64,000 nt of DNA from assembly GCA_027532905.1 (NCBI GenBank), contig JAPZUA010000001.1, positions 583,565 to 647,564 of the forward strand. Direction: 5' to 3'. Both the position numbers and the translations under genes were made by a program. Source of the DNA: Magnetospirillum sp. Lineage in GTDB: Bacteria; Pseudomonadota; Alphaproteobacteria; CACIAM-22H2. Below, piece after piece: positions 1 through 64,000 of this stretch (positions are counted from its first letter, which is position 1; every line of letters starts with the position of its first letter). The notes beneath the pieces are model-generated. The model saw nothing but the letters and a program-made list of their open reading frames with translations, had not been told where the DNA came from and ran no database searches.

Positions 1-245
1 CAAGAAAGGCACGAGAGGCACCGGTCCACGTGCTTGACCGTGCGCGCATCGGCCGGCCGGTTCTTCTCGAGCATGTCCTTGATCAGATAGATGCGGCCGC
101 GCGGACTGTCGAGCTCGTCGCCGAGCAGCGTATAGGTCGGGCACGTCGCGGTGCAGAAGCCGCAATGCACGCATTTGCGCAAGATGGCTTCCGACGCCTT
201 CATGTCGGGATCGGCCAACTGCGCGAGGGTGAAATTGGTTTGCAT
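1..245 (-). CDS. glcF: Glycolate oxidase iron-sulfur subunit GlcF (N-terminal part only)
   Basis: GlcF carries the 4Fe-4S clusters that pass electrons from the GlcD/GlcE flavin subunits of glycolate oxidase to the respiratory chain. Only the first 81 residues lie in the window; the gene continues past base 1. The first ferredoxin-type motif [12 protein letters not shown] is seen at residues 25-36, and the second begins at residue 76 (CLSC) just before the edge. The ATG is 11 bases after the glcE stop, so it is the third gene of a glcD-glcE-glcF operon. The start is clear because the frame opens directly with the family-typical N-terminus. The identification is firm; the C-terminus cannot be judged. 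Confidence 0.93.
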
Positions 246-256
246 CTGGGGCGCTC

Positions 257-1462
257 TCAGTAGGCTTCCGACAGGCGGCCGGGATTGAGGATGCCCTTGG
301 GGTCGAACTGGGCTTTGACGCCGCGATTGAGGGCGGCCACACCCGCCGACGGCGGCTCGAACACGGGCACGGCCAAGCGCAACGCATCGGGCGCGCGCAT
401 CAAGGTCGCGTGGCCTTCCGAAAAGCTTGCACGAATGGCGGCGGCGTGCGCATCGCCCGAGGCGGGCACGGCCAGCCACACGAGGCCCCCACCCCAATCG
501 CAGAACCAATCCGCGTCGGGTGCGGCCGCCGCAACGGCGGGTCCATGCGTGGGGGCGACCGACACACGCCAAATGGCGGCGTTGCGGTCGGGCAGCAGGG
601 AAGCGACGTCGCGGATCTCGCGCCAGAGTTTGAGGCTGCGCATCGTATGCAGTTCTTCGACAGGTCCGAACGCGCCCAAGTTACGGCACAAGGCTTCGCA
701 GCGGGCCGCAACCGAAACGGCCGTACCCTCGACGCGGATGGCGGTCACGCTCGCACTTGCCTGCGCCACATGGTCCACACTCGAGCGTGCTGCCGCACGC
801 TTGGGCAGATAGGCGGCCCCCGACACTTCCCACGGGCTGTTGAGCGCGTCGGCCATCGCAGCGACGGCCTTGGCGGGATCGAGGCCGAAGACGAGCACGT
901 TGCGCGTCTTGGCACCGGCTGGCATCACTTTGACCGTGACGCGGTCGAGAACGGCAAGCGTGCCCATCGAACCTGCCACGATCTTCGGCAGATCGTAGCC
1001 GGTCACGTTTTTTACGACTTTGGACCCGGCCTTGAATTCCTCGCCGCGCCCCGACACGCCCGAGAATCCCAAGAAATGGTCGCGCGCCGCGCCCATCTTG
1101 ATGCGCCGCGGCCCGCCGAGATTGGCGGCCAAAGCGCCGCCGATGCTGCCGCTGTCGGCCTCCGCGATCCCGTAGAGCGCACCCAGATCCGGCGGCTCGA
1201 AGGCCAACATTTGCGCGCGCTGTTCGAGCAGCAGCAGAATGTCGCGCATCTTGGTGGCGGCGTTGCAGGTCAGCACGAGCTCTTCGGGCTCGTATTCGAC
1301 GTCGCCCGCGAGTGCGGACAAATCGAGCGTGCGCGCGGCCTTCGTCGGCCGGCCGAGCGATACCTTGGTGCCGAGACCCTGCACGCGCAGCGTCTCGCCT
1401 TCGGCGGCCGCGTAGGCGACGCACTCTTGCAGCTGTTTGGCGTTTGTCGGTTTGAAATCCAT
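257..1462 (-). CDS. glcE: Glycolate oxidase FAD-binding subunit GlcE
   Basis: A 401-residue FAD-linked oxidase subunit with a PCMH-type flavin-binding fold; with GlcD and GlcF it oxidises glycolate to glyoxylate. The flavin-binding segment RVQGLGTK lies at about residues 26-33. A Gly/Asn-rich nucleotide loop follows in the region around residues 105-120, and the C-terminal substrate domain ends in the family-typical [11 protein letters not shown]. Length is normal for GlcE. It begins 15 bases after glcD and is followed by glcF, the usual gene order. The gene lacks the full C-terminal catalytic extension seen in GlcD, as expected for GlcE. Confidence 0.93.
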
Positions 1463-1477
1463 TGGCGGATACAGCCG

Positions 1478-2968
1478 TCAGAATCGCGGCAGATCGGGGA
1501 ACGGCACTTGGCCCTTGTGCACGCGCATGCGGCCCATCTCGGCGCAACGATGCAACTGCGGGAATACTTTGCCCGGATTGAGCAGCCCGTCGGCGTCGAA
1601 CGCGCATTTGAGGCGCATCTGCGTGGCGAGATCGTCTTCGTCGAACATCGCGGGCATGAGGTCGCGCTTCTCGATGCCAACGCCATGTTCGCCGGTCAAC
1701 ACGCCGCCCGCCGCCACGCACAGGCGCAGAATATCGGCCCCGCACGCTTCGGCCGCCAACAACTCGCCGTCCTTGTTGGCGTCGAACAGAATGAGCGGAT
1801 GCAGATTGCCGTCGCCCGCATGGAACACGTTGGCGACACCCACGCCGTGCTTGGCGGCAATGTCGGAAATGCCGCGCAGCACGTCGGCTAGGCGTTTGCG
1901 CGGGATGGTGCCGTCCATGCAGATATAGTCGGGGCTGATGCGCCCCACCGCCGGGAACGCCGCCTTGCGCCCGGCCCAGAAGCGCATGCGCTCCTCCTCC
2001 GATTCGGAAATGCGGCTCGTGACGGCGTTGTTCTCGCGCGCGATACGCTCCACGTTCGCGATGAGCTCGTCGACTTCCGCCTGCGGCCCGTCAAGTTCGA
2101 CGATGAGCAGGCTTTCGACGTCGAGCGGGTAGCCGGCGTTCACGAAGGCCTCGGCCGCATGGATCGCGGGTTTGTCCATCATCTCGATGCCGCCGGGCAC
2201 AATGCCCTCGGCGATGATCTGCGCCACACAATTGCCGCCGTCTTCGAGCGAGGGGAAGCCCACGAGTACTGCGCGCGCGGTCTCGGGCTTGCGCAGCAGG
2301 CGCACGGTCACTTCGGTAACGACGCCCAATAGCCCTTCCGAGCCCACCACAATGCCAAGGAGATCGTAGCCGCCCGCATCGAGATGCTTGCCGCCGAGCC
2401 GGATCACCTCGCCCGCCATCGTCACCATCTCGAGCCCAAGCACGTTGTTCGTGGTGAGGCCGTATTTGAGGCAATGCACGCCGCCCGAGTTTTCGGCGAC
2501 GTTGCCGCCGATCGTGCAGGCGATCTGCGACGACGGATCCGGCGCGTAGTAGAAGCCTGCATGCTGCACGGCCTGGGTGATGCCGAGATTGGTGACCCCC
2601 GGCTGCACGCGCGCACAGCGATTGGCGAAATCGATATCGAGCACCTTGTTGAACTTCGCCATGCCGAGCAAAATGCCGTCTTCGAGCGGCAAGGCCCCGC
2701 CTGAAAGGCCGGTTCCAGCCCCGCGCGGCACGATCTTGATGCCGTTGGCTTGGCAGTATTTCATGACGGCCGCGACTTGGCCCACATTCGAGGGCAGGAC
2801 CACGACCATCGGCAATGCGCGGTAGATGTTGAGCCCGTCGCACTCGTAGGCGCGGCGCTCTTCTTCGGCGTCGATGACGCCCTCGCCGGGCACGATCGTG
2901 CGCAGATCGGCCACGATCTGGCTGCGGCGCGCCAGAATCGCGGCATCGGGTACCGGCATCGTCGGCAT
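1478..2968 (-). CDS. glcD: Glycolate oxidase catalytic subunit GlcD
   Basis: A 496-residue FAD-dependent 2-hydroxyacid dehydrogenase of the GlcD/D-lactate dehydrogenase family and the catalytic subunit of glycolate oxidase. The FAD pyrophosphate-binding loop PRGAGTGLSGGA is at residues 81-92. The C-terminal motif TGEHGVGIEK carries the conserved His. First gene of the operon, with GGGAGA a few bases before the ATG. A promoter-like TTGACT/TATAGT pair lies upstream. The paralogue D-lactate dehydrogenase is excluded mainly by the adjacent glcE and glcF. Glycolate could come from the predicted aldose pathway at 6.4-13.9 kb, which would release glycolaldehyde; that link is inference. Confidence 0.95.
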   Translation of the reverse strand: MPTMPVPDAAILARRSQIVADLRTIVPGEGVIDAEEERRAYECDGLNIYRALPMVVVLPSNVGQVAAVMKYCQANGIKIVPRGAGTGLSGGALPLEDGILLGMAKFNKVLDIDFANRCARVQPGVTNLGITQAVQHAGFYYAPDPSSQIACTIGGNVAENSGGVHCLKYGLTTNNVLGLEMVTMAGEVIRLGGKHLDAGGYDLLGIVVGSEGLLGVVTEVTVRLLRKPETARAVLVGFPSLEDGGNCVAQIIAEGIVPGGIEMMDKPAIHAAEAFVNAGYPLDVESLLIVELDGPQAEVDELIANVERIARENNAVTSRISESEEERMRFWAGRKAAFPAVGRISPDYICMDGTIPRKRLADVLRGISDIAAKHGVGVANVFHAGDGNLHPLILFDANKDGELLAAEACGADILRLCVAAGGVLTGEHGVGIEKRDLMPAMFDEDDLATQMRLKCAFDADGLLNPGKVFPQLHRCAEMGRMRVHKGQVPFPDLPRF

Positions 2969-2998
2969 TGGCGGTCTCCCAGGGACGTCGTTTAACCG

Positions 2999-3029
2999 AC
3001 TATAGAAGAGGGAGCCGCCGGGCAGTCAA
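2999..3029 (-). promoter_or_regulatory. Candidate promoter of glcDEF
   Basis: On the minus strand a -35-like TTGACT (3024-3029) is followed after 19 bases by TATAGT (2999-3004), or after 17 bases by TCTATA (3001-3006). It ends about 30 bases before the glcD start. The -35 element abuts the A-rich flank of the rpmJ terminator. Assignment rests on hexamer match only. Confidence 0.45.
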
Positions 3030-3061
3030 AAGAAAACCCGCGCCGGGCGGACCGACGCGGG
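3027..3061 (-). terminator. Rho-independent terminator of rpmJ
   Basis: Read on the minus strand, arms CCCGCG (3061-3056) and CGCGGG (3042-3037) enclose a 13-base loop and are followed by TTTTCTTTT. This is a textbook intrinsic terminator placed 41 bases after the rpmJ stop. On the plus strand the stem is followed by ATTTTT, so it could act in both directions. Confidence 0.8.
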
Positions 3062-3101
3062 ATTTTTCCGCGATACAGAAAAAGACGCGCGCGCGACTTG
3101 G

Positions 3102-3227
3102 TCAGCCCTGGCGGGCCTTGAAGCGCGGGTTCTTCTTGTTGATCACATAGACGCGGCCCTTGCGACGGACGATCTTGCAGTCCTTGTCGCGCTTCTTGGC
3201 CGACTTCAGGGAGTTTACGACCTTCAT
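3102..3227 (-). CDS. rpmJ: 50S ribosomal protein L36
   Basis: A 41-residue basic protein beginning [18 protein letters not shown] and ending [12 protein letters not shown], which is the alphaproteobacterial form of L36. The CxxC...C/H zinc ribbon of the zinc-binding L36 paralogue is missing; only one Cys (residue 17) is present, so this is the zinc-independent type. It is a single-gene transcript here, with its own promoter (3294-3322) and terminator (3027-3061). Zinc-free L36 is often part of the zinc-starvation response in bacteria, but no Zur-like palindrome was seen upstream of this copy. Confidence 0.95.
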
Positions 3228-3293
3228 GGCACGTCTGTTCCAGCGATAAAGTTGCGCGTCCGAGCCGGTTTTCCCGGCCCCGAAAGAGCGCGG

Positions 3294-3322
3294 AACATAG
3301 GGGGGTATGCGCCGCCTGTCAA
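3294..3322 (-). promoter_or_regulatory. Sigma-70-type promoter of rpmJ
   Basis: On the minus strand TTGACA (3322-3317), a 17-base spacer and TATGTT (3299-3294) give a near-consensus promoter. The expected start near 3287 would leave a leader of about 60 bases before the rpmJ ATG. The -35 box overlaps the left arm of a 10-bp inverted repeat (see 3311-3382). Confidence 0.65.
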
Positions 3323-3382
3323 CCCGCCCAAAACCCTTTGATAAAAAAGTGAATACAGGAACGGGACCGATAGACAGGCGGC
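3311..3382. repeat. Ten-base inverted repeat between rpmJ and the DedA-like gene
   Basis: GCCGCCTGTC at 3311-3320 and its perfect complement GACAGGCGGC at 3373-3382 are separated by 52 bases. The left arm overlaps the rpmJ -35 box and the right arm lies just before the DedA-like gene. It could be a two-site operator or a long-range stem. Function unknown. Confidence 0.5.
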
Positions 3383-3397
3383 ATCCCCGCCCCTAGG

Positions 3398-4051
3398 ATG
3401 CCGCCCGGCGTTGCCGAAGAACCGGTGCTTCCCCAACCCGGCGACCAGAAGAAGTCGATGATCGAGTGGATCGAAAGTCACGGCGAGTGGTTCTACCTGA
3501 TCACGTTCGTTTGGACCTTCTTCGAAGGCGAAACTTTCGTGATTTTCGCCGGTGTCGCGGCCCAGCTCGGCATTCTGCGGCTCGACTATCTGATCGCCTG
3601 CGCTTGGGTCGGCAGTTTTCTCGGTGACAATCTCTATTTCTGGCTCGGTCGGCGCTACGGCGATCGGCTGGTCGCGCGCTTTCCGCGCATCAAGCCCGGC
3701 ACGGATCTCGCCATCCTGTGGCTCAAGAAATACAATACCGGCTTCATCCTGAGTTTCCGCTTCATCTATCTCGTGCGCAATTTCAGCTCGTTTGCCTGCG
3801 GCATGAGCGGCATCTACTGGCCGCGCTTCATGCTGCTGAATTTTATCGCCGCCGGCGTGTGGGCCACGACTTTCGCCGGAGCGGGCTATCTGTTCGGCGT
3901 AGTGTTCACGGAAGCCGCTCTGCCGATCAAGATCGGCGTCTTGTGCGTGTTCGGCAGCCTGATCGGCTACGCGATCTACATGCACCGCAAAAACAAGAAG
4001 ACGACCGAAGCGCTGAAAGCGGCCGAAGCCGGAATTCCGCCGGCGCCCTAG
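3398..4051 (+). CDS. DedA / SNARE-associated family membrane protein
   Basis: A 217-residue (or 197-residue, if translation starts at the ATG at 3458) polytopic inner-membrane protein. The segment FRFIYLVRNFSSFACGMSG matches the DedA signature of an Arg-containing re-entrant stretch followed by Gly-rich helix. Several hydrophobic segments follow, and the C-terminal tail is Lys-rich and cytosolic in character. DedA proteins support lipid carrier recycling and membrane homeostasis; a precise substrate cannot be read here. The segment before residue 21 is Pro-rich and not typical, so the inner ATG is the more likely start. The gene stands alone and is convergent with the methyltransferase gene that ends at 4057. 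Confidence 0.8.
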   Translation: MPPGVAEEPVLPQPGDQKKSMIEWIESHGEWFYLITFVWTFFEGETFVIFAGVAAQLGILRLDYLIACAWVGSFLGDNLYFWLGRRYGDRLVARFPRIKPGTDLAILWLKKYNTGFILSFRFIYLVRNFSSFACGMSGIYWPRFMLLNFIAAGVWATTFAGAGYLFGVVFTEAALPIKIGVLCVFGSLIGYAIYMHRKNKKTTEALKAAEAGIPPAP

Positions 4052-4056
4052 AAACG

Positions 4057-5019
4057 CTAGGCCTTTTTGGCGGCCACGATCCGCACGACGCGCAGGTCGC
4101 CGCTGTCCATCGCCGCCAAGCGCCGCGCCCACAATTTGGCCTCGCCCATCAAAGCCTCGCCTTCAAGCGCTTCGAGCTGGCCGCGCGAAACGAGCCGGTC
4201 GATCTGCGCCCAGCCGACGAGGAGTTCGGCGCGGAACGCGGCCGTAAAATCCTCGTTGGCGGCAATCGCGAGGCCAGCCGCCTCGATCTGGGCGGCGAAC
4301 TGCGCTTGCGTCGAAAGGCGCGGGGCCGTCGCCTCGCCAAGACGATAAGCGTCGAGGGCCGCCCCGTGCGCGTCTTCGCGCGCGATCGCCCAATCGAAGA
4401 CGACGAGCTTGGCGCCCGGCTTCATGCCGTGGGCGAGGCGCGTGAGCAGCTTGGGCTTGTCCGAAATCAGCGAGAAAACGTTGCGTACGAGCACGCCGTC
4501 GTAGCGTTTGGGCTTGAAGCTGCCTTCGGCCACGTCGAGAAAGCCGATCGGGGCTTTGCTCTCGAGGCCGGCGGCACGCGACAGGGCAGCCCCGTTCTGC
4601 GCAAGCTCGAGCGACAGATCGTAGCCTTCCATCCATGCCCCGCTTGCTTGCGCAAGCGCACGCGTGCCGCCCCCGAGCCCGCAGCCGAGATCGAGGCCGA
4701 TCGCGTCGCGGGCCAGCGTCAGCGGGACCGCCAGCTTCAGCACGAAATCGACGGCACCCGGAAACGTGAAACCGTCGCCCCACACGAGTTGGGCTACCTT
4801 GATGCGTTCGCGCGACCACTGGTCTTTGACCACGACCTTGCCGGTCATTGGCGGCTTGATCGGATCGGGGTGTGCCGCCTCTTGTGCGGAAACCGGTTCG
4901 GCCTGCTGCCCTGCCGCCGCCGGCTTGTCGTATTCGTAGCCTTCCCACCAGGCATGAAGGCGCGCGCGCAATTCGGGCTTCAGGATCTTGCCCGACTCCT
5001 TTTTGGGCGGATCGGCCAT
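4057..5019 (-). CDS. SAM-dependent methyltransferase
   Basis: A 320-residue class I methyltransferase. Motif I (GLDLGCGLGGG) is at residues 108-118, and an acidic post-motif (GYDLS) follows about 24 residues later. Residues 1-80 are a Lys/Pro/Ala-rich extension without recognisable fold. The ATG at 5019 is chosen because it lies just two bases beyond the stop of the preceding gene; longer open sequence upstream overlaps that gene. It is the last gene of the tight minus-strand run that starts with the dehydratase at 8989. The methyl acceptor is unknown; the general fold resembles small-molecule (methyltransferase type 11) enzymes. Confidence 0.75.
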   Translation of the reverse strand: MADPPKKESGKILKPELRARLHAWWEGYEYDKPAAAGQQAEPVSAQEAAHPDPIKPPMTGKVVVKDQWSRERIKVAQLVWGDGFTFPGAVDFVLKLAVPLTLARDAIGLDLGCGLGGGTRALAQASGAWMEGYDLSLELAQNGAALSRAAGLESKAPIGFLDVAEGSFKPKRYDGVLVRNVFSLISDKPKLLTRLAHGMKPGAKLVVFDWAIAREDAHGAALDAYRLGEATAPRLSTQAQFAAQIEAAGLAIAANEDFTAAFRAELLVGWAQIDRLVSRGQLEALEGEALMGEAKLWARRLAAMDSGDLRVVRIVAAKKA

Positions 5020-5021
5020 CG

Positions 5022-5357
5022 TCAATCGACTTCGCGAATGCCGTCGCGCGGCGGTGCGAAACGCGGGCGCGCACCGCCCGTGCCCAAGCCAAGTGCAATG
5101 AGCTCGCCCGCCTCGTCGAACGTCAGCAGCACCACGTCGCCCGCAGGGTTGCGCGCCTCGACGCGGTAGCAGCCTTCGACCAAGGTCATCTTTTCGAAAC
5201 CGACGAAGCCCATGTCGAGCAGCCGGTCGGTGACCTTGTTGACGGTCGCGCGCTCGAAGCCCGACGCTTTGCACGACGGACCGTCGGACGGCGGGGTCTG
5301 CGCGACCGCCGCCGCAGCTGCCATGCACAAAACGATAGACAGAAAGAAACGACGCAT
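5022..5357 (-). CDS. Small secreted PepSY-like protein
   Basis: A 111-residue protein with a cleavable signal peptide (MRRFFLSIVLCMAAAAAVAQ, cleavage near residue 20). A single PepSY-like module follows: a helix-rich CKASGFERATVNKVTDRLL stretch, then a beta-rich GCYRVEARNPAGDVVLLTFD repeat-like region. PepSY domains are periplasmic inhibitory or ligand-binding modules. It is packed between azlD and the methyltransferase gene with spacings of 5 and 2 bases, so it is co-transcribed, but nothing ties it to either function. Assignment to the family is by pattern and moderately certain. Confidence 0.65.
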   Translation of the reverse strand: MRRFFLSIVLCMAAAAAVAQTPPSDGPSCKASGFERATVNKVTDRLLDMGFVGFEKMTLVEGCYRVEARNPAGDVVLLTFDEAGELIALGLGTGGARPRFAPPRDGIREVD

Positions 5358-5362
5358 AGCGC

Positions 5363-5698
5363 CTAGCTTAGCACGCCGCTGGCCGCCGCCGCGATAACGG
5401 CGGCGGCGGCAAAACAGCCCGCGAACAGGCTGCGCCCGAACAGAACATACGTGCCGAGCGCCGCTGCACATGCGCCCAAACGCACCACGAGTGCGATCTC
5501 GCGCAGTTCGCCAGACGGAAACACGACGAGCCGTACGACCAAGGCCGCCAGAATCGCGTAGGCGACGGCGGCGAACCATTCGAACAGCAGCCCGTTGGGA
5601 TCGAGCCTGCCGCCGACCGCCACGCCGAAGCCGCGCCAGAAATACGTCGCCGCTGCGGCCGCCACCGCCGCCCCGTAGAGCCCGAGTTCCGCACTCAT
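5363..5698 (-). CDS. azlD: AzlD-type branched-chain amino acid exporter small subunit
   Basis: A 111-residue protein with four hydrophobic segments and little else, the size and pattern of AzlD, the small partner of AzlC in two-component amino acid export. Its ATG at 5698 overlaps the azlC stop by four bases, the usual AzlC-AzlD arrangement. AzlCD pairs in Bacillus confer azaleucine resistance and export branched-chain amino acids; other substrates are known in the wider family. The transported compound in this organism is not evident, and location inside a sugar-acid operon leaves room for another small solute. Confidence 0.82.
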   Translation of the reverse strand: MSAELGLYGAAVAAAAATYFWRGFGVAVGGRLDPNGLLFEWFAAVAYAILAALVVRLVVFPSGELREIALVVRLGACAAALGTYVLFGRSLFAGCFAAAAVIAAAASGVLS

Positions 5699-6432
5699 CG
5701 GCGCACCATCGCATAGCGGTAGAGTGCTGCGAGCGTGCCGCCGCCAAGACCCGCGATCAGCAGGCTCCATTCGGGGCTGTAGAGATGGGCGGGCACGCAC
5801 AGCGCCCCCCCCGTCAGCAATGCGACAAGCCGCGTGGCGTCGCGGGCGCCCTGCGTGCTCTGCAAAAACAGCAGCAGGAAATAGACCGGATTCAAAAACA
5901 CCAGGGCGAGCGTGAGCGACACCGGCAACTCGGCCGCCGCATAGAACCCCACGACCGTGCCGACAAGCGAGGCCGACCACAGCACGAGCGAGCAGCCGAT
6001 GAACCAGCTCAAACGGTCGCTTCGCGCCATGTTCGGCGCTTGCGCCATCGTCATTGCCCAGCACGTGACGGCCACAAAAAACGCCGACGCGTAGAGCCGC
6101 CACGCCGGCCGGCCAGGGGCTGCCACCAGCGGCATCATCGCAACCGTCATCGGCGCCAAGCGCATATTGGCAAGCCCGACCGCCAGCATGATCGCAAGCA
6201 CGCCGGATCCAGCGAGGTAAAGCTCGACCAGCACCACCTGCCCCGGCAAGGCCCAGGCCGTCAGCGTGTTGAACAGGGCGAATTCGAGGCTGAGTTCGTG
6301 CGCACCCACAAGCGAGCCGAAGCCGACATACGAGGCTCCGAGCACAAGGGCCGGCGCCAACGCCGCCGCGCGTACGCCCGCAAACAAAGCGCCGCGCGGC
6401 CCAAGTTCGGGCGGCGTGATGTCGTCCCTCAC
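5695..6432 (-). CDS. azlC: AzlC family amino acid exporter large subunit
   Basis: A 245-residue membrane protein with the AzlC pattern: near the N-terminus GASYVGFGSLVGAHELSLEFA, then the motif TLTAWALPGQVVLVELYLAG and the conserved NMRLAPMTVAM loop. A GTG at 6432 is preferred as start because it falls right after the aldolase stop (6438); the frame stays open upstream but overlaps that gene. Overlap with azlD by four bases implies translational coupling. Works with AzlD as an exporter. Being downstream of the aldolase and dehydratase genes, the pair could export an overflow amino acid made from pyruvate, which is speculation. Confidence 0.85.
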   Translation of the reverse strand: MRDDITPPELGPRGALFAGVRAAALAPALVLGASYVGFGSLVGAHELSLEFALFNTLTAWALPGQVVLVELYLAGSGVLAIMLAVGLANMRLAPMTVAMMPLVAAPGRPAWRLYASAFFVAVTCWAMTMAQAPNMARSDRLSWFIGCSLVLWSASLVGTVVGFYAAAELPVSLTLALVFLNPVYFLLLFLQSTQGARDATRLVALLTGGALCVPAHLYSPEWSLLIAGLGGGTLAALYRYAMVRR

Positions 6433-6437
6433 CTGCG

Positions 6438-7238
6438 TCAATACGGCCCCGTCGGTTTGGCGGGGGCGGCGTTCTGGCCGCGCAGGGCGGCAAGGAACTC
6501 GGTGGCGCGGCTCACCATCATGCCCATGTCCGACGCGACCGCGACGTAGCTGTAGCCCATCGCGATGAACTTGCCGACCATGTCGGGATTGGGGCCGACG
6601 ATGCCGCAGGGTTTTCCGAGCTTCCTGGCTTTGGCGGCGCACTCGGCCAAAGCGGCTTGCACGTTCGGGTGTGCGATGTCGCCCAGATGGCCCATGGCGC
6701 CCGACAGATCGCCGGGGCCGACGAACAAGGCGTCAACGCCTGGGACTGCTGCAATCTCGTCGATGCGCGATGCTGCGGCCGGCGTTTCGATCTGGCAGAT
6801 CACGCAGATCTCGGCCGACGCGTTCTTGAGATAGCCGGGTACTGTGCCGTAGCGCGAGCCGCGATGCACGGCGGCTATGCCGCGAATGCCGTCAGGCGGA
6901 TAGCGCGTGGCGGCCACCGCGCGGGCGGCTTCGTCGGCGTTTTGAATCATCGGGAACATCAGCGTCTGCGCGCCGATGTCGAGCGCACGCTTGACCGGGA
7001 CCGCGTCGTTCCAGGGGATGCGCGTCACGGCCGAGGCGCCCGTGCCGGCCACGGCCTGCAGGGAGGCGTAGGTGCGCTCCCAATCGAGCGGCACGTGCTC
7101 CATGTCGATCACGAGAAAATCGAAGCCCACACAGCCCAAGGCCTCGGCCGTGGTCGTCCCGCCCGACATGATCCAAGTGCCGACCATCGGCGGTACGCGC
7201 AGCAGGTTCTGCTTGAAGAGGTTCTTGGGCATATCCAT
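6438..7238 (-). CDS. HpcH/HpaI-type class II 2-keto-3-deoxy acid aldolase
   Basis: A 266-residue class II aldolase that cleaves 2-keto-3-deoxy sugar acids into pyruvate and an aldehyde. Expected active-site residues are visible: His48 in DMEH, Arg73 (TRIPW), metal ligands Glu151 (CQIETP) and Asp177 (VGPGDLSG). The start codon overlaps the stop of the dehydratase by four bases (ATGA), so the two are translationally coupled and probably consecutive in one pathway. With a pentonate dehydratase the products would be pyruvate and glycolaldehyde; with a hexonate they would be pyruvate and glyceraldehyde. Family certain; substrate inferred from neighbours. Confidence 0.85.
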   Translation of the reverse strand: MDMPKNLFKQNLLRVPPMVGTWIMSGGTTTAEALGCVGFDFLVIDMEHVPLDWERTYASLQAVAGTGASAVTRIPWNDAVPVKRALDIGAQTLMFPMIQNADEAARAVAATRYPPDGIRGIAAVHRGSRYGTVPGYLKNASAEICVICQIETPAAASRIDEIAAVPGVDALFVGPGDLSGAMGHLGDIAHPNVQAALAECAAKARKLGKPCGIVGPNPDMVGKFIAMGYSYVAVASDMGMMVSRATEFLAALRGQNAAPAKPTGPY

Positions 7239-8989
7239 CAGAAAATCTCCGGTTCGGGCACTGGTGCGCCCTGTTCGAGGAAATCGAAATCCGCACCGTC
7301 GTTGGCCTGGCCGATATGGCGTTCGAGCAGCACGCCGTAGCTGCGCGCATAGCGCAAGGGCGGCGGGGCCCAAGCGGCTTTGCGGCGCGCAAGCTCGGCG
7401 TCCGACACGTCGAGATGCAGGCGGCGCGCTTCGACATCGAGCTCGATGAAGTCGCCATCCTGCACGAACGCAAGCGGCCCGCCGACATGCGATTCAGGGG
7501 CGACATGCAGCACGCAAGTGCCGTAATGCGTGCCGCTCATGCGCGCGTCGGACACGCGCACCATGTCGCGCACACCCTGCGCCAAAAGTTTTTTGGGGAT
7601 TGGCAAAGCACCCCATTCGGGCATGCCAGGGCCGCCCTTGGGACCCGCACCCTGCAACACAAGCACGCTGTCGGCATCGACCGGCAAGGCGGGATCGTCG
7701 ATGCGTGCGGAGAGATCGGCGTGGTTCTTGAACACGACCGCGCGTCCGCGATGTTTGGCCAAACGCGGATCGGCGGCCGAAGCTTTGATGACCGCCCCGT
7801 CGGGAGCGAGATTGCCGCGCAGCACGGCGATGGGCGCACCCTTCGTGACAGGATTGGCAAGCGGGCGGATCACGTCGGCGTCCCACACTTTGGCGCCTGC
7901 GACGTTCTCGCCCAGCGTCTTGCCGTTGACCGTGCGGCAATCGAGGGCGAGCCGGTCCTGCAATTGCGCCAGCAAAGCGGGCAGGCCGCCTGCGAAGAAA
8001 AAATCTTCCATCAGATTGTCGCCGGCCGGGAACACGTTGGCGAGCACTTGCGTTTCACGGCCTGCCGCGTCGAACGCGTCGAGATCGAGCTTCAAGCCCG
8101 CCCGACGCGCGATGGCCACCACATGTACGACCGCATTGGTCGACCCGCCCAACGCCATTAGTGTTACGAGCGCGTTCTGCAAAGCGCTTTGCGTGAAAAT
8201 GTCGGCGGGTTTGAGGTCTTCGGCGATCATGGCGACGATGCGTTCACCCGCTGCGTGCGCCATGCGGGCATGGCCCGAATCCGACGCGGGAATCGACGAC
8301 GCCCCCGGCAGCGTGAAGCCGAGCGCTTCGGCGATCGCCGTCATGGTCGAGGCGGTCCCCATCGTGTTGCAGGTACCGATCGTGCGCGTCATGCGGCTTT
8401 CGAGTTCGATCCAATCCTCCGGGCTGATTTTGCCCGCGCGCAGCTCGTCCCAGAATTTGCGCGTGTGCGTCCCCGCCCCCACCTTCTGGCCGCGCCAGCG
8501 CGCGTTCGACATCGGGCCTGCGGGCACGTAGATCGCCGGCAAGCCCATCGAGATTGCCCCCATCAGCAGGCCCGGCGTGGTCTTGTCGCAGCCGCCGAGC
8601 AGCACGGCCCCGTCGATCGGGTGCGAACGCAAGAGCTCCTCGACCTCCATCGCCAGAAAATTCCGGTACATCATTGTGGTCGGCTTGACGATGACTTCGC
8701 CCAGCGACAGTGCCGGCAATTCGACCGGAAAGCCGCCCGCCTGCCAGATGCCGTCTTTGACCTTCTGCGCGCGTTCGCGCAGATGGATGTGGCACGGGCT
8801 CATCTCGCTCCAGGTATTGACGATCGCGACGACGGGCTTGCCCATGAAATCCTGGCGCCGGAATCCCATCTGCTGGGTGCGCTGGCGATGAGCGAAAGCG
8901 CGCATGTCGCTTGCCATGTACCAACGCGCGCTGCGCAATTGCTTCGCCGCCACCGTCTGCCCTCCCCCGGTATCGTTCGTTCGCGGCAT
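7238..8989 (-). CDS. IlvD/Edd family sugar-acid dehydratase (pentonate dehydratase-like)
   Basis: A 583-residue Fe-S dehydratase of the IlvD/Edd family. Three cluster cysteines are in place: Cys66 (SEMSPCHIHL), Cys134 (LGGCDKTTPG) and Cys207 (GTCNTMGTAST), as are GGSTNAVVH and the C-terminal MSGTHYGTCVLH segment. Overall pattern is closest to the L-arabinonate/D-xylonate dehydratase branch rather than dihydroxy-acid dehydratase. It removes water from an aldonate to give a 2-keto-3-deoxy acid, the substrate of the coupled aldolase. First gene of a minus-strand run of six tightly spaced genes; divergent from the GH31 gene with 113 bases between the starts. The exact sugar acid is inferred. Confidence 0.87.
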   Translation of the reverse strand: MPRTNDTGGGQTVAAKQLRSARWYMASDMRAFAHRQRTQQMGFRRQDFMGKPVVAIVNTWSEMSPCHIHLRERAQKVKDGIWQAGGFPVELPALSLGEVIVKPTTMMYRNFLAMEVEELLRSHPIDGAVLLGGCDKTTPGLLMGAISMGLPAIYVPAGPMSNARWRGQKVGAGTHTRKFWDELRAGKISPEDWIELESRMTRTIGTCNTMGTASTMTAIAEALGFTLPGASSIPASDSGHARMAHAAGERIVAMIAEDLKPADIFTQSALQNALVTLMALGGSTNAVVHVVAIARRAGLKLDLDAFDAAGRETQVLANVFPAGDNLMEDFFFAGGLPALLAQLQDRLALDCRTVNGKTLGENVAGAKVWDADVIRPLANPVTKGAPIAVLRGNLAPDGAVIKASAADPRLAKHRGRAVVFKNHADLSARIDDPALPVDADSVLVLQGAGPKGGPGMPEWGALPIPKKLLAQGVRDMVRVSDARMSGTHYGTCVLHVAPESHVGGPLAFVQDGDFIELDVEARRLHLDVSDAELARRKAAWAPPPLRYARSYGVLLERHIGQANDGADFDFLEQGAPVPEPEIF

Positions 8990-9102
8990 CGTAACGAGGC
9001 GCGCGGCCGGGTCCAAGGAAAACGACCGGTCGATTTTTGCGGGGCCAATGACTATTGTGGCGCCGTTGCACCCAAAAACGGTCAAGCCCTCGAGAAGCAA
9101 AC

Positions 9103-11340
9103 GTGCAAATCGATTTCACGCAATATCTGCGCGCCGAAACCCTGACCCGTGCCGCCGATACGCAAGCAGCCATCGTCTTCGAGACCGAGATCGGGCCGCT
9201 TGCGATCGCCAAACATGGCGGCGACTGGCGCTTGACCTTCGGCGTCTCAAGCCTTCCCGACTATGCCCTCGTCGACGCTTCGGCCTATGTGCGGCCCGCA
9301 TGCGTCGAAACGGCACCGGGGCGCTATCGCCTCGGCGACGATTGCGAATGGCTCGAGATCACGAGCGCGCCCGTGCGCGTGCGCGTCGGCCGCAAGGGCT
9401 GGCTCGACGATCCGCTGACGTCGCTGACCGACGAACATTTCCGCGGCTGGACGCGCCTGCCCGCGTTTGCGCGCGGCCCCGAAGGCTGGCTTGCGGCCTT
9501 TGCACTCGACAGCGGCGAGCCGGTCTACGGGCTTGGCGAAAAATTTGGCCCCCTCAATCGGCGCGGCCAGTTCGTGACCAACCGCATCGAAGACGCGCTC
9601 GGCGTCAATACCGAGCTCTCCTACAAATCGATTCCGTTCCTGTGGGGTCTCAAGGCGGCGGGCGGCTGCTGGGGGGCGCTCGTGAACACGCCGGCACACG
9701 TGCACCATGCGGTCGGGTATCCGCAATGGTCGCATCGCAGCTACGCCGTGCTGTGCGAGGATGCGCAGCTCGATCTGTTTTTGCTGTGCGGGCCGGATCC
9801 AGCGCACGTGCTGGGGCGCTGCGCCGAGCTCACCGGCAAACCCGCTTTGCCGCCTTTCTGGTCGCTCGGCGTGTGGCTCTCGCGCGCCTATTACCGGACG
9901 GAAGCCGAAATCCTGGCCGCCGCCGACGAATGCCGCGCCTCGGGTTTTCCCGCCGACGTGATCACGTTCGACGGCCGCGCCTGGATGGTCGTCGAAACGC
10001 GCGCCACGCTCGACTTCGATCCCACGCGCTATCCCGATCCCAAAAAGACGATCGACAGACTCAAAGCGCAGGATTTCAAGATCTGCTGCTGGGAGTATCC
10101 GCTCGTTTCGATCCACAATGCCGAATATGCCGATCTGGAAAGGCGCGGCCTTTTCCTGCGCGAGGCCGACGGCAGCCCGCATGTCTACGATTGGGACGTG
10201 AAGCCCGGCACCTCGCCCTTCGGTGCGGTCCTCACGCCATTGCCGCCCTCGGGCATTCTCGATTTCACCAATCCCGAAGCGGTCGCGTGGTGGAAGGCGC
10301 GCCACGACCGGCTCTGGGCCTTGGGTGTAGACACGATGAAGACCGACTTCGGCGAGCAGGTGACGGACCGCGTCGTTGCGCACAACGGCGACAACGGGCG
10401 GCGCCTGCACAATGTCTATCCGCGCCTCTACAACCAAGCCGTATTCGAGGCGACCTCCGCCGCCAAGGGCCGCGAGAATGCCTGCGTGTGGGGCCGCGAC
10501 GGCTGGATCGGCGCGCAGCGTTTCCCCGTGCAATGGGGCGGCGACCCGCAGACCGACTGGGAAGGCATGGCGGCATCCATCCGCGGCGGCCTGTCCTACG
10601 GGCTTTCGGGCGTGCCGTACTACTCGAGCGACGTCGGCGGTTTCTACGGCTCCAAGCAGCCCGAGCCCGAGCTCTATCTGCGCTGGATCGCAGCTGGCGT
10701 CTTCTGCTCGCATTTCCGCTTCCACGGCATCGGCATCCGCGAGCCGTGGAGCCTCGGCGACGAGGTCGCGCGCCATGCGCGCGCGTGGCTCGACCTGCGC
10801 TATCGCCTGCTGCCGTATCTGTGGGGCTGCATCGAGATCGCGACGCGCACGGGCCTGCCGGTCATGCGTGCGATGGCGCTCGCCTTCCCGCGCGATCGCG
10901 CGGCACGCGCCTTCGAAGAGCAATTCATGTTCGGGCCCTCGCTGCTGGTCGCACCCATTCTGAAGCCGGGCCATGCCGTGGAAGTTTGGCTGCCCGAGGG
11001 CGGCTGGTACGATTTCTGGACCGGCCAGCGCGTGGAAGGCGGGCGCATGCTGCGCATCCACAATGTGCCGCTCGACCGCTTGCCGGTCTATGTGCGCGAG
11101 GGCCATATCGTCGCACTGGGCCGTCCAGTTTCGCATACGGGCCAAATCGACCGCAAACATCCGATCGCGGAAGTGCGCGCCTACGGCATGCCGGCGAACG
11201 AGCCGGTCGCAGGCGACGGCGTGTTGTCGCTGCGCTTCGAGGGGCCGCGCGTCTATCTGTCGGGTGCGGGGGACGCGAGCTTGCGCCTCTACGACTGCAC
11301 GGCCACGCGCGAATCGGCTGCGATCGCCTTCGGCCGATAG
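9103..11340 (+). CDS. Glycoside hydrolase family 31, YicI-like alpha-xylosidase
   Basis: A 745-residue retaining glycosidase. The catalytic nucleophile is Asp415 in KTDFGE and the acid/base is Asp481 in WGGD. Both lie within one residue of Asp416 and Asp482 of E. coli YicI alpha-xylosidase, and the N-terminal galactose-mutarotase-like, barrel and C-terminal beta domains follow in normal order. A GTG at 9103 is favoured as start with GAGAAG upstream. No signal peptide, so it acts on imported oligosaccharide in the cytosol. Differences from YicI near the sugar site (WEYP in place of WINPY) leave the leaving group and exact sugar open; alpha-glucosidase is the main alternative. The 3' end overlaps the opposite-strand amidohydrolase by 52 bases. 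Confidence 0.85.
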   Translation: MQIDFTQYLRAETLTRAADTQAAIVFETEIGPLAIAKHGGDWRLTFGVSSLPDYALVDASAYVRPACVETAPGRYRLGDDCEWLEITSAPVRVRVGRKGWLDDPLTSLTDEHFRGWTRLPAFARGPEGWLAAFALDSGEPVYGLGEKFGPLNRRGQFVTNRIEDALGVNTELSYKSIPFLWGLKAAGGCWGALVNTPAHVHHAVGYPQWSHRSYAVLCEDAQLDLFLLCGPDPAHVLGRCAELTGKPALPPFWSLGVWLSRAYYRTEAEILAAADECRASGFPADVITFDGRAWMVVETRATLDFDPTRYPDPKKTIDRLKAQDFKICCWEYPLVSIHNAEYADLERRGLFLREADGSPHVYDWDVKPGTSPFGAVLTPLPPSGILDFTNPEAVAWWKARHDRLWALGVDTMKTDFGEQVTDRVVAHNGDNGRRLHNVYPRLYNQAVFEATSAAKGRENACVWGRDGWIGAQRFPVQWGGDPQTDWEGMAASIRGGLSYGLSGVPYYSSDVGGFYGSKQPEPELYLRWIAAGVFCSHFRFHGIGIREPWSLGDEVARHARAWLDLRYRLLPYLWGCIEIATRTGLPVMRAMALAFPRDRAARAFEEQFMFGPSLLVAPILKPGHAVEVWLPEGGWYDFWTGQRVEGGRMLRIHNVPLDRLPVYVREGHIVALGRPVSHTGQIDRKHPIAEVRAYGMPANEPVAGDGVLSLRFEGPRVYLSGAGDASLRLYDCTATRESAAIAFGR

Positions 11341-12089
11341 AGCGCCACGGCGTTTTCGTAGAAGGCTTTGCGCGAAAGTTCCGGCCCCAGCACGCCCGCG
11401 ACGAGCGCCATGTCGGCCGGTTCGAACGGGCGGCGCGCGCGCGTGGACGGCATGTCGGTGCCGAACATCAGCGCGTCCGGGTTGGCGGCGGCGACCTTTT
11501 CCATCGCAATTTCGGGATCGACGAACACGCGCCCGAAGCCCGTAGCCTTGACCTTGGCCCCGGCCTTTGCCAGTGCCACAAGCCGTGCAAGGCCGCCTTC
11601 GCTCAAACCCAGATGGTCGATCACGAGCTGCGGCAAATCGCCGAGTGCGTCGATCTCGGACGGGCGCAAGGCCGCAAGGTCGGCATAGAGCTCGACATGC
11701 CAGCCGCACAATTTATGCACACGCCGCGCAAACGCCGAAATCGCCGCGAAACTCTCCGAGCCGCCGCGATGCTGGTTGAAACGCACGGCGCGCACGCCCG
11801 CCTCGTCGAGGGCCAGGAGCTCGTGGTCGAGCGTGGAGGCCGGCAGCTGCGTCACCCCCACAAAAGACGGTCCGAGCTTGGCCAAGGCCGCAACCATGTA
11901 ATCCTGGTCGAACGCCTGGAACGAGCCCGACACGATCGCCCCGCCGACGATGCCGAGCGGGGCCGCGGCAGCACAATACTCCGCGGCCCCGAAGGCGGGC
12001 GGCAGATAGCCGTCGTTGGCGACAAGCGGGAAATGCGGATCGACGATGTGCAGATGCGCATCGAACACGGGACCAAAGCCAAGCGTCAC
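11289..12089 (-). CDS. Amidohydrolase-2 family protein, probable aldonolactonase
   Basis: A 266-residue TIM-barrel hydrolase of the COG3618 type. The metal-binding opening DAHLH is at residues 10-14 with IVDPHFPLV behind it. Later family landmarks are VIDHLG and FGTDMPSTR, the latter carrying the conserved Asp. Relatives hydrolyse sugar lactones (fucono- and rhamnonolactone) or pyrone dicarboxylate. Between an aldose dehydrogenase/epimerase arm and a sugar-acid dehydratase, hydrolysis of the aldonolactone is the likely role. The GTG start at 12089 forms a 4-base GTGA overlap with the epimerase stop. The open frame extends far upstream, but only this start respects the epimerase gene. Confidence 0.75.
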   Translation of the reverse strand: MTLGFGPVFDAHLHIVDPHFPLVANDGYLPPAFGAAEYCAAAAPLGIVGGAIVSGSFQAFDQDYMVAALAKLGPSFVGVTQLPASTLDHELLALDEAGVRAVRFNQHRGGSESFAAISAFARRVHKLCGWHVELYADLAALRPSEIDALGDLPQLVIDHLGLSEGGLARLVALAKAGAKVKATGFGRVFVDPEIAMEKVAAANPDALMFGTDMPSTRARRPFEPADMALVAGVLGPELSRKAFYENAVALYRPKAIAADSRVAVQS

Positions 12090-13039
12090 GCCGACAACCT
12101 CGAAAACGAAAAAGCCACAGTTCCTTTCAGCGTCTCGCCGGGGGCGAGCACGACGGTGCCCGTATCGGCATGGCCCTTGGCCAACATGTTGAGCCCGTCG
12201 TTGCGGTTCGAAACGGGCTCGATGCAGAAAAACGGCTTGCCCGGCGGCACATAGACCACTAGATGGCCGAACACCGGATCGGCTGCAATGTCGAGTGCGA
12301 GATCCCATTCGGGCCACTCGATGCGCGCTTGGCCGGTCCAGCCGGCAAAACAATTGTCGAGCGACAAGGCGGCGACGAGTTTGCCCTCGGCCATGTTCCA
12401 GGCGGGCGGGACGGGATCGAGCGAGATCGGCATCATCGCCTCGTCGTTGCGCCACACGCCGGTGGTTGCCGCCACCACGCGGGTACCTGCGGCACGCTGA
12501 AAATACGGATGCAAACCAATTCCGGCCGGCATCGGGCTGGTTCCGGTATTGGCGATCTCCAGCGTCTGGGAAAAGCCGCCGTCGCGCGCCGCGAAGATCT
12601 GGCGTGCTTCGAAGGCGAACGGCCATTCGGCGACTTGGTTGCCGGTCGCGGCGTGCACGAGCCGCAGCGTCGCGTTCGCGTCGTCGGCCGATTCGACGTC
12701 CCACGCGCGCTGCCAGCCAATACCGTGGATCGAATGCGGATGGCTGCCGAAATTGGGCGCCAAGCGATAGCGCTTGCCCGCGAAATGCAGCGTGCACTCG
12801 CGCATGCGGTTGGAATAAGGCAGCAGCGCAAACGAACCCGCCAGGCGCACGTCGCGTGCGGCCAAGGCTGCGTCGGACATGCGACGCAGCGGCTCGATGC
12901 CGCCAGGCGTGGCCTCGCTCGGCCAGCCAAGATGGAGCCCCGCAAGCGCACCACCGACTTCGGGGGCGATGTCGAGCGCAAATGCGCCCGCGCGTAAGGT
13001 CAAAAGGCCCGAGATGACGGCGGACGAAGTTTGCGGCAC
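12086..13039 (-). CDS. Aldose 1-epimerase (mutarotase) family protein
   Basis: A protein of about 317 residues with a galactose-mutarotase fold. PYSNRMRE corresponds to the conserved Asn-Arg substrate segment, SHPHSIHGIGWQRAW carries the catalytic His, and GIGLHPYFQR and EPVSNRNDGLN complete the pattern. It interconverts alpha and beta anomers of aldoses; YicI-type enzymes release the alpha anomer and sugar dehydrogenases often prefer the other, so it fits this cluster. The GTG start at 13039 is a best guess; a TTG at 13003 would remove 12 residues. Coupled to the downstream lactonase gene by a 4-base overlap. Confidence 0.82.
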   Translation of the reverse strand: MPQTSSAVISGLLTLRAGAFALDIAPEVGGALAGLHLGWPSEATPGGIEPLRRMSDAALAARDVRLAGSFALLPYSNRMRECTLHFAGKRYRLAPNFGSHPHSIHGIGWQRAWDVESADDANATLRLVHAATGNQVAEWPFAFEARQIFAARDGGFSQTLEIANTGTSPMPAGIGLHPYFQRAAGTRVVAATTGVWRNDEAMMPISLDPVPPAWNMAEGKLVAALSLDNCFAGWTGQARIEWPEWDLALDIAADPVFGHLVVYVPPGKPFFCIEPVSNRNDGLNMLAKGHADTGTVVLAPGETLKGTVAFSFSRLSA

Positions 13040-13117
13040 GATCCGATTCCAGAGACGATTGGTCCGAAGACAGTTGAAACGAAGCACGAAGTCTAGCGCA
13101 AAAACGGGGGGAACGGC

Positions 13118-13885
13118 ATGTCCGGATACGCGATCTATCCAAGCCTCAAGGGACGCGGCGTTTTCGTGTCGGGCGGCGGCTCCGGGATCGGAGCAAGCTT
13201 CGTCGAGCATTTCGCCGCCCAAGGGGCGCATGTCGCCTTTGTCGATCTGGCCGAAGACGCCTCGGCCGCCCTCGTCGACAGAATCGCGGCGGCGGGCCAT
13301 CCCAAACCCTTTTTCCAGCGCTGCGACGTGACCGACACAGCCGCCTACCAGAGTGCGATCGCGGCTGCGAACACGGAAGTTGGGCCACTGCGTGTGCTCG
13401 TCAACAATGCCGCGCGCGACGACCGCCACAAAATCGACGACGTGACGCCCGAATACTGGGAGAAGTGCCTTGCGGTCAATCTGAAGCACCAGTTCTTCGC
13501 GATCCAGGCGGCGGCCCCCGCGATGCGCGAAGCGGGCGGCGGCTCGATCGTGAATATGGGGTCGGTATCGTGGATGCGGTCGCGCGACATTTTCATCGGG
13601 TATGCGACGTCCAAATCGGCGATCAACGGCATGACGCGCAGCCTCGCGCGCGAGTTGGGACCTGGCAATATCCGCGTCAATTGCCTGGTACCCGGTGCCA
13701 TCGTGACCGAACGCCAGACCGCCTTGTGGCGCAATCCCGAGGAGGATGCGCGGTTCTTCGAACTGCAGTCGCTCAAGTTTCGCTTGGGCCCGCAGCATTG
13801 CGCGCGCCTGGCCTTGTGGCTCGCCGCCGACGATTCCGACGGCTGCACGGGCCAGAACTTCATCGTCGATGGCGGGCTCGTGTAG
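13118..13885 (+). CDS. XylB-like short-chain aldose 1-dehydrogenase
   Basis: A 255-residue SDR. The cofactor loop GGGSGIGA is at residues 19-26, NNA at 96-98 and the catalytic triad at Ser149, Tyr162 and Lys166. The N-terminal AIYPSLKG and the segment VNNAARDDRHK closely recall Caulobacter D-xylose dehydrogenase XylB. The expected reaction is NAD(P)-dependent oxidation of an aldose (xylose most likely) to the lactone. GGGGGGAA stands before the ATG. Divergent from the epimerase gene with a 78-base gap. L-arabinose, fucose or galactose dehydrogenases of the same clan remain possible. Confidence 0.82.
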   Translation: MSGYAIYPSLKGRGVFVSGGGSGIGASFVEHFAAQGAHVAFVDLAEDASAALVDRIAAAGHPKPFFQRCDVTDTAAYQSAIAAANTEVGPLRVLVNNAARDDRHKIDDVTPEYWEKCLAVNLKHQFFAIQAAAPAMREAGGGSIVNMGSVSWMRSRDIFIGYATSKSAINGMTRSLARELGPGNIRVNCLVPGAIVTERQTALWRNPEEDARFFELQSLKFRLGPQHCARLALWLAADDSDGCTGQNFIVDGGLV

Positions 13886-13948
13886 GCGAGGTTGCGTGCG
13901 GTTGCGCGAATCAGGCCAGTCCAATAGGGTCGAACCCCGATCCTCGCC
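13885..13948 (+). other. Structured spacer with tRNA-like dyads
   Basis: Between the SDR stop and the next gene, GGCGAGG (13885-13891) pairs perfectly with CCTCGCC (13942-13948). Inside are a GCGT/GCGC hairpin with loop GCGGTT and a GGG-TCGAA-CCC hairpin. The order resembles acceptor, D and T arms, but the element is about ten bases short and no anticodon stem is evident. It is therefore not called as a tRNA. It may be leader structure of the downstream gene. Confidence 0.3.
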
Positions 13949-13965
13949 ACAAGGTCGCCTTACAC

Positions 13966-15183
13966 GTGAACGAGCCGCGCAAGAAAAAATCGCTATCGCC
14001 GATTCTCGATCAGATCGCCTATGGCGGATCGTCGGTGGCGCTCAACCTCATTCGGCTGACGGCCCTGGCGCGCGACCGGCACATGTTCCGCCAGGAAAGC
14101 CTCAACCGCACCGTAATCTTCAAATACCCGAATTTCGAACAGCAGATCGCCGAACAGCCGGCCGCCCCGCCGCCGAGTGCTGCAAAGCCAAGCGCGCCCA
14201 AGCCCGCACCGGCCCCCAAGCAAGCCGAGCCGCCGGCGCCGCCCGCACCCGAGCGGCCCATCGAAACCGCGATCTACGTGCCGTACGATTCCGAGCAGAT
14301 CGGGGCTGGTGGCTACGGCATCTATCTGCGCCAGCGCGAATTCGAACGGCTGCTCAAAGACCATGTCGGCATCGATTTCGAAACCAAGAGCGAGGCCTTC
14401 GAGCGCGACGTCGCGATTCTGCGCACGATCGACTCGGTGCCCTCGCTTGATCCGTTCCTGCTCAAGAGCGCGTTGCTCAAATACAGCGCCGACATCCATC
14501 CCGCCTATTTCGCGATCTCGGAAGCCGAAGAAGAGAGCATCAAGGGTCTCATCGCCAGCAAGGTCAATCCGATCGTGGCGCGCGCCCTCGGCCTTAAGGA
14601 CGTCGCCGACGTCAACGAGCGCTCGCAGCGCTTCCTGCAGGCTTTGTGGGATCCCTCGATGCCGGAGGCCAAGCTGTTCGTGTCCGCCTTCGGCATTTCG
14701 GGCGACCAGGCGTCGCTGATTTTTGAAGGCTGGAAGGGTGTCACGTTCTACGAGCATACGTTCACGCGCAACCTGCACCAGGTCGCGGGCGTGCTGCGCT
14801 GGCTCACCTCGCCGGACGCCACGCCGCTCGATATCCGCGAATTCAAGCACTACAAAGACCAGCAGGACATGTTCCGCCAGGCGGTCGTGAAAAAGCTGCG
14901 CAATCTGATTTCGAACGTGAACGGCATCTTCGCCGAATACACCGAATGCCACGGACAGTTCCTGCACGGGGGCGACGCCAAGCCGTTCCGCAATTTCCTT
15001 GCGGGCGTCTACCGGCGCTACTGGGTGCTCGGCTACTGCTCGATGGCCGTCTTGCACACCTGCAACATCCACGAACGCTTCATGCGCGAGGCGATCCAGA
15101 ATCGCCTGCGCTTCGAGCAGATCGAAGACATGCTGAAGCGCATGGATGCCTCGCTCTCGAGCCAGGCGAACGCGTCGATTTAG
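13966..15183 (+). CDS. Unrecognised protein with Pro/Ala-rich linker
   Basis: A 405-residue protein (GTG start at 13966; other starts possible) that I do not recognise. It has a basic N-terminus (MNEPRKKKSLSP), a folded-looking segment to about residue 65, then an extended Ala/Pro/Lys linker around residues 66-97. The C-terminal 300 residues are mostly helical with few hydrophobic runs. No signal peptide or membrane helix. Conserved-looking aromatic and Cys/His patches occur late (AEYTECHGQFLHGGD and YCSMAVLHTCNIHERF). The architecture suggests a cytosolic protein with a flexible tether. Its stop overlaps the opposite-strand RidA gene by four bases. No function proposed. Confidence 0.72.
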   Translation: MNEPRKKKSLSPILDQIAYGGSSVALNLIRLTALARDRHMFRQESLNRTVIFKYPNFEQQIAEQPAAPPPSAAKPSAPKPAPAPKQAEPPAPPAPERPIETAIYVPYDSEQIGAGGYGIYLRQREFERLLKDHVGIDFETKSEAFERDVAILRTIDSVPSLDPFLLKSALLKYSADIHPAYFAISEAEEESIKGLIASKVNPIVARALGLKDVADVNERSQRFLQALWDPSMPEAKLFVSAFGISGDQASLIFEGWKGVTFYEHTFTRNLHQVAGVLRWLTSPDATPLDIREFKHYKDQQDMFRQAVVKKLRNLISNVNGIFAEYTECHGQFLHGGDAKPFRNFLAGVYRRYWVLGYCSMAVLHTCNIHERFMREAIQNRLRFEQIEDMLKRMDASLSSQANASI

Positions 15184-15572
15184 GCACCTTCGCGCGCCGC
15201 CACGATCTCGATCTCGACCTTGAATTCAGGCCGCGTGAAGCCGCCCACCATCATCAGCGTCGAAGCGGGCGGCGGATAACCTTCGAACCAGCGGTCGCGC
15301 GCGTCCATGTAGGGCTTGAAGTCGTTGCGGTCGAGCACGAAGGCGTTCACGCGCACGACGTTCGAGCGATTCATGCCGGCGCCTTTGAGGATCGCGTCGA
15401 GATTGGCGAAGATGAGATCGCATTGCGCATCGATGCCTTCCGGCACCGAGCCGTCCTTCGCGATCGCGAGCTGGCCCGAGCTGAACAGCAGCCGGCCCGG
15501 CATGTCGACGGCGATGCCGTGCACGTAGCGCGCCAGCGGGGCGGCAAGTTCGGGCGGGGTCAATCTCTCCAT
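15180..15572 (-). CDS. RidA/YjgF/UK114 family protein
   Basis: A 130-residue RidA-fold protein. Family landmarks are LLFSSGQLA, the QCDLIFANLDAILKGAG helix, VVRVNAFVLD and the C-terminal EIEIVAA. An Arg in the segment GGFTRPEFKVEIEI occupies the place of the catalytic Arg that hydrolyses reactive enamine/imine intermediates in true RidA. Proteins of this size also serve in specific catabolic clusters as deaminases. It stands alone on the minus strand, divergent from the creatininase-like gene (78-base gap), which suggests a shared role in handling a nitrogenous metabolite. The ATG at 15572 is the only good start. Confidence 0.8.
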   Translation of the reverse strand: MERLTPPELAAPLARYVHGIAVDMPGRLLFSSGQLAIAKDGSVPEGIDAQCDLIFANLDAILKGAGMNRSNVVRVNAFVLDRNDFKPYMDARDRWFEGYPPPASTLMMVGGFTRPEFKVEIEIVAAREGA

Positions 15573-15650
15573 GTCGCGTGCACTCCCTGGCGTCGATGCG
15601 GGGAAGCGACTATATAACGGCCGACTTCGAAAAACAGGGAGCGACGGCAG

Positions 15651-16454
15651 ATGGCGCAGGCATGGCGGTGGTGGCTCGACATGACGACCGAGGATTTCCG
15701 CGGTCTCGACCCTTCGAAAACGGTGGCTTTGCTGCCGGTCGCGGCGGTCGAACAGCACGGGCCACATCTGCCCGTGTCGGTCGACGCCACGCTCAATCGC
15801 GGCATCGTCGAAGCCGCGACCGCGCATTTCGAGCCCGATCTCAAAGTGCTGATCCTTCCGCAGACCGACATCGGCAAATCGAACGAGCATCTGGCGTTTC
15901 CGGGCACGCTGTCTTTCTCCGGCGAAACCTTGATCCGCATCTGGACCGAGATCGGCGAATGCGTGCACCGCGCGGGCATTCGCAAATTCGTGATGTTCAA
16001 CAGCCATGGCGGCCAGCCGCAGATCATGGACATCGTCGCGCGCGATCTGCGCGTGCGCCTCAAGATGGCGGCGGTCGCGGCCTCGTGGTGGGCCTACGGT
16101 ATGCCCGAGGGCCTGTGGCCGACGCCGGAAATGAAATTCGGCATCCATGCGGGCGGTGTGGAAACCTCGATGATGATGCATCTCGCCCCGCATACGGTGC
16201 GCGGGGACAAGATCGCCAATTTCAAGCCGGGCCAGCTCGATCTCGCCGAACATTTCAAGCTGCTGACCTACACAGGCTCGAGTGCGCTTGCCTGGCAGAG
16301 CCAGGACCTGCATCCGTCGGGGGCCGTCGGCGACGCAACCGACGCGGATGCGGCGCGCGGGGCGAAAGTCGTCGACCATGCCGCGCGCAAGCTTGCGTCC
16401 CTACTGGCCGAGGTGGCACGCTTCCCGCTTGACCGCATCAAGGACTACGCGTAA
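15651..16454 (+). CDS. Creatininase family amidohydrolase
   Basis: A 267-residue protein of the creatininase/MftE family of metal-dependent amidases. EQHGPHLPVSVD provides the Glu-His and Asp ligands, FNSHGGQ a further His, and HAGGVETSMMMHL the late Glu ligand. Known members hydrolyse cyclic amides such as creatinine, formamidopyrimidines or peptides on carrier proteins. Nothing here identifies the substrate, but the divergent RidA gene hints at a small nitrogen compound. Followed 11 bases later by a PadR-like gene on the same strand, which may be co-transcribed. Confidence 0.82.
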   Translation: MAQAWRWWLDMTTEDFRGLDPSKTVALLPVAAVEQHGPHLPVSVDATLNRGIVEAATAHFEPDLKVLILPQTDIGKSNEHLAFPGTLSFSGETLIRIWTEIGECVHRAGIRKFVMFNSHGGQPQIMDIVARDLRVRLKMAAVAASWWAYGMPEGLWPTPEMKFGIHAGGVETSMMMHLAPHTVRGDKIANFKPGQLDLAEHFKLLTYTGSSALAWQSQDLHPSGAVGDATDADAARGAKVVDHAARKLASLLAEVARFPLDRIKDYA

Positions 16455-16465
16455 CGGGTCTTCCC

Positions 16466-17020
16466 ATGCCGCGCTTTCGCGACCAATCGCTGATCCCGAC
16501 CGAAGCCGTGCGTTTGACGGCCTTGGGCGAATTGGCGCGCGCGGAAATGAGCTTGGGTGCTTTGTCGGCGGCCGTGCGCGGCTTCGTCTCCAGGCTCATG
16601 GGCCCATCGCTCGACGTTTTGGGCCTGTCGATCGAACAGCTGCGGTACGAAGACCTCGTCGAGCCGCGCGGCAAGCGGGCCGGGCCGGGGCAGAGCCTGT
16701 CGGCCGACACGGTGCTGGCCCTCACCGACAAGGGCCGCGAAAAACTGTGCGACATGCTACGCAGCCCCGTGCGGGCACCCATGACCGATCTTTCCAAGAT
16801 GGTCGTCGCCCTCAAAATGCGCTTTCTCGATCTTCTGCCCGAAGAAGATCGGGGTCCCCAAGTCGAGCAGCTCGTCGAAATGGCCGAGATGGAAATCGCC
16901 AGGCTGCAGGACCTTGCCGCACGAAACGCCGACGGTCTCTTGGGCGAATGGCTCGCGCACGACATCGGCGAAGCCATGCGTTGGCGCGACTGGTATCGCG
17001 ACCATCTGGCGAAGCTCTAA
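16466..17020 (+). CDS. PadR-like winged-helix transcriptional regulator
   Basis: A 184-residue protein. Residues 16-95 look like a winged helix: helices LTALGELARAEMS and GALSAAVRGFVSRL, a recognition-like helix, then LSLTDKGREKL-type wing with LTDKGREKLCDMLRSP. The C-terminal half is helical with W and E/L periodicity as in PadR dimerisation arms. PadR proteins usually repress a neighbouring transporter or detoxification gene. Candidate targets are the creatininase-like gene just upstream and the convergent ABC importer, whose last gene it meets tail to tail (4-base overlap). The winged helix is degenerate and the family call is moderate. Confidence 0.6.
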   Translation: MPRFRDQSLIPTEAVRLTALGELARAEMSLGALSAAVRGFVSRLMGPSLDVLGLSIEQLRYEDLVEPRGKRAGPGQSLSADTVLALTDKGREKLCDMLRSPVRAPMTDLSKMVVALKMRFLDLLPEEDRGPQVEQLVEMAEMEIARLQDLAARNADGLLGEWLAHDIGEAMRWRDWYRDHLAKL

Positions 17021-17832
17021 GGCGACGAAACGCGCGCCGGCGCATCCTTGTCCCAACCGATCGCTTCGCGCAGCGCCACGCACAGCAGCACGATCGCCAG
17101 TCCCGGCCACAGCATCAAAGTCGGTTGGTCGAACATCATCAGCCGATATTCGAACAGCATCGCCCCCCAGTCGGGCCGGCTCGAATCCGCCCCCAACCCC
17201 AGAAACGCAAGCGCCGAATACGCGATCACGATGCGCCCTATCTTGGCGCCGAGATAGGCGAGTTGGGTGTCGAGAATGGCCGGCAGCACGTGGCGGCGCA
17301 GCAGATGCGCCGAGCCCGCCCCGAGTGCGGTCGCAGCCCGAACATAGGTTTCGCCGCGCGCCCGTTCGGCAAGGCCGAAAGCCAGCAGCGCATGCGGCCC
17401 CCAAGCCCCCGCCGCCAGGGCCAATCCCACGACAAGCGTACCGTTGCCGAACATGGCGACGATCGCGATCGCCGCGACAAGGTTCGGCACCACGCTCGCG
17501 AATTCGGCCGTCCGCAGCAGGACAGCACGCGCAAATCCCTGCAGCGACGACGCCAGAATGCCCACCGCCATGCCGACGCCGATGCACACGCTCGCGACGA
17601 TCGCAACCGCCCCGAGCGTGTTTGCGAACCCGACCAAGATGCGCGACAGCACGTCGCGGCCCAAATGGTCGGTGCCCATCGGATGGGTCCACGACATGCC
17701 GACATTGCGCAGCGTCAGATCGACTGCATCCGGCGCGTAAGGCTGCCAGAGCGCAGCAACGGCGGCGAGTGCCGCGAGGCTCGCCAGCAGGGCCGGCGAA
17801 CGGCGCACGCCCGACGGCCTATGGTGCGACAT
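17017..17832 (-). CDS. ABC importer permease, DppC/NikC type
   Basis: A 271-residue inner-membrane permease. HPMGTDHLGRDVLSRIL is the hallmark of the DppC/OppC/NikC N-terminal region, and the EAA loop is ETYVRAATALGAGSAHLLRRH. It forms the channel with the adjacent DppB-type permease. Start ATG at 17832 overlaps that gene by 14 bases. It is the last gene of an operon led by a cobalamin riboswitch (20818-20983), so its expression should fall when B12 is plentiful. No ATP-binding subunit gene follows: the next gene is convergent. Substrate unknown; cobalt, a cobalt chelate or a corrinoid is suggested by the regulation. Confidence 0.87.
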   Translation of the reverse strand: MSHHRPSGVRRSPALLASLAALAAVAALWQPYAPDAVDLTLRNVGMSWTHPMGTDHLGRDVLSRILVGFANTLGAVAIVASVCIGVGMAVGILASSLQGFARAVLLRTAEFASVVPNLVAAIAIVAMFGNGTLVVGLALAAGAWGPHALLAFGLAERARGETYVRAATALGAGSAHLLRRHVLPAILDTQLAYLGAKIGRIVIAYSALAFLGLGADSSRPDWGAMLFEYRLMMFDQPTLMLWPGLAIVLLCVALREAIGWDKDAPARVSSP

Positions 17833-18751
17833 CGCAAAACCCGCCTGGTGCGACGAGGCGACGCGCCAAACGCGCCGCGAGCGAGGCCAGCAGCATCCAG
17901 GCGACCGCGACCATAAAAAACGCCTGCAGCACGAAAAAATCGCGCACCGCAATACTGTCGACGACGAACTGGCCAATGCCGGGCAGGCCGAAAACGGTTT
18001 CGACGACGGCCGTGCCCCCGACGACGGTGCCCGCCTCGGCAGCCGCCGTCGAAAGCAACCCAAGCGCTGCATAGCGTCGCCCTTGCTGGGCGACGACGCG
18101 CGCGCGCGGCGCACCGCGTGCAAGGGCGGCGCGCACATAGTCGCTGCGCGCCACCTCGCGCAGGCCCGCGCGATAGACCTGGGCGAGCGGACCCAGCACG
18201 GCCAGCGCCACTACGGCGATCGGCAGCACATAGCGCTGCGGTCCCGCCTCGAACAGCGCGATCGCGCGCAGCTCGACCGCAAATACCCAGATCAGCAGGC
18301 AGCCGAGCCAGAATCCGGGTACTGCCTGCGCGCCGAGCGTGGCCGCGTCGAGCACGCGGTCCTGCCAGCCGTGCGGGCGCGCGGCCGCCGCCTCGGCGAG
18401 CGGTCCTGCGACGCCAAGCGCCAGCGCAAACGCGCCGAACCCCACCGTCAGCGTGACCGGCAGACGTGCGGCGAATTCCTCGAAGATCGGGCGGCCGGTG
18501 CGGAAGCTTGTGCGCCAGTCGCCCGCCAAAAAATCGCCGAGCCACGCCGCATATTGTCCCGGCAAACTGCGGTCGAGGCCCCATTGCGCATGCAGGGCCG
18601 CCACGGTCGCAGGATCGGCCGCCTGGCCCTGCGCCAGCAGCAGCAGCACGGCCGGATCGCCGGGCATTGCGCGCACGATGAAAAAAGCGAGTGCCGAGGC
18701 GGCCAGCAGATGAATTGCCGCGCGCCCAACCTCGCCCAAAATGCGGCCCAA
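17819..18751 (-). CDS. ABC importer permease, DppB/NikB type
   Basis: A 310-residue permease of the DppB/NikB class. It opens with a hydrophobic helix, ALAFFIVRAMPGDPAVLL, carrying the typical PGDP motif. The EAA-type loop is ARSDYVRAALARGAPRARVV, and the C-terminal LPGIGQFVVDSIAVRDF motif is family-standard. It starts six bases after the binding-protein gene and overlaps the next permease by 14 bases. Partner permease and binding protein are encoded alongside; the two ATPases this class needs are not in the window. Under the B12 riboswitch with the rest of the operon. Confidence 0.87.
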   Translation of the reverse strand: MGRILGEVGRAAIHLLAASALAFFIVRAMPGDPAVLLLLAQGQAADPATVAALHAQWGLDRSLPGQYAAWLGDFLAGDWRTSFRTGRPIFEEFAARLPVTLTVGFGAFALALGVAGPLAEAAAARPHGWQDRVLDAATLGAQAVPGFWLGCLLIWVFAVELRAIALFEAGPQRYVLPIAVVALAVLGPLAQVYRAGLREVARSDYVRAALARGAPRARVVAQQGRRYAALGLLSTAAAEAGTVVGGTAVVETVFGLPGIGQFVVDSIAVRDFFVLQAFFMVAVAWMLLASLAARLARRLVAPGGFCDVAP

Positions 18752-18757
18752 CGCCGT

Positions 18758-20227
18758 TCAGTCGCGCGCGCGCAGATCGGCGCGCACGATGTAGTAGTCC
18801 GACGGATAGGGCACGTAGTCGGCCACGCGCGCCGACAGCCCGACATGCCAGACCGGCGTCATCAGATAGACGACGGGCGCTTGCGCGAAGACCAGCGCTT
18901 CGGTCGCGCGCACGGCTGCGATGCGCGCGGCCGGCGCGTCGGTCGTGCGCAGCCGGTCGAGGGCTGCGTCGATGCTTGCGTCGGCGATGCCGGTGAAATT
19001 GGTCGGCCCTTGGCTGCGCAGATACTGCTCGAGCACGTAGGCGCCGTCGCCGCCGGGGGCCGCATGCATCGCCCAAAAAGCCATTTCGAAGCGCTTGGCC
19101 TGCAACTGCGGCGTGATCGCCTCGCTCGTTTCGAGGCGCACGCGAAAGCCGAGCCGCTCGAGTTGGGCGCGCAAGACCGGGGCAAGTGTGACGAAATCTG
19201 GGCGTTGCGGATAGGCGGTCAGTACGAATTCGAGTGGGCGGCCGTCTTTGAAGCGCTGGCCGTTCGCTCCCGCGATCCAGCCTGCCGCGTCGAGCAGACG
19301 TGCTGCCTCAACCGGATCGGTCAGGCGCCTTTCGGGCGTCGCGAACGGGAAGAAGCGCGGATACATGCCGGTCGCGACTTCGCCGCCGCGCACCGCTTCG
19401 ACCAGCTGCGCGCGGTCGACGCCAAGATCGACAGCACGGCGCACGCGTACATCGTCGAAGGGTGCGCGCGCCGTGTTGAGAAACGCCATGTACTGGTAGG
19501 CGACCGGCGTCGATTTGACGCTGAGGCCGGCACGGCGCGCGAGCCGCGGCAGCGTTTCGACCGCAAGATTGAACGCGATGTCGATCTCCCCGCTTTCAAG
19601 GCCCAGCGCCAAGGTCTGCGTGTCGGCAACGCGCCGCACGACAACGGGCGGCCGCGCGGCCGGCACGCGATAGTGCGGATTTGGCTCGAGGCGCAGCAAT
19701 TCGCCGCGCCGATACTCGACCGCGCGATAGGGACCGGTGAAATGGAACCGTTCGCCCGCGACGCGGTAGACGACAAGCGGAAATTCGGCCAGCACGCTGT
19801 CGGCCGCAGCCAGCGGCAATTCGGTGCGCAGACGCACGGCATGCGCGCCCAGAATATCTATTTCGACGTGCCCGGTCTGCGCGCGCGCGCGCGGATTTTC
19901 GCGCGTCGAGCGCACGAACGCGTCGCGCAAGGCAGCCGCATCGAACGGGCTGCCGTCGCCGAAGCGCACGTCGTCGCGCAGCTCGATGCGCCAGGCCTCG
20001 CCGTCGCGTACCACGCTGCGCGCGAGGTTCGGCACGATGCGGCCCTCGCGGTCGACCGTGAACAAAGTTTCGGCCAGCCCGTGCGACTGCAAGGCCCAGC
20101 CCGCACTGCCCTGCGCTGGATCGAGCGATTCGGCGATGAATGTCTGCCCGACGACGACGGGCCGTTGCGCCAGGGCCGGCGCTGCGGCGACGAACGAAAG
20201 AAAAGCGAGAAAGAGCAGACGGATCAT
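18758..20227 (-). CDS. Periplasmic binding protein of peptide/nickel ABC importer (SBP family 5)
   Basis: A 489-residue family 5 solute-binding protein with a signal peptide ending ALAQ at about residue 21. Family landmarks are LDPAQ early, GLAETLFTVDREGRIVPNLA, LRDDVRFGDGSPFDA and YQYMAFLNTARAPFDDVRVRRAVDLGVDR. The pattern is nearer to NikA/CntA-type metal-chelate binders than to long oligopeptide binders, though this cannot be settled by eye. The ATG forms a 4-base overlap with the DUF1636 gene upstream, which places it in the riboswitch-controlled operon. A role in uptake of cobalt complexes or corrinoid precursors is inferred from that control. Confidence 0.85.
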   Translation of the reverse strand: MIRLLFLAFLSFVAAAPALAQRPVVVGQTFIAESLDPAQGSAGWALQSHGLAETLFTVDREGRIVPNLARSVVRDGEAWRIELRDDVRFGDGSPFDAAALRDAFVRSTRENPRARAQTGHVEIDILGAHAVRLRTELPLAAADSVLAEFPLVVYRVAGERFHFTGPYRAVEYRRGELLRLEPNPHYRVPAARPPVVVRRVADTQTLALGLESGEIDIAFNLAVETLPRLARRAGLSVKSTPVAYQYMAFLNTARAPFDDVRVRRAVDLGVDRAQLVEAVRGGEVATGMYPRFFPFATPERRLTDPVEAARLLDAAGWIAGANGQRFKDGRPLEFVLTAYPQRPDFVTLAPVLRAQLERLGFRVRLETSEAITPQLQAKRFEMAFWAMHAAPGGDGAYVLEQYLRSQGPTNFTGIADASIDAALDRLRTTDAPAARIAAVRATEALVFAQAPVVYLMTPVWHVGLSARVADYVPYPSDYYIVRADLRARD

Positions 20228-20691
20228 TTTGCGTCTCCGAATTGGGCTTCGATATGCACGGACGTATCGACCAAAGGTCCGCACCAGCCGGGCGGCGGCA
20301 CGCGCGCAAGGATGCCCGCACGCAAGGCCGCAGGACGCTCGAAGCGTTCCATGAGGCCGTCGGGACGGGCGAGGTAAAGCGCGAATGCGTCGGCGACGGC
20401 TTCTGCGTCGCGCAGTGCCACAAGGTCGCCGAACAGATAGGTGAAGCGCCCCGGTGCGCTGAACGCGACCGCACAAGGGCGTTTGCACTGGCTGATGCAG
20501 CGCACGTTACGGCGCACCGCATGCGGCGTCGCGCGCACAGCCAACGCGCGATCGACCGCTTGCGCCAGAATGGCGCCGGGCCGCGCACCCTCCGACTGGC
20601 TCCAGTCGGGCGGACGGCACAGCACACAAATGTCGAGAATCGGCGCGTCGAAAACACGCCTCGGCACAATGCCGTCGGAACAGTCGCTCAT
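20224..20691 (-). CDS. DUF1636 putative metal-binding protein
   Basis: A 155-residue protein of the DUF1636 type, usually found beside cobalamin or CobW genes. It has a thioredoxin-like-ferredoxin cysteine pattern: Cys22 and Cys25 (ICVLC), then Cys65, Cys69 and Cys73 (RCISQCKRPC), followed by FTYLFGDL. Such spacing could hold a 2Fe-2S cluster or a metal ion. It is the first gene behind the cobalamin riboswitch and is coupled to the binding-protein gene by a 4-base overlap. The link with cobalamin genes is general family knowledge; the biochemical role is undefined. Confidence 0.8.
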   Translation of the reverse strand: MSDCSDGIVPRRVFDAPILDICVLCRPPDWSQSEGARPGAILAQAVDRALAVRATPHAVRRNVRCISQCKRPCAVAFSAPGRFTYLFGDLVALRDAEAVADAFALYLARPDGLMERFERPAALRAGILARVPPPGWCGPLVDTSVHIEAQFGDAK

Positions 20692-20817
20692 TGGTCGGCC
20701 TCGCGGCAACGCAGCACGTCGTCCGCGAACCAAAGCCGCTTGGCGTCCGGTTTCCCGAACGGCCTTTTGGCTCCATCGGGGCACCCCGCCCGACGTGTAC
20801 GCGACGCGACTACACTC

Positions 20818-20983
20818 GCCGGCAGGTCTCCTGGCTTGCGGGTCTGGGCGGACGCGCCGCCTTCCCGGTTGCCCAGTGGCGAGATGACGCGCCGCTCGCC
20901 GCTTACAGTTGCGGGGGCAGCCGCAGAATCGGCGCGCAAACCGCGCCTCACTGCATTCCCTATCAATTCCCGAAGGAAACCGA
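20818..20983 (-). promoter_or_regulatory. Cobalamin (B12) riboswitch
   Basis: Read on the minus strand, the element opens with GGTTTCCTTCGGGAATTGAT and AGGGAATGC. It continues with GGCTGCCCCCGCAACTGTAA and CCACTGGGC...GGGAAGGCGG, and ends in the B12 box AGCCAGGAGACCTGCC (20836-20821). All main conserved blocks of the AdoCbl riboswitch appear in the right order. It lies directly after the DUF1826 gene stop and 127 bases before the DUF1636 start, so it should turn down the DUF1636-ABC importer operon when cobalamin is sufficient. A clear T-tract terminator is not seen in the expression platform; control may be at translation. Confidence 0.93.
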
Positions 20984-21003
20984 CGGATCGACGTTCGCAG
21001 ACG

Positions 21004-21627
21004 TCAGGCATCGGCGTCAAGCGCGCGATCGACGACAAACACGAGGCGCGGTGCGCGCGGGCTCGCGGGCGGCGAGCGGTGCACATGGCCTGCCCCCGCG
21101 CGCGCAGGATCGGCTTCGCCACGAAAAAAACCGACGGCGTAGAGCGGCAAGCGCTTCACCTTCGTCGGATCGGGTACGATGCGCCGGTTGTCGCCGCAGC
21201 CCAAGGCCGCCCTGTCGACGTCGCCGTCCTCGACATATTCCGTGCCCCCGCCGGCATAGGTCGTGATCGCCCGCAGATCGACGACGTCGATATGGAAAAA
21301 CTTGCAGCCCGGACCGACGATGCGCGCAAAGCGGAGTTTGAGGCGTGCAGCATCCGTGCGCGCGACATATGCGCGCGCAATATCGGCCATATCCGTTGCT
21401 AGCGCTGCGTCCGCGACGTGACGGGCAAGTGCGGCCGCGACGTCGTCGCGATCCGCCGGAAATTCGAACGACGGATCGGGACCGAAGCGAAGGGCCGCAA
21501 CGGCGCGACGCACAGCCTCCGCCGGGCGGCGCAGATCGACGATCGGACCGCAGGCCTGAGAGTCGCCGCGCGAAATCCCGCCGATCGCACGCATGTTCGG
21601 CGCGCATGCGCCCATCGCACCATCCAT
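21004..21627 (-). CDS. DUF1826 domain protein, Zur-linked
   Basis: A 207-residue cytosolic protein of the DUF1826 family. Members occur next to CobW-type GTPases and under Zur control in proteobacteria, and a role in zinc allocation is suspected but not proven. Recognisable stretches are the central RLKLRFARIVGPGCKFFHIDVVDLRAITTYAGGGTEY core and the Cys/His-containing GHVHRSPP near the C-terminus. GAGGAG stands before the ATG at 21627. Divergent from the CobW gene across a 116-base spacer that contains a Zur-like palindrome. Its 3' end abuts the cobalamin riboswitch. Confidence 0.78.
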   Translation of the reverse strand: MDGAMGACAPNMRAIGGISRGDSQACGPIVDLRRPAEAVRRAVAALRFGPDPSFEFPADRDDVAAALARHVADAALATDMADIARAYVARTDAARLKLRFARIVGPGCKFFHIDVVDLRAITTYAGGGTEYVEDGDVDRAALGCGDNRRIVPDPTKVKRLPLYAVGFFRGEADPARAGAGHVHRSPPASPRAPRLVFVVDRALDADA

Positions 21628-21662
21628 CGAAACGCTCCTCGGCGCCGGGCGCCTTGAAATTT

Positions 21663-21680
21663 GTTATGTTATACTATAAC
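21663..21680. promoter_or_regulatory. Zur-like operator between DUF1826 and CobW genes
   Basis: GTTATGTTATACTATAAC is an 18-base imperfect palindrome (14 of 18 positions symmetric). It resembles the proteobacterial Zur box, GTTATGTTATAACATAAC-like, and stands out in an otherwise GC-rich spacer. Its central position lets one dimer pair control both divergent genes, which are known Zur-regulon members in other bacteria. Confidence 0.75.
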
Positions 21681-21743
21681 TATCGTGGCCGCGAACAATG
21701 GTCAAGCTGCCGCGCCGCCGTCCGCGCGAAAAGGAGCGCTGAA

Positions 21744-22703
21744 ATGTCCGAAATTCCCGTCACAGTCCTGACCGGCTATCTGGGAGCCGGCAAAACCACG
21801 CTGCTCAACCGCATCCTCGGCGAAGACCACGGCAAGAAATACGCCGTCATCATCAATGAATTCGGCGAAGTCGGCATCGACAACGAAATCGTGGTCGGCG
21901 CCGACGAAGAGATATTCGAGATGAACAATGGCTGCATCTGCTGCACGGTGCGCGGCGATCTGGTGCGCATCATCGGCGGTCTAATGAAACGCGCGGGCAA
22001 GCTCGACGGCATCATCGTCGAGACGACCGGTCTTGCCGATCCGGCACCGGTCGCGCAGACGTTTTTCGTCGACGACGAGGTGCGCGCCAAGACCCGGCTC
22101 GACGCGATCGTCGCGGTTGCCGATGCGCGTTTCCTGATCGACCGGCTGGCCGACAGCCACGAAGCGGAGGAGCAGATCGGGTTTGCCGACGTGGTGCTGC
22201 TGAACAAGATCGACCTTGTCTCCCCCGCCGAACTGGCGCAAGTCGAAGCGCGGATCCGCGCGGTCAACCCCTACGCAAAGCTGCACCGAACGCAGCGAAG
22301 CGAGATTGCGCTGTCCGATATCCTCGATCGCGGGGCCTTCGACCTCGGCCGCATTCTGGCGCTCGAACCGGATTTTCTCGAAAGCGACCACGCGCACGAA
22401 CACGATGCGGCGATCGGTTCGGTCAGCGCCGTCGTGGACGGCCCCGTGGACGTCGAAAGATTCCAGAAATGGATCGGCGGCGTGCTTGCGGCACAGGGCC
22501 AGGCAATCCTTCGGTCGAAAGGGATCCTTGCAGTCGCGGGCGCCGACCAGCGTTTCGTCTTCCAAGGCGTGCACATGCTTGCCGACAGCGCATGGGGCAA
22601 GACTTGGCAGCGCAACGAGGCCCGCGTCTCGCGCCTGGTCTTTATCGGCCGCGATCTCGACGCGGCAGCGCTCAAAAGCGGCTTTGCGGCCTGTGCCGCC
22701 TAA
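21744..22703 (+). CDS. CobW/COG0523 family GTPase, probable zinc metallochaperone
   Basis: A 319-residue G3E-type GTPase. Walker A TGYLGAGKTTLL is at residues 10-21, the metal-binding CICC motif at residues 64-67, and the NKxD-type NKIDL segment near residue 154. A His-rich patch SDHAHEHD follows, and a CobW C-terminal domain closes the protein. COG0523 proteins use GTP hydrolysis to hand metal, usually zinc, to client enzymes. AAGGAG precedes the ATG. The Zur-like box upstream and the divergent DUF1826 gene argue for a ZigA-like zinc role rather than cobalamin synthesis, despite the nearby B12 riboswitch. Confidence 0.9.
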   Translation: MSEIPVTVLTGYLGAGKTTLLNRILGEDHGKKYAVIINEFGEVGIDNEIVVGADEEIFEMNNGCICCTVRGDLVRIIGGLMKRAGKLDGIIVETTGLADPAPVAQTFFVDDEVRAKTRLDAIVAVADARFLIDRLADSHEAEEQIGFADVVLLNKIDLVSPAELAQVEARIRAVNPYAKLHRTQRSEIALSDILDRGAFDLGRILALEPDFLESDHAHEHDAAIGSVSAVVDGPVDVERFQKWIGGVLAAQGQAILRSKGILAVAGADQRFVFQGVHMLADSAWGKTWQRNEARVSRLVFIGRDLDAAALKSGFAACAA

Positions 22704-22704
22704 A

Positions 22705-22761
22705 GCAGCTGCCTTCTGACGGTCGCGTCGCCGATATCGGCGTCGCATAGCTGGCAGCTGC
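22705..22761 (+). terminator. Nested inverted repeat after the CobW gene
   Basis: Arms GCAGCTGCC (22705-22713) and GGCAGCTGC (22753-22761) are perfectly complementary. They enclose a second perfect palindrome CGCCGATATCGGCG (22729-22742). The structure begins just after the CobW stop codon and would fold into a branched stem. No T-tract follows, so it may be a Rho-independent-like barrier, an mRNA 3' stabiliser or a protein site. The rest of the spacer to 22887 shows nothing else I can identify. Confidence 0.45.
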
Positions 22762-22887
22762 CACCCGCGGCCTCGAGGCGCACGGCGTTCCACAAAACGT
22801 CACAATTCCGAAACCCGGCGAGAACACGCGCGTGGCAAATCCGTTGGATGCGCGCCCGGACTGGACGCGCCGAAACGGAGAAAAATT

Positions 22888-24126
22888 ATGCGCAAACCCA
22901 TCGCAGCACTTGCTGTTGCCGCGGCATTGGCCGTCGGCGCCGTCGACGCCCAAGCCCAGGATCGTCTGGTCATTGCCGGGCGCGACGCCGCTTTCGGCAC
23001 CGCCCTCGCCCGGATGGTCGAGGCCTACCAGCAGCGCAACCCTTCGGTTCGCATCGAACGGCTCGAATTGCCCGGCGGCCCGCTCTACGAGCGCATCGCC
23101 CTCAATGCCCGCGAACGCGCGCGCGCCCTCGACGTGGTGATGCTCGACGACATCTGGGCGCCCGAGTTCATGGCCAACAACTGGCTCGCCGACCTCGACC
23201 GCCTGGGCGGCGTTCCGGGCACTTTCGTGAAGTCGGCCGACGCCGTGTCGCGCAATCCGGTCGGCACCGGCCCGCGATTTGCAGCCCCGATGGTCGGCAA
23301 TGTCGCGATGTTCGCCTATCGCGCCGATCTGCTCGCCAAACACGGGCTGCAGGCGCCGCGCAGCTGGACCGAAGTCGCCGCCGTCGCGCGCACGATCCAA
23401 GAGCGCGAACCGGGTGTGGCGGGTGTGGCGTTCCGCGGCATTCGCGGCAACCCGATCGTCACGGGCTTCCTACCGATTCTGGGCGCTTTCGGCGGCGAAA
23501 TCATCGACTCGCAAGGCCGCGCTGCCCTCGATTCGCCCGCAGCTCTTGCGGCACTCGAACAGTTTCTGGCCTTGCGCCCGCTCGCACCGCGCGGCGTGGA
23601 AACCTGGAACGCGACCGAGGTGCGCGAAGCGATGGAACAGGGCCGCATCGCGATGTCGGCCGAGTTCTGGCCCGGCTGGGCCGGCACGCTCGACGACGCG
23701 TCGCGTTCGCGCGTGGTCGGAAACGTCAACCTCGTTTCGCCGCCGGGTCAGACGCGGGGGCCTGCCCCCATGCTCGGCGCCTGGATGCTCGGCGTCGCCG
23801 CCGACAGCCCGAACGCCGCACGCGCGCTCGACTTCATCCGCTTCGTCGTGTCGGCGGAAAACCAGAAACGCATTGCGATCGAGACCGGCAACCCGCCGAC
23901 CTTGGCCGCACTCTATGCCGACGCCGATTTGGTGCGCCAGTTCCGCTGGTATCCCGCACAGCTTCAAGCACTCGAGAACGCGGTCGCACGCCCGCGCATC
24001 GCGCAGTGGAACCGCGTCGAAGCGATCTTGGGCGAGCATCTGCAGATGGCGCTCGTCGGCCAGGCGCAGCCACGCGAAGCGCTCGCCGAAGCCAACCGCG
24101 AAATCCAGCGCGCGATCGCGCGCTGA
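22888..24126 (+). CDS. Sugar ABC importer binding protein (SBP family 1, MalE-like)
   Basis: A 412-residue periplasmic solute-binding protein with a signal peptide (cleavage after AQAQ near residue 24). RLVIAGRDAAFGTALARMVEAYQQRNPSVRIERLELPGG is the usual family 1 opening, and VVMLDDIWAPEFMANNWLADLD the hinge-proximal segment. Mid-protein VTGFLPILGAFGGEIIDSQG and the late APMLGAWMLGVAADSPN segment also match. It captures a sugar or oligosaccharide for the two permeases downstream. A strong intercistronic hairpin follows the stop. Substrate not readable; xylosides for the GH31 cluster are conceivable but unproven. Confidence 0.87.
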   Translation: MRKPIAALAVAAALAVGAVDAQAQDRLVIAGRDAAFGTALARMVEAYQQRNPSVRIERLELPGGPLYERIALNARERARALDVVMLDDIWAPEFMANNWLADLDRLGGVPGTFVKSADAVSRNPVGTGPRFAAPMVGNVAMFAYRADLLAKHGLQAPRSWTEVAAVARTIQEREPGVAGVAFRGIRGNPIVTGFLPILGAFGGEIIDSQGRAALDSPAALAALEQFLALRPLAPRGVETWNATEVREAMEQGRIAMSAEFWPGWAGTLDDASRSRVVGNVNLVSPPGQTRGPAPMLGAWMLGVAADSPNAARALDFIRFVVSAENQKRIAIETGNPPTLAALYADADLVRQFRWYPAQLQALENAVARPRIAQWNRVEAILGEHLQMALVGQAQPREALAEANREIQRAIAR

Positions 24127-24144
24127 GACGGAACGGGAAGCGGA

Positions 24145-24172
24145 CCGGGCTGCGGCAGACGTCGCCGCCCGG
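24145..24172 (+). other. Intercistronic stem-loop between binding protein and permease genes
   Basis: CCGGGC-TGC-GGC (24145-24156) pairs with GCC-GCCCGG (24164-24172) around the loop AGACGTC, leaving a 3-base bulge. No T-tract follows. Such hairpins after binding-protein genes commonly protect the upstream mRNA and lower permease expression, as in malE-malF. Confidence 0.55.
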
Positions 24173-24201
24173 CCTCGCATCGCTTCGCTCGATTTAGTCG
24201 G

Positions 24202-25074
24202 ATGCGCGCGCTAAACCGCCCCTGGCTGCTGCTCGTACTGCTTGCACCGGCGGCTGCACTTTTTTTGCTGCTGACCGTTTACCCGTTGGCGCGCGTGTTT
24301 TTGCTGTCGTTTGCGGCAAGCGACCACGGCTTCGAAGGTGCCCGGTTCGTCGGCCTGGAAAACTACGCCGAACTTCTGCAAGGGCGATCGTTCCGCCGGG
24401 CGGCCTGGAACACGGCTTTTTTCGCCCTCGTCGCGACGGTCGCCGAAGTGTTGGTCGGTCTGGGCCTCGCCCTGCTGCTCGACCGCGCTTTTGCGTTTCG
24501 GCGCGCGCTGACCCTGGTGGTCCTGGCGCCCTATGTGCTCTCGACGATCGTCGTCGCGGCGATCTGGCGCGCCTGGTTCCACTACGATGTCGGGTTTCTG
24601 AACAACACGCTACGTGCCCTTGGACTCGACGGCGTGCCGTGGCTTTTCGACCCGAATATCGCCTTGCTGTCGATTGCCCTGGCCGATGTCTGGCAGAACG
24701 CGCCCTTCTGCTTTCTTATCCTCTATGCGGGCTTGCGCTCGGTCCCGCCCGAGCTCTACGAAGCGGCGCGCATAGACGGTGCGGGCGCATGGCTGCGCTT
24801 TCGCGACATAACCCTGCCGCTGCTGCTCCCCTATCTGTTCGTGGCAGCCCTGATGCGCACGCTCGACGCCTTCAAGCTGTTCGACAAAGTCTACGCCATG
24901 ACCGGCGGGGGTCCCGGCAACGCGACCGAAACCCTGTCGATGCACGTGCATCGCCTGGCCTTCCGCTTCTTCGACATCGGGCTCGCGAGTGCGGCGGCCG
25001 TCGCGATGATCCTCGTGGCGGGCACGCTCGGCGCTGCATACGCCGTACAGCTGCTGCGGTCGGAGGCTCGGTGA
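24202..25074 (+). CDS. Sugar ABC importer permease, MalF/UgpA type
   Basis: A 290-residue permease with six predicted membrane helices. The EAA loop ELYEAARIDGAGAWLRFRDITLPLL is typical of sugar permeases, and the C-terminal MTGGGPGNATETLSMHVHRLAFRF matches MalF/UgpA homologues. Pairs with the MalG-type permease whose start overlaps its stop (ATGA). Preceded by the binding-protein gene and a hairpin. Like many alphaproteobacterial sugar importers, the cassette lacks its own ATPase and probably shares a MalK-like subunit encoded elsewhere. Confidence 0.88.
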   Translation: MRALNRPWLLLVLLAPAAALFLLLTVYPLARVFLLSFAASDHGFEGARFVGLENYAELLQGRSFRRAAWNTAFFALVATVAEVLVGLGLALLLDRAFAFRRALTLVVLAPYVLSTIVVAAIWRAWFHYDVGFLNNTLRALGLDGVPWLFDPNIALLSIALADVWQNAPFCFLILYAGLRSVPPELYEAARIDGAGAWLRFRDITLPLLLPYLFVAALMRTLDAFKLFDKVYAMTGGGPGNATETLSMHVHRLAFRFFDIGLASAAAVAMILVAGTLGAAYAVQLLRSEAR

Positions 25075-25901
25075 TGGACAATGACCGGCCTGCGGGGCTT
25101 GTTCGCGTAGTCTCGGCGTTTGCCGTCGCAGCCCTGTTCGCCCTGCCGCTCGTCTGGGCATTGGCGACGTCGCTCAAACCGTCGGGCGAGTATGTTTCGG
25201 CGTCGGCGGCATTGCTGCCGCGCGAATTCACGCTGATGCACTACGAGGCGCTTGCGGACTCGCGCGTCTGGCGCTTGGCGCTGAACAGTCTCGCCGTCAC
25301 GCTCGGCACCACGGCGCTGGCGCTGGCTGCCGCCCTGCCGGCCGCTTACGCGCTCGCGCGCTTCGACTTTCCGCACCGCCTCGACGCGCTCTTCCTTGCC
25401 TTCGTGCTGCTCGTGAAGCTCACGCCGCCGATCGTGCTCGCGGTTCCGCTCTACCAGGTGCTGCGCACGCTCGGCCTGCTCGACACGCTGGCCGGGCTCG
25501 TTCTCGTCAACCAGATCTACGCGATGCCATTCGCACTCTGGATGCTGCTGGGCTTCGTTCGCGACGTACCGTTCGTCTACGAAGAAGCGGCCGCCATCGA
25601 CGGTGCCGGTCTCGCACGGCGGATCGTCCAGATCGTGATCCCGATCCTGGGGCCGGGGCTCGCCGCAACCGGCGTGCTGGTGGCGATCGCGGCCTGGAAC
25701 GAGTTTCTCTTCGCGTTCCTGTTCCTGCAGTCGCCCGCGAATTTCACGCTGCCGACCTATGTCGCCACGCGCATCAACGAGGACGAAACGCTGTGGGGCC
25801 AGCTGTCGGCGATCGGCGTTCTAGCGTCGCTGCCGATCCTGGCGCTGATCGGCTTTGTGCATCGCGCGCTGTCGCGCGGCTTTGCGGGCGGACTGAACTG
25901 A
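25074..25901 (+). CDS. Sugar ABC importer permease, MalG/UgpE type
   Basis: A 275-residue permease. The N-terminal helix is followed by LVWALATSLKPSGEYVSASAALLP, a MalG-family landmark. The EAA loop is YEEAAAIDGAGLARRIVQIVIPIL, with AAWNEFLFAFLFLQSP near the C-terminus. The ATG overlaps the previous stop, so the two permeases are translationally coupled. The gene ends 26 bases before the convergent SDR gene. Together with the binding protein it forms an importer for a mono- or oligosaccharide of unknown identity. Confidence 0.88.
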   Translation: MDNDRPAGLVRVVSAFAVAALFALPLVWALATSLKPSGEYVSASAALLPREFTLMHYEALADSRVWRLALNSLAVTLGTTALALAAALPAAYALARFDFPHRLDALFLAFVLLVKLTPPIVLAVPLYQVLRTLGLLDTLAGLVLVNQIYAMPFALWMLLGFVRDVPFVYEEAAAIDGAGLARRIVQIVIPILGPGLAATGVLVAIAAWNEFLFAFLFLQSPANFTLPTYVATRINEDETLWGQLSAIGVLASLPILALIGFVHRALSRGFAGGLN

Positions 25902-25927
25902 ACTGAAAGCCGCTTCGGCCAAACTGC

Positions 25928-26665
25928 CTAAAGCAGCTGCTGGCCACCGGTCACAAAAATTTCGCTGCCCGTCACGTAGCCGAAATCGGCGTCGCACAGC
26001 CGGTAGATGACGCCCGCCACCTCGGCCGACGTGCCCATGCGATGCATCGGGATGCGCGTGATCAAGGGTTCGTAGTCGGCCGAGATCATTTCGGTTTCGA
26101 TCTCGCCGGGGGCGACGGCGTTCACGCGTACGCCCAGCTGCGCGAACTCGACCGCCATCTCGCGCGTGAGGCCGGAGAGGGCGGCCTTCGACGTCGAATA
26201 GGCCGAGCCCGCAAACGGATGCGCGCGATGGCCCGCGATCGAGGTGATGTTGACCACGGCCCCCTTGGCGCGCGCCAAAGCGCCCGCAAAGCCGCGCGCG
26301 AGTTCCAGAGGCGCGAAAAAATTGAGCTCGAACACCCCGTACCAGCCCGCGATTTCGCCGTGCAGCACGCCGAGGCGCTCTTTGTAGGTCGTCTTGGGGC
26401 TGATGCCGGCATTGTTGACGAGCGCATGCAGCGGTCCGTCGCCGAGGATCTCGGCGACCTCGGCCACGAAGCGACGGCGCTCCTCGGGCTTCGACAGGTC
26501 GCACGGGATGTGGTCGGTCCAATTCGGATCGAACCGGCAATTGGCCGGCACATCCTCGCGCGAACAGGTGATGAGCCGCCAACCCTCGGCGGCAAAACGT
26601 TTGACGGTGGCATGGCCGATGCCCTTGGAGGCTCCGGTCAGAACGATCGTGCGCGATTCTGTCAT
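25928..26665 (-). CDS. Short-chain dehydrogenase/reductase
   Basis: A 245-residue classical SDR. The cofactor loop TGASKGIG is at residues 10-17, NNAG near residue 88, and the catalytic segment is ITSIAGHRAHPFAGSAYSTSKAALSG with Ser, Tyr and Lys in the normal spacing. The motif after it, RVNAVAPGEIETEM, is common in FabG-like and sugar-alcohol oxidoreductases. Substrate unknown. It is convergent with the sugar importer and could act on the imported compound. Single-gene unit on the minus strand with the next minus-strand gene 33 bases upstream. Confidence 0.85.
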   Translation of the reverse strand: MTESRTIVLTGASKGIGHATVKRFAAEGWRLITCSREDVPANCRFDPNWTDHIPCDLSKPEERRRFVAEVAEILGDGPLHALVNNAGISPKTTYKERLGVLHGEIAGWYGVFELNFFAPLELARGFAGALARAKGAVVNITSIAGHRAHPFAGSAYSTSKAALSGLTREMAVEFAQLGVRVNAVAPGEIETEMISADYEPLITRIPMHRMGTSAEVAGVIYRLCDADFGYVTGSEIFVTGGQQLL

Positions 26666-26698
26666 GGCAGACAGGTTAGCGGCTGCCGCCGCAGATGG

Positions 26699-27055
26699 CT
26701 AGCGCACGGAAACGATGCGGAACGGCCGTGCGACGCCGTCATGCTCGGTGATCGTCACGTACTCGCCCGGCACAAACGCATGCCGGTCGAACTTGAAGAT
26801 GGGTTCGTCGTCCGCGTCCCCGCGCGCATAGGAGAAGGACCAACGCCCGTTTGCGTGCACAAGCAAGCCGTGCTCGTCGGCCGCACCGCGCCAGTAGCGG
26901 CGCACGGTGCAAAGCTGGCGCAATTCGGCCCAGCGGGCGGCATCGAAGTTTCCGTGCGCGTCGAGCGGGGCGGCGAATTCGTAGCCGCACGCGGCGTCGC
27001 CTGCGGGCGACTCTTTCGTGCGCGCAAGTTCGAGCTGGATATGTTTGAGCGGCAT
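26699..27055 (-). CDS. Conserved-looking small protein of unknown function
   Basis: A 118-residue acidic-basic mixed protein that I do not recognise. It has no signal peptide and no membrane helix. The first half includes FAAPLDAHGNFDAARWAELR, suggesting a helix-turn, and the second half is beta-rich with RWSFSYARGD and HAFVPGEYVTITEHDG, resembling a small barrel. Starts at the ATG at 27055, seven bases after the stop of the next upstream minus-strand gene (27063), so the pair is probably one transcript. Coding nature is supported by composition matching the neighbours. Confidence 0.6.
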   Translation of the reverse strand: MPLKHIQLELARTKESPAGDAACGYEFAAPLDAHGNFDAARWAELRQLCTVRRYWRGAADEHGLLVHANGRWSFSYARGDADDEPIFKFDRHAFVPGEYVTITEHDGVARPFRIVSVR

Positions 27056-27062
27056 GGGGCGT

Positions 27063-27341
27063 TTATCCTGTCTTGGCGGCGTTGTTTTCGGGGTGGGTGT
27101 CGCAGAAATGGCGAATCGTCGCGCGCAATTCGGCCGCGCGCGCAAAATCGCCGCGCGCACTCGCGGCTTCGAGCTCGTCCAAGATGAGCCGCTTCAGGCG
27201 CTGCGAGCCGTCGGGCAAATGGACCAGCCAATTGCCGAGCTCGAGAGCCGCAATCTGGGACAGACGCTCATGATCCGCGATCGCGCGGATCTCGTCGGCC
27301 GTCAGGTCGGATAACGCAAGACAATCAATCCAAGCGAGCAT
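27063..27341 (-). CDS. Small helical protein of unknown function
   Basis: A 92-residue, mainly helical protein without recognised domain. Its N-terminal half reads LSDLTADEIRAIADHERLSQIAALELGNWLV, a segment resembling a short DNA-binding or adaptor helix pair. The C-terminal half is charged (ELEAASARGDFARAAELRATIRHFCDTHP) and could form a hairpin. Co-oriented and seven bases from the following small gene; 52 bases downstream of the UspA gene. It might be a small adaptor, but no role is supported. Confidence 0.55.
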   Translation of the reverse strand: MLAWIDCLALSDLTADEIRAIADHERLSQIAALELGNWLVHLPDGSQRLKRLILDELEAASARGDFARAAELRATIRHFCDTHPENNAAKTG

Positions 27342-27393
27342 TGTACGCCTCCATCGTTCGATGTGGCTGTCCGGTGTCGCTTCTTGCTAAGGG

Positions 27394-28221
27394 CTAGTGC
27401 GCCATCAGCACCGGCAGATCGGCATGCTGCAGAATGTGACGCGTGACCCCGCCGAACACGAGCTGGCGCAGGCGACTGTGCGTGTAGGCCCCCATCACGA
27501 GCAGGCCGCAGCCGTGTCGGCGCGCTTCGGCCAGCACATGCGGGCCTGCCTGGATGGTCGGCACGTCGGCACGCGCGATTTCGATCTTGAGGCCCTGGCG
27601 CGCCATATAGGCTTCGAGCGGCTTGGCGTCGTTTTCGGCGACGTTTTTGCCCGCGACGATCGCGACGATCTTGGCGGCCCCCGCCATGAAAGGCAGGCCT
27701 GCCCCCAACGCGCGTGCGGCCTCGCGGCTGCCGTTCCAGGCAAACGCAATCGGCTTGCTCAAATCCGTCGGGCCGGCAGGCGGTGCGATCAACACCGGGC
27801 GGCCGGTTTCGAGCAAAGCCGTTTCGAACGCGACGGTTGAGGCGATGGCTTCGTCCTCGATCGGGCGCGGCAGCACGATGAGGTCGCTGAAGCGCCCATT
27901 GTGCATGATCGAATCTTCCTCGGAGCCGGACGGCTCGACCAAAGCGCTCGACACGCCCGCCTCTTTCGACCAGCTCTCGAAATGCGCGCGGGAAGCGGCA
28001 CTGCGGCGTGCCAGATCCTTTTCTGCCGCGACGACGATCTGCTCGACGAGCGCGCCCGAAGCGCCCTCGCCCACGAACGGGATTGCGTCGCGCGGGTCGC
28101 CCGCCGCGTGCAGCGCGTCGACATGGCCCGCGAATTTGCGCGCAACAGCCGCCGCACATTCAAGTGCGCGCAGGTCCGACGCGGTTCCGGCCAAAGGCAC
28201 CAAGAGATGTTTGTAGGGCAT
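27394..28221 (-). CDS. Tandem universal stress protein (UspA family)
   Basis: A 275-residue protein made of two UspA modules. The first begins YKHLLVPLAGTASDLRALECAAAVA; the second ends GCGLLVMGAYTHSRLRQLVFGGVTRHILQHADLPVLMAH. The second module holds the glycine-rich nucleotide-binding stretch (MGAYTHSRLRQLVFGG), whereas the first is degenerate there. Tandem Usp proteins act in stress survival and often bind ATP or AMP. AGAGGGAGAA precedes the ATG. It is on the same strand as, and 58 bases downstream of, the kinase fusion gene. Confidence 0.87.
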   Translation of the reverse strand: MPYKHLLVPLAGTASDLRALECAAAVARKFAGHVDALHAAGDPRDAIPFVGEGASGALVEQIVVAAEKDLARRSAASRAHFESWSKEAGVSSALVEPSGSEEDSIMHNGRFSDLIVLPRPIEDEAIASTVAFETALLETGRPVLIAPPAGPTDLSKPIAFAWNGSREAARALGAGLPFMAGAAKIVAIVAGKNVAENDAKPLEAYMARQGLKIEIARADVPTIQAGPHVLAEARRHGCGLLVMGAYTHSRLRQLVFGGVTRHILQHADLPVLMAH

Positions 28222-28279
28222 GTGCGTTCTCCCTCTTCTTTCGAACTACTCTACTACGTTACGCCTTTCGCACGGTTTT

Positions 28280-29761
28280 TCATTTGACCTGGCGCAAAAG
28301 TGCCGCGGCCAAGGTGCGTTCGGGCGGTCCACCGGCATCGATCGTTTCCCAGTCGCCCGCATCGGCACCCAAGCCAGACTGGAAGCGCACAACCGCTTCG
28401 TCGGCGTCCGAAGCGTCGCCCGCCCGCGCACCCACGCGCGCCAAGCGGATCGGCTCGGGACAGTCAAGCCACAGGCCGATGAACCTGCCCGGCGGGGCAA
28501 GGGCGGCCACGGCCGCGCGCCCGGCCGCATCGGCATAGACCGCATCGACGATGACCGAATGCCCGGCGCCAAGTGCGGCCTGCGCGCGCTTATGCAGGCT
28601 CGCATAGACCGCCGCACTTGCCTCTTTTGTGTAAGCCGATGGTGGCAGCTTCATTTCGGGTGCGAGCCCTGCAAGGCGCTTGCGCTCGACGTCGCTGCGC
28701 AGCACGAGTGCGCCCGGTGCGGCGCCGACCGACGGGGCCAGGGCGGCGGCAAGCGCACTCTTGCCCGTGCCCGACAAACCTCCCACGGCAATGAGGCGGG
28801 CGGGCGGCGGCGATAGAAAGCGGGCGGCCATGTCGAAGCAGCTTTGCGCTTCCTCCATCGCGCCTGCCATCGCACGCGTCTTGGCCTTGACGGCGGCGCG
28901 CAAGCTCAAGAACAGCGGCAGCAAGGCGAGCCCCGCCTCGTCCGGTCGGCGCTGCAAATAGCGGGACAAAGTCTGGCTCGCAAAATCGCTGCGGCCGACT
29001 CGCAGCCAATCGACGAGCAGGAACGCCACGTCGTAGAGCGTGTCGATGCACGATATGCGGTCGTCGAACTCGATCGCATCGAAGGGCACGGGCTTGCCGC
29101 CGAGCGTAGTGATGTTGCGCAAATGCAGATCGCCATGGCAGCGCCGCACATGGAAGTCGGCGGCGCGTGCGGCGATCAGCTGCGCGTGTGCGGCGATCTG
29201 TGCGGCCGTCTTCACGTCGAGCGCGACACAGGCAGTGCCGTCGAAAAAGCGCACGAGATCGACCGCGTTGCCGGCCCGCGTCCAGTCGAGATCGGCAACG
29301 CTGCCATGCGCTGGCGTCGTCTCGGCGGCCGCATGAAACGCCGCAATCGCGTCGGCAAGATCGCGCACGTCGTCGGCTGCGATGCTGCCTGCGGCAGCAC
29401 GCGCATCCCACAACGCATCGTCTGGGAAGCGGCGCATCACGACGACCCAGTCGACGATCTCGCCGTCGCCGTCGAACGTCAGCCGGTCGCCGACTCGGCG
29501 GACGGCGCGGATGTCGAGATAGAGCGCGGCCGCCGTGCGCCGGTTCACGGCAAGCTCGGCCGCGCACGCGGCATGGCGCTGTTCGAGCGTCGAGAAATCC
29601 ACGAATGGCAGCGTGACCGCGCGTTTGAGCTTGTAGGCGAATTCGCCCGCCAGAAACACGGCCGACAGATGCGTGTCGATGCGTTCGACCGCAAGGGAAG
29701 GCTGGCCGTAGCTGGCGGGATCGGCAAGAAAGGCCAGCGTGGCGGCCTGGTCGTCCATCAC
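28280..29761 (-). CDS. Fused aminoglycoside-phosphotransferase-like / AAA kinase protein
   Basis: A 493-residue two-domain protein (COG2187/COG0645 type). Residues 1-320 look like an APH-type kinase with the catalytic HGDLHLRNI loop and DAIEFDDRISCIDTLYDVAFLLVDW. Residues 330-493 form a P-loop kinase with Walker A GLSGTGKSALAAAL. Such fusions are widespread in proteobacteria; the substrate is unknown and true antibiotic resistance is unlikely. Its ATG overlaps the stop of the upstream cation transporter by four bases, so it is coupled to the pdxH-CDF pair. Confidence 0.82.
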   Translation of the reverse strand: MMDDQAATLAFLADPASYGQPSLAVERIDTHLSAVFLAGEFAYKLKRAVTLPFVDFSTLEQRHAACAAELAVNRRTAAALYLDIRAVRRVGDRLTFDGDGEIVDWVVVMRRFPDDALWDARAAAGSIAADDVRDLADAIAAFHAAAETTPAHGSVADLDWTRAGNAVDLVRFFDGTACVALDVKTAAQIAAHAQLIAARAADFHVRRCHGDLHLRNITTLGGKPVPFDAIEFDDRISCIDTLYDVAFLLVDWLRVGRSDFASQTLSRYLQRRPDEAGLALLPLFLSLRAAVKAKTRAMAGAMEEAQSCFDMAARFLSPPPARLIAVGGLSGTGKSALAAALAPSVGAAPGALVLRSDVERKRLAGLAPEMKLPPSAYTKEASAAVYASLHKRAQAALGAGHSVIVDAVYADAAGRAAVAALAPPGRFIGLWLDCPEPIRLARVGARAGDASDADEAVVRFQSGLGADAGDWETIDAGGPPERTLAAALLRQVK

Positions 29762-30681
29762 GCGGCCGTCGGGCGATGCCGTTCGACGATGTTGTCGGGA
29801 TCCATGTGCGCGATCACGTCGGCCCCCGGAAAGGCCGCTTCGATCGCCGCTTCGACCGTATCAGCGGCTGCGTGCGCGCGCAGCAGGCTGAGGCTGCCGT
29901 CCATCTCGAGATGGATCTGCACATGGATGCTCGAACCGTTGGCGCGCGTGCGCAGCTCGTGCGCGTCTTTGACGTCCGGGACCGCGCGCGCGATGGCGAG
30001 GATGCGATCGCGCGTGGCCTCGGGCAGTTCGCGGTCCATGAGATGATCGAGCGACTGCGCCCCGATCGTCCACGCCCCGCGCAGGATGAAAGCGCCGATG
30101 GCAAGGCCGCACAAAGGATCGATGAGGTCGATGCCGAACCACATCGACGCGAGCAGCGACAGGCCCACGCCCCCGTTCAGCAGAAAATCCGACATGTAGT
30201 GCATGCGATCGGCCCCGATGGCGACCGAGCCCGTGCGCGCCACCACGTGGCGCTGGTACTGCACGAGCGCGAAGGTCAACGCCATCGAGAGGGCCGTCAC
30301 GGCAAGGCCGATCTCGCCCTGTTCGATCGCGACCGGCGCCCATAGCCGATGCAGCGCTTCGGAAAACAGCAGCAAAGCCGAGCCCGCAATGAAGGCCGAC
30401 TGCACGAGGCCTGCGACGGCCTCGGCCTTGCCGTGGCCGAAGCGATGTTCTTCGTCGGCCGGCACGAGCGCCTGGCGCACGGCCACGAGATTGACGAGCG
30501 AGGCCGCGGCATCGAGCAGCGAATCGAGCAGGCTCGACAGGATCGACACCGAATCGGTCACGATCCAGGCCGCAAGCTTGCCGCCGATCAGCACGCACGC
30601 CACCGCGACCGACGCGTAGGTCGCATGGCGCATCAAGCGACCGCGCGCCTCCGGGGATAGCGGGGCGGCGCTTTCGCTCAC
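29758..30681 (-). CDS. Cation diffusion facilitator, FieF type
   Basis: A 307-residue CDF exporter with six predicted helices and a cytosolic C-terminal domain. Metal-site residues are the Asp-type DSLLD in helix 2 and HYMSD in helix 5, the DxxxD/HxxxD combination seen in FieF, which handles Zn and Fe. FGHGKAE is also typical of the family. GTG start at 30681 overlaps the pdxH stop by four bases; the 3' end overlaps the kinase gene by four bases. It removes excess divalent metal from the cytosol by proton antiport. Confidence 0.9.
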
Positions 30682-31304
30682 GGGAACAGCCGCTCGGTTG
30701 CCCAAGCGCCGTCGGAAGCCGGGCGGTAGACGATACGCTCGTGCAGGCGGAAGGCGCGGTCGGCCCAGAATTCGATGGTCTGCGGCGAAATACGGAAGCC
30801 CGACCAATGCGGCGGGCGCGGCACTTTGCCGAGCCCGAATTTGACGCCGAATTCGGCGACACGCCGCTCGAGCTCGAAGCGGCCGGCCAGCGGGCGCGAC
30901 TGGGTGGAGGCCCAGGCGCCGATCTGGCTGCCGCGCGCGCGGCTGGCGAAATATTCGTCCGCCTCGGCGTCGGACACGGGCGCCACCGTGCCCTGCACGC
31001 GCACTTGGCGGCGCAGGCTCTTCCAATGGAACAGCAGCGCCGCCTTGGGATGGGCGGCAAGCTCGGTGCCCTTGCGGCTCTCGAGATTGGTGTAGAACAC
31101 GAAGCCGCTGCGGTCGTAGCCCTTCATCAGCACCATGCGCAGCGACGGCATGCCGTCCGGCCCCACGCTCGCCAGCGCCATGGCATTGGGATCATTGGGC
31201 TCGCTCTTTTCGGCTTCGGCGAACCATTCGGCAAAGCGGCGATAGGGATCGACGCTGGCGTCGAGTTCGGGGGCGGGGGCATCGGGGCTGGAATTTTCGA
31301 GCAT
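30678..31304 (-). CDS. pdxH: Pyridoxamine/pyridoxine 5'-phosphate oxidase
   Basis: A 208-residue FMN enzyme that makes pyridoxal 5'-phosphate from PNP or PMP. Family landmarks are [23 protein letters not shown], the [13 protein letters not shown]-binding strand, and the C-terminal [26 protein letters not shown] lies immediately before the ATG at 31304. It heads a minus-strand unit with the CDF and kinase genes. The upstream steps (pdxA, pdxJ and DXP synthase) are encoded at 51.3, 50.6 and 36.5 kb of the same window. Confidence 0.95.
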
Positions 31305-31415
31305 AGCTCCTAAATAGTCCGAGATGCGCAGCCGGTCTATGGGCGGAATAGCCGCCATGAGCCGTGCGTTTAGCTGTGGACCGGCTTTGCCGGCAAAGAC
31401 CCAAAGGGGATAAAC

Positions 31416-31883
31416 ATGCGCGCTCTCAAGATTTTCACGGTTGCAGCCTTGGCTTTGGCGTTGGCGGCCTGCCAGGACGGCGGCAACAAACAGACGATCG
31501 GTACGGTTTTGGGCGGTGTGGGCGGTGCGGTCGCGGGTTCGCAGTTCGGCGGCGGGCGCGGCCAGCTCGTCGGTACGGCCATCGGCACGCTGGTTGGTGC
31601 CTTTTTGGGCAACGAAATCGGCAAATCGCTCGACAAAGCCGACCAAACAGCCGCCCAGCGCGCAACCCAAACGGCGTCCAGCGCCCCGATCGGCCAGAAA
31701 ATCACTTGGTCGAACCCCGATTCAGGCAATTCCGGCGCGGTTACGCCGACGCGCGAAGGCCGCGATGCCTCGGGTGCGCAGTGCCGCGAGTACCACACCA
31801 CCGTAAATGTCGGCGGCAAGCAGGAAGAAGCCTACGGCACGGCCTGCCGCCAGGCCGACGGAACCTGGAAATTCGTCAACTAA
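31416..31883 (+). CDS. Glycine-zipper outer-membrane lipoprotein (17-kDa antigen type)
   Basis: A 155-residue lipoprotein. Signal peptide with lipobox LAAC at Cys19. A glycine-zipper follows at about residues 28-70 ([20 protein letters not shown] and [20 protein letters not shown]), then a C-terminal beta domain with [30 protein letters not shown]. This is the Rickettsia 17-kDa surface antigen pattern. Likely outer-membrane anchored; function in envelope stability is general family knowledge. A GGGGA ribosome-binding stretch precedes the ATG. A strong hairpin lies after the stop. Divergent from pdxH. Confidence 0.88.
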
Positions 31884-31898
31884 AGCAGGCAATTGCGG

Positions 31899-31935
31899 CG
31901 AATCCCCGAGCCGATCCGCAATCGGCGGGGGTTCG
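31899..31935 (+). terminator. Hairpin after the glycine-zipper lipoprotein gene
   Basis: CGAATCCCCG (31899 on) pairs with the GGGGGTTCG arm ending at 31935. The inner CCGAT/ATCGG pairs continue the stem after a 2-base bulge, giving about 15 base pairs with a 5-base loop. Only TCGTTG follows, so it is a strong barrier without a T-run. It separates the lipoprotein gene from the fabI promoter. Confidence 0.6.
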
Positions 31936-31938
31936 TCG

Positions 31939-31966
31939 TTGAACAAGCACCCGGTTCGTGTAGGAT
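31939..31966 (+). promoter_or_regulatory. Candidate promoter of fabI-aroC
   Basis: TTGAAC (31939-31944), a 16-base spacer and TAGGAT (31961-31966) form a good sigma-70-like pair. It lies 41 bases before the fabI ATG and directly behind the lipoprotein terminator hairpin. Confidence 0.55.
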
Positions 31967-32006
31967 GCGCGCTTCTTTCGCGCGTGCACATAACGGACTT
32001 GGTGAA

Positions 32007-32849
32007 ATGAATCAATCGCATGGCCTCATGGCCGGCAAACGCGGCCTGATCATGGGGGTTGCCAACGATCGTTCGATCGCGTGGGGAATCGCCAAGGCCG
32101 TTGCGTCACACGGCGCCCAACTCGCTTTCACGTACCAGGGCGAAGCGCTCGAAAAGCGCGTTCGCCCGCTTGCCGAACAGCTCGGGGCCGCGCGCCTGCT
32201 CGAAGCGGACGTCACAAACGCGGCCTCGCTCGACGCGGCATTCGCAAGCCTCGCGGCCGATTGGGGCACGCTCGATTTCGTCGTGCACGCGATCGCCTAT
32301 TCGGACAAAGAGCAGCTCAAAGGCCATTACGTCGATACGACGCGCGAGAATTTCCTCAATTCGATGGACATCTCGTGCTTCTCCTTCACGGATGTGGCGC
32401 GGCGCGCTCTGCCCTTGATGCCGAACGGCGGCTCGCTGCTGACGCTCACCTATATCGGTGCCGAGCGCGTGACGCCGCACTACAACGTGATGGGTGTCGC
32501 CAAGGCGGCCCTTGAAGCGTCGGTGCGCTATTTGGCAGCCGATCTCGGCCCCCGCAATGTGCGCGTCAACGCGATTTCCGCCGGCCCCATCAAGACGCTG
32601 GCGGCCTCCGGGATTGGCGATTTCCGCTACATTCTCAAATGGAACGAGCTCAACGCGCCGATGCGCCGCACCGTCACGATCGACGAGGTCGGCAATTCGG
32701 GCGTGTATCTGCTCTCCGACCTCGGTGCCGGTGTGACGGGCGAAACGCTGCACGTCGACAACGGCTACCATGTGGTCGGCATGATGGCGACGGAGTCGGC
32801 CGGCGAAATCGCCGAGCTCCTGTCCAGCTTCAAGAACAAGGGCGGATGA
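32007..32849 (+). CDS. fabI: Enoyl-[acyl-carrier-protein] reductase (NADH), InhA/FabI type
   Basis: A 280-residue SDR-like enoyl-ACP reductase that completes each fatty-acid elongation cycle. Family landmarks are [21 protein letters not shown] near the N-terminus, the [12 protein letters not shown] loop and the catalytic [19 protein letters not shown] segment with Tyr and Lys six residues apart. The C-terminal [16 protein letters not shown] is also typical. Target class of triclosan and isoniazid-type inhibitors. Followed by aroC with an ATGA overlap, so the two are coupled. Confidence 0.95.
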
Positions 32850-33919
32850 GCGCCAACGCGTTCGGAACGCTCTTCCGCTTCTCCACTTGGGGGGAGAGCC
32901 ACGGACCGGCCATCGGCGCTGTCGTGGACGGCGTGCCGCCGCGTCTGCCGCTCAGCGCGGCCGACATCCAAAGCTATCTCGATCTGCGCAAGCCCGGCAC
33001 GTCGCGCTTCGTGACCCAACGCCGCGAGCCCGACCAGGTCGAAATCCTGTCGGGCGTGTTCGAGGGGCTCACGACCGGCACGCCGATTTCGCTGCTGATC
33101 CGCAACGAGGACCAGCGCTCCAAAGACTATTCCGAGATCGCCGAGACCTTCCGCCCCGGCCATGCCGACTACACTTACTGGGCCAAATACGGCATTCGCG
33201 ACTATCGCGGCGGCGGGCGTTCGTCGGCGCGCGAAACCGCAAGCCGTGTCGCCGCAGGGGCCATCGCGCGGCTGATCTTGGGCAAGCAGATCGTGCTGCG
33301 CGGTGCGGTCGTGCAGATCGGCTCGCACAAGATCGACCGCCGCAATTGGGACTGGGCGCAGACCACACAGAACCCGTTCTGGTGCCCCGATGCCGCCGCC
33401 GCCCAAGCCTGGGAAGGTGTGCTCGACGCCACGCGCAAATCGGGCTCGTCGATCGGCGCCGTAATCGAGATCGTGGCCGAAGGGGTGCCGCCGGGCTGGG
33501 GAGCACCCCTCTACGGCAAGCTCGACAGCGATCTTGCTGCAGCCCTCATGGGCATCAACGCGGTGAAGGGTGTCGAGATCGGCGACGGGTTTGCCGCCGC
33601 CGAATTGTCGGGCGAGGAAAACGCCGACGAAATGCGCGCGGGCAACGACGGCCCGATCTTCCTGTCGAACCATGCCGGCGGCATTTTGGGCGGCATTTCC
33701 ACGGGCCAGGCGATCGTGGCTCGTTTTGCCGTGAAGCCCACAAGCTCGATCCTGTCGGCCCGCCGCACGATCACGACCAAGGGCCTCGACACGGAAATCT
33801 CGACCAAAGGCCGCCACGATCCGTGCGTGGGCTTGCGCGCCGTTCCCGTGGGCGAGGCGATGGTTGCGTGCGTGCTTGCCGACCACAAGCTGCGCCATCG
33901 CGGCCAAGTCGGGCCGTGA
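32846..33919 (+). CDS. aroC: Chorismate synthase
   Basis: A 357-residue FMN-dependent enzyme catalysing the last step of the shikimate pathway, EPSP to chorismate. Signatures are [16 protein letters not shown] near residues 13-28, the [37 protein letters not shown] region, and the C-terminal [18 protein letters not shown]. The ATG overlaps the fabI stop by four bases. Its own stop overlaps the GTG of the next gene, so fabI-aroC-unknown-CNT are one translationally coupled series. Confidence 0.97.
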
Positions 33920-34494
33920 CTTCGAGCGACGAAAGGCGTGCCGCCGCCGCCGCATTGACCAACGCGGCGCTGGGCAAAACCAAATTGCCGCTGCTGGTCG
34001 TGCGCCGCTCGCGCCGCCATGCCGGCTTCGGCCTGCTTATGGGCTCGCTGATTTTCGGCTTCGCGGTCGCCGTCGTGTGGTCGGCGGTCGAAAGCGGCGA
34101 CGCGATCGGCGGGCCGCTGCTGCTGCTCGCCGTCGCAGCCTGGTACGGCGTGCAGACCGGCAAGATCTTCCGCGACGACAGCCCCAAACTCGTGATCGAG
34201 CGCGCGGGCCTTGCCATGCCGGGCGTCGCCCCCCATCCGATCCCATGGGCGCACATCGGCGAAATCCGCATCGCGACCGGCTTTCGCGCGCTCGGCGGCG
34301 GGCGCATCGATATCGGGCTCGACGTCGAAGCATTCGCGAGCCTCACGCTCGGCCAGCGCTGGATGGGCGATCCCATCGTCAAGCGCGCGGGCCTGTCGCC
34401 CGTCGTGTCGGTGCTGGCCGCAAGCCTCGACACGGACGCACGCAAGATCCTCGACGCCATGCGCCATTACTGGCCGCCCGAGGACAGCAACTGA
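33916..34494 (+). CDS. Membrane protein of unknown function with PH-like C-terminal region
   Basis: A 192-residue protein I cannot assign. It has a basic N-terminus, two closely spaced hydrophobic helices at about residues 37-80 ([20 protein letters not shown] and [18 protein letters not shown]), then a cytosolic domain. The domain starts [33 protein letters not shown], a pattern like bacterial PH/YcxB-type domains in small membrane proteins. GTG start overlaps the aroC stop and its stop overlaps the transporter start, so it is part of the fabI-aroC run. Role unknown. Confidence 0.65.
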
Positions 34495-35744
34495 TGGAAC
34501 GGCTGCAGGCCGCCTTCGGGCTGTTTGCCCTGCTCGCAATCGCGGCCGCTTTGTCCGAAAATCGCCGCGCCATCGATTGGCGCCGCGCGGGCCTTGCCTT
34601 CGCCGCGAGCATCGCCGCCGCCTTGCTGTTTTTGAAGGTGCCGTTTGCGGCCCAAGCGTTGGGCCTGCTCAATGTGCCGGTGCAAGCCGTGGCCGACGCC
34701 ACTCGCGCGGGCACTTCTTTTGTGTTCGGCTATTTGGGCGGCGGGCCGTTGCCGTTCGCCGAAGCTTCGCCGGGCGGGGCGTTTGTGCTCGCCCTGCAGG
34801 CCTTGCCGCTCGTGCTTGTCGTCTCGGCACTCACCACGCTTTTGTTCCATTGGGGCGTCTTGCCGAAGATCGTGCGCGCTCTTTCGTTCGTGCTCGAGCG
34901 CAGCCTCGGCGTGGGCGGAGCCGTAGGCCTTTCGACCGCCGCCAACGTGTTCGTCGGCATGGTCGAAGCGCCCTTGTTCATCCGCCCGTATCTCGCCCGC
35001 CTCACGCGCGGCGAATTGTTCGTCGTGATGGTGGGCGGCATGGCCTCGATCGCGGGCACGGTGATGGTGCTCTACGCAACCATCGTCGGCCGCGTGGTGC
35101 CCGACGCGTTCGGTCATATTCTGGTGGCTTCGCTGCTCTCCGCACCCGTCACGATTCTGATTGGCCGCATCATGGTGCCCGATGCCGCCGCCACGCGCAC
35201 GGCGGCAACGCTCGACGCAGGCGAGCCGATCGCCGTCAGCGCGATGGACGCGATCGCCAAGGGCACGTCCGCCGGTCTCGAATTGCTGCTGAACATCGTT
35301 GCGATGCTGATCGTGCTGATCGCGCTCGTGGCACTCGCCAATTCCGCCCTCGGGCTGCTGCCCGAGATCTTCGGCGCCAAGCTCACGCTCGAGCGCGCGT
35401 TGGGCTGGGTCATGGCGCCGATCTGCTGGCTCATGGGCATTTCCTGGGCCGAAGCCGCAACGGCCGGCGCGCTCATGGGCGTGAAAACCGTGCTCAACGA
35501 GTTCGTGGCCTATGTGCAGCTTGCCAACACGCCCGCCGAAGCGTTATCGGACCGCGCGCGCCTGATCCTCGTCTACGCGCTGTGCGGCTTCGCCAATTTC
35601 GGCTCGCTCGGCATCATGATCGGCGGCCTTACGACGATCGCCCCGCAGCGTCGCGCCGAGATCGTGGCCCTCGGCATGAAATCGCTGGTCGCGGGCACGC
35701 TCGCAACCTGCTTCATGGGTGCGCTCGTGGGCGCGCTTTACTGA
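34494..35744 (+). CDS. Concentrative nucleoside transporter (CNT/NupC family)
   Basis: A 416-residue membrane transporter. It has the CNT order: two N-terminal helices, a gate-like GVGGAVGLSTAANVFVGMVEAPLFIRPYL segment, VMVGGMASIAGTVMVLYA, and the C-terminal EAATAGALMGVKTVLNEFVAYVQL and LCGFANFGSLGIMIGGLTTIAP segments. CNT proteins import nucleosides by cation symport. The start overlaps the previous stop (ATGA). Length matches the bacterial family. Its 3' end overlaps the convergent tlyA by seven bases. Confidence 0.9.
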   Translation: MERLQAAFGLFALLAIAAALSENRRAIDWRRAGLAFAASIAAALLFLKVPFAAQALGLLNVPVQAVADATRAGTSFVFGYLGGGPLPFAEASPGGAFVLALQALPLVLVVSALTTLLFHWGVLPKIVRALSFVLERSLGVGGAVGLSTAANVFVGMVEAPLFIRPYLARLTRGELFVVMVGGMASIAGTVMVLYATIVGRVVPDAFGHILVASLLSAPVTILIGRIMVPDAAATRTAATLDAGEPIAVSAMDAIAKGTSAGLELLLNIVAMLIVLIALVALANSALGLLPEIFGAKLTLERALGWVMAPICWLMGISWAEAATAGALMGVKTVLNEFVAYVQLANTPAEALSDRARLILVYALCGFANFGSLGIMIGGLTTIAPQRRAEIVALGMKSLVAGTLATCFMGALVGALY

Positions 35745-36475
35745 ATCTTCCGCGCCGCCACCAGAAACTCGCGATTGCCTTCGGGGCCGAGGATCGGGCT
35801 CGGCTCAATGCCCAGCACCGCGAAGCCGAGTGTGGGCAGCCACGCGGCGATGCGCGCGCACACTTCGTCGTGCAACGCCGCATCGCGCACGACGCCGCCC
35901 TTGCCCACGCGCGCGGGACCCACTTCGAATTGCGGCTTTATCAATGCGACGACGCTGCCGCCGATCTTGAGCAATGCCAACGCGGCAGGCAGCACGGTTT
36001 CAAGCCCGATGAAACTTGCGTCGCACACAACCATGTCGACTTGCTCGGGGATTTCGGCCGCACTCAAGCGCCGCGCATTGGTCTTCTCGAGCACCACGAC
36101 GCGCGGGTCCGTGCGCAGCTTCCACGCCAACTGCCCCTGCCCGACATCGACCGCATAGACGCGCAACGCCCCGTTCGTGAGCAGCACGTCGGTGAAGCCG
36201 CCGGTCGACGCCCCCACGTCGATCGCGACGGTGCCCTTGGGATCGAGCGCAAAGTGGGCAAGCGCATGCGCAAGCTTGACGCCGCCGCGACTGACCCACG
36301 GATGCGGCTGCCCGCGTACTTCGATGGCGAGGTCTTCAGCCGTCGGCGTGCCGGGTTTGTCGAGCCGCTTTTCTCCGGAGAAGACGAGGCCTGCTAGCAC
36401 CAGCGCTTGCGCCTTCGCCCGGCTCTCGGCAAGGCCGCGATCGACGAGGATTTGGTCGAGCCGCTTTTTGCTCAC
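35738..36475 (-). CDS. tlyA: TlyA family rRNA (cytidine-2'-O)-methyltransferase
   Basis: A 245-residue protein with an N-terminal S4 RNA-binding domain (residues 1-60, [20 protein letters not shown]) and an FtsJ-like methyltransferase domain. Its SAM motif is [16 protein letters not shown]; the later [17 protein letters not shown] and [10 protein letters not shown] are family hallmarks. TlyA methylates 16S and 23S rRNA and some members affect capreomycin sensitivity. The ATG overlaps the dxs stop by four bases, so it is the last gene of xseB-ispA-dxs-tlyA, an order common in proteobacteria. Confidence 0.93.
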
Positions 36476-38472
36476 GCGCGGGCGGCGCTGCTCGTACCGG
36501 CACCGAGCGCTTCAATCGCGGCCTTGGCGATCGCGGCGGCGTCGAGCCCGGCTTCGGCGTATTGGCGATCCTGCGTGTCGTGGTCGATCAGGCGGTCGGG
36601 CAGCACCAGTGTGCGGATTTTGAGGCCGCGATCGAGAATGCCGGCCGACGCAAAGCCGTGCAGGATCGCCGCACCGAAGCCGCCCATCGAACCTTCTTCG
36701 ACCGTGAGCAGCACCTCGTGTTCGCGCGCAAGGCGCAAAGCGAGATCGAGATCGAGCGGCTTCAGGAAACGCATGTCGGCAAGCGTGGCGCCGAGGCCGC
36801 GCGCGGCCAGAATGTCGGCGGCCTTGGCGCATTCGGCGAGACGTGCACCGAGATTGAGAATGGCGATCTTTCCGCCTTCGCGCACGATGCGGCCCTTGCC
36901 GATCGCGAGCACGCGGCCGCGTTCGGGCACGGCAACGCCCGTGCCCTCGCCGCGCGGGAAGCGGAAGGCCGACGGGCCGGCATCGTAGGCCGCCGACGTC
37001 GCCACCATGTCGGCGAGTTCGGCTTCGTCGGACGGCGCCATCACCACCATGTCGGGCAGGCAGCCGAGATAGGCAAGATCGTAGGCCCCGGCATGCGTGG
37101 CCCCGTCCGCACCCACAAGGCCCGCACGGTCGATCGCGAAGCGCACGGGGAGTTTCTGCAGCATCACATCGTGCACGAGCTGGTCGTAGGCGCGCTGCAG
37201 GAAGGTGGAATAGATCGCCACGAACGGCTTCAGCCCGTCCGCCGCCATGCCGGCCGCGAACGTGACCGCATGCTGCTCGGCGATGCCGACGTCGAAGCAG
37301 CGTTTGGGAAAGCGCTTGGCGAACAGGTCGAGCCCCGTGCCGGTCGGCATCGCGGCCGTGACGGCGACGATGCGCGGATCGGCAGCGGCTTCCGCGATCA
37401 ATGCTTCGGCGAATACTTTGGTGTAGCTGGGAGCCGCCGGCTTCGACGCCTTCGGGCTCGCCTTAAGCGCGCCTGCGTCGCCCACCACGAGGTCGAAACT
37501 GCCGACGGCGTGATAGCGGTCGGCCGCATCGGCCGGGAACGGATGGCCGCGGCCCTTCTGCGTGACCACGTGAATGAGCACGGGCCGTTCGTCAGCCGCG
37601 TCGCGCACATTGCGCAACACCGGCAGCAGATGTTCGAGATTGTGGCCGTCGATGGGGCCCACATAATAGAAGCCGAGCTGCTCGAACAACGTGCCGCCGC
37701 CCGCCCCGAAACCGCCCGAGACGAGGCCGCGCGCCAGCTCGTCCGCGCGCTCGACCGCATGGTAGAGCGGGCGCGGCAGATGGCTTGCCATCTCGCGCGC
37801 GAGGCTGCGCAGATTGAGGAACGGCTTCGACGAGATCAGTTTCGAGAGATAGGCACTCATCGCCCCCGTGGGCGGGGCGATCGACATGTCGTTGTCGTTG
37901 AGGATCACGATCAGGCGCTGGCGCATCGCACCGGCGTTGTTCATCGCCTCGTAGGCCATGCCGGCCGACATCGCCCCGTCGCCGATCACAGCGATCGCGT
38001 GGCGACGCGGCGCATCCGCCCCCGCATTCGTTTCAGGGGCCAACATGTCGCGCGCCACGGCCATGCCGAGCGCTGCCGAAATCGACGTCGACGAGTGTGC
38101 CGCACCGAAAGGATCGAATTCGCTTTCGCTGCGTTTGGTGAAGCCCGACAAGCCGCCGCCCTGGCGCAGCGTGCGAATGCGGTCGCGTCGGCCCGTGAGG
38201 ATCTTGTGCGGATAGGCTTGGTGGCCCACATCCCAGATCAGCCGGTCGTGCGGCGTTTCGAACACATGGTGCAAGGCAACGGTGAGTTCGACCACGCCTA
38301 GGCCCGCGCCCAGATGCCCGCCCGTACCCGACACGGCCGCGATCGTCTCGCGGCGCAGCTCGTCGGCAACATGGCGCAGATCGTCGGCCGACATGCGGCG
38401 CAATTCGGCCAGATCGCCCGCGCGGTCGAGGAAAGGGGTCGCCCCCGAATTATGGCCGACGGAAGAGGTCAT
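36472..38472 (-). CDS. dxs: 1-deoxy-D-xylulose-5-phosphate synthase
   Basis: A 666-residue thiamine-diphosphate enzyme that condenses pyruvate and glyceraldehyde 3-phosphate to DXP, the entry of the MEP isoprenoid route and a precursor of thiamine and pyridoxal phosphate. Landmarks are [17 protein letters not shown], the TPP motif [34 protein letters not shown] and the C-terminal [15 protein letters not shown]. The ATG at 38472 is chosen because [10 protein letters not shown] is a common Dxs start; the frame stays open upstream across ispA but has no coding logic there. It starts nine bases after ispA. Confidence 0.96.
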
Positions 38473-38480
38473 CGCGCCGC

Positions 38481-39389
38481 TCAGTTCTGCCGCCGCACGA
38501 CCCAGCGTGCGAGGGCGCGCAACGCATCGGCCTTGGCGTCGAACATGTCGAGATGGCTTGCGGCTTGGTCGGCCAGCAGCAGCGCTTGCGCGCGCGCGCG
38601 CTCGATGCCGAGGATCGACACGAACGTGGCCTTGCCGAGCGCTTGGTCCTTGCCGGTGGCTTTGCCGGCCGCATCGGCCGAGCCTTCGGCGTCGATGAGA
38701 TCGTCCGCGATCTGGAAGGCGAGCCCGAGATCGTGCGCGTAGGCCACCAACGTGTGGCGCATATGGGCGGGCGCTTTGCCGAGGATCGCCCCCGACTGGG
38801 CGGCAAAGCCGATCAAAGCACCGGTCTTCAGGCGTTGCAGGCGCGTGATCGCACCGATGTCGAGCGTCTGGCCTTCGGCCGACAGATCCATCTGCTGGCC
38901 GCCGCACATGCCCTCGGCACCCGCCGCGAGCGCCAAGGCGAGCACGAGGTCGGACCGCACGCCCGCATCGCCGTGCGTGAGCGGATGGGCCAGCACTTCG
39001 AAGGCGCGCGTGAGCAACGCGTCGCCCGCAAGGATCGCGGTCGCCTCGTCGTAGGCTTTGTGCACGGTCGGTCGGCCGCGGCGCAGATCGTCGTCGTCCA
39101 TGGCCGGCAAATCGTCGTGCACGAGGCTGTAGCAATGCACGAACTCGATGGCGCAGGCCACGCGCAGCGCGCACGCTTCGTCGACGCCGAAGAGCTTGGC
39201 GGTTTCCATCACCAGGAACGGCCGCACGCGCTTGCCCCCGCCCAGGCACGCATAGCGCATGGCCTCGTGCAGATCGGCCTCGAAGCCTTCGCCCTTGGGC
39301 AGCAGGGCCTCGAGGGCGCGTTCGATGCGCTGGGCGGTGTCGGCCAGAAGCTGTTCGACGGCAAGCGAAGTGGGCATGGGTGCTGGCAT
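38481..39389 (-). CDS. ispA: Farnesyl/geranylgeranyl-type polyprenyl diphosphate synthase
   Basis: A 302-residue (or slightly shorter) short-chain prenyl transferase. The first Asp-rich motif is [14 protein letters not shown], preceded by YSLVHDD; the second is [20 protein letters not shown] matches the family substrate-binding stretch. It elongates DMAPP with IPP to farnesyl diphosphate. It sits between xseB and dxs, the standard arrangement. Translation could begin at the second Met (MPTSLAVEQ) four residues downstream. Confidence 0.94.
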
Positions 39390-39407
39390 GAGGCTGCGGG
39401 CCGACCG

Positions 39408-39674
39408 TCAGGCGGCGTCGAACGGTGCGGCCGTCGCCCGGCCCGCCGCGATCTGGATGCTTTCGATGCGCGCACTCGCCTGGGCGAGTTTGGCTTCGCA
39501 ATGGCTCTTGAGGGCGGCCCCACGCGCGTAGGCGGCGACCGATTCGTCGAGCTTGCCCTTGCCCTGCTCGAGCGCCCGCACGATGTCTTCGAGCTCTTTC
39601 AAAGCCTCTTCGAACGACATTTTGGCGATGTCGGCGGGGACCGGTTCGGGCGCTTGGCTGGCGGCATTTTTCAT
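39408..39674 (-). CDS. xseB: Exodeoxyribonuclease VII small subunit
   Basis: An 88-residue helical protein with the XseB pattern [53 protein letters not shown]. Several copies wrap around XseA to form the single-strand DNA exonuclease VII. The ATG at 39674 is preferred to an earlier in-frame ATG since the core begins right after it. First gene of the xseB-ispA-dxs-tlyA operon; XseA is not in the window. Confidence 0.93.
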
Positions 39675-39899
39675 GGCGCCGTTTATAGGCGGGAGGCCGC
39701 CCGGAGGCAAGGCGGGGGGTGGGGGCGGAGGCCATGGCCGGTCGCGAGCGCTCGAACCGTCGCTCGACCTTCGCGACTACAGGCGTATGAATTTCTGAAA
39801 AACACGCCTTTCCCGTATAATTTTTATTGCGTCGATTGCATCGTCCAAAAGAAGCTCGTGCAAACGTCCGTAAAAAAACCACAAAAACAGGAGCCCCGC
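39675..39899. promoter_or_regulatory. Divergent spacer: left border of the AT-rich island with promoter
   Basis: The 225 bases between xseB and the lipoprotein gene change from GC-rich to AT-rich near 39780. AGGCGT (39781-39786) and ACGCCT (39804-39809) form an inverted repeat. A perfect TATAAT at 39816-39821, with a weak TTCTGA at 39793-39798 (17-base spacer), is the likely promoter of the lipoprotein gene. CAGGAG at 39888-39893 is its ribosome-binding site. No ORF of note. Confidence 0.5.
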
Positions 39900-41144
39900 A
39901 TGCCGACCCGTTTTCTTAAGTTCGCGCCGTGTCTCCTGATTCCGGTTGCGCTGTCAACGGCGGGGTGCGTTACGACGGACAAGATCTATTACACCCAAAA
40001 ACCGCCAGCGAAGAGACTTCAGTCAACAGTTGAGGTCGAGAGCATTAGAGAATACGCCAAGGGGCTAAAGGGCCACTATAGCGAACAGATCAATTCCGCG
40101 ATGACAGAGCAGCGTTGGATCGATATCCCGCTGATCGGGTTGGCCGCTGGGACGCTGGCGTCGGTCGTCTACAAGGGATCGACAGATCTGACGATCGGGC
40201 TTGGACTCGCGACCGGGGCGGTTGGTGCATATCGGGTCTATGTTTCGCCGCAGACGCGGATTCAAGCTAACCTGAAAGGGTTAACTTCAACTGAGTGTGC
40301 AATCCAAAATTTTGAGAAACTTGTCGAACTGCTTCCTACAAAAGAAGAAGCTATCCGAGACAAAGTATCAACTCCAGGTAACGCAGTTGGCAATACTGGC
40401 GCCGCGACTGCAGTCACTGGCGCGACAACTGCAAATATCGGAGCCGCACCGGCTACCGGCGGTGCACCGGCAAGCCCTGTTGCCGCCCCTCCAAATCAAG
40501 ATAACGCGAATGCCACGAAAAAAATCGTAGCTGGTATCGCAGCAGACGTCCTTAAAGACGACAAGCAACAAGTGTCTAACATTGTCGATATATCCGAAAA
40601 CAAAGAGCTAGTCGCTATGTCAATACCTACCGGCATCACGCCCAGTGTTGCAGCGGCTTTCTCTGTTGCGCAGACCGCTTTGCAAGAAGCCTTCGCTTCC
40701 GCCAAAAATGCCCAGCGTATAGCATCAGACGCGTCCGACGCCGTGATTCGCGCACCCGATACTGCTGATAGCGTTTTCTCTGCGATCCAAAGCAAAATCC
40801 TCCAAATCATAGTAACAGGCACCCAAGATTTAGCTGCCGCTCGTGCAGAGTTGCTAGCGGGCGCCGTCGCGGCGGCACAATTGTCCTCAAATCGAGACGC
40901 GATTCGCAGCGGTACGTTAAATCTGCCTCAAGCGTCACCAGATACGGGACAGTCAAGGACAATCGCGGCGCAGAGGAGCGGAGACTCTGCACCTGACCAA
41001 GCGACACTAGACGCAAACGCACTTCAAGTGGCGCAAAAAATGGCGCGTTTATCAAATCAACTCTCGGACGCTTCGCGTAATCTCGCAGATCGTTCCACTC
41101 GCGCTCTCACAATTAACGAAACCTTCAAGGCGTGTCCGGTCTAA
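39900..41144 (+). CDS. Unrecognised lipoprotein in a low-GC island
   Basis: A 414-residue predicted lipoprotein, not assigned to a family. Signal peptide followed by STAGC with Cys23 as the lipid site (Thr at -3 is less usual). A cysteine-poor N-terminal domain includes two hydrophobic stretches near residues 75-120 ([18 protein letters not shown] and [18 protein letters not shown]) that could insert in or lie on a membrane. A Thr/Ala/Pro/Gly linker covers about residues 160-200. A long Ala/Gln/Ser-rich helical region, probably coiled coil, runs to the C-terminus. Codon use is markedly AT-richer than that of flanking genes. Followed 48 bases later by the trypsin-like protease gene, presumably in one transcript. 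Confidence 0.78.
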
Positions 41145-41192
41145 GAGTAACGTCGGAGAATAGACAATTTTAAAGACGATGAGAGGATTTCC

Positions 41193-42350
41193 ATGAATAA
41201 AAAATTGAAAAAATTTCTGCACTTAGGACTCTTCGTTGGGACGCTGCTAATGAGTTCGATAATTGATCCCTTCGCATCACCCACTTTTGGCCAGGAGGTA
41301 GTAGGGTCGCCAACGTATGTCGTCGAGCGTGTAAACAACTTTCAAATCATTTTTCGGCAACTTGGGAATTTGGAGAATTCACAATATGCAACACCGCTAA
41401 ACCAGGATTTAGTAAATTATCTCAATCGTATTGGCCGACGATTTTCAAACGGAAGTATTGTTGTCTCCGGTTCATTCAATGAAATCTTAAATCTCTGGAC
41501 GATTTCCAACAGGAATGCCGGTGCAGCACGAGTTGTTGGACCCGGGTCCATAGCCGCTCCAGAGGAGCACATCCCTTGGCAAGTTGCGCTAATTGACAAG
41601 AAGAACTTCAGATCCAATCTGGATTCTCAAAGATGTGGAGGATCTATCCTTGCTCCCACCTGGGTTGTCACCGCTGCACATTGCTTCAATGGCATTAGAA
41701 GAGCCGATTTCGAGGAATCGACATTTGTCGGCTACGGGACAGCAGATTTAGAGAAAGGCAACGTTCAAAAAGTCGAGATCGAGAAGGTATTTCTTTCGGA
41801 AAGATTCGAACACGCCCCCCCGGGAGCGACAGGATCGAGTCAATCTTACCGAAATGACATTGCGCTACTTAAACTTAAAAAACCAATCATGCTGAACCAA
41901 ACTGCAAAGCCAATAAGATACTTACCTGCAAGCGAAGCTGTCCGTCTTGTTCGCGACGGAATGCAGCTTCAAGTATCAGGCTGGGGACATGTCGTACCCG
42001 CCAAGCCCGGCCAAGAACCAAGAATTAGAGCACAAATTGTACGCAGTCCAAATTTACTTTTTACATCTGTCGATGCGATCACGACCGAAAGGTGTAGATC
42101 GATGCCTTTCGTTGGAGCTCACGCAAGCGATCACTTTGTTTGCGCGCTCGGCTCCGACGGCGGTGATGCATGCACAAACGATTCGGGGGGTCCGCTCGTT
42201 TCTTTTCAACATCCGAGTCGTGAACCGGCACTTGTCGGAATTGTGAGTTTTGGGTTCGGATGTGGGCAACGAGGCATTCCAGGAATGTACACCAACGTTG
42301 CGCTGCATTTCGATTGGATCAGCCGCATAATTAGCCAAGCTGGCCAATGA
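41193..42350 (+). CDS. Secreted trypsin-like serine protease zymogen (S1 family)
   Basis: A 385-residue S1 protease. Signal peptide to about residue 33, then an 80-residue pro-domain without recognised fold. A zymogen cleavage site Arg113-Val114 (ARVVGPGSIAAPEEHIPWQVAL) precedes the protease. Catalytic triad: His163 (TAAHC), Asp222 (NDIALLKL) and Ser331 (NDSGGPL). Asp325, six residues before the Ser, predicts cleavage after Arg or Lys. Position 193 (Asn329) is Asn rather than the usual oxyanion-hole Gly. Several Cys could form disulfides. AT-rich codon use marks it and its neighbour as foreign. Natural target unknown; possible roles are predation, defence or envelope processing. Confidence 0.88.
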   Translation: MNKKLKKFLHLGLFVGTLLMSSIIDPFASPTFGQEVVGSPTYVVERVNNFQIIFRQLGNLENSQYATPLNQDLVNYLNRIGRRFSNGSIVVSGSFNEILNLWTISNRNAGAARVVGPGSIAAPEEHIPWQVALIDKKNFRSNLDSQRCGGSILAPTWVVTAAHCFNGIRRADFEESTFVGYGTADLEKGNVQKVEIEKVFLSERFEHAPPGATGSSQSYRNDIALLKLKKPIMLNQTAKPIRYLPASEAVRLVRDGMQLQVSGWGHVVPAKPGQEPRIRAQIVRSPNLLFTSVDAITTERCRSMPFVGAHASDHFVCALGSDGGDACTNDSGGPLVSFQHPSREPALVGIVSFGFGCGQRGIPGMYTNVALHFDWISRIISQAGQ

Positions 42351-42363
42351 ATCCCGAGCTTCC

Positions 42364-43785
42364 CTACCCCAACCGATTGATCCCGTCGAAGGCCGCCGTT
42401 TTGTAGCATTCGGCGAGCGTCGGATAGTTGAAGACGGTGCGCACGAAATAGTCGACCGTGCCGTCGAAGGCCATCACGGCTTGGCCGATATGGATGAGTT
42501 CGGAAGCACCCTCGCCAATGATGTGCACGCCCAAGAGCTTGCGCGTGTCGACGTGGAACAGGAGCTTCAGCATGCCGATCTTGTCGCCGATAATGGCGCC
42601 GCGCGCGATTTCCTGGTAGCGCGCTTTGCCGATCTCGTAGGGCACGCCCTCTTGCGTGAGCTCTTCTTCGGTTTTGCCGCAGGTCGAGATTTCCGGGATC
42701 GTGTAGATGCCGTAGGGGAACAGCTCGGGCACCGATTTGGTCGCGACACCAAACGCGTGGCACGCGGCAAGACGGCCCTGCTCCATCGAGGTCGAGGCAA
42801 GGGCCGGAAAGCCGATCACGTCGCCGGCCGCGAAAATGTTCGGCACGGACGTGCGGTAGTGTTCGTCCACCGTCACGCGGCCGCGACTGTCGGCTGCGAG
42901 GCCGGCGGCCGGCAGGTCGAGCGCGTGCGTGGCCCCCGTGCGGCCGATCGAATAGAGCGCTTTTTCGGTGAGGATGGTTTTGCCCGAGCGCAGCTTCACG
43001 CGCACGCGCAGGCCGTGCTCTTCGTCCTCGACCGTGTCGATGCCTTCGACCTCTTCGCCCAAGCGCAAGGTCACGCGGTTCTTGCGCATCTGGTACACGA
43101 GGATGTCGGTGATTTCGTGGTCCACGAAATCGAGCAGGCGCTCGCGCTTGTCCACGACCGTCACGCGCACGCCGAGCGTTGAAAACATCGTCGCGTATTC
43201 GAGGCCGATGACGCCCGCCCCGATCACGCACAGCGATTTGGGCAGCTTCGCGAGGCCCAGAATGTCGTCGCTGATGATGATGTTCTGGCCGTCGAACGGG
43301 ATCGAATTCGAGCGCGTGGCAGCCGTGCCCGTCGCGATCACGACGTAGCGCGCGCGCACTTCGCGCCGCCCCCGCCCGTCGAGCCCGGTCAGCACGATCG
43401 TTTCGGGGCCCGCGAACTTGGCGTCCGCGACGATGAGCTCGACGCCATTGCGCTGCATCTGGTGGCGCACCACGTCGAGCTCGGCCTGGATCACGGCCGA
43501 CGCACGGTAGAGCAGATCCTCCATCGTGATGTTCTGTTTGACCTGGTAGGAAGCGCCGTAGACGTTGCGCTCGCGGTAGCCAGACAGATGCATCACCGCT
43601 TCGCGCAAGGTCTTGGACGGGATCGTGCCGGTATTGATGCACGCCCCCCCGACCACGGCCTTGTGCTCGATCACAGCCACGCGCTTGCCGAGTTTGGCCC
43701 CCTGGATGGCGGCTCTTTGGCCTGCGGGCCCCGAGCCCATCACCAGCAGGTCGTAGTCGTAATTGCCGTTTTCCGTCGTACCCAT
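42364..43785 (-). CDS. sthA: Soluble NAD(P)+ transhydrogenase
   Basis: A 473-residue flavoprotein of the pyridine-nucleotide disulfide oxidoreductase fold. FAD loop GSGPAGQRAAIQGAKLG lies near residue 13, and the second dinucleotide site is GAGVIGLEYATMFSTLGVRV. The redox-active CxxxxC is reduced to CINTGT, which marks SthA rather than dihydrolipoamide dehydrogenase. It balances NADPH against NADH. The gene flanks the AT-rich island on its right side, 13 bases from the protease stop, and has no co-oriented partner within the next 16 bases other than the CBS gene. Confidence 0.9.
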   Translation of the reverse strand: MGTTENGNYDYDLLVMGSGPAGQRAAIQGAKLGKRVAVIEHKAVVGGACINTGTIPSKTLREAVMHLSGYRERNVYGASYQVKQNITMEDLLYRASAVIQAELDVVRHQMQRNGVELIVADAKFAGPETIVLTGLDGRGRREVRARYVVIATGTAATRSNSIPFDGQNIIISDDILGLAKLPKSLCVIGAGVIGLEYATMFSTLGVRVTVVDKRERLLDFVDHEITDILVYQMRKNRVTLRLGEEVEGIDTVEDEEHGLRVRVKLRSGKTILTEKALYSIGRTGATHALDLPAAGLAADSRGRVTVDEHYRTSVPNIFAAGDVIGFPALASTSMEQGRLAACHAFGVATKSVPELFPYGIYTIPEISTCGKTEEELTQEGVPYEIGKARYQEIARGAIIGDKIGMLKLLFHVDTRKLLGVHIIGEGASELIHIGQAVMAFDGTVDYFVRTVFNYPTLAECYKTAAFDGINRLG

Positions 43786-43801
43786 CTTCGCCTCGTATCG
43801 G

Positions 43802-44242
43802 TTAGCCCTGCAGCAGCGTTTCGGCCAGCAGCAGAATGTCGGATTCCATCTGGTCTTTGACCGAGCGGTAGAGATCGCGGATCGACACGATCGCCACGAT
43901 GCGCGTGTCCTCGATCACCGGCAGATGGCGGAAGCCTTTGGCCGCCATGATGTCGAGCGCTTGCTGCACGGTCGCGTCGGGCGCAATCGTGATCGGATCG
44001 GGCGTCATCACGTCGGCGAGCGTTGTCGTCGCGGGATCGAGCTCTTTGGCGAGCACGCGCGTGAGGGCATCGCGCTCGCTGAAAATACCCACGAGCTTTT
44101 CGCCCTCGACCACCATCAAAGCGCCGATGCGCAAATACGCCATCATGCGCGCGGCCTCGACGATCGTGGCGCCGGGTTCGAGTGTGGCCAGGCTCTGTTC
44201 GGAGACGGCGTGCGGGACGACGGTGCGTTCGGTCTGGATCAT
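43802..44242 (-). CDS. CBS-domain pair protein
   Basis: A 146-residue protein consisting of two CBS domains (about residues 8-65 and 75-135), with ARMMAYLRIGALMVVEGEKLVGIFSERDALTRV and MTPDPITIAPDATVQQALDIMAAKGFRHLPVIED. CBS pairs bind AMP, ATP or similar nucleotides and gate partner proteins. The ATG lies inside the stop of the patatin gene (ATGA), so production is coupled to that lipase; this suggests, without proof, that it senses adenylate charge for it. Confidence 0.85.
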   Translation of the reverse strand: MIQTERTVVPHAVSEQSLATLEPGATIVEAARMMAYLRIGALMVVEGEKLVGIFSERDALTRVLAKELDPATTTLADVMTPDPITIAPDATVQQALDIMAAKGFRHLPVIEDTRIVAIVSIRDLYRSVKDQMESDILLLAETLLQG

Positions 44243-45267
44243 CAGAAAAATAGCTTCTCGAGATCGACCGACGAGTCCGTGCCGATCACGTCGAAGTTGG
44301 CGGCAAGCCACTGGTCGGCGCGTTCGCGGCCGAGCTTGCGCAAGGTGCACAGGAAATCCCAGTCGAGATTGTATTTGGACGACACGCCGAACGCGGCCAT
44401 TTCTTCCTCGGCCTGGACCATGTGGAAGAAGATGCGCCGGAGCCCCGACCGCCCGGTGAGGCGATGGCGCTCGAGCAGGCGCGTGACGAAGGCGATCGTG
44501 CGCATCTCGCGCATCATCGTGGCGTTGAAGCTGATCGAGTTCATGCGGTCGGCGATGCCGCGCGCGGTCGTCGGCAGCTCTTCGATGCGGATCGGATTGA
44601 TCTCGACGAGCAACACATCGGTCGCGCGGCAATTGTAGATCAGCGGAAACATCGCCGGATTGCCCATGAAGCCGCCGTCCCAGTAGTGCTCGCCCTCGAC
44701 CTCGACCGCCTGGAAGAGATGCGGCAGGCACGCCGAGGCGAGCAGCACGTCGGCCGAAAGCTCGTGGTTGCGGAACACGCGGATTTTGCCGGTGCGCACG
44801 TTGGTCGTCGAGATGAACAGCTTGACGCCGTCGGCCCCGCGCACCTTTTCGAAATCGATGAGCTTGGTCAGCGCCTCGCGCAGCGGGTTGGTGCCCTGCG
44901 GATTGAGCTGGTAGGGCGACATGGTGCGCGTGAGCAGATCGAAGCCCTGGTAGAAGGGCGAAAAATCGAGATTGGCCGGGTTGCCGAACATGCGGTCGAA
45001 CAGCGAGGGCTGGAAGATCGAATAGCGCCCGCTCTCGGCGACCTGTTCCCAGAAACGCTCGAGCAAAGCTTGGGCGGCCGGTGCGCCGCCTTCGGCCATA
45101 CCGGCCACCACGACGGCCGCATTCATGGCCCCCGCCGACGTGCCGGAAATGCCCTCGATCACGATCCGGTCGTCTTCCAGCAGACGGTCGAGCACGCCCC
45201 AGGTAAACGCCCCGTGCGAGCCCCCGCCTTGCAGCGCCAACGTCAGATTTTTCCGCCCCTCGGACAT
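44242..45267 (-). CDS. Patatin-like phospholipase
   Basis: A 341-residue cytosolic patatin-family hydrolase. Oxyanion loop LQGGGSHGAFTWGVL, nucleophile elbow GISGTSAGAMNA (Ser), and catalytic dyad Asp in WDGGFMGNPAMFPLI. The C-terminal third is less conserved. Patatins release fatty acids from phospholipids or storage lipids such as polyhydroxyalkanoate granules. The ATG at 45267 is chosen from the conserved start MSEGRKNLTLALQGGG. Overlap with the CBS gene hints at a regulated pair. Confidence 0.9.
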   Translation of the reverse strand: MSEGRKNLTLALQGGGSHGAFTWGVLDRLLEDDRIVIEGISGTSAGAMNAAVVVAGMAEGGAPAAQALLERFWEQVAESGRYSIFQPSLFDRMFGNPANLDFSPFYQGFDLLTRTMSPYQLNPQGTNPLREALTKLIDFEKVRGADGVKLFISTTNVRTGKIRVFRNHELSADVLLASACLPHLFQAVEVEGEHYWDGGFMGNPAMFPLIYNCRATDVLLVEINPIRIEELPTTARGIADRMNSISFNATMMREMRTIAFVTRLLERHRLTGRSGLRRIFFHMVQAEEEMAAFGVSSKYNLDWDFLCTLRKLGRERADQWLAANFDVIGTDSSVDLEKLFF

Positions 45268-45340
45268 CGTCCCTACCTTCCCTGCCGGTACTCTAGCAGA
45301 GAACGCGCCCAGGGCTAGATAAGGAGTTGAAATGTAACGA

Positions 45341-46117
45341 TTACGTCGCCAAGACCGGAGCCGGAACGCCGTCCAGAGCGGCATGGATGGCGGCCACGAG
45401 GGCGGATTGGGCCGCTGCCTCGCGGCTGCGCGGGGCTGGCAGGTCGATGCGATGCACGCCCGCAATGCGCGCGGGCGAACCGGCCAGCACCACCACGCGG
45501 TCGGCGAGATAGACCGCCTCTTCCACATCGTGCGTCACGAAAATTACGGTCTTGCCGGTCGCGGTTGCGACGTCGCGCAGTTCGTCTTGCAACGTGCGAC
45601 GCGTGAGTGCGTCGAGGGCGCCGAACGGCTCGTCCATCAGCAGCAAGGCTGGTTCGACCGCCAAAGCGCGCGCCAACGCCACACGCTGGCGCTGGCCGCC
45701 CGAAAGCTGGTGCGGCCATTTCTCGGCATGGGCCGCGAGCCCGACGCGTTCGAGAGCGGCCAAAGCGCGGCGATGGCGCTCATGCTTCGCAAGGCCCAAA
45801 CCTTCGAGCCCGAGTGCCACGTTGGCCGCAATGCGCCGCCAGGGCAGCAAGCGGCTGTCCTGGAACACGAGGCCGGGGGGGCGCAACGCCGCACGACTAT
45901 CGACGTCGATTTCGAAGCGACCGGCACTGGGGGCCGCAAGTCCGGCCAAGATGCGCAGCAACGTCGACTTGCCGACGCCCGAGCGGCCGACGATCGCCAC
46001 GAACTCGCCGCGCGCGACCTCGATATCGAAATTCTCGAAGATCACGCTGGGCGTTGAATTCGCGCGCGCCGGAAACGCGAGCCCGAGATTTTCGACGACG
46101 ATGGCAGGATTGCTCAT
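45341..46117 (-). CDS. NitT/TauT-type ABC importer ATP-binding subunit
   Basis: A 258-residue ABC ATPase. Walker A GRSGVGKST, Q-loop FQDSRLLPW, signature LSGGQRQRVALARAL, Walker B LLMDEPFGALD and H-loop VTHDVEEAVYLA, the pattern of SsuB/TauB/NrtD proteins. Energises the permease whose 3' end overlaps its start by four bases. Substrate is set by the binding protein at 46938; nitrate, sulfonate and pyrimidine-precursor importers all share this architecture. Confidence 0.9.
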   Translation of the reverse strand: MSNPAIVVENLGLAFPARANSTPSVIFENFDIEVARGEFVAIVGRSGVGKSTLLRILAGLAAPSAGRFEIDVDSRAALRPPGLVFQDSRLLPWRRIAANVALGLEGLGLAKHERHRRALAALERVGLAAHAEKWPHQLSGGQRQRVALARALAVEPALLLMDEPFGALDALTRRTLQDELRDVATATGKTVIFVTHDVEEAVYLADRVVVLAGSPARIAGVHRIDLPAPRSREAAAQSALVAAIHAALDGVPAPVLAT

Positions 46118-46935
46118 GGTTTCCACCGCAGCAAACGGTCGCGCAATTTGACGAAGCCCCAATCGATGGCGCCGTAGAGAGCCGCCATCGTCAGCATGTA
46201 GACGACGACGAGTTCGATCGCGAGCAGGCTCGAAGCCTGCATCATACGCTGGCCCAGGCCGGGCACCCCGAACAATTCGGCCGCCACCACGGCCATCCAG
46301 GCCTGGCCCAAGCCGGTGCGCAAGCCGCCGAGAATGGCAGGCGACGCGGCCGGCAAGATCACCTTGGTCAGGCGCCCGAAGAAACTGCCATGGCCGAACG
46401 CGTCGGCGACTTCGACCAAATCGCGGTCGACCGCTTGCACCGCACTCAGCGCCGCGAAGAAATTGATCCAAAACACGCCGACCGCGACGATGAATGTGGC
46501 GGCACCCGTGCTCACGCCGAACCAGATGATCGCAAACGGGACCCAAGCGAGCCCCGGGATCGGCCGCAGGATGCGCACGACATAGGCGAGTGCGGCATCC
46601 GCGCGCGCCGACGCACCTGCCGCCACGCCCAACACGATGCCGCCGATCGAGCCGATCGCCAGACCCATCGTGTAGTGGCCGAGGCTCGCGAATATCGCGC
46701 GCTGCCATTCCCCGCTCGTGAGCTCGCGCCAGAACGCCGATGGGATTGCGCTGGGTGGGGGCAGCAGCATGATCGGCACGAGGCCCAAGCGCGGCACGGC
46801 TTCCCAGACCCCAAGCAATAGCGCAAGGCCGAGAAGGCCCCACACAGGTGCCGGGAACGGCCACAGCCGATCGCGCACGCGCGCGGTTTGCACGGTCGGA
46901 GCCGGTGCTGCGAAATGGCCAGAAGCGTCGGGCAT
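46114..46935 (-). CDS. NitT/TauT-type ABC importer permease
   Basis: A 273-residue inner-membrane permease with a charged N-terminal extension and about six helices. LPPPSAIPSAFWREL is the recognisable SsuC/TauC opening, and the EAA-type loop reads VEVADAFGHGSFFGRLTKVILPAASPAILGGLRTGLGQAWM. The start at 46935 lies two bases after the binding-protein stop. Co-operates with the ATPase gene that overlaps it by four bases. Confidence 0.9.
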   Translation of the reverse strand: MPDASGHFAAPAPTVQTARVRDRLWPFPAPVWGLLGLALLLGVWEAVPRLGLVPIMLLPPPSAIPSAFWRELTSGEWQRAIFASLGHYTMGLAIGSIGGIVLGVAAGASARADAALAYVVRILRPIPGLAWVPFAIIWFGVSTGAATFIVAVGVFWINFFAALSAVQAVDRDLVEVADAFGHGSFFGRLTKVILPAASPAILGGLRTGLGQAWMAVVAAELFGVPGLGQRMMQASSLLAIELVVVYMLTMAALYGAIDWGFVKLRDRLLRWKP

Positions 46936-46937
46936 CG

Positions 46938-47984
46938 TCAACCTTGGGCGGCGATCGCGCGGCGGTAGAAGCTCGCATCGAACAGCCCGTCGAGCGAGGC
47001 AGCACGCTGCAAGGCGCCGATCTTGACCTGGAAATCCTGCAGCTTGGACGTGGCCGCGACGATCGTCTCGGGATTGTCGGCGAATTTGGCACCTGGCGAG
47101 CGCAAAGCGCGCTTCATCGTGTCGAGATCGACAATGCCCTTGCCGAGCGCGTTCAGCACATGCGGCGCTGCCCGGTCGGGATCCTCGCGCAGCAGCTTGG
47201 TGGCGCGCACCGTGAGGTCCACGAGCTTCTGGCTCGCATCGGGTGCACGCTTGATGAACCCGCCCGTCAGCGCAAACACGCCGCCCGGCTGGTCGGGGAA
47301 CATCTGGCCGCCGGACGCCACGAGGCGCGCATCGCGCGCGCGGTCGAGGATGATTGTAAGGGCAGGCTCGCGCACCGTGGCCCCGTCGACCGCTTGGGCC
47401 AGCACGGCCTGCTGCGTGGCGTCGATGCCCATGGCGACGATCTCGACATGCGCCTTGTCGACTTTGCCCACTTCCCACAGCCAGTATTGCAGGATGCTGT
47501 TGGGCACCGAGCCTGCGGGCTGCGTTGCCAGGCGTGCCGGCCGCTTGTTGGCCTCGAAGAAGCGCTTGAATGCGTCGGCGGGCGCGGCATTGGAAGCGAA
47601 GAACGGCTGCAACTTTCCGCCGGCCACGAAAGCGAGCTCTTCGGTCGCGGTTGCGATGACGACGCGAATGTCGAGCCCGCGTTCGCGCGCCACGCCGAGC
47701 GGGCCCACGCCCGCCCAATAGGCGTCGAGCGTGCCCGAGGCGAGGGCTTGGATCATGTTGGGGCCGGAATCGAACTGCGACAGTTTGAGATCGATGCCGG
47801 CCGCGTTGGCCCAACCTTCCTGGTCGATCACGAAGAGCTGGGCCGAACCGACGACCGGGATGAATCCTGCGCGCAGCAGCGGGCGCGCGCTTTGCGCACG
47901 CGCCGCCTGCACACGCAAGGCCGGGGCTGCAAGGGCAGCGGCGGCGACACCGCCCAGAAATACGCGACGCGAAGAAACGCTCAT
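46938..47984 (-). CDS. NitT/TauT-type periplasmic binding protein
   Basis: A 348-residue substrate-binding protein of the NMT1/SsuA/TauA class. The N-terminus MSVSSRRVFLGGVAAAALAAPAL carries a twin-Arg-like signal (SRRVFLG), so Tat export is possible. Mature part starts around ARAQSARPLLRAGFIPVVGSAQLFVIDQEGWANAAGIDLKLSQFDSG. First gene of the three-gene importer operon on the minus strand. Ligand unknown. The 103-base gap to the HDAC-like gene shows only a short AT-rich stretch and no clear promoter. Confidence 0.87.
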   Translation of the reverse strand: MSVSSRRVFLGGVAAAALAAPALRVQAARAQSARPLLRAGFIPVVGSAQLFVIDQEGWANAAGIDLKLSQFDSGPNMIQALASGTLDAYWAGVGPLGVARERGLDIRVVIATATEELAFVAGGKLQPFFASNAAPADAFKRFFEANKRPARLATQPAGSVPNSILQYWLWEVGKVDKAHVEIVAMGIDATQQAVLAQAVDGATVREPALTIILDRARDARLVASGGQMFPDQPGGVFALTGGFIKRAPDASQKLVDLTVRATKLLREDPDRAAPHVLNALGKGIVDLDTMKRALRSPGAKFADNPETIVAATSKLQDFQVKIGALQRAASLDGLFDASFYRRAIAAQG

Positions 47985-48087
47985 GGCAACCCTCGAAAAT
48001 CCGATTGGGGGGCCACACGCGTACAGGCGGGCTCGTACTGCCGACAGACAGTTCTTCTAAAGCGGTCGCGTACTTATTCTAACCACC

Positions 48088-49017
48088 TCAAGCGGCCATC
48101 AGCGCTTCGACATGCGCGGCCGCCGAGCGGCCAAGCGCATCGAGGTCGTAGCCACCTTCGAGCGCGGAGACCACGCGGCCCTTGGCGTGGCGGTTGGCCA
48201 CGTCCATCAGGGCGCGCGTGACCCAGGCGAAGTCGCTTTCGTGCAGGCGCAGGCTCGCAAGCGGGTCTTCCTCGTGCGCGTCGAACCCGGCCGAGATCAT
48301 CACCAACTCGGGTGCGAACGCATCGAGGGCAGGCAGTATCTTGGTCTCGAACGCGCGGCGGAAGGCGAGCCCCTCCGAGCCGCTCGGCAAGGGCGCGTTC
48401 ACGATGTTGCCGAAGCGTCCGGTTTCGTCGCTCGCACCCGTGCCTGGATAGAGTGGCCATTCGTGGCTCGACGCGTAGAAAAGATCGGCATCGTTTTCGA
48501 ACATATGCTGCGTACCATTGCCGTGATGCACGTCGAAATCGATCACGGCCACGCGCCGCAGCCCGTGTTTGACGCGCGCATGCAGCGCCCCCACGGCGAC
48601 GTTGTTGAAGATGCAAAAGCCCATCGCCTGCGCCGCCTCCGCATGGTGGCCGGGCGGGCGCACGGCGGCAAAGGCGTTGCGCGCGGACCCGCCGCACACG
48701 GCATCCACGCCTGCGATCACGGCCCCAGCTGCACGCAAAGCCGCATCCTCGGAGCCGGGCGAGACGATCGTATCGCCGTCGATCTGGTGGCGGCCCATCG
48801 GCGGAATGGCGCCGAGCACGGCTTCGACAAAAGCGCGCGGATGCACGAGGCACAACGCGTCGTCGCTGGCGCGCGGGGCCGCGACGCGCTCAAGCCCGCC
48901 GAAGCGCGCATCGTCGAGAGCGGCCAAGACGGCCGCAAGCCGGCGCGGATTCTCCGGATGGTGGTTGCCCGGATCGTGGTCCAGACACGCCGGATGCGTG
49001 ATGAGCTGAGTTGCCAT
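48088..49017 (-). CDS. Histone-deacetylase-like amidohydrolase
   Basis: A 309-residue zinc-dependent deacetylase fold. Landmarks RPPGHHAE, FNNVAVGA, DFDVHHGNGTQ (Asp and His ligands), GFDAHEEDP and EGGYDLDALG correspond to the catalytic His-His pair, metal ligands and tyrosine. In bacteria such proteins act on acetylated polyamines or on acetyl-lysine of acetoin-utilisation enzymes. The ATG at 49017 is the natural start (MATQLITHPACLDHD). Stands alone between the NitT importer and the FkbM operon. Confidence 0.88.
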   Translation of the reverse strand: MATQLITHPACLDHDPGNHHPENPRRLAAVLAALDDARFGGLERVAAPRASDDALCLVHPRAFVEAVLGAIPPMGRHQIDGDTIVSPGSEDAALRAAGAVIAGVDAVCGGSARNAFAAVRPPGHHAEAAQAMGFCIFNNVAVGALHARVKHGLRRVAVIDFDVHHGNGTQHMFENDADLFYASSHEWPLYPGTGASDETGRFGNIVNAPLPSGSEGLAFRRAFETKILPALDAFAPELVMISAGFDAHEEDPLASLRLHESDFAWVTRALMDVANRHAKGRVVSALEGGYDLDALGRSAAAHVEALMAA

Positions 49018-49073
49018 GTTTCCCCCCGATTTGCGCCAGTGTGGCGCATCGGCGGGCAAATGCCAATCGGGGG

Positions 49074-50579
49074 CTACCGGCGGTCGGCGACCGCAACCCG
49101 CCACAAATCGCGATTGCGGAAGGTTTCATCCGTGCCGTCGAACAAAGGCGACGCGACGGGGCCGGTCTGTCGCCCCAGGACCATCGCGCACAGCTGTCGG
49201 CGCCGTTCGCTTGCCGCCGACGCGTAGCCGAGCTCGGCGATCTCCGCAGCCAGCTGCAGCGTCGCGTCGGGCATGAATTTGGTCGTGTAGTCGTACTGCT
49301 CGAGGCAGAAGGTGAACGCCACAGCTTTGAGCCACGCCGCCGCATCGCCGCCGCGACAAAGGCTTTCGAACCGCGCGAACGGCACAACGAGCGGCTCGTC
49401 GGGCGTGAAATCGGCAGGACCGGTCGCGGCGTCGAGCAGCGACTGCCCCATCGAGCGCACCGCCGCTTGGTTGCCAAGCGCCAGCATGCAGCTGAGCAGG
49501 CTCGTGGCGCGCGCGGCGGACGGCCGCGCACGAGCGGCCGCCACGAGGTTCTTCTGCGCGCGTTCGAGCAAACCCGCGCGCACGCAAGGGGCAAGGGCTT
49601 GGTTGCGCGCGGCGACCAGGTCGGCGCAGCCCGCAAGATAATCGCGCGCGGCTGGGCTTGCGAAAGCCGCACGCCATCGCCGCGCAAGAGCCGCGTTCTG
49701 GCGGAAGGGTGCGAGCGCTTCGACATAGGCAAGGAAGGCCGCATCGATTTCGGCCTGCGGCACCGCTTGCGCATCCGCCGCATCGGGCACGCGGGTCGCA
49801 AGAAACCCCCGCGCCTCAAGTTCGGCCGCGCGCGTCGGCTTCACCGCAAACGCGTTCAACGACACGAGGTCCTTCGATTGCGGCATCGGCGCCAGCATGT
49901 CGAGCCCCGGCACCAGCCGGTAGGGCACATAGCCGTGCGCGGCGAGTGTGGCCAGCGGCGCGAAATCGAAGATGCCGCAATTGTTGACCTCCAGCATCAC
50001 CACCGGATCAGCATCAGCGAGCGTACGCGCCGCCCCGGCAAGTGCCGCCTCTTCGGCGCCTTCGACGTCGATTTTCAGAAAATCGAGCCGCGGCCAACCG
50101 AGATCGCCGATCAACGCGTCGAGTGCCACGGTTTCGACCTCGATATCGCCGCCGCCATCCACCAAGCCCGACAATTCGCTGCTGGTGCCGAAACGAAACG
50201 ACTGGCGCCCGGCACCTGCCGCAACCGCCCGCCGCTCGGCATGGATCGGCGCTTGGCATGCCGCAGCGGCGTTGCGCGCCAACAAGGCGCCCGCCACCGG
50301 ATGCGGCTCGACCGCGACCACGCGGCCGTGCGGGCCCGCCGCATGCGCAAGGGCTGCCGAATAGACGCCGACATTGGCCCCGACATCGGCGATGTAGGCA
50401 CCCTTCGGCAAGGCGCGCTGCAGAAACGCGACCTCGTCCTCGAACCAGGCCTCGCGCTCGAGCAGCGCAAAACTCATGATCGAACGCAGGTCGTCTTCGA
50501 CGGCAATGTCGACGCCGTAATTGGTGCGCACGTCGAGCGGGGCGTTGCGGCCGAGAAACGGGATCGGCACTTCAGCCAT
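49074..50579 (-). CDS. FkbM family methyltransferase with long C-terminal extension
   Basis: A 501-residue protein. Residues about 50-240 form an FkbM-type SAM methyltransferase: IADVGANVGVYSAALA (motif I), VVAVEPHPVAGALLARN, and LDFLKIDVEGAEEAALAGA. Residues 290-500 are mostly helical with Ala-rich, TPR-like periodicity (ARPSAARATSLLSCMLALGNQAA) and are unusual for the family, which normally ends near 250. FkbM enzymes O-methylate sugars or lipids. Last gene of a run phyH-pdxA-pdxJ-fkbM; its ATG overlaps the pdxJ stop by 8 bases. The partner or carrier of the extension is unknown. Confidence 0.82.
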   Translation of the reverse strand: MAEVPIPFLGRNAPLDVRTNYGVDIAVEDDLRSIMSFALLEREAWFEDEVAFLQRALPKGAYIADVGANVGVYSAALAHAAGPHGRVVAVEPHPVAGALLARNAAAACQAPIHAERRAVAAGAGRQSFRFGTSSELSGLVDGGGDIEVETVALDALIGDLGWPRLDFLKIDVEGAEEAALAGAARTLADADPVVMLEVNNCGIFDFAPLATLAAHGYVPYRLVPGLDMLAPMPQSKDLVSLNAFAVKPTRAAELEARGFLATRVPDAADAQAVPQAEIDAAFLAYVEALAPFRQNAALARRWRAAFASPAARDYLAGCADLVAARNQALAPCVRAGLLERAQKNLVAAARARPSAARATSLLSCMLALGNQAAVRSMGQSLLDAATGPADFTPDEPLVVPFARFESLCRGGDAAAWLKAVAFTFCLEQYDYTTKFMPDATLQLAAEIAELGYASAASERRRQLCAMVLGRQTGPVASPLFDGTDETFRNRDLWRVAVADRR

Positions 50580-51321
50580 CGGTGCGCCTCGGCGTGCGCG
50601 CCGCAGCCATGAGCCCGCGCATTCTGCCGATCGCAGCGTCGAGGCCTTCGAACACGGCAGCACCGACGAGAAAATGGCCGATATTGAGCTCGACCAGTTC
50701 CGGGATTGCGGCGACGGGGCCGACATTATCGAAGGTGAGGCCATGGCCGGCATGGCATTCGAGACCGATTTTGGCGGCGTACGCGGCAGCCGTTTGCAGG
50801 CGCGCGAGTTCGCGTGCCACCGCCGCTTCGCTGTGCGCGTGCGCGTAGGCACCTGTGTGCAGTTCCACAACCGGTGCGCCCACAGCTACGGAAGCGTCGA
50901 GCTGGGCTTGGTCGGGGTCGATGAACATCGACACGCGAATGCCCGCGGCTTTGAGCTTGGCAACGTAGGGCCCGAGTTCGCTTAAGTGCCCCGCCACGTC
51001 GAGCCCGCCTTCGGTCGTGACCTCGGTGCGCTTCTCCGGCACGAGGCAGCTTGCGTGCGGCTTGAGTTCGCACGCGAGCGACAGCATCTCGGCCGTCGCC
51101 GCCATTTCGAAATTGAGCGGGGCGGCAATCTCGGCGCGCAAGCGGCGCATGTCGGCGTCGCGAATGTGGCGCCGGTCTTCGCGCAAATGTGCGGTGATGC
51201 CGTCGGCGCCCGCCGCGATCGCCTGTTTGGCGGCCGCAACCGGATCGGGATAGAGGCCGCCGCGCGCGTTGCGCAACGTCGCCACATGGTCGCAATTGAA
51301 GCCCAAGCGCAGCTTGTTCAT
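50572..51321 (-). CDS. pdxJ: Pyridoxine 5'-phosphate synthase
   Basis: A 249-residue TIM-barrel enzyme that condenses DXP with 3-amino-1-hydroxyacetone 1-phosphate to pyridoxine phosphate. Landmarks are [28 protein letters not shown] with catalytic His-Arg segment, and [16 protein letters not shown]. Directly follows pdxA with a 4-base overlap. Supply of both substrates is encoded in the window (Dxs and PdxA). Its 3' end overlaps the fkbM gene. Confidence 0.96.
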
Positions 51322-52325
51322 GGGGTCCGTGCTCCTGTCGCCCGTTTTGTCGCCAACTCGTCCGCCAGCCGCAACGCCGCCAGCAGACTGCCCGGATGGG
51401 CAAGCCCCTTGCCCGCAATGTCGAGCGCCGTTCCGTGGTCGGGCGACGTGCGCACGAAGGGCAGACCCATCGTGACGTTCACGCCGCCGTCGACGTCGAG
51501 CGTCTTCAGCGGGATCAAAGCCTGGTCGTGGTACATACAGATTGCGACGTCGTAGCCTTCGCGCGCGCGGGGGCTGAACATCGTATCCGGCGGCAGGGGG
51601 CCGACCGCGTCGATCCCGCGTTCGCGCAACTGCGCCACGGCCGGGGCCACGATGGCGGCGTCTTCCGCCCCCATACTGCCCGCCTCGCCCGCATGCGGGT
51701 TGAGGCCGGCGAGCGCCAAACGCGGCCGCGCGATGCCGAAATCGCGCTGCAGGCCTTTGGCGACGAGCAGTGCCGTCGCCACGATCGCGTCCGTCGAAAG
51801 CGTTGCGATGGCGGTACGCAGCGCCAAATGAATCGTCACGGGTACGACGCGCAATTGCGGGCACGCGAGCAGCATCGCCACGGGCACGTCGCCCGCTTTG
51901 GCCGCGAGATATTCGGTGTGGCCCGGATAGGCGAAGCCCGCATCGTAGAGATTGGATTTCTGGATCGGGTTCGTGACGATGCCGCCAGCCTCGCCCGCCA
52001 GCGCCAACGCGACCGCCCGATCTATCGACGCGATCGTGGCGACGGCATTCGCCGGATCCGGATGGCCTGCGCGCGCAGGAATGGCAAGCGCCACCGGCAG
52101 CACCGGCAAAGCGCGCGCGAACACGGCGGCGGCATCTGCGGCCGACGCGACAATTTCAATCGAAACGTCGAGGCCAAGCAACTTTGCGAGTTCCGCAAGC
52201 CGTGCGGGATCATCGAGGGCCACGAAGACAGGTCCTATGCCGCGCAACGCAAGCCATGCGCGCAAGGTAAGCTCGCCGCCGATCCCGGCAGGCTCGCCCA
52301 TCGTGAGGGCAAGTGGCAATGTCAC
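51318..52325 (-). CDS. pdxA: 4-hydroxythreonine-4-phosphate dehydrogenase
   Basis: A 335-residue NAD-dependent enzyme providing the amino-acetone phosphate for PdxJ. Family landmarks [42 protein letters not shown] and [13 protein letters not shown] with zinc-ligand His residues. The GTG start at 52325 puts it 13 bases after the dioxygenase gene. In many alphaproteobacteria pdxA is next to ksgA; here it is joined to pdxJ instead. Confidence 0.95.
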
Positions 52326-52338
52326 TGGAGACTCTCGG

Positions 52339-53124
52339 TCACAGGAAAATCTCGGGGCTGGCGGCCGAACGCGTGCCCGCGAGCGGCGCATTGTCGGCCG
52401 CCCGATAGGTGAAGACGAGCGAGAATTTGACGGCACTCGAGGCGTTTCGCCCCGCCGCATGGAAGAGGCGGCTGTGGAAGAACAGCGCGTCGCCCGCGTC
52501 GAGTTCGACCGCACGCTTGGTCGCGATGAGCGCCTGGTTGGCGGCAAGATCGGGGCGCAGAAACTTCGCGGCGTCGTAGCGTTCGGGTTCGATCTCGAGC
52601 ACATGCGTGCCCGGCAGCACGAACAGCCCGCCGTTTTCAGGCCGCTCGGAGCCCAAGGCGAGCCACAGCGACACAAGCTCGGGCCGTGCGAACGACCAGT
52701 AGCGAATGTCGCGATGCCAATTGGTCTGGCTGCCGAAATCCGGATGTTTGGTCATCAGGCAATTGTGGTGGGCACGCGACATCACGGGCGGGCCGCCAAG
52801 CAATTGCGCCATGCGCGCGACGGCATCGGCCCCGCATGCCCAGTCGCGCATCGCATCGTCGCGGTCGACTGCCCCCAAGAGGCGCCGCACCGTGCGCCCG
52901 CCGGCCGCGTCGAGCGATTGCGGTGCGCCTGGATAGCCGACGCTTGCTTCGTATTCGAGCGGCGCTTTTGCCGCCGCAAGGTCGCGCGCGCCCGCATCGC
53001 GAATGCGCGCGCACAGATCGCTCGACGCAAGCCCGCGCACGATCGCGTAGCCATCGGTCGCGAATTGCCGAAGTTCGGCGGGCGTGAACAAAGACGTTTG
53101 GGCGCGGGCGGCGTTTTCGACCAT
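52339..53124 (-). CDS. Phytanoyl-CoA dioxygenase-like Fe(II)/2-oxoglutarate oxygenase
   Basis: A 261-residue oxygenase of the PhyH clan. The first Fe ligands are in NWHRDIRYW (His and Asp), the second His in [11 protein letters not shown], and a 2-oxoglutarate-binding Arg in the following FTYR segment. Hydroxylates a small organic or lipid substrate. The ATG at 53124 gives the natural start ([18 protein letters not shown]). It precedes pdxA by 13 bases, so it seems part of the B6 operon, though no B6 role is known for such enzymes. Confidence 0.82.
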
Positions 53125-53223
53125 GTGAAAAGAGATAGTCGAACTGCGCCCCAAACAAAAGAACCCCTTGGAACTCAATTGTTTCGCGACAATTCCGCGC
53201 ACGCCTTCAATTTTGCAGCGCCC

Positions 53224-54399
53224 TCAGCTGCGGTCGAACACGGCGGCACAGGCTTCGTTGGCGGGCAGCGGGCGGCCGTAGAGATAGCCTTGGCCGTAGA
53301 GGCAGCCCATTTCGCGAAGCAGGGCGGCTTGCGCTTCGTCTTCAATACCTTCGGCGATCGCGTCGATTTGGAGCTGGGCGCCGAGTGCAAGCATCGCGCG
53401 CAGAATGTCGGCGGATTTGCGTTCGTCGAGGGCGGCGGCCACGAAACTGCCGTCGATCTTCAGATAGTCGATCGGGAATTTTGACAGATACGACAGGCCC
53501 GAATAGCCGGTGCCGAAATCGTCGAGGCTGATCGACATGCCGCGATTGCGCAGCTGCGCCAACGCCTCGCCCGCTTTGGGATTGGAGATCAGCGTGGATT
53601 CGGTGATCTCGATCTTGAGCCGCTCAGCGGGTAGCTGCGCTTCTTCGAGGATTTCGGCAAGCCGTGCGGCAAGGCGCAGATCGGCGAAATGTGCGGCACC
53701 GAAATTGGCGGCGACGAACACCGGCCTGCGCCCGGCGAGCGTGAGGCGCCGGTTGAGCGCCCCCACCATGGTCGCCGCCTCGCGTACCACCAGCAGGTCG
53801 AGCGCTTCCACGAGCCCTGCGCGCGCCACGGCCGGCAGTAGCGCCTCCGGCCCCAGCACGCCCAAGCGCGGATGGTGCCAGCGCGCCAATGCTTCGAAGC
53901 CGATCGGCACGCCGTCGTCGAGCCGCACGATCGGCTGCAGATAGGCTGCGATCTCGCCGCCTTTGAGCGCTTGGCGCACCTCGTGTTCGATCTTGATGTG
54001 CGCCATCGCCTGGGCCGTCACGTCGGGGATCACGGCATTCGCCCAGATTTGCGCGCCTGTGTTCGCCGCGCGCAGACGCAAGATCAGCGTGCGCAAAAGC
54101 AGCTGCATCAAAGGCGTCGCGCGGTCGATCTCGCGCAAGATTTGTGCACGCTCGACAATCACGCAATCGGCGTCTTCGAGTACGCGGGCGCCCGCCGAGC
54201 GCGGCGTATCGTCGACGAGAGCCATCTCGCCGAAAATTTCGCCGGGCCCCAACAGCGACAGGCGCTGCACATCGCCCGCATTGCGGACGAAAATCTCGAC
54301 CCAGCCTTTTTCAACGATGTAAGCGGCATCCGCTGCATCGCCGGCTTCGAACAAAACATGACCGGCGGCAAAGTGCCGATGGGCAAGCGACTCTGTCAT
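53224..54399 (-). CDS. Cyclic-nucleotide-binding / EAL phosphodiesterase
   Basis: A 391-residue two-domain protein. Residues 8-120 form a Crp-type cyclic-nucleotide-binding domain with phosphate-binding cassette GEIFGEMALVDDTPRSA (Arg67). Residues 140-391 form an EAL domain with the signature at 169-171 (GFEALARW), EITEST, DDFGTG (293-298), KIDGSF (Lys314), AEGIED and YGQGYLYGRP. The metal-binding and base residues appear intact, so it likely degrades c-di-GMP. No GGDEF or membrane part. The combination implies that cAMP or cGMP modulates c-di-GMP turnover. Confidence 0.88.
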   Translation of the reverse strand: MTESLAHRHFAAGHVLFEAGDAADAAYIVEKGWVEIFVRNAGDVQRLSLLGPGEIFGEMALVDDTPRSAGARVLEDADCVIVERAQILREIDRATPLMQLLLRTLILRLRAANTGAQIWANAVIPDVTAQAMAHIKIEHEVRQALKGGEIAAYLQPIVRLDDGVPIGFEALARWHHPRLGVLGPEALLPAVARAGLVEALDLLVVREAATMVGALNRRLTLAGRRPVFVAANFGAAHFADLRLAARLAEILEEAQLPAERLKIEITESTLISNPKAGEALAQLRNRGMSISLDDFGTGYSGLSYLSKFPIDYLKIDGSFVAAALDERKSADILRAMLALGAQLQIDAIAEGIEDEAQAALLREMGCLYGQGYLYGRPLPANEACAAVFDRS

Positions 54400-54614
54400 T
54401 GCGCGATTTACCTTATCTATTACGTCCTGTTACCGAAGCAGCCCTTTTCTTTCGCCGTTCGACACATTACATGATTTCCGCATGGCATAGGTGGTATGCA
54501 AACTCTGCCACGCTTGGCGCGGGGATTGCTAGCATTGGCCTGAATTCAACACACTACGACGGTAGTCAGGTCCGCTCATCTCTTGAGCACGTTCGCAGAT
54601 AAGGCAGCCAGACC
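54400..54614 (+). promoter_or_regulatory. Divergent spacer before the RND efflux operon
   Basis: This 215-base stretch separates the divergent EAL gene and the RND adaptor gene and must hold both promoters. It is less GC-rich than its flanks. It contains a GCTCATCTCTTGAGC hairpin-like segment near 54575-54589 and an AAGGCAGCC ribosome-binding region before the adaptor ATG. No clear -35/-10 pair or known repressor site and no adjacent regulator gene are seen. Confidence 0.35.
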
Positions 54615-55739
54615 ATGCGCGTGATCACCCAACTCGCCATCATCGCGGTTCTCGGCGCTGCCGGCGGCGGCGGTTGGTATTATTACCAGAATATGGGCGG
54701 CCAGGCCGTTGCCGCCGCACCGGCCGCACGGCCGCAAGCGCCCGCGGTCGGGGTCGAATACATCAAACCAAAGCGCCAGTCGGTGGTCGAAAAGGTCGAG
54801 GCCGTGGGTACGGCGCGCGCCAACGAATCGGTCGTCGTCGCCGCCAAGCAGACCGGCAACATCGCGCGCATCAATTTCCAGGAAGGCCAGACGGTGCGGG
54901 CCGGGGCCGTGCTGATCGAACTCGAAAGCCGCGAGCGCGCCGCCGACACCGAGGCCGTGCGCGCCGAAATCGCGCAGTCGCGCGCCCTCGCCGACGAAAT
55001 CCGCCAGCAGCTCGATCGCGCGCGTGCGCTGCGCCAGAGCGGCAACGCGCCCGAAGCGCGCGTTGACCAGCTCGAAAGCCAATTGCGCGCCGCCGAAGGC
55101 CGCGTGCGCCAGAACGAATCGCGCCTGCGTGCGGCCGATGCGCGCTTCGAGGATTTCCGCATCACGGCCCCCTTCGAGGGCCGCGTGGGCCTGCGCCAGG
55201 TCAGCCTCGGCGCATTGCTGCAGGCGGGCACGCCGATCACCACGCTCGACGACGTGCGCGTGATCAAGATCGAATTCTCGGTGCCCGAACAGTTCCTGGG
55301 GCAGCTGCGCGTCGGCCTGCCGGTGGCGGGCATCACGCCGGCCTTCGCGGGCCGCGACTTCAAGGGCGAGGTCAGCGCCATCGACACGCGCATCGATCCC
55401 GCCACGCGCGCGGTGCGCCTCAACGCCTCGTTCGACAATACTGAAGGGCTCTTGAAGCCCGGCATGTTCCTGACGATCTCGCTGTCGGTCGCCACGCGCG
55501 AAAACGCGCTCGTGGTGCCCGAAGACGCGCTTGTGGCCGAGGGCGTGCGCCAGTTCCTGTTCATCGTCGTCGACGGCCGCGCGCAGCGCCGCGAAATCAA
55601 GCTCGGCATGCGCATGCAGGGCGAAGTCGAGATTCTGAGCGGCATCGGTGCGGACGATTCCGTGATCGTGCGCGGCCTGCAGCGCGTGCGCCCGAACCTG
55701 CCCGTCGCCGCCCGCCCCTTCACCCCGCCTGCTTCCTGA
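54615..55739 (+). CDS. RND efflux periplasmic adaptor (membrane fusion protein)
   Basis: A 374-residue adaptor. A short N-terminal hydrophobic anchor, then a barrel-sandwich half-motif (KQTGNIARINFQEGQTVRAG), a coiled-coil hairpin with repeated Arg/Glu/Ala heptads, and the second lipoyl half FRITAPFEGRVGLRQVSLG. The beta-barrel and membrane-proximal region end in RPFTPPAS. It bridges the inner-membrane pump and an outer-membrane channel. The pump gene follows after 50 bases; no TolC-type channel gene is nearby. Confidence 0.92.
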   Translation: MRVITQLAIIAVLGAAGGGGWYYYQNMGGQAVAAAPAARPQAPAVGVEYIKPKRQSVVEKVEAVGTARANESVVVAAKQTGNIARINFQEGQTVRAGAVLIELESRERAADTEAVRAEIAQSRALADEIRQQLDRARALRQSGNAPEARVDQLESQLRAAEGRVRQNESRLRAADARFEDFRITAPFEGRVGLRQVSLGALLQAGTPITTLDDVRVIKIEFSVPEQFLGQLRVGLPVAGITPAFAGRDFKGEVSAIDTRIDPATRAVRLNASFDNTEGLLKPGMFLTISLSVATRENALVVPEDALVAEGVRQFLFIVVDGRAQRREIKLGMRMQGEVEILSGIGADDSVIVRGLQRVRPNLPVAARPFTPPAS

Positions 55740-55789
55740 GCTCTCGCGCGTCGTCTTTCCCGCCTCCCACAGCACAAAGCGGAAAAAAC

Positions 55790-58700
55790 ATGCTTCTGTC
55801 CGACGTTTCGATCAAACGCCCCGTCTTCGCGACGGTGATCAGCCTGCTCATCGTGGTGCTCGGCGTGGCGGCCTTCTTCCGCCTGCCGGTGCGCGAATAT
55901 CCGGCGATCGATCCGCCGATCGTGTCGGTCACCACGGTCTACAAGGGCGCTGCCAACCAGGTCGTCGAAACGCGCGTGACCGAGATCATCGAAGCGGCGG
56001 TCGCCGGCATCGAGGGCGTGAAGTCGATCAACTCGCAGAGCCGCGAAGAGCGCTCGTCGGTCACGATCGAATTCCGCCTCGGGCGCGACATCGACGCGGC
56101 CTCGGCCGACGTGCGCGACCGCGTGGCGCGCGTGCGCGCGCGCCTGCCCGACGGCGTGGACGATCCGATCATCGCGAAGGTCGACGGCGACCAGCGCGCC
56201 ATCGTGTGGTTCACGCTCTATTCGGAACGCTACAACCAGCTCGAACTCACCGATTTCGCGCGCCGCAATCTCGTCGATCGTCTGTCGATCGTGCCGGGCG
56301 TGGCCCAGGTCAACATCTCGGGCGAGCGGCGCTTCTCGATGCGCGTGTGGCTCGATCGCCAAGCGCTCGCCGCACGCGGCCTCACGGTCGACGACGTCGA
56401 AGCCGCGATCCGGCGCCAGAACGTGGAGCTGCCGTCGGGCCGCATCGAATCCACGCAGCGCGAACTCACCGTCAAAACCGACTCGCGCCTGTCGAATGTC
56501 GAGCAGTTCAACAACGTCATCGTCGCCACGCGCCAGGGCTACCAGATCCGCTTGGGCGAGGTCGCGCGCGTCGAAGTGGGGGCCGAAGACGAACGCTCGG
56601 GCCTGCGCGCCAACGGCAACACGGCCGTCGGCCTCGGCATTCTGCGCCAGTCGACCGGCAATACGCTGTCGGTCGCCAAAGGCGTCAAAGCGGAGATGGA
56701 CCGCCTGCGCGAGACCTTCCCCGACGGCATCAATTTTCTGATCGGCTACGACGAATCCGTGTTCATCGAACAGTCGATCTACGAGGTCTACCATGCGTTC
56801 GGCATCGGCATTCTTCTTGTCGTGGCCGTCATCTTTGTGTTCCTGCGCTCGTGGCGCGCTACGATCATTCCGGCGGTCGCGATTCCGGTGTCGATCATCG
56901 GCTCGTTCATCGTGCTGGGTGCCCTCGGATTCTCGCTGAACGTGCTCACACTCCTCGCCTTTGTGCTCGCGATCGGCATCGTCGTGGACGACGCGATCGT
57001 CGTGCTCGAGAACATCCATGCGCGCATTGAAAAAGGCGAGCCCGTACTGCTGGCCGCCGTGCGCGGTGCGCGCCAGATTTCGTTCGCCGTCATCGCGACC
57101 ACGCTCACGCTCGTGGCCGTGTTCCTGCCGCTGTCGTTCATGGAAGGCAACACGGGCCGGCTGTTCACGGAGTTCGGCATTTCGCTTGCCGCCGCCGTGC
57201 TGTTCTCTGGCCTCGTGGCGCTGACCTTGTCGCCGATGATGTGCTCGAAGCTGCTCGTGGCGCATGCGGGCGAAAGCAAGTTCTACACGATGACCGAGAA
57301 GGTCTTCGTCGGCATGAACAACGTCTATCGCTGGATGCTGGAGCGCTCGCTGCGGGCACCCGTGCTGGTGCTCGCGATCGGCTTTGCGCTGTGCGCTGCC
57401 GCCTACGGCTTCTGGGCCGTGCTGCCCAAGGAGTTCACGCCGACCGAAGATCGCGGCAACGTCGTGATCCCGGTGACCGCGCCCGAGGGCGCTTCCTTCT
57501 CCTACACGTCCGATGCCGTGCGCCAGATCGAAAGCATCCTGCAGCCCTATATCGACAAGGGCCAGGCTGCCGTCATCATGGGCAACATCGCACCCGGCTT
57601 CCAGCGCCCGGCGCCCGTCAATTCGGGGCTGCTGTTCTTGCGCCTGAAGCCGTGGGGCCAGCGCTATCCGGGCTCCGAGACGGGTGCGCCGCCGCCCGAG
57701 GGCAAGGAAATCACGCAGCAGCAGATCGTGCGCGAGATTTTCCCGCGCATCGCCAACCTGCCGGGCGTGCGCGCGTTTGCGATCAACCCGCCGTCGCTGG
57801 GCCAGCGCGGCTTCCAGCCGCCGATCCAGTTCGTGCTCGGCGGCTCGGACTACGAAACGCTGCGCGGCTGGCGCGATCTCCTGATGCAGCGCACGGCGCA
57901 GGATCCACGCTTCCTCAACGTCGATTCCAACTACCGCGAGACCAAGCCCGAACTGCGCGTGCGCATCGACCGGGCGCGCGCCGCCGACATCGGCGTGTCG
58001 ATCGAGACGATCGGCCGCACGCTGGAGACGATGTTCGGCGCGCGCAACGTGTCGACCTACGTCGATCGCGGCGAAGAGTACAACGTGATCCTGCAGGCAC
58101 GGCTCGCGGACCGCGCCACGCCGAGCGACCTTGCGAACGTATTCGTGCGATCGAGCACCACGCAGCAGTTGATCCCGCTATCGACGCTCGTGACGCTCAC
58201 GGAAGCCGCCGGCCCCGCCGAACTCAACCGCCTCGACCGTCTGCGCGCGATCACGATCTCGGCCTCGCTTGCACCGGGCTTCACGCTCGGCGAAGCGCTG
58301 ACGCTCATGGAGAGCTTCGCGCGCGAAGTGCTGCCGCCGGAAGTGCGCATCGGCTATCTCGGCCAGAGCCGCGAGTTCAAGGAATCGGCCTCGTCGATGT
58401 ACTTCACCTTCGGCTTGGCCCTCCTCGTCGTGTTCCTGGTGCTTGCGGCCCAGTTCGAAAGCTGGATCCATCCGCTGATCATCATGCTGGCCGTACCGCT
58501 CGCGTTGACGGGCGGCCTGGGTGCGCTGTACCTCACCGGCATCTCGCTCAACGTCTACAGCCAGATCGGCATGATCCTGCTGATCGGACTCATGGCCAAG
58601 AACGGGATTCTGATCGTCGAGTTCGCCAACCAGCTGCGCGACGAAGGGGCCGACGTGCGCTCGGCCGTGCTCGAAGCGTCGGTCGCACGCTTGCGCCCCA

Positions 58701-58963
58701 TCCTGATGACCTCAATCGCGACGGTGTGCGGTGCGATCCCGCTCGCCGACGCGCGCGGCGCCGGTGCCGAGAGCCGCGAGGCGATCGGCTGGGTCATCAT
58801 CGGCGGCGTGTCGTTCGCGACCGTGCTGACAAGCTTCGTGATCCCGTGCCTCTATCTGCTGCTCGCCCGCTTCACCAAGCCCGCAGGCGCCATCGCCCAG
58901 CGTCTGGCGCAGCAGGAGCGGTCGCACAAGGGTGCCCACCCCACGCCGCACGCGGCCGAGTAA
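55790..58963 (+). CDS. RND multidrug efflux transporter (HAE1 family)
   Basis: A 1057-residue inner-membrane RND pump with twelve helices and two large periplasmic loops. N-terminal MLLSDVSIKRPVFATVISLLIVVLG and helix 4 with GIVVDDAIVVLENI containing the proton-relay Asp pair are typical of AcrB/MexB-type pumps. Uses the proton gradient to expel hydrophobic compounds. Partner adaptor is immediately upstream. No local regulator or channel gene. The following gene starts 23 bases after its stop. Confidence 0.95.
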   Translation: MLLSDVSIKRPVFATVISLLIVVLGVAAFFRLPVREYPAIDPPIVSVTTVYKGAANQVVETRVTEIIEAAVAGIEGVKSINSQSREERSSVTIEFRLGRDIDAASADVRDRVARVRARLPDGVDDPIIAKVDGDQRAIVWFTLYSERYNQLELTDFARRNLVDRLSIVPGVAQVNISGERRFSMRVWLDRQALAARGLTVDDVEAAIRRQNVELPSGRIESTQRELTVKTDSRLSNVEQFNNVIVATRQGYQIRLGEVARVEVGAEDERSGLRANGNTAVGLGILRQSTGNTLSVAKGVKAEMDRLRETFPDGINFLIGYDESVFIEQSIYEVYHAFGIGILLVVAVIFVFLRSWRATIIPAVAIPVSIIGSFIVLGALGFSLNVLTLLAFVLAIGIVVDDAIVVLENIHARIEKGEPVLLAAVRGARQISFAVIATTLTLVAVFLPLSFMEGNTGRLFTEFGISLAAAVLFSGLVALTLSPMMCSKLLVAHAGESKFYTMTEKVFVGMNNVYRWMLERSLRAPVLVLAIGFALCAAAYGFWAVLPKEFTPTEDRGNVVIPVTAPEGASFSYTSDAVRQIESILQPYIDKGQAAVIMGNIAPGFQRPAPVNSGLLFLRLKPWGQRYPGSETGAPPPEGKEITQQQIVREIFPRIANLPGVRAFAINPPSLGQRGFQPPIQFVLGGSDYETLRGWRDLLMQRTAQDPRFLNVDSNYRETKPELRVRIDRARAADIGVSIETIGRTLETMFGARNVSTYVDRGEEYNVILQARLADRATPSDLANVFVRSSTTQQLIPLSTLVTLTEAAGPAELNRLDRLRAITISASLAPGFTLGEALTLMESFAREVLPPEVRIGYLGQSREFKESASSMYFTFGLALLVVFLVLAAQFESWIHPLIIMLAVPLALTGGLGALYLTGISLNVYSQIGMILLIGLMAKNGILIVEFANQLRDEGADVRSAVLEASVARLRPILMTSIATVCGAIPLADARGAGAESREAIGWVIIGGVSFATVLTSFVIPCLYLLLARFTKPAGAIAQRLAQQERSHKGAHPTPHAAE

Positions 58964-58986
58964 AGCGGCTGCGCACGGGCACGCGC

Positions 58987-60114
58987 GTGGCGCAAAGCTT
59001 CGACGTTGCGGTCGTGGGTGCGGGCATCGTCGGCGCTTCGGCCGCGATGGCGCTCGGCGCCACGCATCGCGTGCTGCTGCTCGAAGGCGAAAGCCAGCCC
59101 GGCTACCACACGACCGGGCGCTCGGCCGCCGTGTTCGAGGAAGCCTATGGGCCCGCCGCAATCCGCAAGCTTGCCAATGCCAGCCGCGCCTTCCTCGCCG
59201 ATCCGCCGCCGGGTTTTTCGGAGCATCCGTTGCTCAAGCCCCGCGGCGTCGTGTTTGCCGCCGCCGCCGCCGCCAGTGCCTCGATCGACAAGGCGCTGAT
59301 CGACGCCCTGCCCGGCACGGTCGTCGAAATCGAGCGCCGCGAAGCCGTCGCCTTGTGCCCGGCGCTGGATGCCGATTGGCTCGACCGCGCCCTCTACGAA
59401 AAGGGTGCCATGGACATGGACGTCGCCGCGATCCATCGCGGCTACTTGCGCAAATTTGCGGCGGCGGGCGGCACGATCGTATGCAACGCCGCCGTGAGCG
59501 GCCTCAAACGCGCCGGATCGAGCTGGCGCATCGCGACGGAAGCAGGCGATTTCGAAGCCGCGCACATCGTCAATGCGGCCGGTGCCTGGGCCGACGTAAT
59601 CGCAGCGCTTGCGGGTGCGGCATCCATCGACATCGAGCCGCGCCGGCGCACGGCCCTCGTGTTCGCGGCCCCCGCCGACGCTGGCCCCACGCACGCCTGG
59701 CCGATGGTCTGCGAGATCGACGAGGCCTTCTATTTCAAGCCCGATGCGGGCCTGCTGCTCGCCTCGCCCGCCGACGAAACGCCGTCCCCGCCGTGCGACG
59801 CGCAAGCCGAAGAGATCGATGTTGCGACGTGCATCGACCGGCTCGAAACGGCGACGCGGCTGCGCGTTGCCGCCGTCAAACGCAAATGGGCGGGCTTGCG
59901 CTGCTTTGTTGCCGACCGCCGCCCGGTGCTGGGGCCCGATCCGGCAATCCCCGGCTTCCATTGGGCGGCCGCCTTGGGCGGCTACGGGATTATGACCAGC
60001 CCCGCCACGGGCCGCATCGTCGCGGCCGGCGTGCGCGGCGAAGATCTGCCCGCCGACTTGATCGCGGCCGGCTTCGCGTGGGCCGATTTTTCGCCCGCAC
60101 GCCTGAGCCGTTGA
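58987..60114 (+). CDS. FAD-dependent oxidoreductase, D-arginine dehydrogenase-like (DauA)
   Basis: A 375-residue DAO-family flavoprotein. FAD loop VGAGIVGASAAMAL near residue 10, PGYHTTGRSAAVFEEAYG (active-site His and loop), RRRTALVFAAP, FYFKPDAG (Tyr), GLRCFVADRRPVLG (Arg) and GGYGIMTSPA near the C-terminus. The order and residues strongly recall Pseudomonas DauA, which deaminates D-Arg and D-Lys with broad specificity; other D-amino acids or glycine-type amines are possible. GTG start at 58987 is supported by the position of the FAD loop. Confidence 0.82.
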   Translation: MAQSFDVAVVGAGIVGASAAMALGATHRVLLLEGESQPGYHTTGRSAAVFEEAYGPAAIRKLANASRAFLADPPPGFSEHPLLKPRGVVFAAAAAASASIDKALIDALPGTVVEIERREAVALCPALDADWLDRALYEKGAMDMDVAAIHRGYLRKFAAAGGTIVCNAAVSGLKRAGSSWRIATEAGDFEAAHIVNAAGAWADVIAALAGAASIDIEPRRRTALVFAAPADAGPTHAWPMVCEIDEAFYFKPDAGLLLASPADETPSPPCDAQAEEIDVATCIDRLETATRLRVAAVKRKWAGLRCFVADRRPVLGPDPAIPGFHWAAALGGYGIMTSPATGRIVAAGVRGEDLPADLIAAGFAWADFSPARLSR

Positions 60115-60119
60115 TCGTC

Positions 60120-60143
60120 TGCGCGCGAAAAACCCCGCGCGCA
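60120..60143 (+). terminator. Stem-loop after the DauA-like gene
   Basis: TGCGCGCG (60120-60127) and CGCGCGCA (60136-60143) form a perfect 8-bp stem with loop AAAAACCC, five bases after the stop. No T-run follows on either strand, so it may be a Rho-type or barrier structure rather than a classical terminator. Confidence 0.45.
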
Positions 60144-60199
60144 CGTACCCCGATAAGCGCTAGATTGGGAAAGTTGGATTCGAAAAGCCTGCCCGGATA

Positions 60200-60838
60200 T
60201 TGCCGATGCGCCCGATGCTCTCTGTTTTTGCTGTTTTTCTTGCTGTTGCCGGTGCGGCCCCCGCTTCGGCCCAAACGACGCCCGCCGCCCCTTCGCCCAC
60301 GCCGGGCGAAACCGTCGATCTGCGCGCACCCGGCCGGCTCAACGCGCAAGCCTATCGCGACGTGCCCGCGACCGGCTCGGTACGCGTGCGCCCCTACGAC
60401 GACACGCGCGAAAACCGGCGCCTGCAGACGCAGATCGAGCGCGCGGTGGAGCGCAAAGGTCGGCGCATCGAAGACAAGGCAGCCGACCTCTCGCTGAGCT
60501 TCGAGATCGAAGTGCGCCAGGTCGGGCGCGCAGGGCCGCCGCAGGGCATCGGCAGTTTCACAGCCGACCGCAACGACGCACGCCTGCGCCTCAATCTCTA
60601 TTCCAATTCCGAGGACAGCCTCGTCAATCCGCGCCGTGCCGAACTCGGCAGCTCGGGCTCGGTGCAGTACACGATGGTGATCTCGCTCGACGATGCGCGC
60701 GGCACAAGGCTGTGGCAGGGCACGGCCACCTTGCTGGGCGCCCCCGGCGACGAGACCAGCGCCTACGGCTCGATGGCGCGCGCCCTCATCGACGAATTCG
60801 GCCAGACCGCGCGCCAAAAACCCTTCCGCGTCGAGTAG
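60200..60838 (+). CDS. Secreted protein, DUF4136-like
   Basis: A 212-residue exported protein (start at 60200 or at the Met codons 60206/60212). Signal peptide ends around ASAQ near residue 25, without a lipobox. The mature part begins Pro/Thr-rich and then folds as an alpha/beta domain: RRLQTQIERAVERKGRRIED and the terminal YGSMARALIDEFGQTARQKPF. This resembles periplasmic DUF4136-type proteins. Function unknown. It is followed by the His-rich CDF gene six bases after its stop, so both are probably co-transcribed. Confidence 0.7.
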   Translation: MPMRPMLSVFAVFLAVAGAAPASAQTTPAAPSPTPGETVDLRAPGRLNAQAYRDVPATGSVRVRPYDDTRENRRLQTQIERAVERKGRRIEDKAADLSLSFEIEVRQVGRAGPPQGIGSFTADRNDARLRLNLYSNSEDSLVNPRRAELGSSGSVQYTMVISLDDARGTRLWQGTATLLGAPGDETSAYGSMARALIDEFGQTARQKPFRVE

Positions 60839-60843
60839 CAACA

Positions 60844-61812
60844 ATGGCCGCGAAGGATCATGGCCACGACGACGACCATCACGGCCACGATCATCACAGC
60901 CATGACCACCACGGCCACGGTCATGCGCATCTGCCTGCCAGTTTCGGCCGCGCGTTCGCGATCGGCATTGCGCTCAATCTCGGCTTTGTGATCGTCGAAG
61001 CGGGCTACGGCATTGTCGCCAACTCGATGGCGCTGCTGGCCGATGCGGGCCACAATCTTTCGGACGTGCTAGGCCTATGCGTGGCGTGGCTTGCGACCGT
61101 GCTTGCACGGCGCAGGCCTTCGGCGCGCTACACCTACGGCCTGCGCGCAAGTTCGATCCTTGCGGCCTTGTTCAACGCGGCGTTTTTGCTCATCGCCGTC
61201 GGCGCAATCGCGTGGGAGGCGGCCCAGCGCCTTTTCGATCCTTCAGGCGTGGAAGTGGCGGCCCCCACCGTGATGGCGGTTGCGGCAATCGGCATTGCGA
61301 TCAACGGGGCGACCGCGTGGCTGTTCGCGCGCGGGCGCAAAGGCGATCTCAATATCAGGGGTGCTTACCTACACATGCTGGCCGACGCCGCGATCTCGGC
61401 CGGTGTGGTGGTCGGCGGGCTTGCCGTACTGCTGACAGGCTGGGCCTGGATCGACGGTGCGGTCGGCCTTGCGATCTGTGCGGCGATCGTGTGGGGCACC
61501 ATGGGCTTGCTGCGCGAAAGCGTGGCGTTGTCGCTGGCGGCCGTGCCCGCAAACGTGGACGCGGGCGACGTGCGCGCATTCCTCGCAAGCCAGCCCGGCG
61601 TCGCGGGCCTGCACGATCTGCACATCTGGGCGCTCGGCACCGACCAAACGGCGTTGTCGGCCCATCTCGTGATGCCCGCAGGCCCGCCCGGCGACGCGTT
61701 TTTGGGGGCACTCTGCGCGCAATTGCGCACGCGTTTTTCGATTGCCCACGCGACCATTCAAATCGAGACGGATGCAAGTGCGTGCGCACTCGCCGCCTGC
61801 GGTGCGGCGTAA
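60844..61812 (+). CDS. Zinc-type cation diffusion facilitator with His-rich N-terminus
   Basis: A 322-residue CDF exporter of the CzcD/ZitB branch. The N-terminus (residues 3-30) is a His/Asp/Gly run with some thirteen His residues. Transport sites are HNLSD in helix 2 and HMLAD in helix 5, the HxxxD/HxxxD set of zinc-selective members, unlike the FieF-type protein at 29758. Cytosolic C-terminal domain contains GLHDLHIWALGTDQ. Exports zinc in exchange for protons. Zinc-binding loop may sense or deliver metal. Confidence 0.92.
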   Translation: MAAKDHGHDDDHHGHDHHSHDHHGHGHAHLPASFGRAFAIGIALNLGFVIVEAGYGIVANSMALLADAGHNLSDVLGLCVAWLATVLARRRPSARYTYGLRASSILAALFNAAFLLIAVGAIAWEAAQRLFDPSGVEVAAPTVMAVAAIGIAINGATAWLFARGRKGDLNIRGAYLHMLADAAISAGVVVGGLAVLLTGWAWIDGAVGLAICAAIVWGTMGLLRESVALSLAAVPANVDAGDVRAFLASQPGVAGLHDLHIWALGTDQTALSAHLVMPAGPPGDAFLGALCAQLRTRFSIAHATIQIETDASACALAACGAA

Positions 61813-62198
61813 AGCGGCACGCAGGCGCCCGACGCAAAATTTTTTGATCGCGACCTCGGCTCCATCTGGGTCGAGTGGAAGGCGATTGGAGGATATGGTA
61901 ATTTATCCTTTAACAGTATGTTTGCTTAGTTCTTGAAATAAACATTTTCCCGTGCTTTGATCAAGCATCGCTGCTGGGTTTATCCCCGGCCGCGTCTGCT
62001 GTTTGACATGTGAAGAAAGACGAAGCGGATCCCGCTCAAACGCGGGTCTTGCAACATGTAACCTTCAATCGTCGTCGTGGTTACATCTATGGAATATCAA
62101 TGGTTTGATTAGGCGACGGTCGCTGTTTGTCGCGTTTGGTCACCTATTTCGGGCGGTTGGGCCTTGCCCTGGGGCCTGGGCTGGGGTACCCCCGGGGC
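61813..62198. other. AT-rich 386-base spacer with several dyads
   Basis: This is the largest non-coding stretch of the window and clearly AT-richer than the genes. It holds TGCTT(TGATC)AAGCA at 61953-61967; a TGCTGTTTGACA element at 61997-62008, similar to rRNA BoxA or a lone -35 box; the hairpin CCCGC(TCAAAC)GCGGG at 62031-62046 followed by TCTT; and the perfect arms ATGTAACC (62056-62063) and GGTTACAT (62079-62086). A 13-codon open frame with GGAGG upstream starts at 61895. No protein gene is supported. A small RNA or operator region is possible. Confidence 0.5.
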
Positions 62199-63002
62199 AT
62201 GCTTGAAGCTGCTGCCATTGATCAGGTTTCGGCGCGGATTGCCGAGATTGCGGCAACCGCGATCGTGCCGCGTTATCAGGCGTTGGCGGCGCACGAAATC
62301 GCGCTCAAAGGCCCTAGCGACTACGTGACGGCCGCCGATCTCGAGGCCGAAGCGCTGCTCGAGCGCGCGTTGGCCGACATTCTGCCCGGCAGCGTCGTGG
62401 TCGGCGAGGAAGCCGTTGCCAAAAACGCAAACGTGCTCGACCGCCTTGCCGAGGTGGGACCGGTGTGGATCGTCGATCCGCTCGACGGTACGGGCAATTT
62501 CGCGCAAGGCCGGCGGCCCTTCTGCACGATCGTTGCGTTGGCGATCGCCGGCAAACCCGTGGCGGGCTGGATCTACGAACCGCTCTCGGGCGATCTTCTG
62601 GTTGCGGTGCGCGGGAGCGGTGCGCAGTTTCGGGGCACACCTGCAAAGCTTGCCGGCGGCACGGTCGGGGCGGTCTACGGCAACAAGCTGCGCAAGCGCG
62701 CGGTTGAGAGCGAGCGGTTCGCCGGATTCGTGGACGAGCGCTGTGCGGGTGCGGTCTATCTCGACCTTGCGCGCGGGCGCATCGGCTTCGGCGTGTTCAC
62801 GCGCGCATTGCCGTGGGACCATGCGGCCGGCTGCCTTGCCGTTGCCGAGATGGGCGGCGTGTCCGCCTTCATGGACGACCGCAGCGCCTACGACGTGCGC
62901 CGCCATGTGGGGCCTCTGCTGCAGGCGGCAACGCAAGAAGCGTGGGACGATATCGCTTCCGTGCTGGCCGATCAGGAAAACGCCGCGAGCAACGCACCGT
63001 AG
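62199..63002 (+). CDS. Inositol monophosphatase family protein
   Basis: A 267-residue member of the IMPase/FIG superfamily. Metal-site motifs: GEEAVAKN (Glu) near residue 69, DPLDGTGNFAQG (Asp-Asp), and WDHAAGCLAVAEMGG near the C-terminus. These Mg-dependent enzymes dephosphorylate inositol phosphates, histidinol phosphate or PAP; the exact substrate is unclear. The ATG at 62199 is used as start; an earlier in-frame ATG at 62127 would add 24 residues not typical of the family. Its 3' end overlaps the convergent permease gene by 31 bases. Confidence 0.85.
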   Translation: MLEAAAIDQVSARIAEIAATAIVPRYQALAAHEIALKGPSDYVTAADLEAEALLERALADILPGSVVVGEEAVAKNANVLDRLAEVGPVWIVDPLDGTGNFAQGRRPFCTIVALAIAGKPVAGWIYEPLSGDLLVAVRGSGAQFRGTPAKLAGGTVGAVYGNKLRKRAVESERFAGFVDERCAGAVYLDLARGRIGFGVFTRALPWDHAAGCLAVAEMGGVSAFMDDRSAYDVRRHVGPLLQAATQEAWDDIASVLADQENAASNAP

Positions 63003-64000
63003 GCGGCCAAGCATACGACCGCCCACGGCAGATTCCAGCGCGCGAAGATGGTCGGGTTACGGCCCAGAATGCGGCCCAGAATCATCGAGCCGCCCGAATA
63101 GGGCGACAGGGTTGCCGACAAAGCCCAGCCGACCTGGATCGCAAGTACGAGCCCGAGGGCGGACAGCGGCGAGGCCTGCATGCCGAGCACAGCACCGCCC
63201 GCGATCGCACTCGTGATCAGCGCCACAATGCCGAATTGCGAGCCCACGATGATGAAGAGAGCGATCGCAAGGGCCAGCACCGGGCCCGGCAAGGCGAGCG
63301 CATCGAGCAAGGCCGACACGCCGAGGCTTTTGAGCAGGACCGCAAGTGTGACGCCCAAAGCGCTCGAGGCCCCCAGCACCACCTGTTCGCCGCGCATGTC
63401 CGGTACGTAAGCCGCAACATGGCGGCGCAGGCGCAAGCCCCAGATGCTGGTGGCACGCACGAAACCTAGATTCGCATACTGCAACCAGAGCCAGCAGAGG
63501 GCGAACAAGGCGGCGACCCAGGCAATCGCCTCGACCATGCCCATGCCGCTGACCGCTTTAAGCGTGAGCACGCTCGCCACCAGGCCCGCGATGATGAACA
63601 GCATCGGGGCTGCCTGGCGTGCGGGCGGGATAGGTTCGGTTCGCGGCGGGGCGCGGCGTTTGGACGGCGGCCAACGGACGCGGTCGACCGCCCAGCCGAT
63701 CGCGATGAAGAGCGCCGCCATCGCTGCTGCGGGCGGGCCCATGTCGAACCAACTCACGCCCGGCACCATCGCCAGCGAAAACGCCACCGAGATCGCCATC
63801 GGCGACCATACGAGCATGCTGAAAAAGCCCTGCAGCAGCGCTACGTTCATGCGCTCCTCGCGAATCGCCACAATGCCGGCGTCGCCGCCCGCCGCCTGCA
63901 GCGTGTTGGCTCGGTTCACGAGCGTGCCGAGCAGCGTGACCGCCCCCATATTGAGGGCGATGCCGAAACCGTGGCCGCCGAGGGCGAGCGCCAAAAAGCG
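62972..64000 (-). CDS. Multi-pass permease (N-terminal part missing at window edge)
   Basis: The C-terminal 342 residues of a hydrophobic protein whose start lies beyond base 64000. About nine membrane helices are visible, with GVSWFDMGPPAAAMAALFIAIGWAVD, a soluble loop rich in Arg/Pro (WPPSKRRAPPRTEPIPPARQ), and late GSQFGIVALITSAIAGGAVLGMQASPLSALGLVLAIQVGWALSATLSPYSGGSMILGRI. The Gly-rich re-entrant-like stretches suggest an ion-transporter-type anion or organic-acid permease, but I cannot name the family. Convergent with the IMPase gene. Confidence 0.75.
   Translation of the reverse strand, partial: RFLALALGGHGFGIALNMGAVTLLGTLVNRANTLQAAGGDAGIVAIREERMNVALLQGFFSMLVWSPMAISVAFSLAMVPGVSWFDMGPPAAAMAALFIAIGWAVDRVRWPPSKRRAPPRTEPIPPARQAAPMLFIIAGLVASVLTLKAVSGMGMVEAIAWVAALFALCWLWLQYANLGFVRATSIWGLRLRRHVAAYVPDMRGEQVVLGASSALGVTLAVLLKSLGVSALLDALALPGPVLALAIALFIIVGSQFGIVALITSAIAGGAVLGMQASPLSALGLVLAIQVGWALSATLSPYSGGSMILGRILGRNPTIFARWNLPWAVVCLAAYGALLAAFS

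Follow-up and report, generated by a model that had tools for sequence, protein, structure and literature searches.

The 64,000-nucleotide stretch of Magnetospirillum sp. DNA analysed here (the window) carries, on its reverse strand, an operon of four overlapping or adjacent genes that follow a cobalamin riboswitch (Table 1). They encode a DUF1636 protein, an SBP_bac_5 binding protein, and DppB-type and DppC-type permeases (PermB and PermC), the coupled set described in an earlier note on this DNA. The DUF1636 and binding protein genes overlap in a common ATGA, six bases separate the binding protein gene from PermB, and PermC starts 14 bases within PermB. The next gene is convergent, as the same note had read it; it encodes an AphA-like regulator, overlaps the 3′ end of the operon by 4 bases and lies outside the system. 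The operon contains no ATPase gene, and none follows it in the window. On the other side lies a DUF1826 gene, which is also found just 5′ of the riboswitch in Cohaesibacter (locus L059) and is possibly context, not more. The divergent COG0523-type GTPase gene recurs at 8 of 32 family loci, directly 3′ of PermC in Tagaea (locus L041), and could encode a metallochaperone partner.

Table 1. Features of the operon and its surroundings, by position in the window.
Feature	Position	Strand	Evidence or remark
AphA-like regulator gene, convergent, closes operon	16466..17020	+	PF14557, 147 bits
DppC/NikC-type permease (PermC), operon end	17017..17832	-	PF00528, 69.5 bits
DppB/NikB-type permease (PermB), TTG start	17819..18751	-	PF00528 and PF19300
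Periplasmic binding protein, family 5 (SBP_bac_5)	18758..20227	-	PF00496, 193 bits
DUF1636 protein, 155 aa	20224..20691	-	PF07845, 95.4 bits (cut-off 31.6)
Leader, aptamer to first gene	20692..20803	-	single fold not significant, z -1.12
Cobalamin (AdoCbl) riboswitch aptamer RF00174, operon leader	20804..20999	-	cmscan, 114.8 bits, E 4.8e-28, full model 1-189
DUF1826 gene, upstream neighbour	21004..21627	-	PF08856, 111.5 bits; ends 5 bases short of aptamer
COG0523 (CobW-like) GTPase ORF, divergent	21345..22703	+	PF02492 and PF07683

The riboswitch is complete, as had been claimed, with RF00174 matched over its whole model and far above the gathering score of 31.5 bits. It starts 16 bases past position 20983, where the original finding ended. 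Folding of the leader between aptamer and first gene, in search of a terminator or clear expression platform, gave nothing significant. Only two B12 riboswitches occur in the 4.26 Mb genome; the other one controls the cob operon, and is therefore not a second riboswitch driving separate ATPases. All the relatives tested from related-locus and plasmid searches (22/22) have this riboswitch in the corresponding position. It lies directly upstream at 25 of the 29 alphaproteobacterial loci tested, spread over several families; none was found upstream of the family members in genomes G292, G370, G371 and G319. The full aptamer and its retention at these 25 loci uphold the predicted repression of the importer by B12.

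That the operon lacks ATPases was likewise confirmed, and this lack is conserved as a trait of the family: they are absent from the operon in 37 alphaproteobacterial loci (this one and 36 others), which maintain the same four-gene set down to 39% identity. Since these 37 loci lack ATPases and the riboswitch is so widely kept, the ATPase-less operon is a conserved system and no accident. Homologous operons of Firmicutes, Tissierellia and Fusobacteria carry both ATPases in 5/5 cases and the B12 riboswitch in 0/5. The ferredoxin gene is missing from the Cohaesibacter locus, and the DUF1636 or ferredoxin protein is therefore not always needed in cis. No conserved chelator-biosynthesis gene was found near the operon among 32 loci.

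The earlier assignment to the nickel/peptide class stands for the class, but not for any named subfamily. PF00528 is present in both permeases and PF19300 in PermB, as in a NikB/NikC-type pair; the NCBIfam equivalog scores for NikA, NikB and NikC (213 versus a cut-off of 600 for Opp5A_nikA, 218 versus 350, and 171 versus 358 bits) are so far under the cut-offs that no named nickel/peptide subfamily applies. The two ATPases of NikABCDE (ABC 3.A.1.5) are found neither in the window nor at the 36 other loci. The binding protein has a signal-peptide-like N-terminal stretch, and its structure model (pLDDT 87) has a NikA-like fold, with a TM score of about 0.83 to both SaNikA and EcNikA. Its closest solved relatives, 3T66 and SaNikA, are nickel binders. 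The histidine of NikA has no conserved equivalent: no His here corresponds to the one in the SHADY segment of Brucella NikA. At the position of the invariant, clade-specific His388, Brucella NikA has a Trp, and SaNikA too has a residue other than His.

The DUF1636 protein has five conserved cysteines, Cys22, Cys25, Cys65, Cys69 and Cys73 (95, 97, 100, 100 and 81% of 37 aligned rows), in the pattern CX2C ... CX3CX3C, the first pair of which is atypical for a [2Fe-2S] ferredoxin. Its AlphaFold model matches 9JN8 (Foldseek E 5e-8), to which it is also related in sequence (phmmer, 2.6e-15). The deposited description of 9JN8 is that of a thioredoxin-like ferredoxin, in agreement with the fold predicted here. 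The fold of DUF1636 is therefore not unknown; the protein is modelled as a thioredoxin-like ferredoxin with putative cluster binding, and PMC4520260 assigns it the same fold. The available parts of the DUF1636 literature yielded no link to cobalt, and no literature was found for COG5469. Genomic context provides one. Among 190 alphaproteobacterial species sampled, 11 of 28 DUF1636 genes lie directly before cobW-cobN and 12 have a B12 riboswitch just upstream. In Shinella PSBB067, a B12-riboswitch-led operon resembling CbtJKL has DUF1636 as its first gene. DUF1636 is thus a recurrent cobalt/B12 gene, in keeping with the cobalt or corrinoid role first suggested for it. In Rhizobiales its place is held by a fusion of a degenerate CbiX with a [2Fe-2S] ferredoxin. 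At both positions where the CbiX of this genome has His, the aligned fusions have other residues, so that the CbiX domain of the fusion was rejected as a working cobaltochelatase. Across the family, the first gene of the operon accordingly encodes one of two unrelated ferredoxin-like proteins, both linked to cobalt and B12.

The genome contains a complete aerobic B12 operon (riboswitch-cobP-cobW-cobN-cobO-cobQ and later genes), and, by its gene content, the bacterium makes its own B12 by the aerobic route. CbtAB is also encoded, so the operon is not the sole predicted cobalt transporter of the genome, in which NicO and CbiM were not found. The earlier note had left the cargo as cobalt, a cobaltophore or a corrinoid. 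Cobalt is the likely cargo, given this complete B12 operon, the NikA fold and the recurrent cobalt/B12 gene DUF1636. Uptake of corrinoids (cobamides or precursors) for salvage is improbable: B12 riboswitches also govern corrinoid uptake genes, and family-5 binding proteins can accept large ligands such as oligopeptides, but a de novo operon that is complete and contains cobN, a binding protein whose fold neighbours are nickel or chelate binders, and a DUF1636 family that sits with cobW-cobN and CbtAB, not with salvage genes, all favour cobalt, as does the DUF1636-headed Shinella operon. Nor do the conserved genes of the family loci include one for an outer-membrane receptor. An importer of nickel, or of peptides in general, whose link to the riboswitch is indirect is about equally improbable. 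The nickel-binding nearest structures and the four alphaproteobacterial members without a riboswitch are in its favour; it accords poorly with the retention of the riboswitch at the same place across several families, and with a first gene that is linked to cobalt and B12 in both of its forms.

How PermB and PermC are powered is a separate question. The earlier note had pointed to an orphan DppD/DppF pair, and a search of five genomes with profiles from the ATPase-bearing homologues found none. ATPases without an adjoining PF19300 permease were, on inspection, still beside permeases and were mostly Yej-like fused ATPases. Of 100 other DppB-type permeases in the five genomes, all but about 7 have an ATPase pair close by. 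With ATPase genes consistently absent from the operon and no orphan pair found in these genomes, PermB and PermC probably depend on a motor borrowed from other importers of the Dpp/Yej type, with no single partner nameable. The same absences could be taken to mean that the two permeases function without an ABC ATPase, as an ATP-independent channel, secondary carrier or sensor. We regard this as very unlikely, since both permeases retain EAA-like coupling loops in their sequences, homologues with ATPases exist and about 20 Dpp-type ATPase pairs are encoded in the same genome; moreover, no BPD-type importer is known to work in the absence of an ATPase. That the operon is a decaying remnant has almost no probability left. 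The set is incomplete compared with the textbook five genes, but its conservation across the 37 loci, its four intact reading frames and its presence in two sister MAGs at 92% and 90% identity largely refute decay. Precedents for a shared motor exist: S. aureus importers without their own ATPase use FhuC (PMC10147376), and Borrelia OppDF serves two permease pairs (PMC5736914).

We therefore favour, with reasonable though not high confidence, a B12-repressed ABC cobalt importer with borrowed ATPases and a DUF1636 protein acting on incoming cobalt. Judging from the riboswitch family, low adenosylcobalamin would permit expression. The NikA-like protein would bind a cobalt species in the periplasm, most likely a small chelate, and deliver it to a PermB/PermC pore powered by the ATPase subunits of one or more other Dpp/Yej-type importers. 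Cytoplasmic DUF1636 would then handle the cobalt ahead of its use by CobW and CobN, either helping by redox chemistry to free it from the carrier or passing it on as a relay. FhuF-type 2Fe-2S proteins reduce or strip ferric siderophores, and a cobaltophore-type system could be imagined in which a cobalt chelate, perhaps of Co(III), is brought in and then reduced or stripped by DUF1636 or the Rhizobiales fusion. This we consider a rather doubtful variant; if true, DUF1636 would serve the aerobic B12 pathway in general by releasing or relaying cobalt. The supply of cobalt to CobW and CobN in aerobic B12 producers is understood in part, and with DUF1636 linked to both the insertion and the import of cobalt, its function is open to direct testing. 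As a stable family trait, the lack of ATPases also provides a clean system in which to study the sharing of ABC motors.

Cobalt importers of the Nik/Opp class are already known, and the ATPase-less, DUF1636-led operon is probably a new version of them. It defines an alphaproteobacterial family of predicted cobalt importers that is missing from the cobalt-transporter table of a 2021 review (PMC7689651). The NikABCDE-type importers of Clostridium tetani and Desulfitobacterium hafniense (PMC2667541) are likewise Nik/Opp-class systems with a B12 riboswitch in front and a predicted role in cobalt import; they are classed as NikABCDE, a system with two ATPases, whereas no alphaproteobacterial member has any, and here a ferredoxin-like gene leads the operon. 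CbtJKL of Sinorhizobium meliloti (PMC7689651, PMC12239276) is also a B12-riboswitch-controlled ABC cobalt importer of Alphaproteobacteria, and its Shinella counterpart is DUF1636-headed. However, CbtJ resembles BtuF, the Shinella operon is of the FecCD type and includes an ATPase gene, and the two systems are not homologous, every part of the present operon being of the SBP_bac_5/Dpp class. SaNikA/Opp5A (4XKR) and the Bacillus halodurans nickel-binding protein (3T66) are the nearest solved binding proteins in fold and sequence, but at 18–26% identity, with the Opp5A_nikA score below cut-off and His388 unmatched in SaNikA. The DUF1636 protein shares its Cys motifs with 9JN8 (ORF378 of Rhodobacter capsulatus), a family member about 33% identical, for which no function was found in the literature searched. 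The S. aureus importers SirABC, HtsABC and IsdEF (PMC10147376) similarly lack an ATPase of their own and borrow one, FhuC; they are iron importers from unrelated operons, and the borrowing that is demonstrated there is inferred here.

The operon in the window consists of a cobalamin (B12) riboswitch followed by genes for a DUF1636 protein, a binding protein (SBP) and two permeases, PermB and PermC. Gene calls confirm the earlier description of a complete B12 riboswitch preceding these four genes, with no ATPase gene among them and a convergent gene next; this last encodes an AphA-like regulator and bounds the far end of the operon. Along the operon, the first gene junction is an ATGA, the second a gap of 6 bases and the third an overlap of 14 bases. 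The host genome comprises 4.26 Mb in 13 contigs, of which the window is one stretch. A DUF1826 gene lies directly upstream of the riboswitch, with a divergent COG0523 GTPase gene beside it, and the Cohaesibacter operon (L059) is likewise flanked by DUF1826 and COG0523 GTPase genes. Both are frequently tied to zinc.

Features of the operon and its upstream neighbors (window positions)
Feature	Position	Strand	Score
Cobalamin riboswitch, complete	20999-20804	minus	114.8 bits
DUF1636 gene	20691-20224	minus	
SBP_bac_5 gene	20227-18758	minus	
DppB-type permease gene (PermB)	18751-17819	minus	
DppC-type permease gene (PermC)	17832-17017	minus	
DUF1826 gene	21004-21627		
COG0523 GTPase gene	21345-22703		

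The closest binding proteins are those of a Telmatospirillum MAG (92% identity), a Rhodospirillaceae MAG (90%) and Tagaea CACIAM 22H2 (69%). A search of GTDB contigs with the binding-protein alignment yielded 30 loci, with further loci from plasmids, and the operon family is found in 9 of 385 alphaproteobacterial species in a class-wide sample. Its alphaproteobacterial hosts, which include Rhizobiaceae, Phyllobacteriaceae, Kaistia, Cohaesibacter, Paracoccus and Tagaea, share the order riboswitch, first gene, SBP, PermB, PermC. None of 37 alphaproteobacterial loci contains an ATPase within the operon, a count that leaves out L139, where the sequence stops just past PermC. A separate ATPase-bearing importer adjoins the operon in three loci (L034, L043 and L060), about as expected from the density of such operons. 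The riboswitch is directly upstream in 25 of the 29 loci tested, window included, and was not detected upstream of family members in genomes G292, G370, G371 and G319. The DUF1636-SBP-PermB-PermC order recurs in two further families (G292 and G370; G331). In G331, PermC is followed within the operon by another, divergent member of the binding-protein family (L137, contig C56, 3358-4795), which suggests that two ligands are served by one pore. In Shinella (L033 and L046), the operon is near two further B12 riboswitches upstream of metE, and in L033 of nrdHIE too, and is part of a local B12-scarcity island. Homologues in Urinicoccus, Tissierellia, Eubacteriales, Fusobacterium and Aerococcus have two ATPases each, the first being short in Aerococcus; these loci lack the riboswitch and the ferredoxin-like gene and make up a single clade of the tree (100/100).

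PF08352 was used to find ATPases in the host genome, and homologous-ATPase profiles to find them in the host and four other genomes; the ATPases were then set against the DppB-type permeases of all five. The orphan DppD/DppF pair proposed in the earlier note was not found in these genomes, where the ATPase pairs listed have adjoining permeases. ATPases that at first seemed to stand alone were rejected as orphans, as permeases lie beside them too. Among the matches listed, 12 of 105 DppB-type permeases lack an ATPase pair within ~8 kb (hand count, five genomes); the operon under study accounts for five of these, leaving a background of ~7 of 100 among the matches listed. It is the only ATPase-less DppB-type case among the matches listed in Agrobacterium arsenijevicii and Kaistia dalseonensis. 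Since there is no orphan pair, the background of ATPase-less permeases is low and EAA-like coupling loops are present in the permeases, borrowing of ATPases from other importers is the best explanation, although which ATPase would be borrowed cannot be told from sequence. Precedents exist in Staphylococcus aureus, where borrowing is documented for FhuC (PMC10147376), and in Borrelia, where OppDF serves two permease pairs (PMC5736914). The host genome harbors more Dpp-type SBP/permease sets without their own ATPase genes (G000:C2:594477-600724 and G000:C1:134107-136875), so borrowing may be wider.

An outlier from the host's family, L134 (G319:C1:6500-22500), has in its 7049-9092 region a lone gene for a member of this binding-protein family, directly after another importer of Dpp/Yej-like type that is complete and whose ATPase is fused; the lone gene overlaps the start of a downstream PCuAC copper-chaperone gene. 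The arrangement hints at interchangeability.

DUF1636 has five conserved cysteines. Its fold, predicted with four sequences (pLDDT 77), matches that of 9JN8, an R. capsulatus protein deposited as a thioredoxin-like ferredoxin, and agrees with a prior prediction (PMC4520260). In plasmid records, DUF1636 leads cobW-cobN (Paracoccus, Acidiphilium, Phaeobacter and Nitratireductor), a CbtJKL-like operon (Shinella PSBB067) or metE (Nostoc), or sits before cbiB (Methylibium), with a B12 riboswitch just upstream in 6 of 8 loci. Among alphaproteobacteria, 26 of 190 species carry DUF1636 genes above the cut-off, with 28 genes in total: 12 are directly preceded by a riboswitch, 11 have cobW and cobN after them, a further two adjoin CbtAB and two adjoin FecCD/E-type genes. 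At the heads of cob operons, DUF1636 could possibly be an electron donor for other B12 steps, such as CobG or cobalt reduction; the host's single DUF1636 gene is in the importer operon and does not lead its cob operon. In Rhizobiales and Paracoccus, the place of DUF1636 is held by a fusion protein that joins a CbiX-like domain to a [2Fe-2S] thioredoxin-like ferredoxin. An alignment of 27 such proteins shows all four ferredoxin cysteines without exception, while neither His of the host's own CbiX is retained at its position. A ferredoxin-like domain thus leads the importer in two unrelated arrangements, which points to a common role in handling incoming cobalt.

The binding-protein model is a confident one (pLDDT 87, pTM 0.85) and matches SaNikA, EcNikA and CntA structures; by sequence the protein is closest to 3T66, a nickel-binding protein of B. 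halodurans. All 30 members share His49, Tyr244, Gln245, Tyr246, Arg342, His388, Trp460, Asp477 and Tyr478. In low-identity sequence alignments, nothing matches the His in the SHADY segment of Brucella NikA, and a Trp stands opposite His388; the ligand or its geometry therefore probably differs from that of NikA. The host's other B12 riboswitch heads a complete aerobic pathway (cobP, cobW, cobN, cobO, cobQ, a His-rich CbiX and later cob genes, named from reading translations), and the host would therefore need cobalt rather than corrinoids. Because the CbiX-like protein, whose His-rich tail is long, is encoded inside this cobN-type operon (L071, contig C1, 9800-11041), the host has the two kinds of cobalt chelatase in one gene cluster. 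CbtAB is also encoded, with no riboswitch detected; searches of the host genome for NicO and CbiM gave no hit.

Gene order, riboswitch, ATPase absence and conservation are demonstrated, and the folds are by prediction. In the mechanism we propose, B12 would repress the operon through the riboswitch, the importer, driven by a borrowed ATPase, would carry cobalt or a cobalt chelate, and DUF1636 would act on the cobalt after import, by redox release or cobalt relay.

Neither the ATPase-less family nor its DUF1636 link was found in the literature searched, which was mainly open-access papers. Among known systems, B12-riboswitch NikABCDE importers have been predicted for C. tetani and D. hafniense (PMC2667541), and CbtJKL is a cobalt importer under B12 regulation in S. 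meliloti (PMC7689651, PMC12239276).
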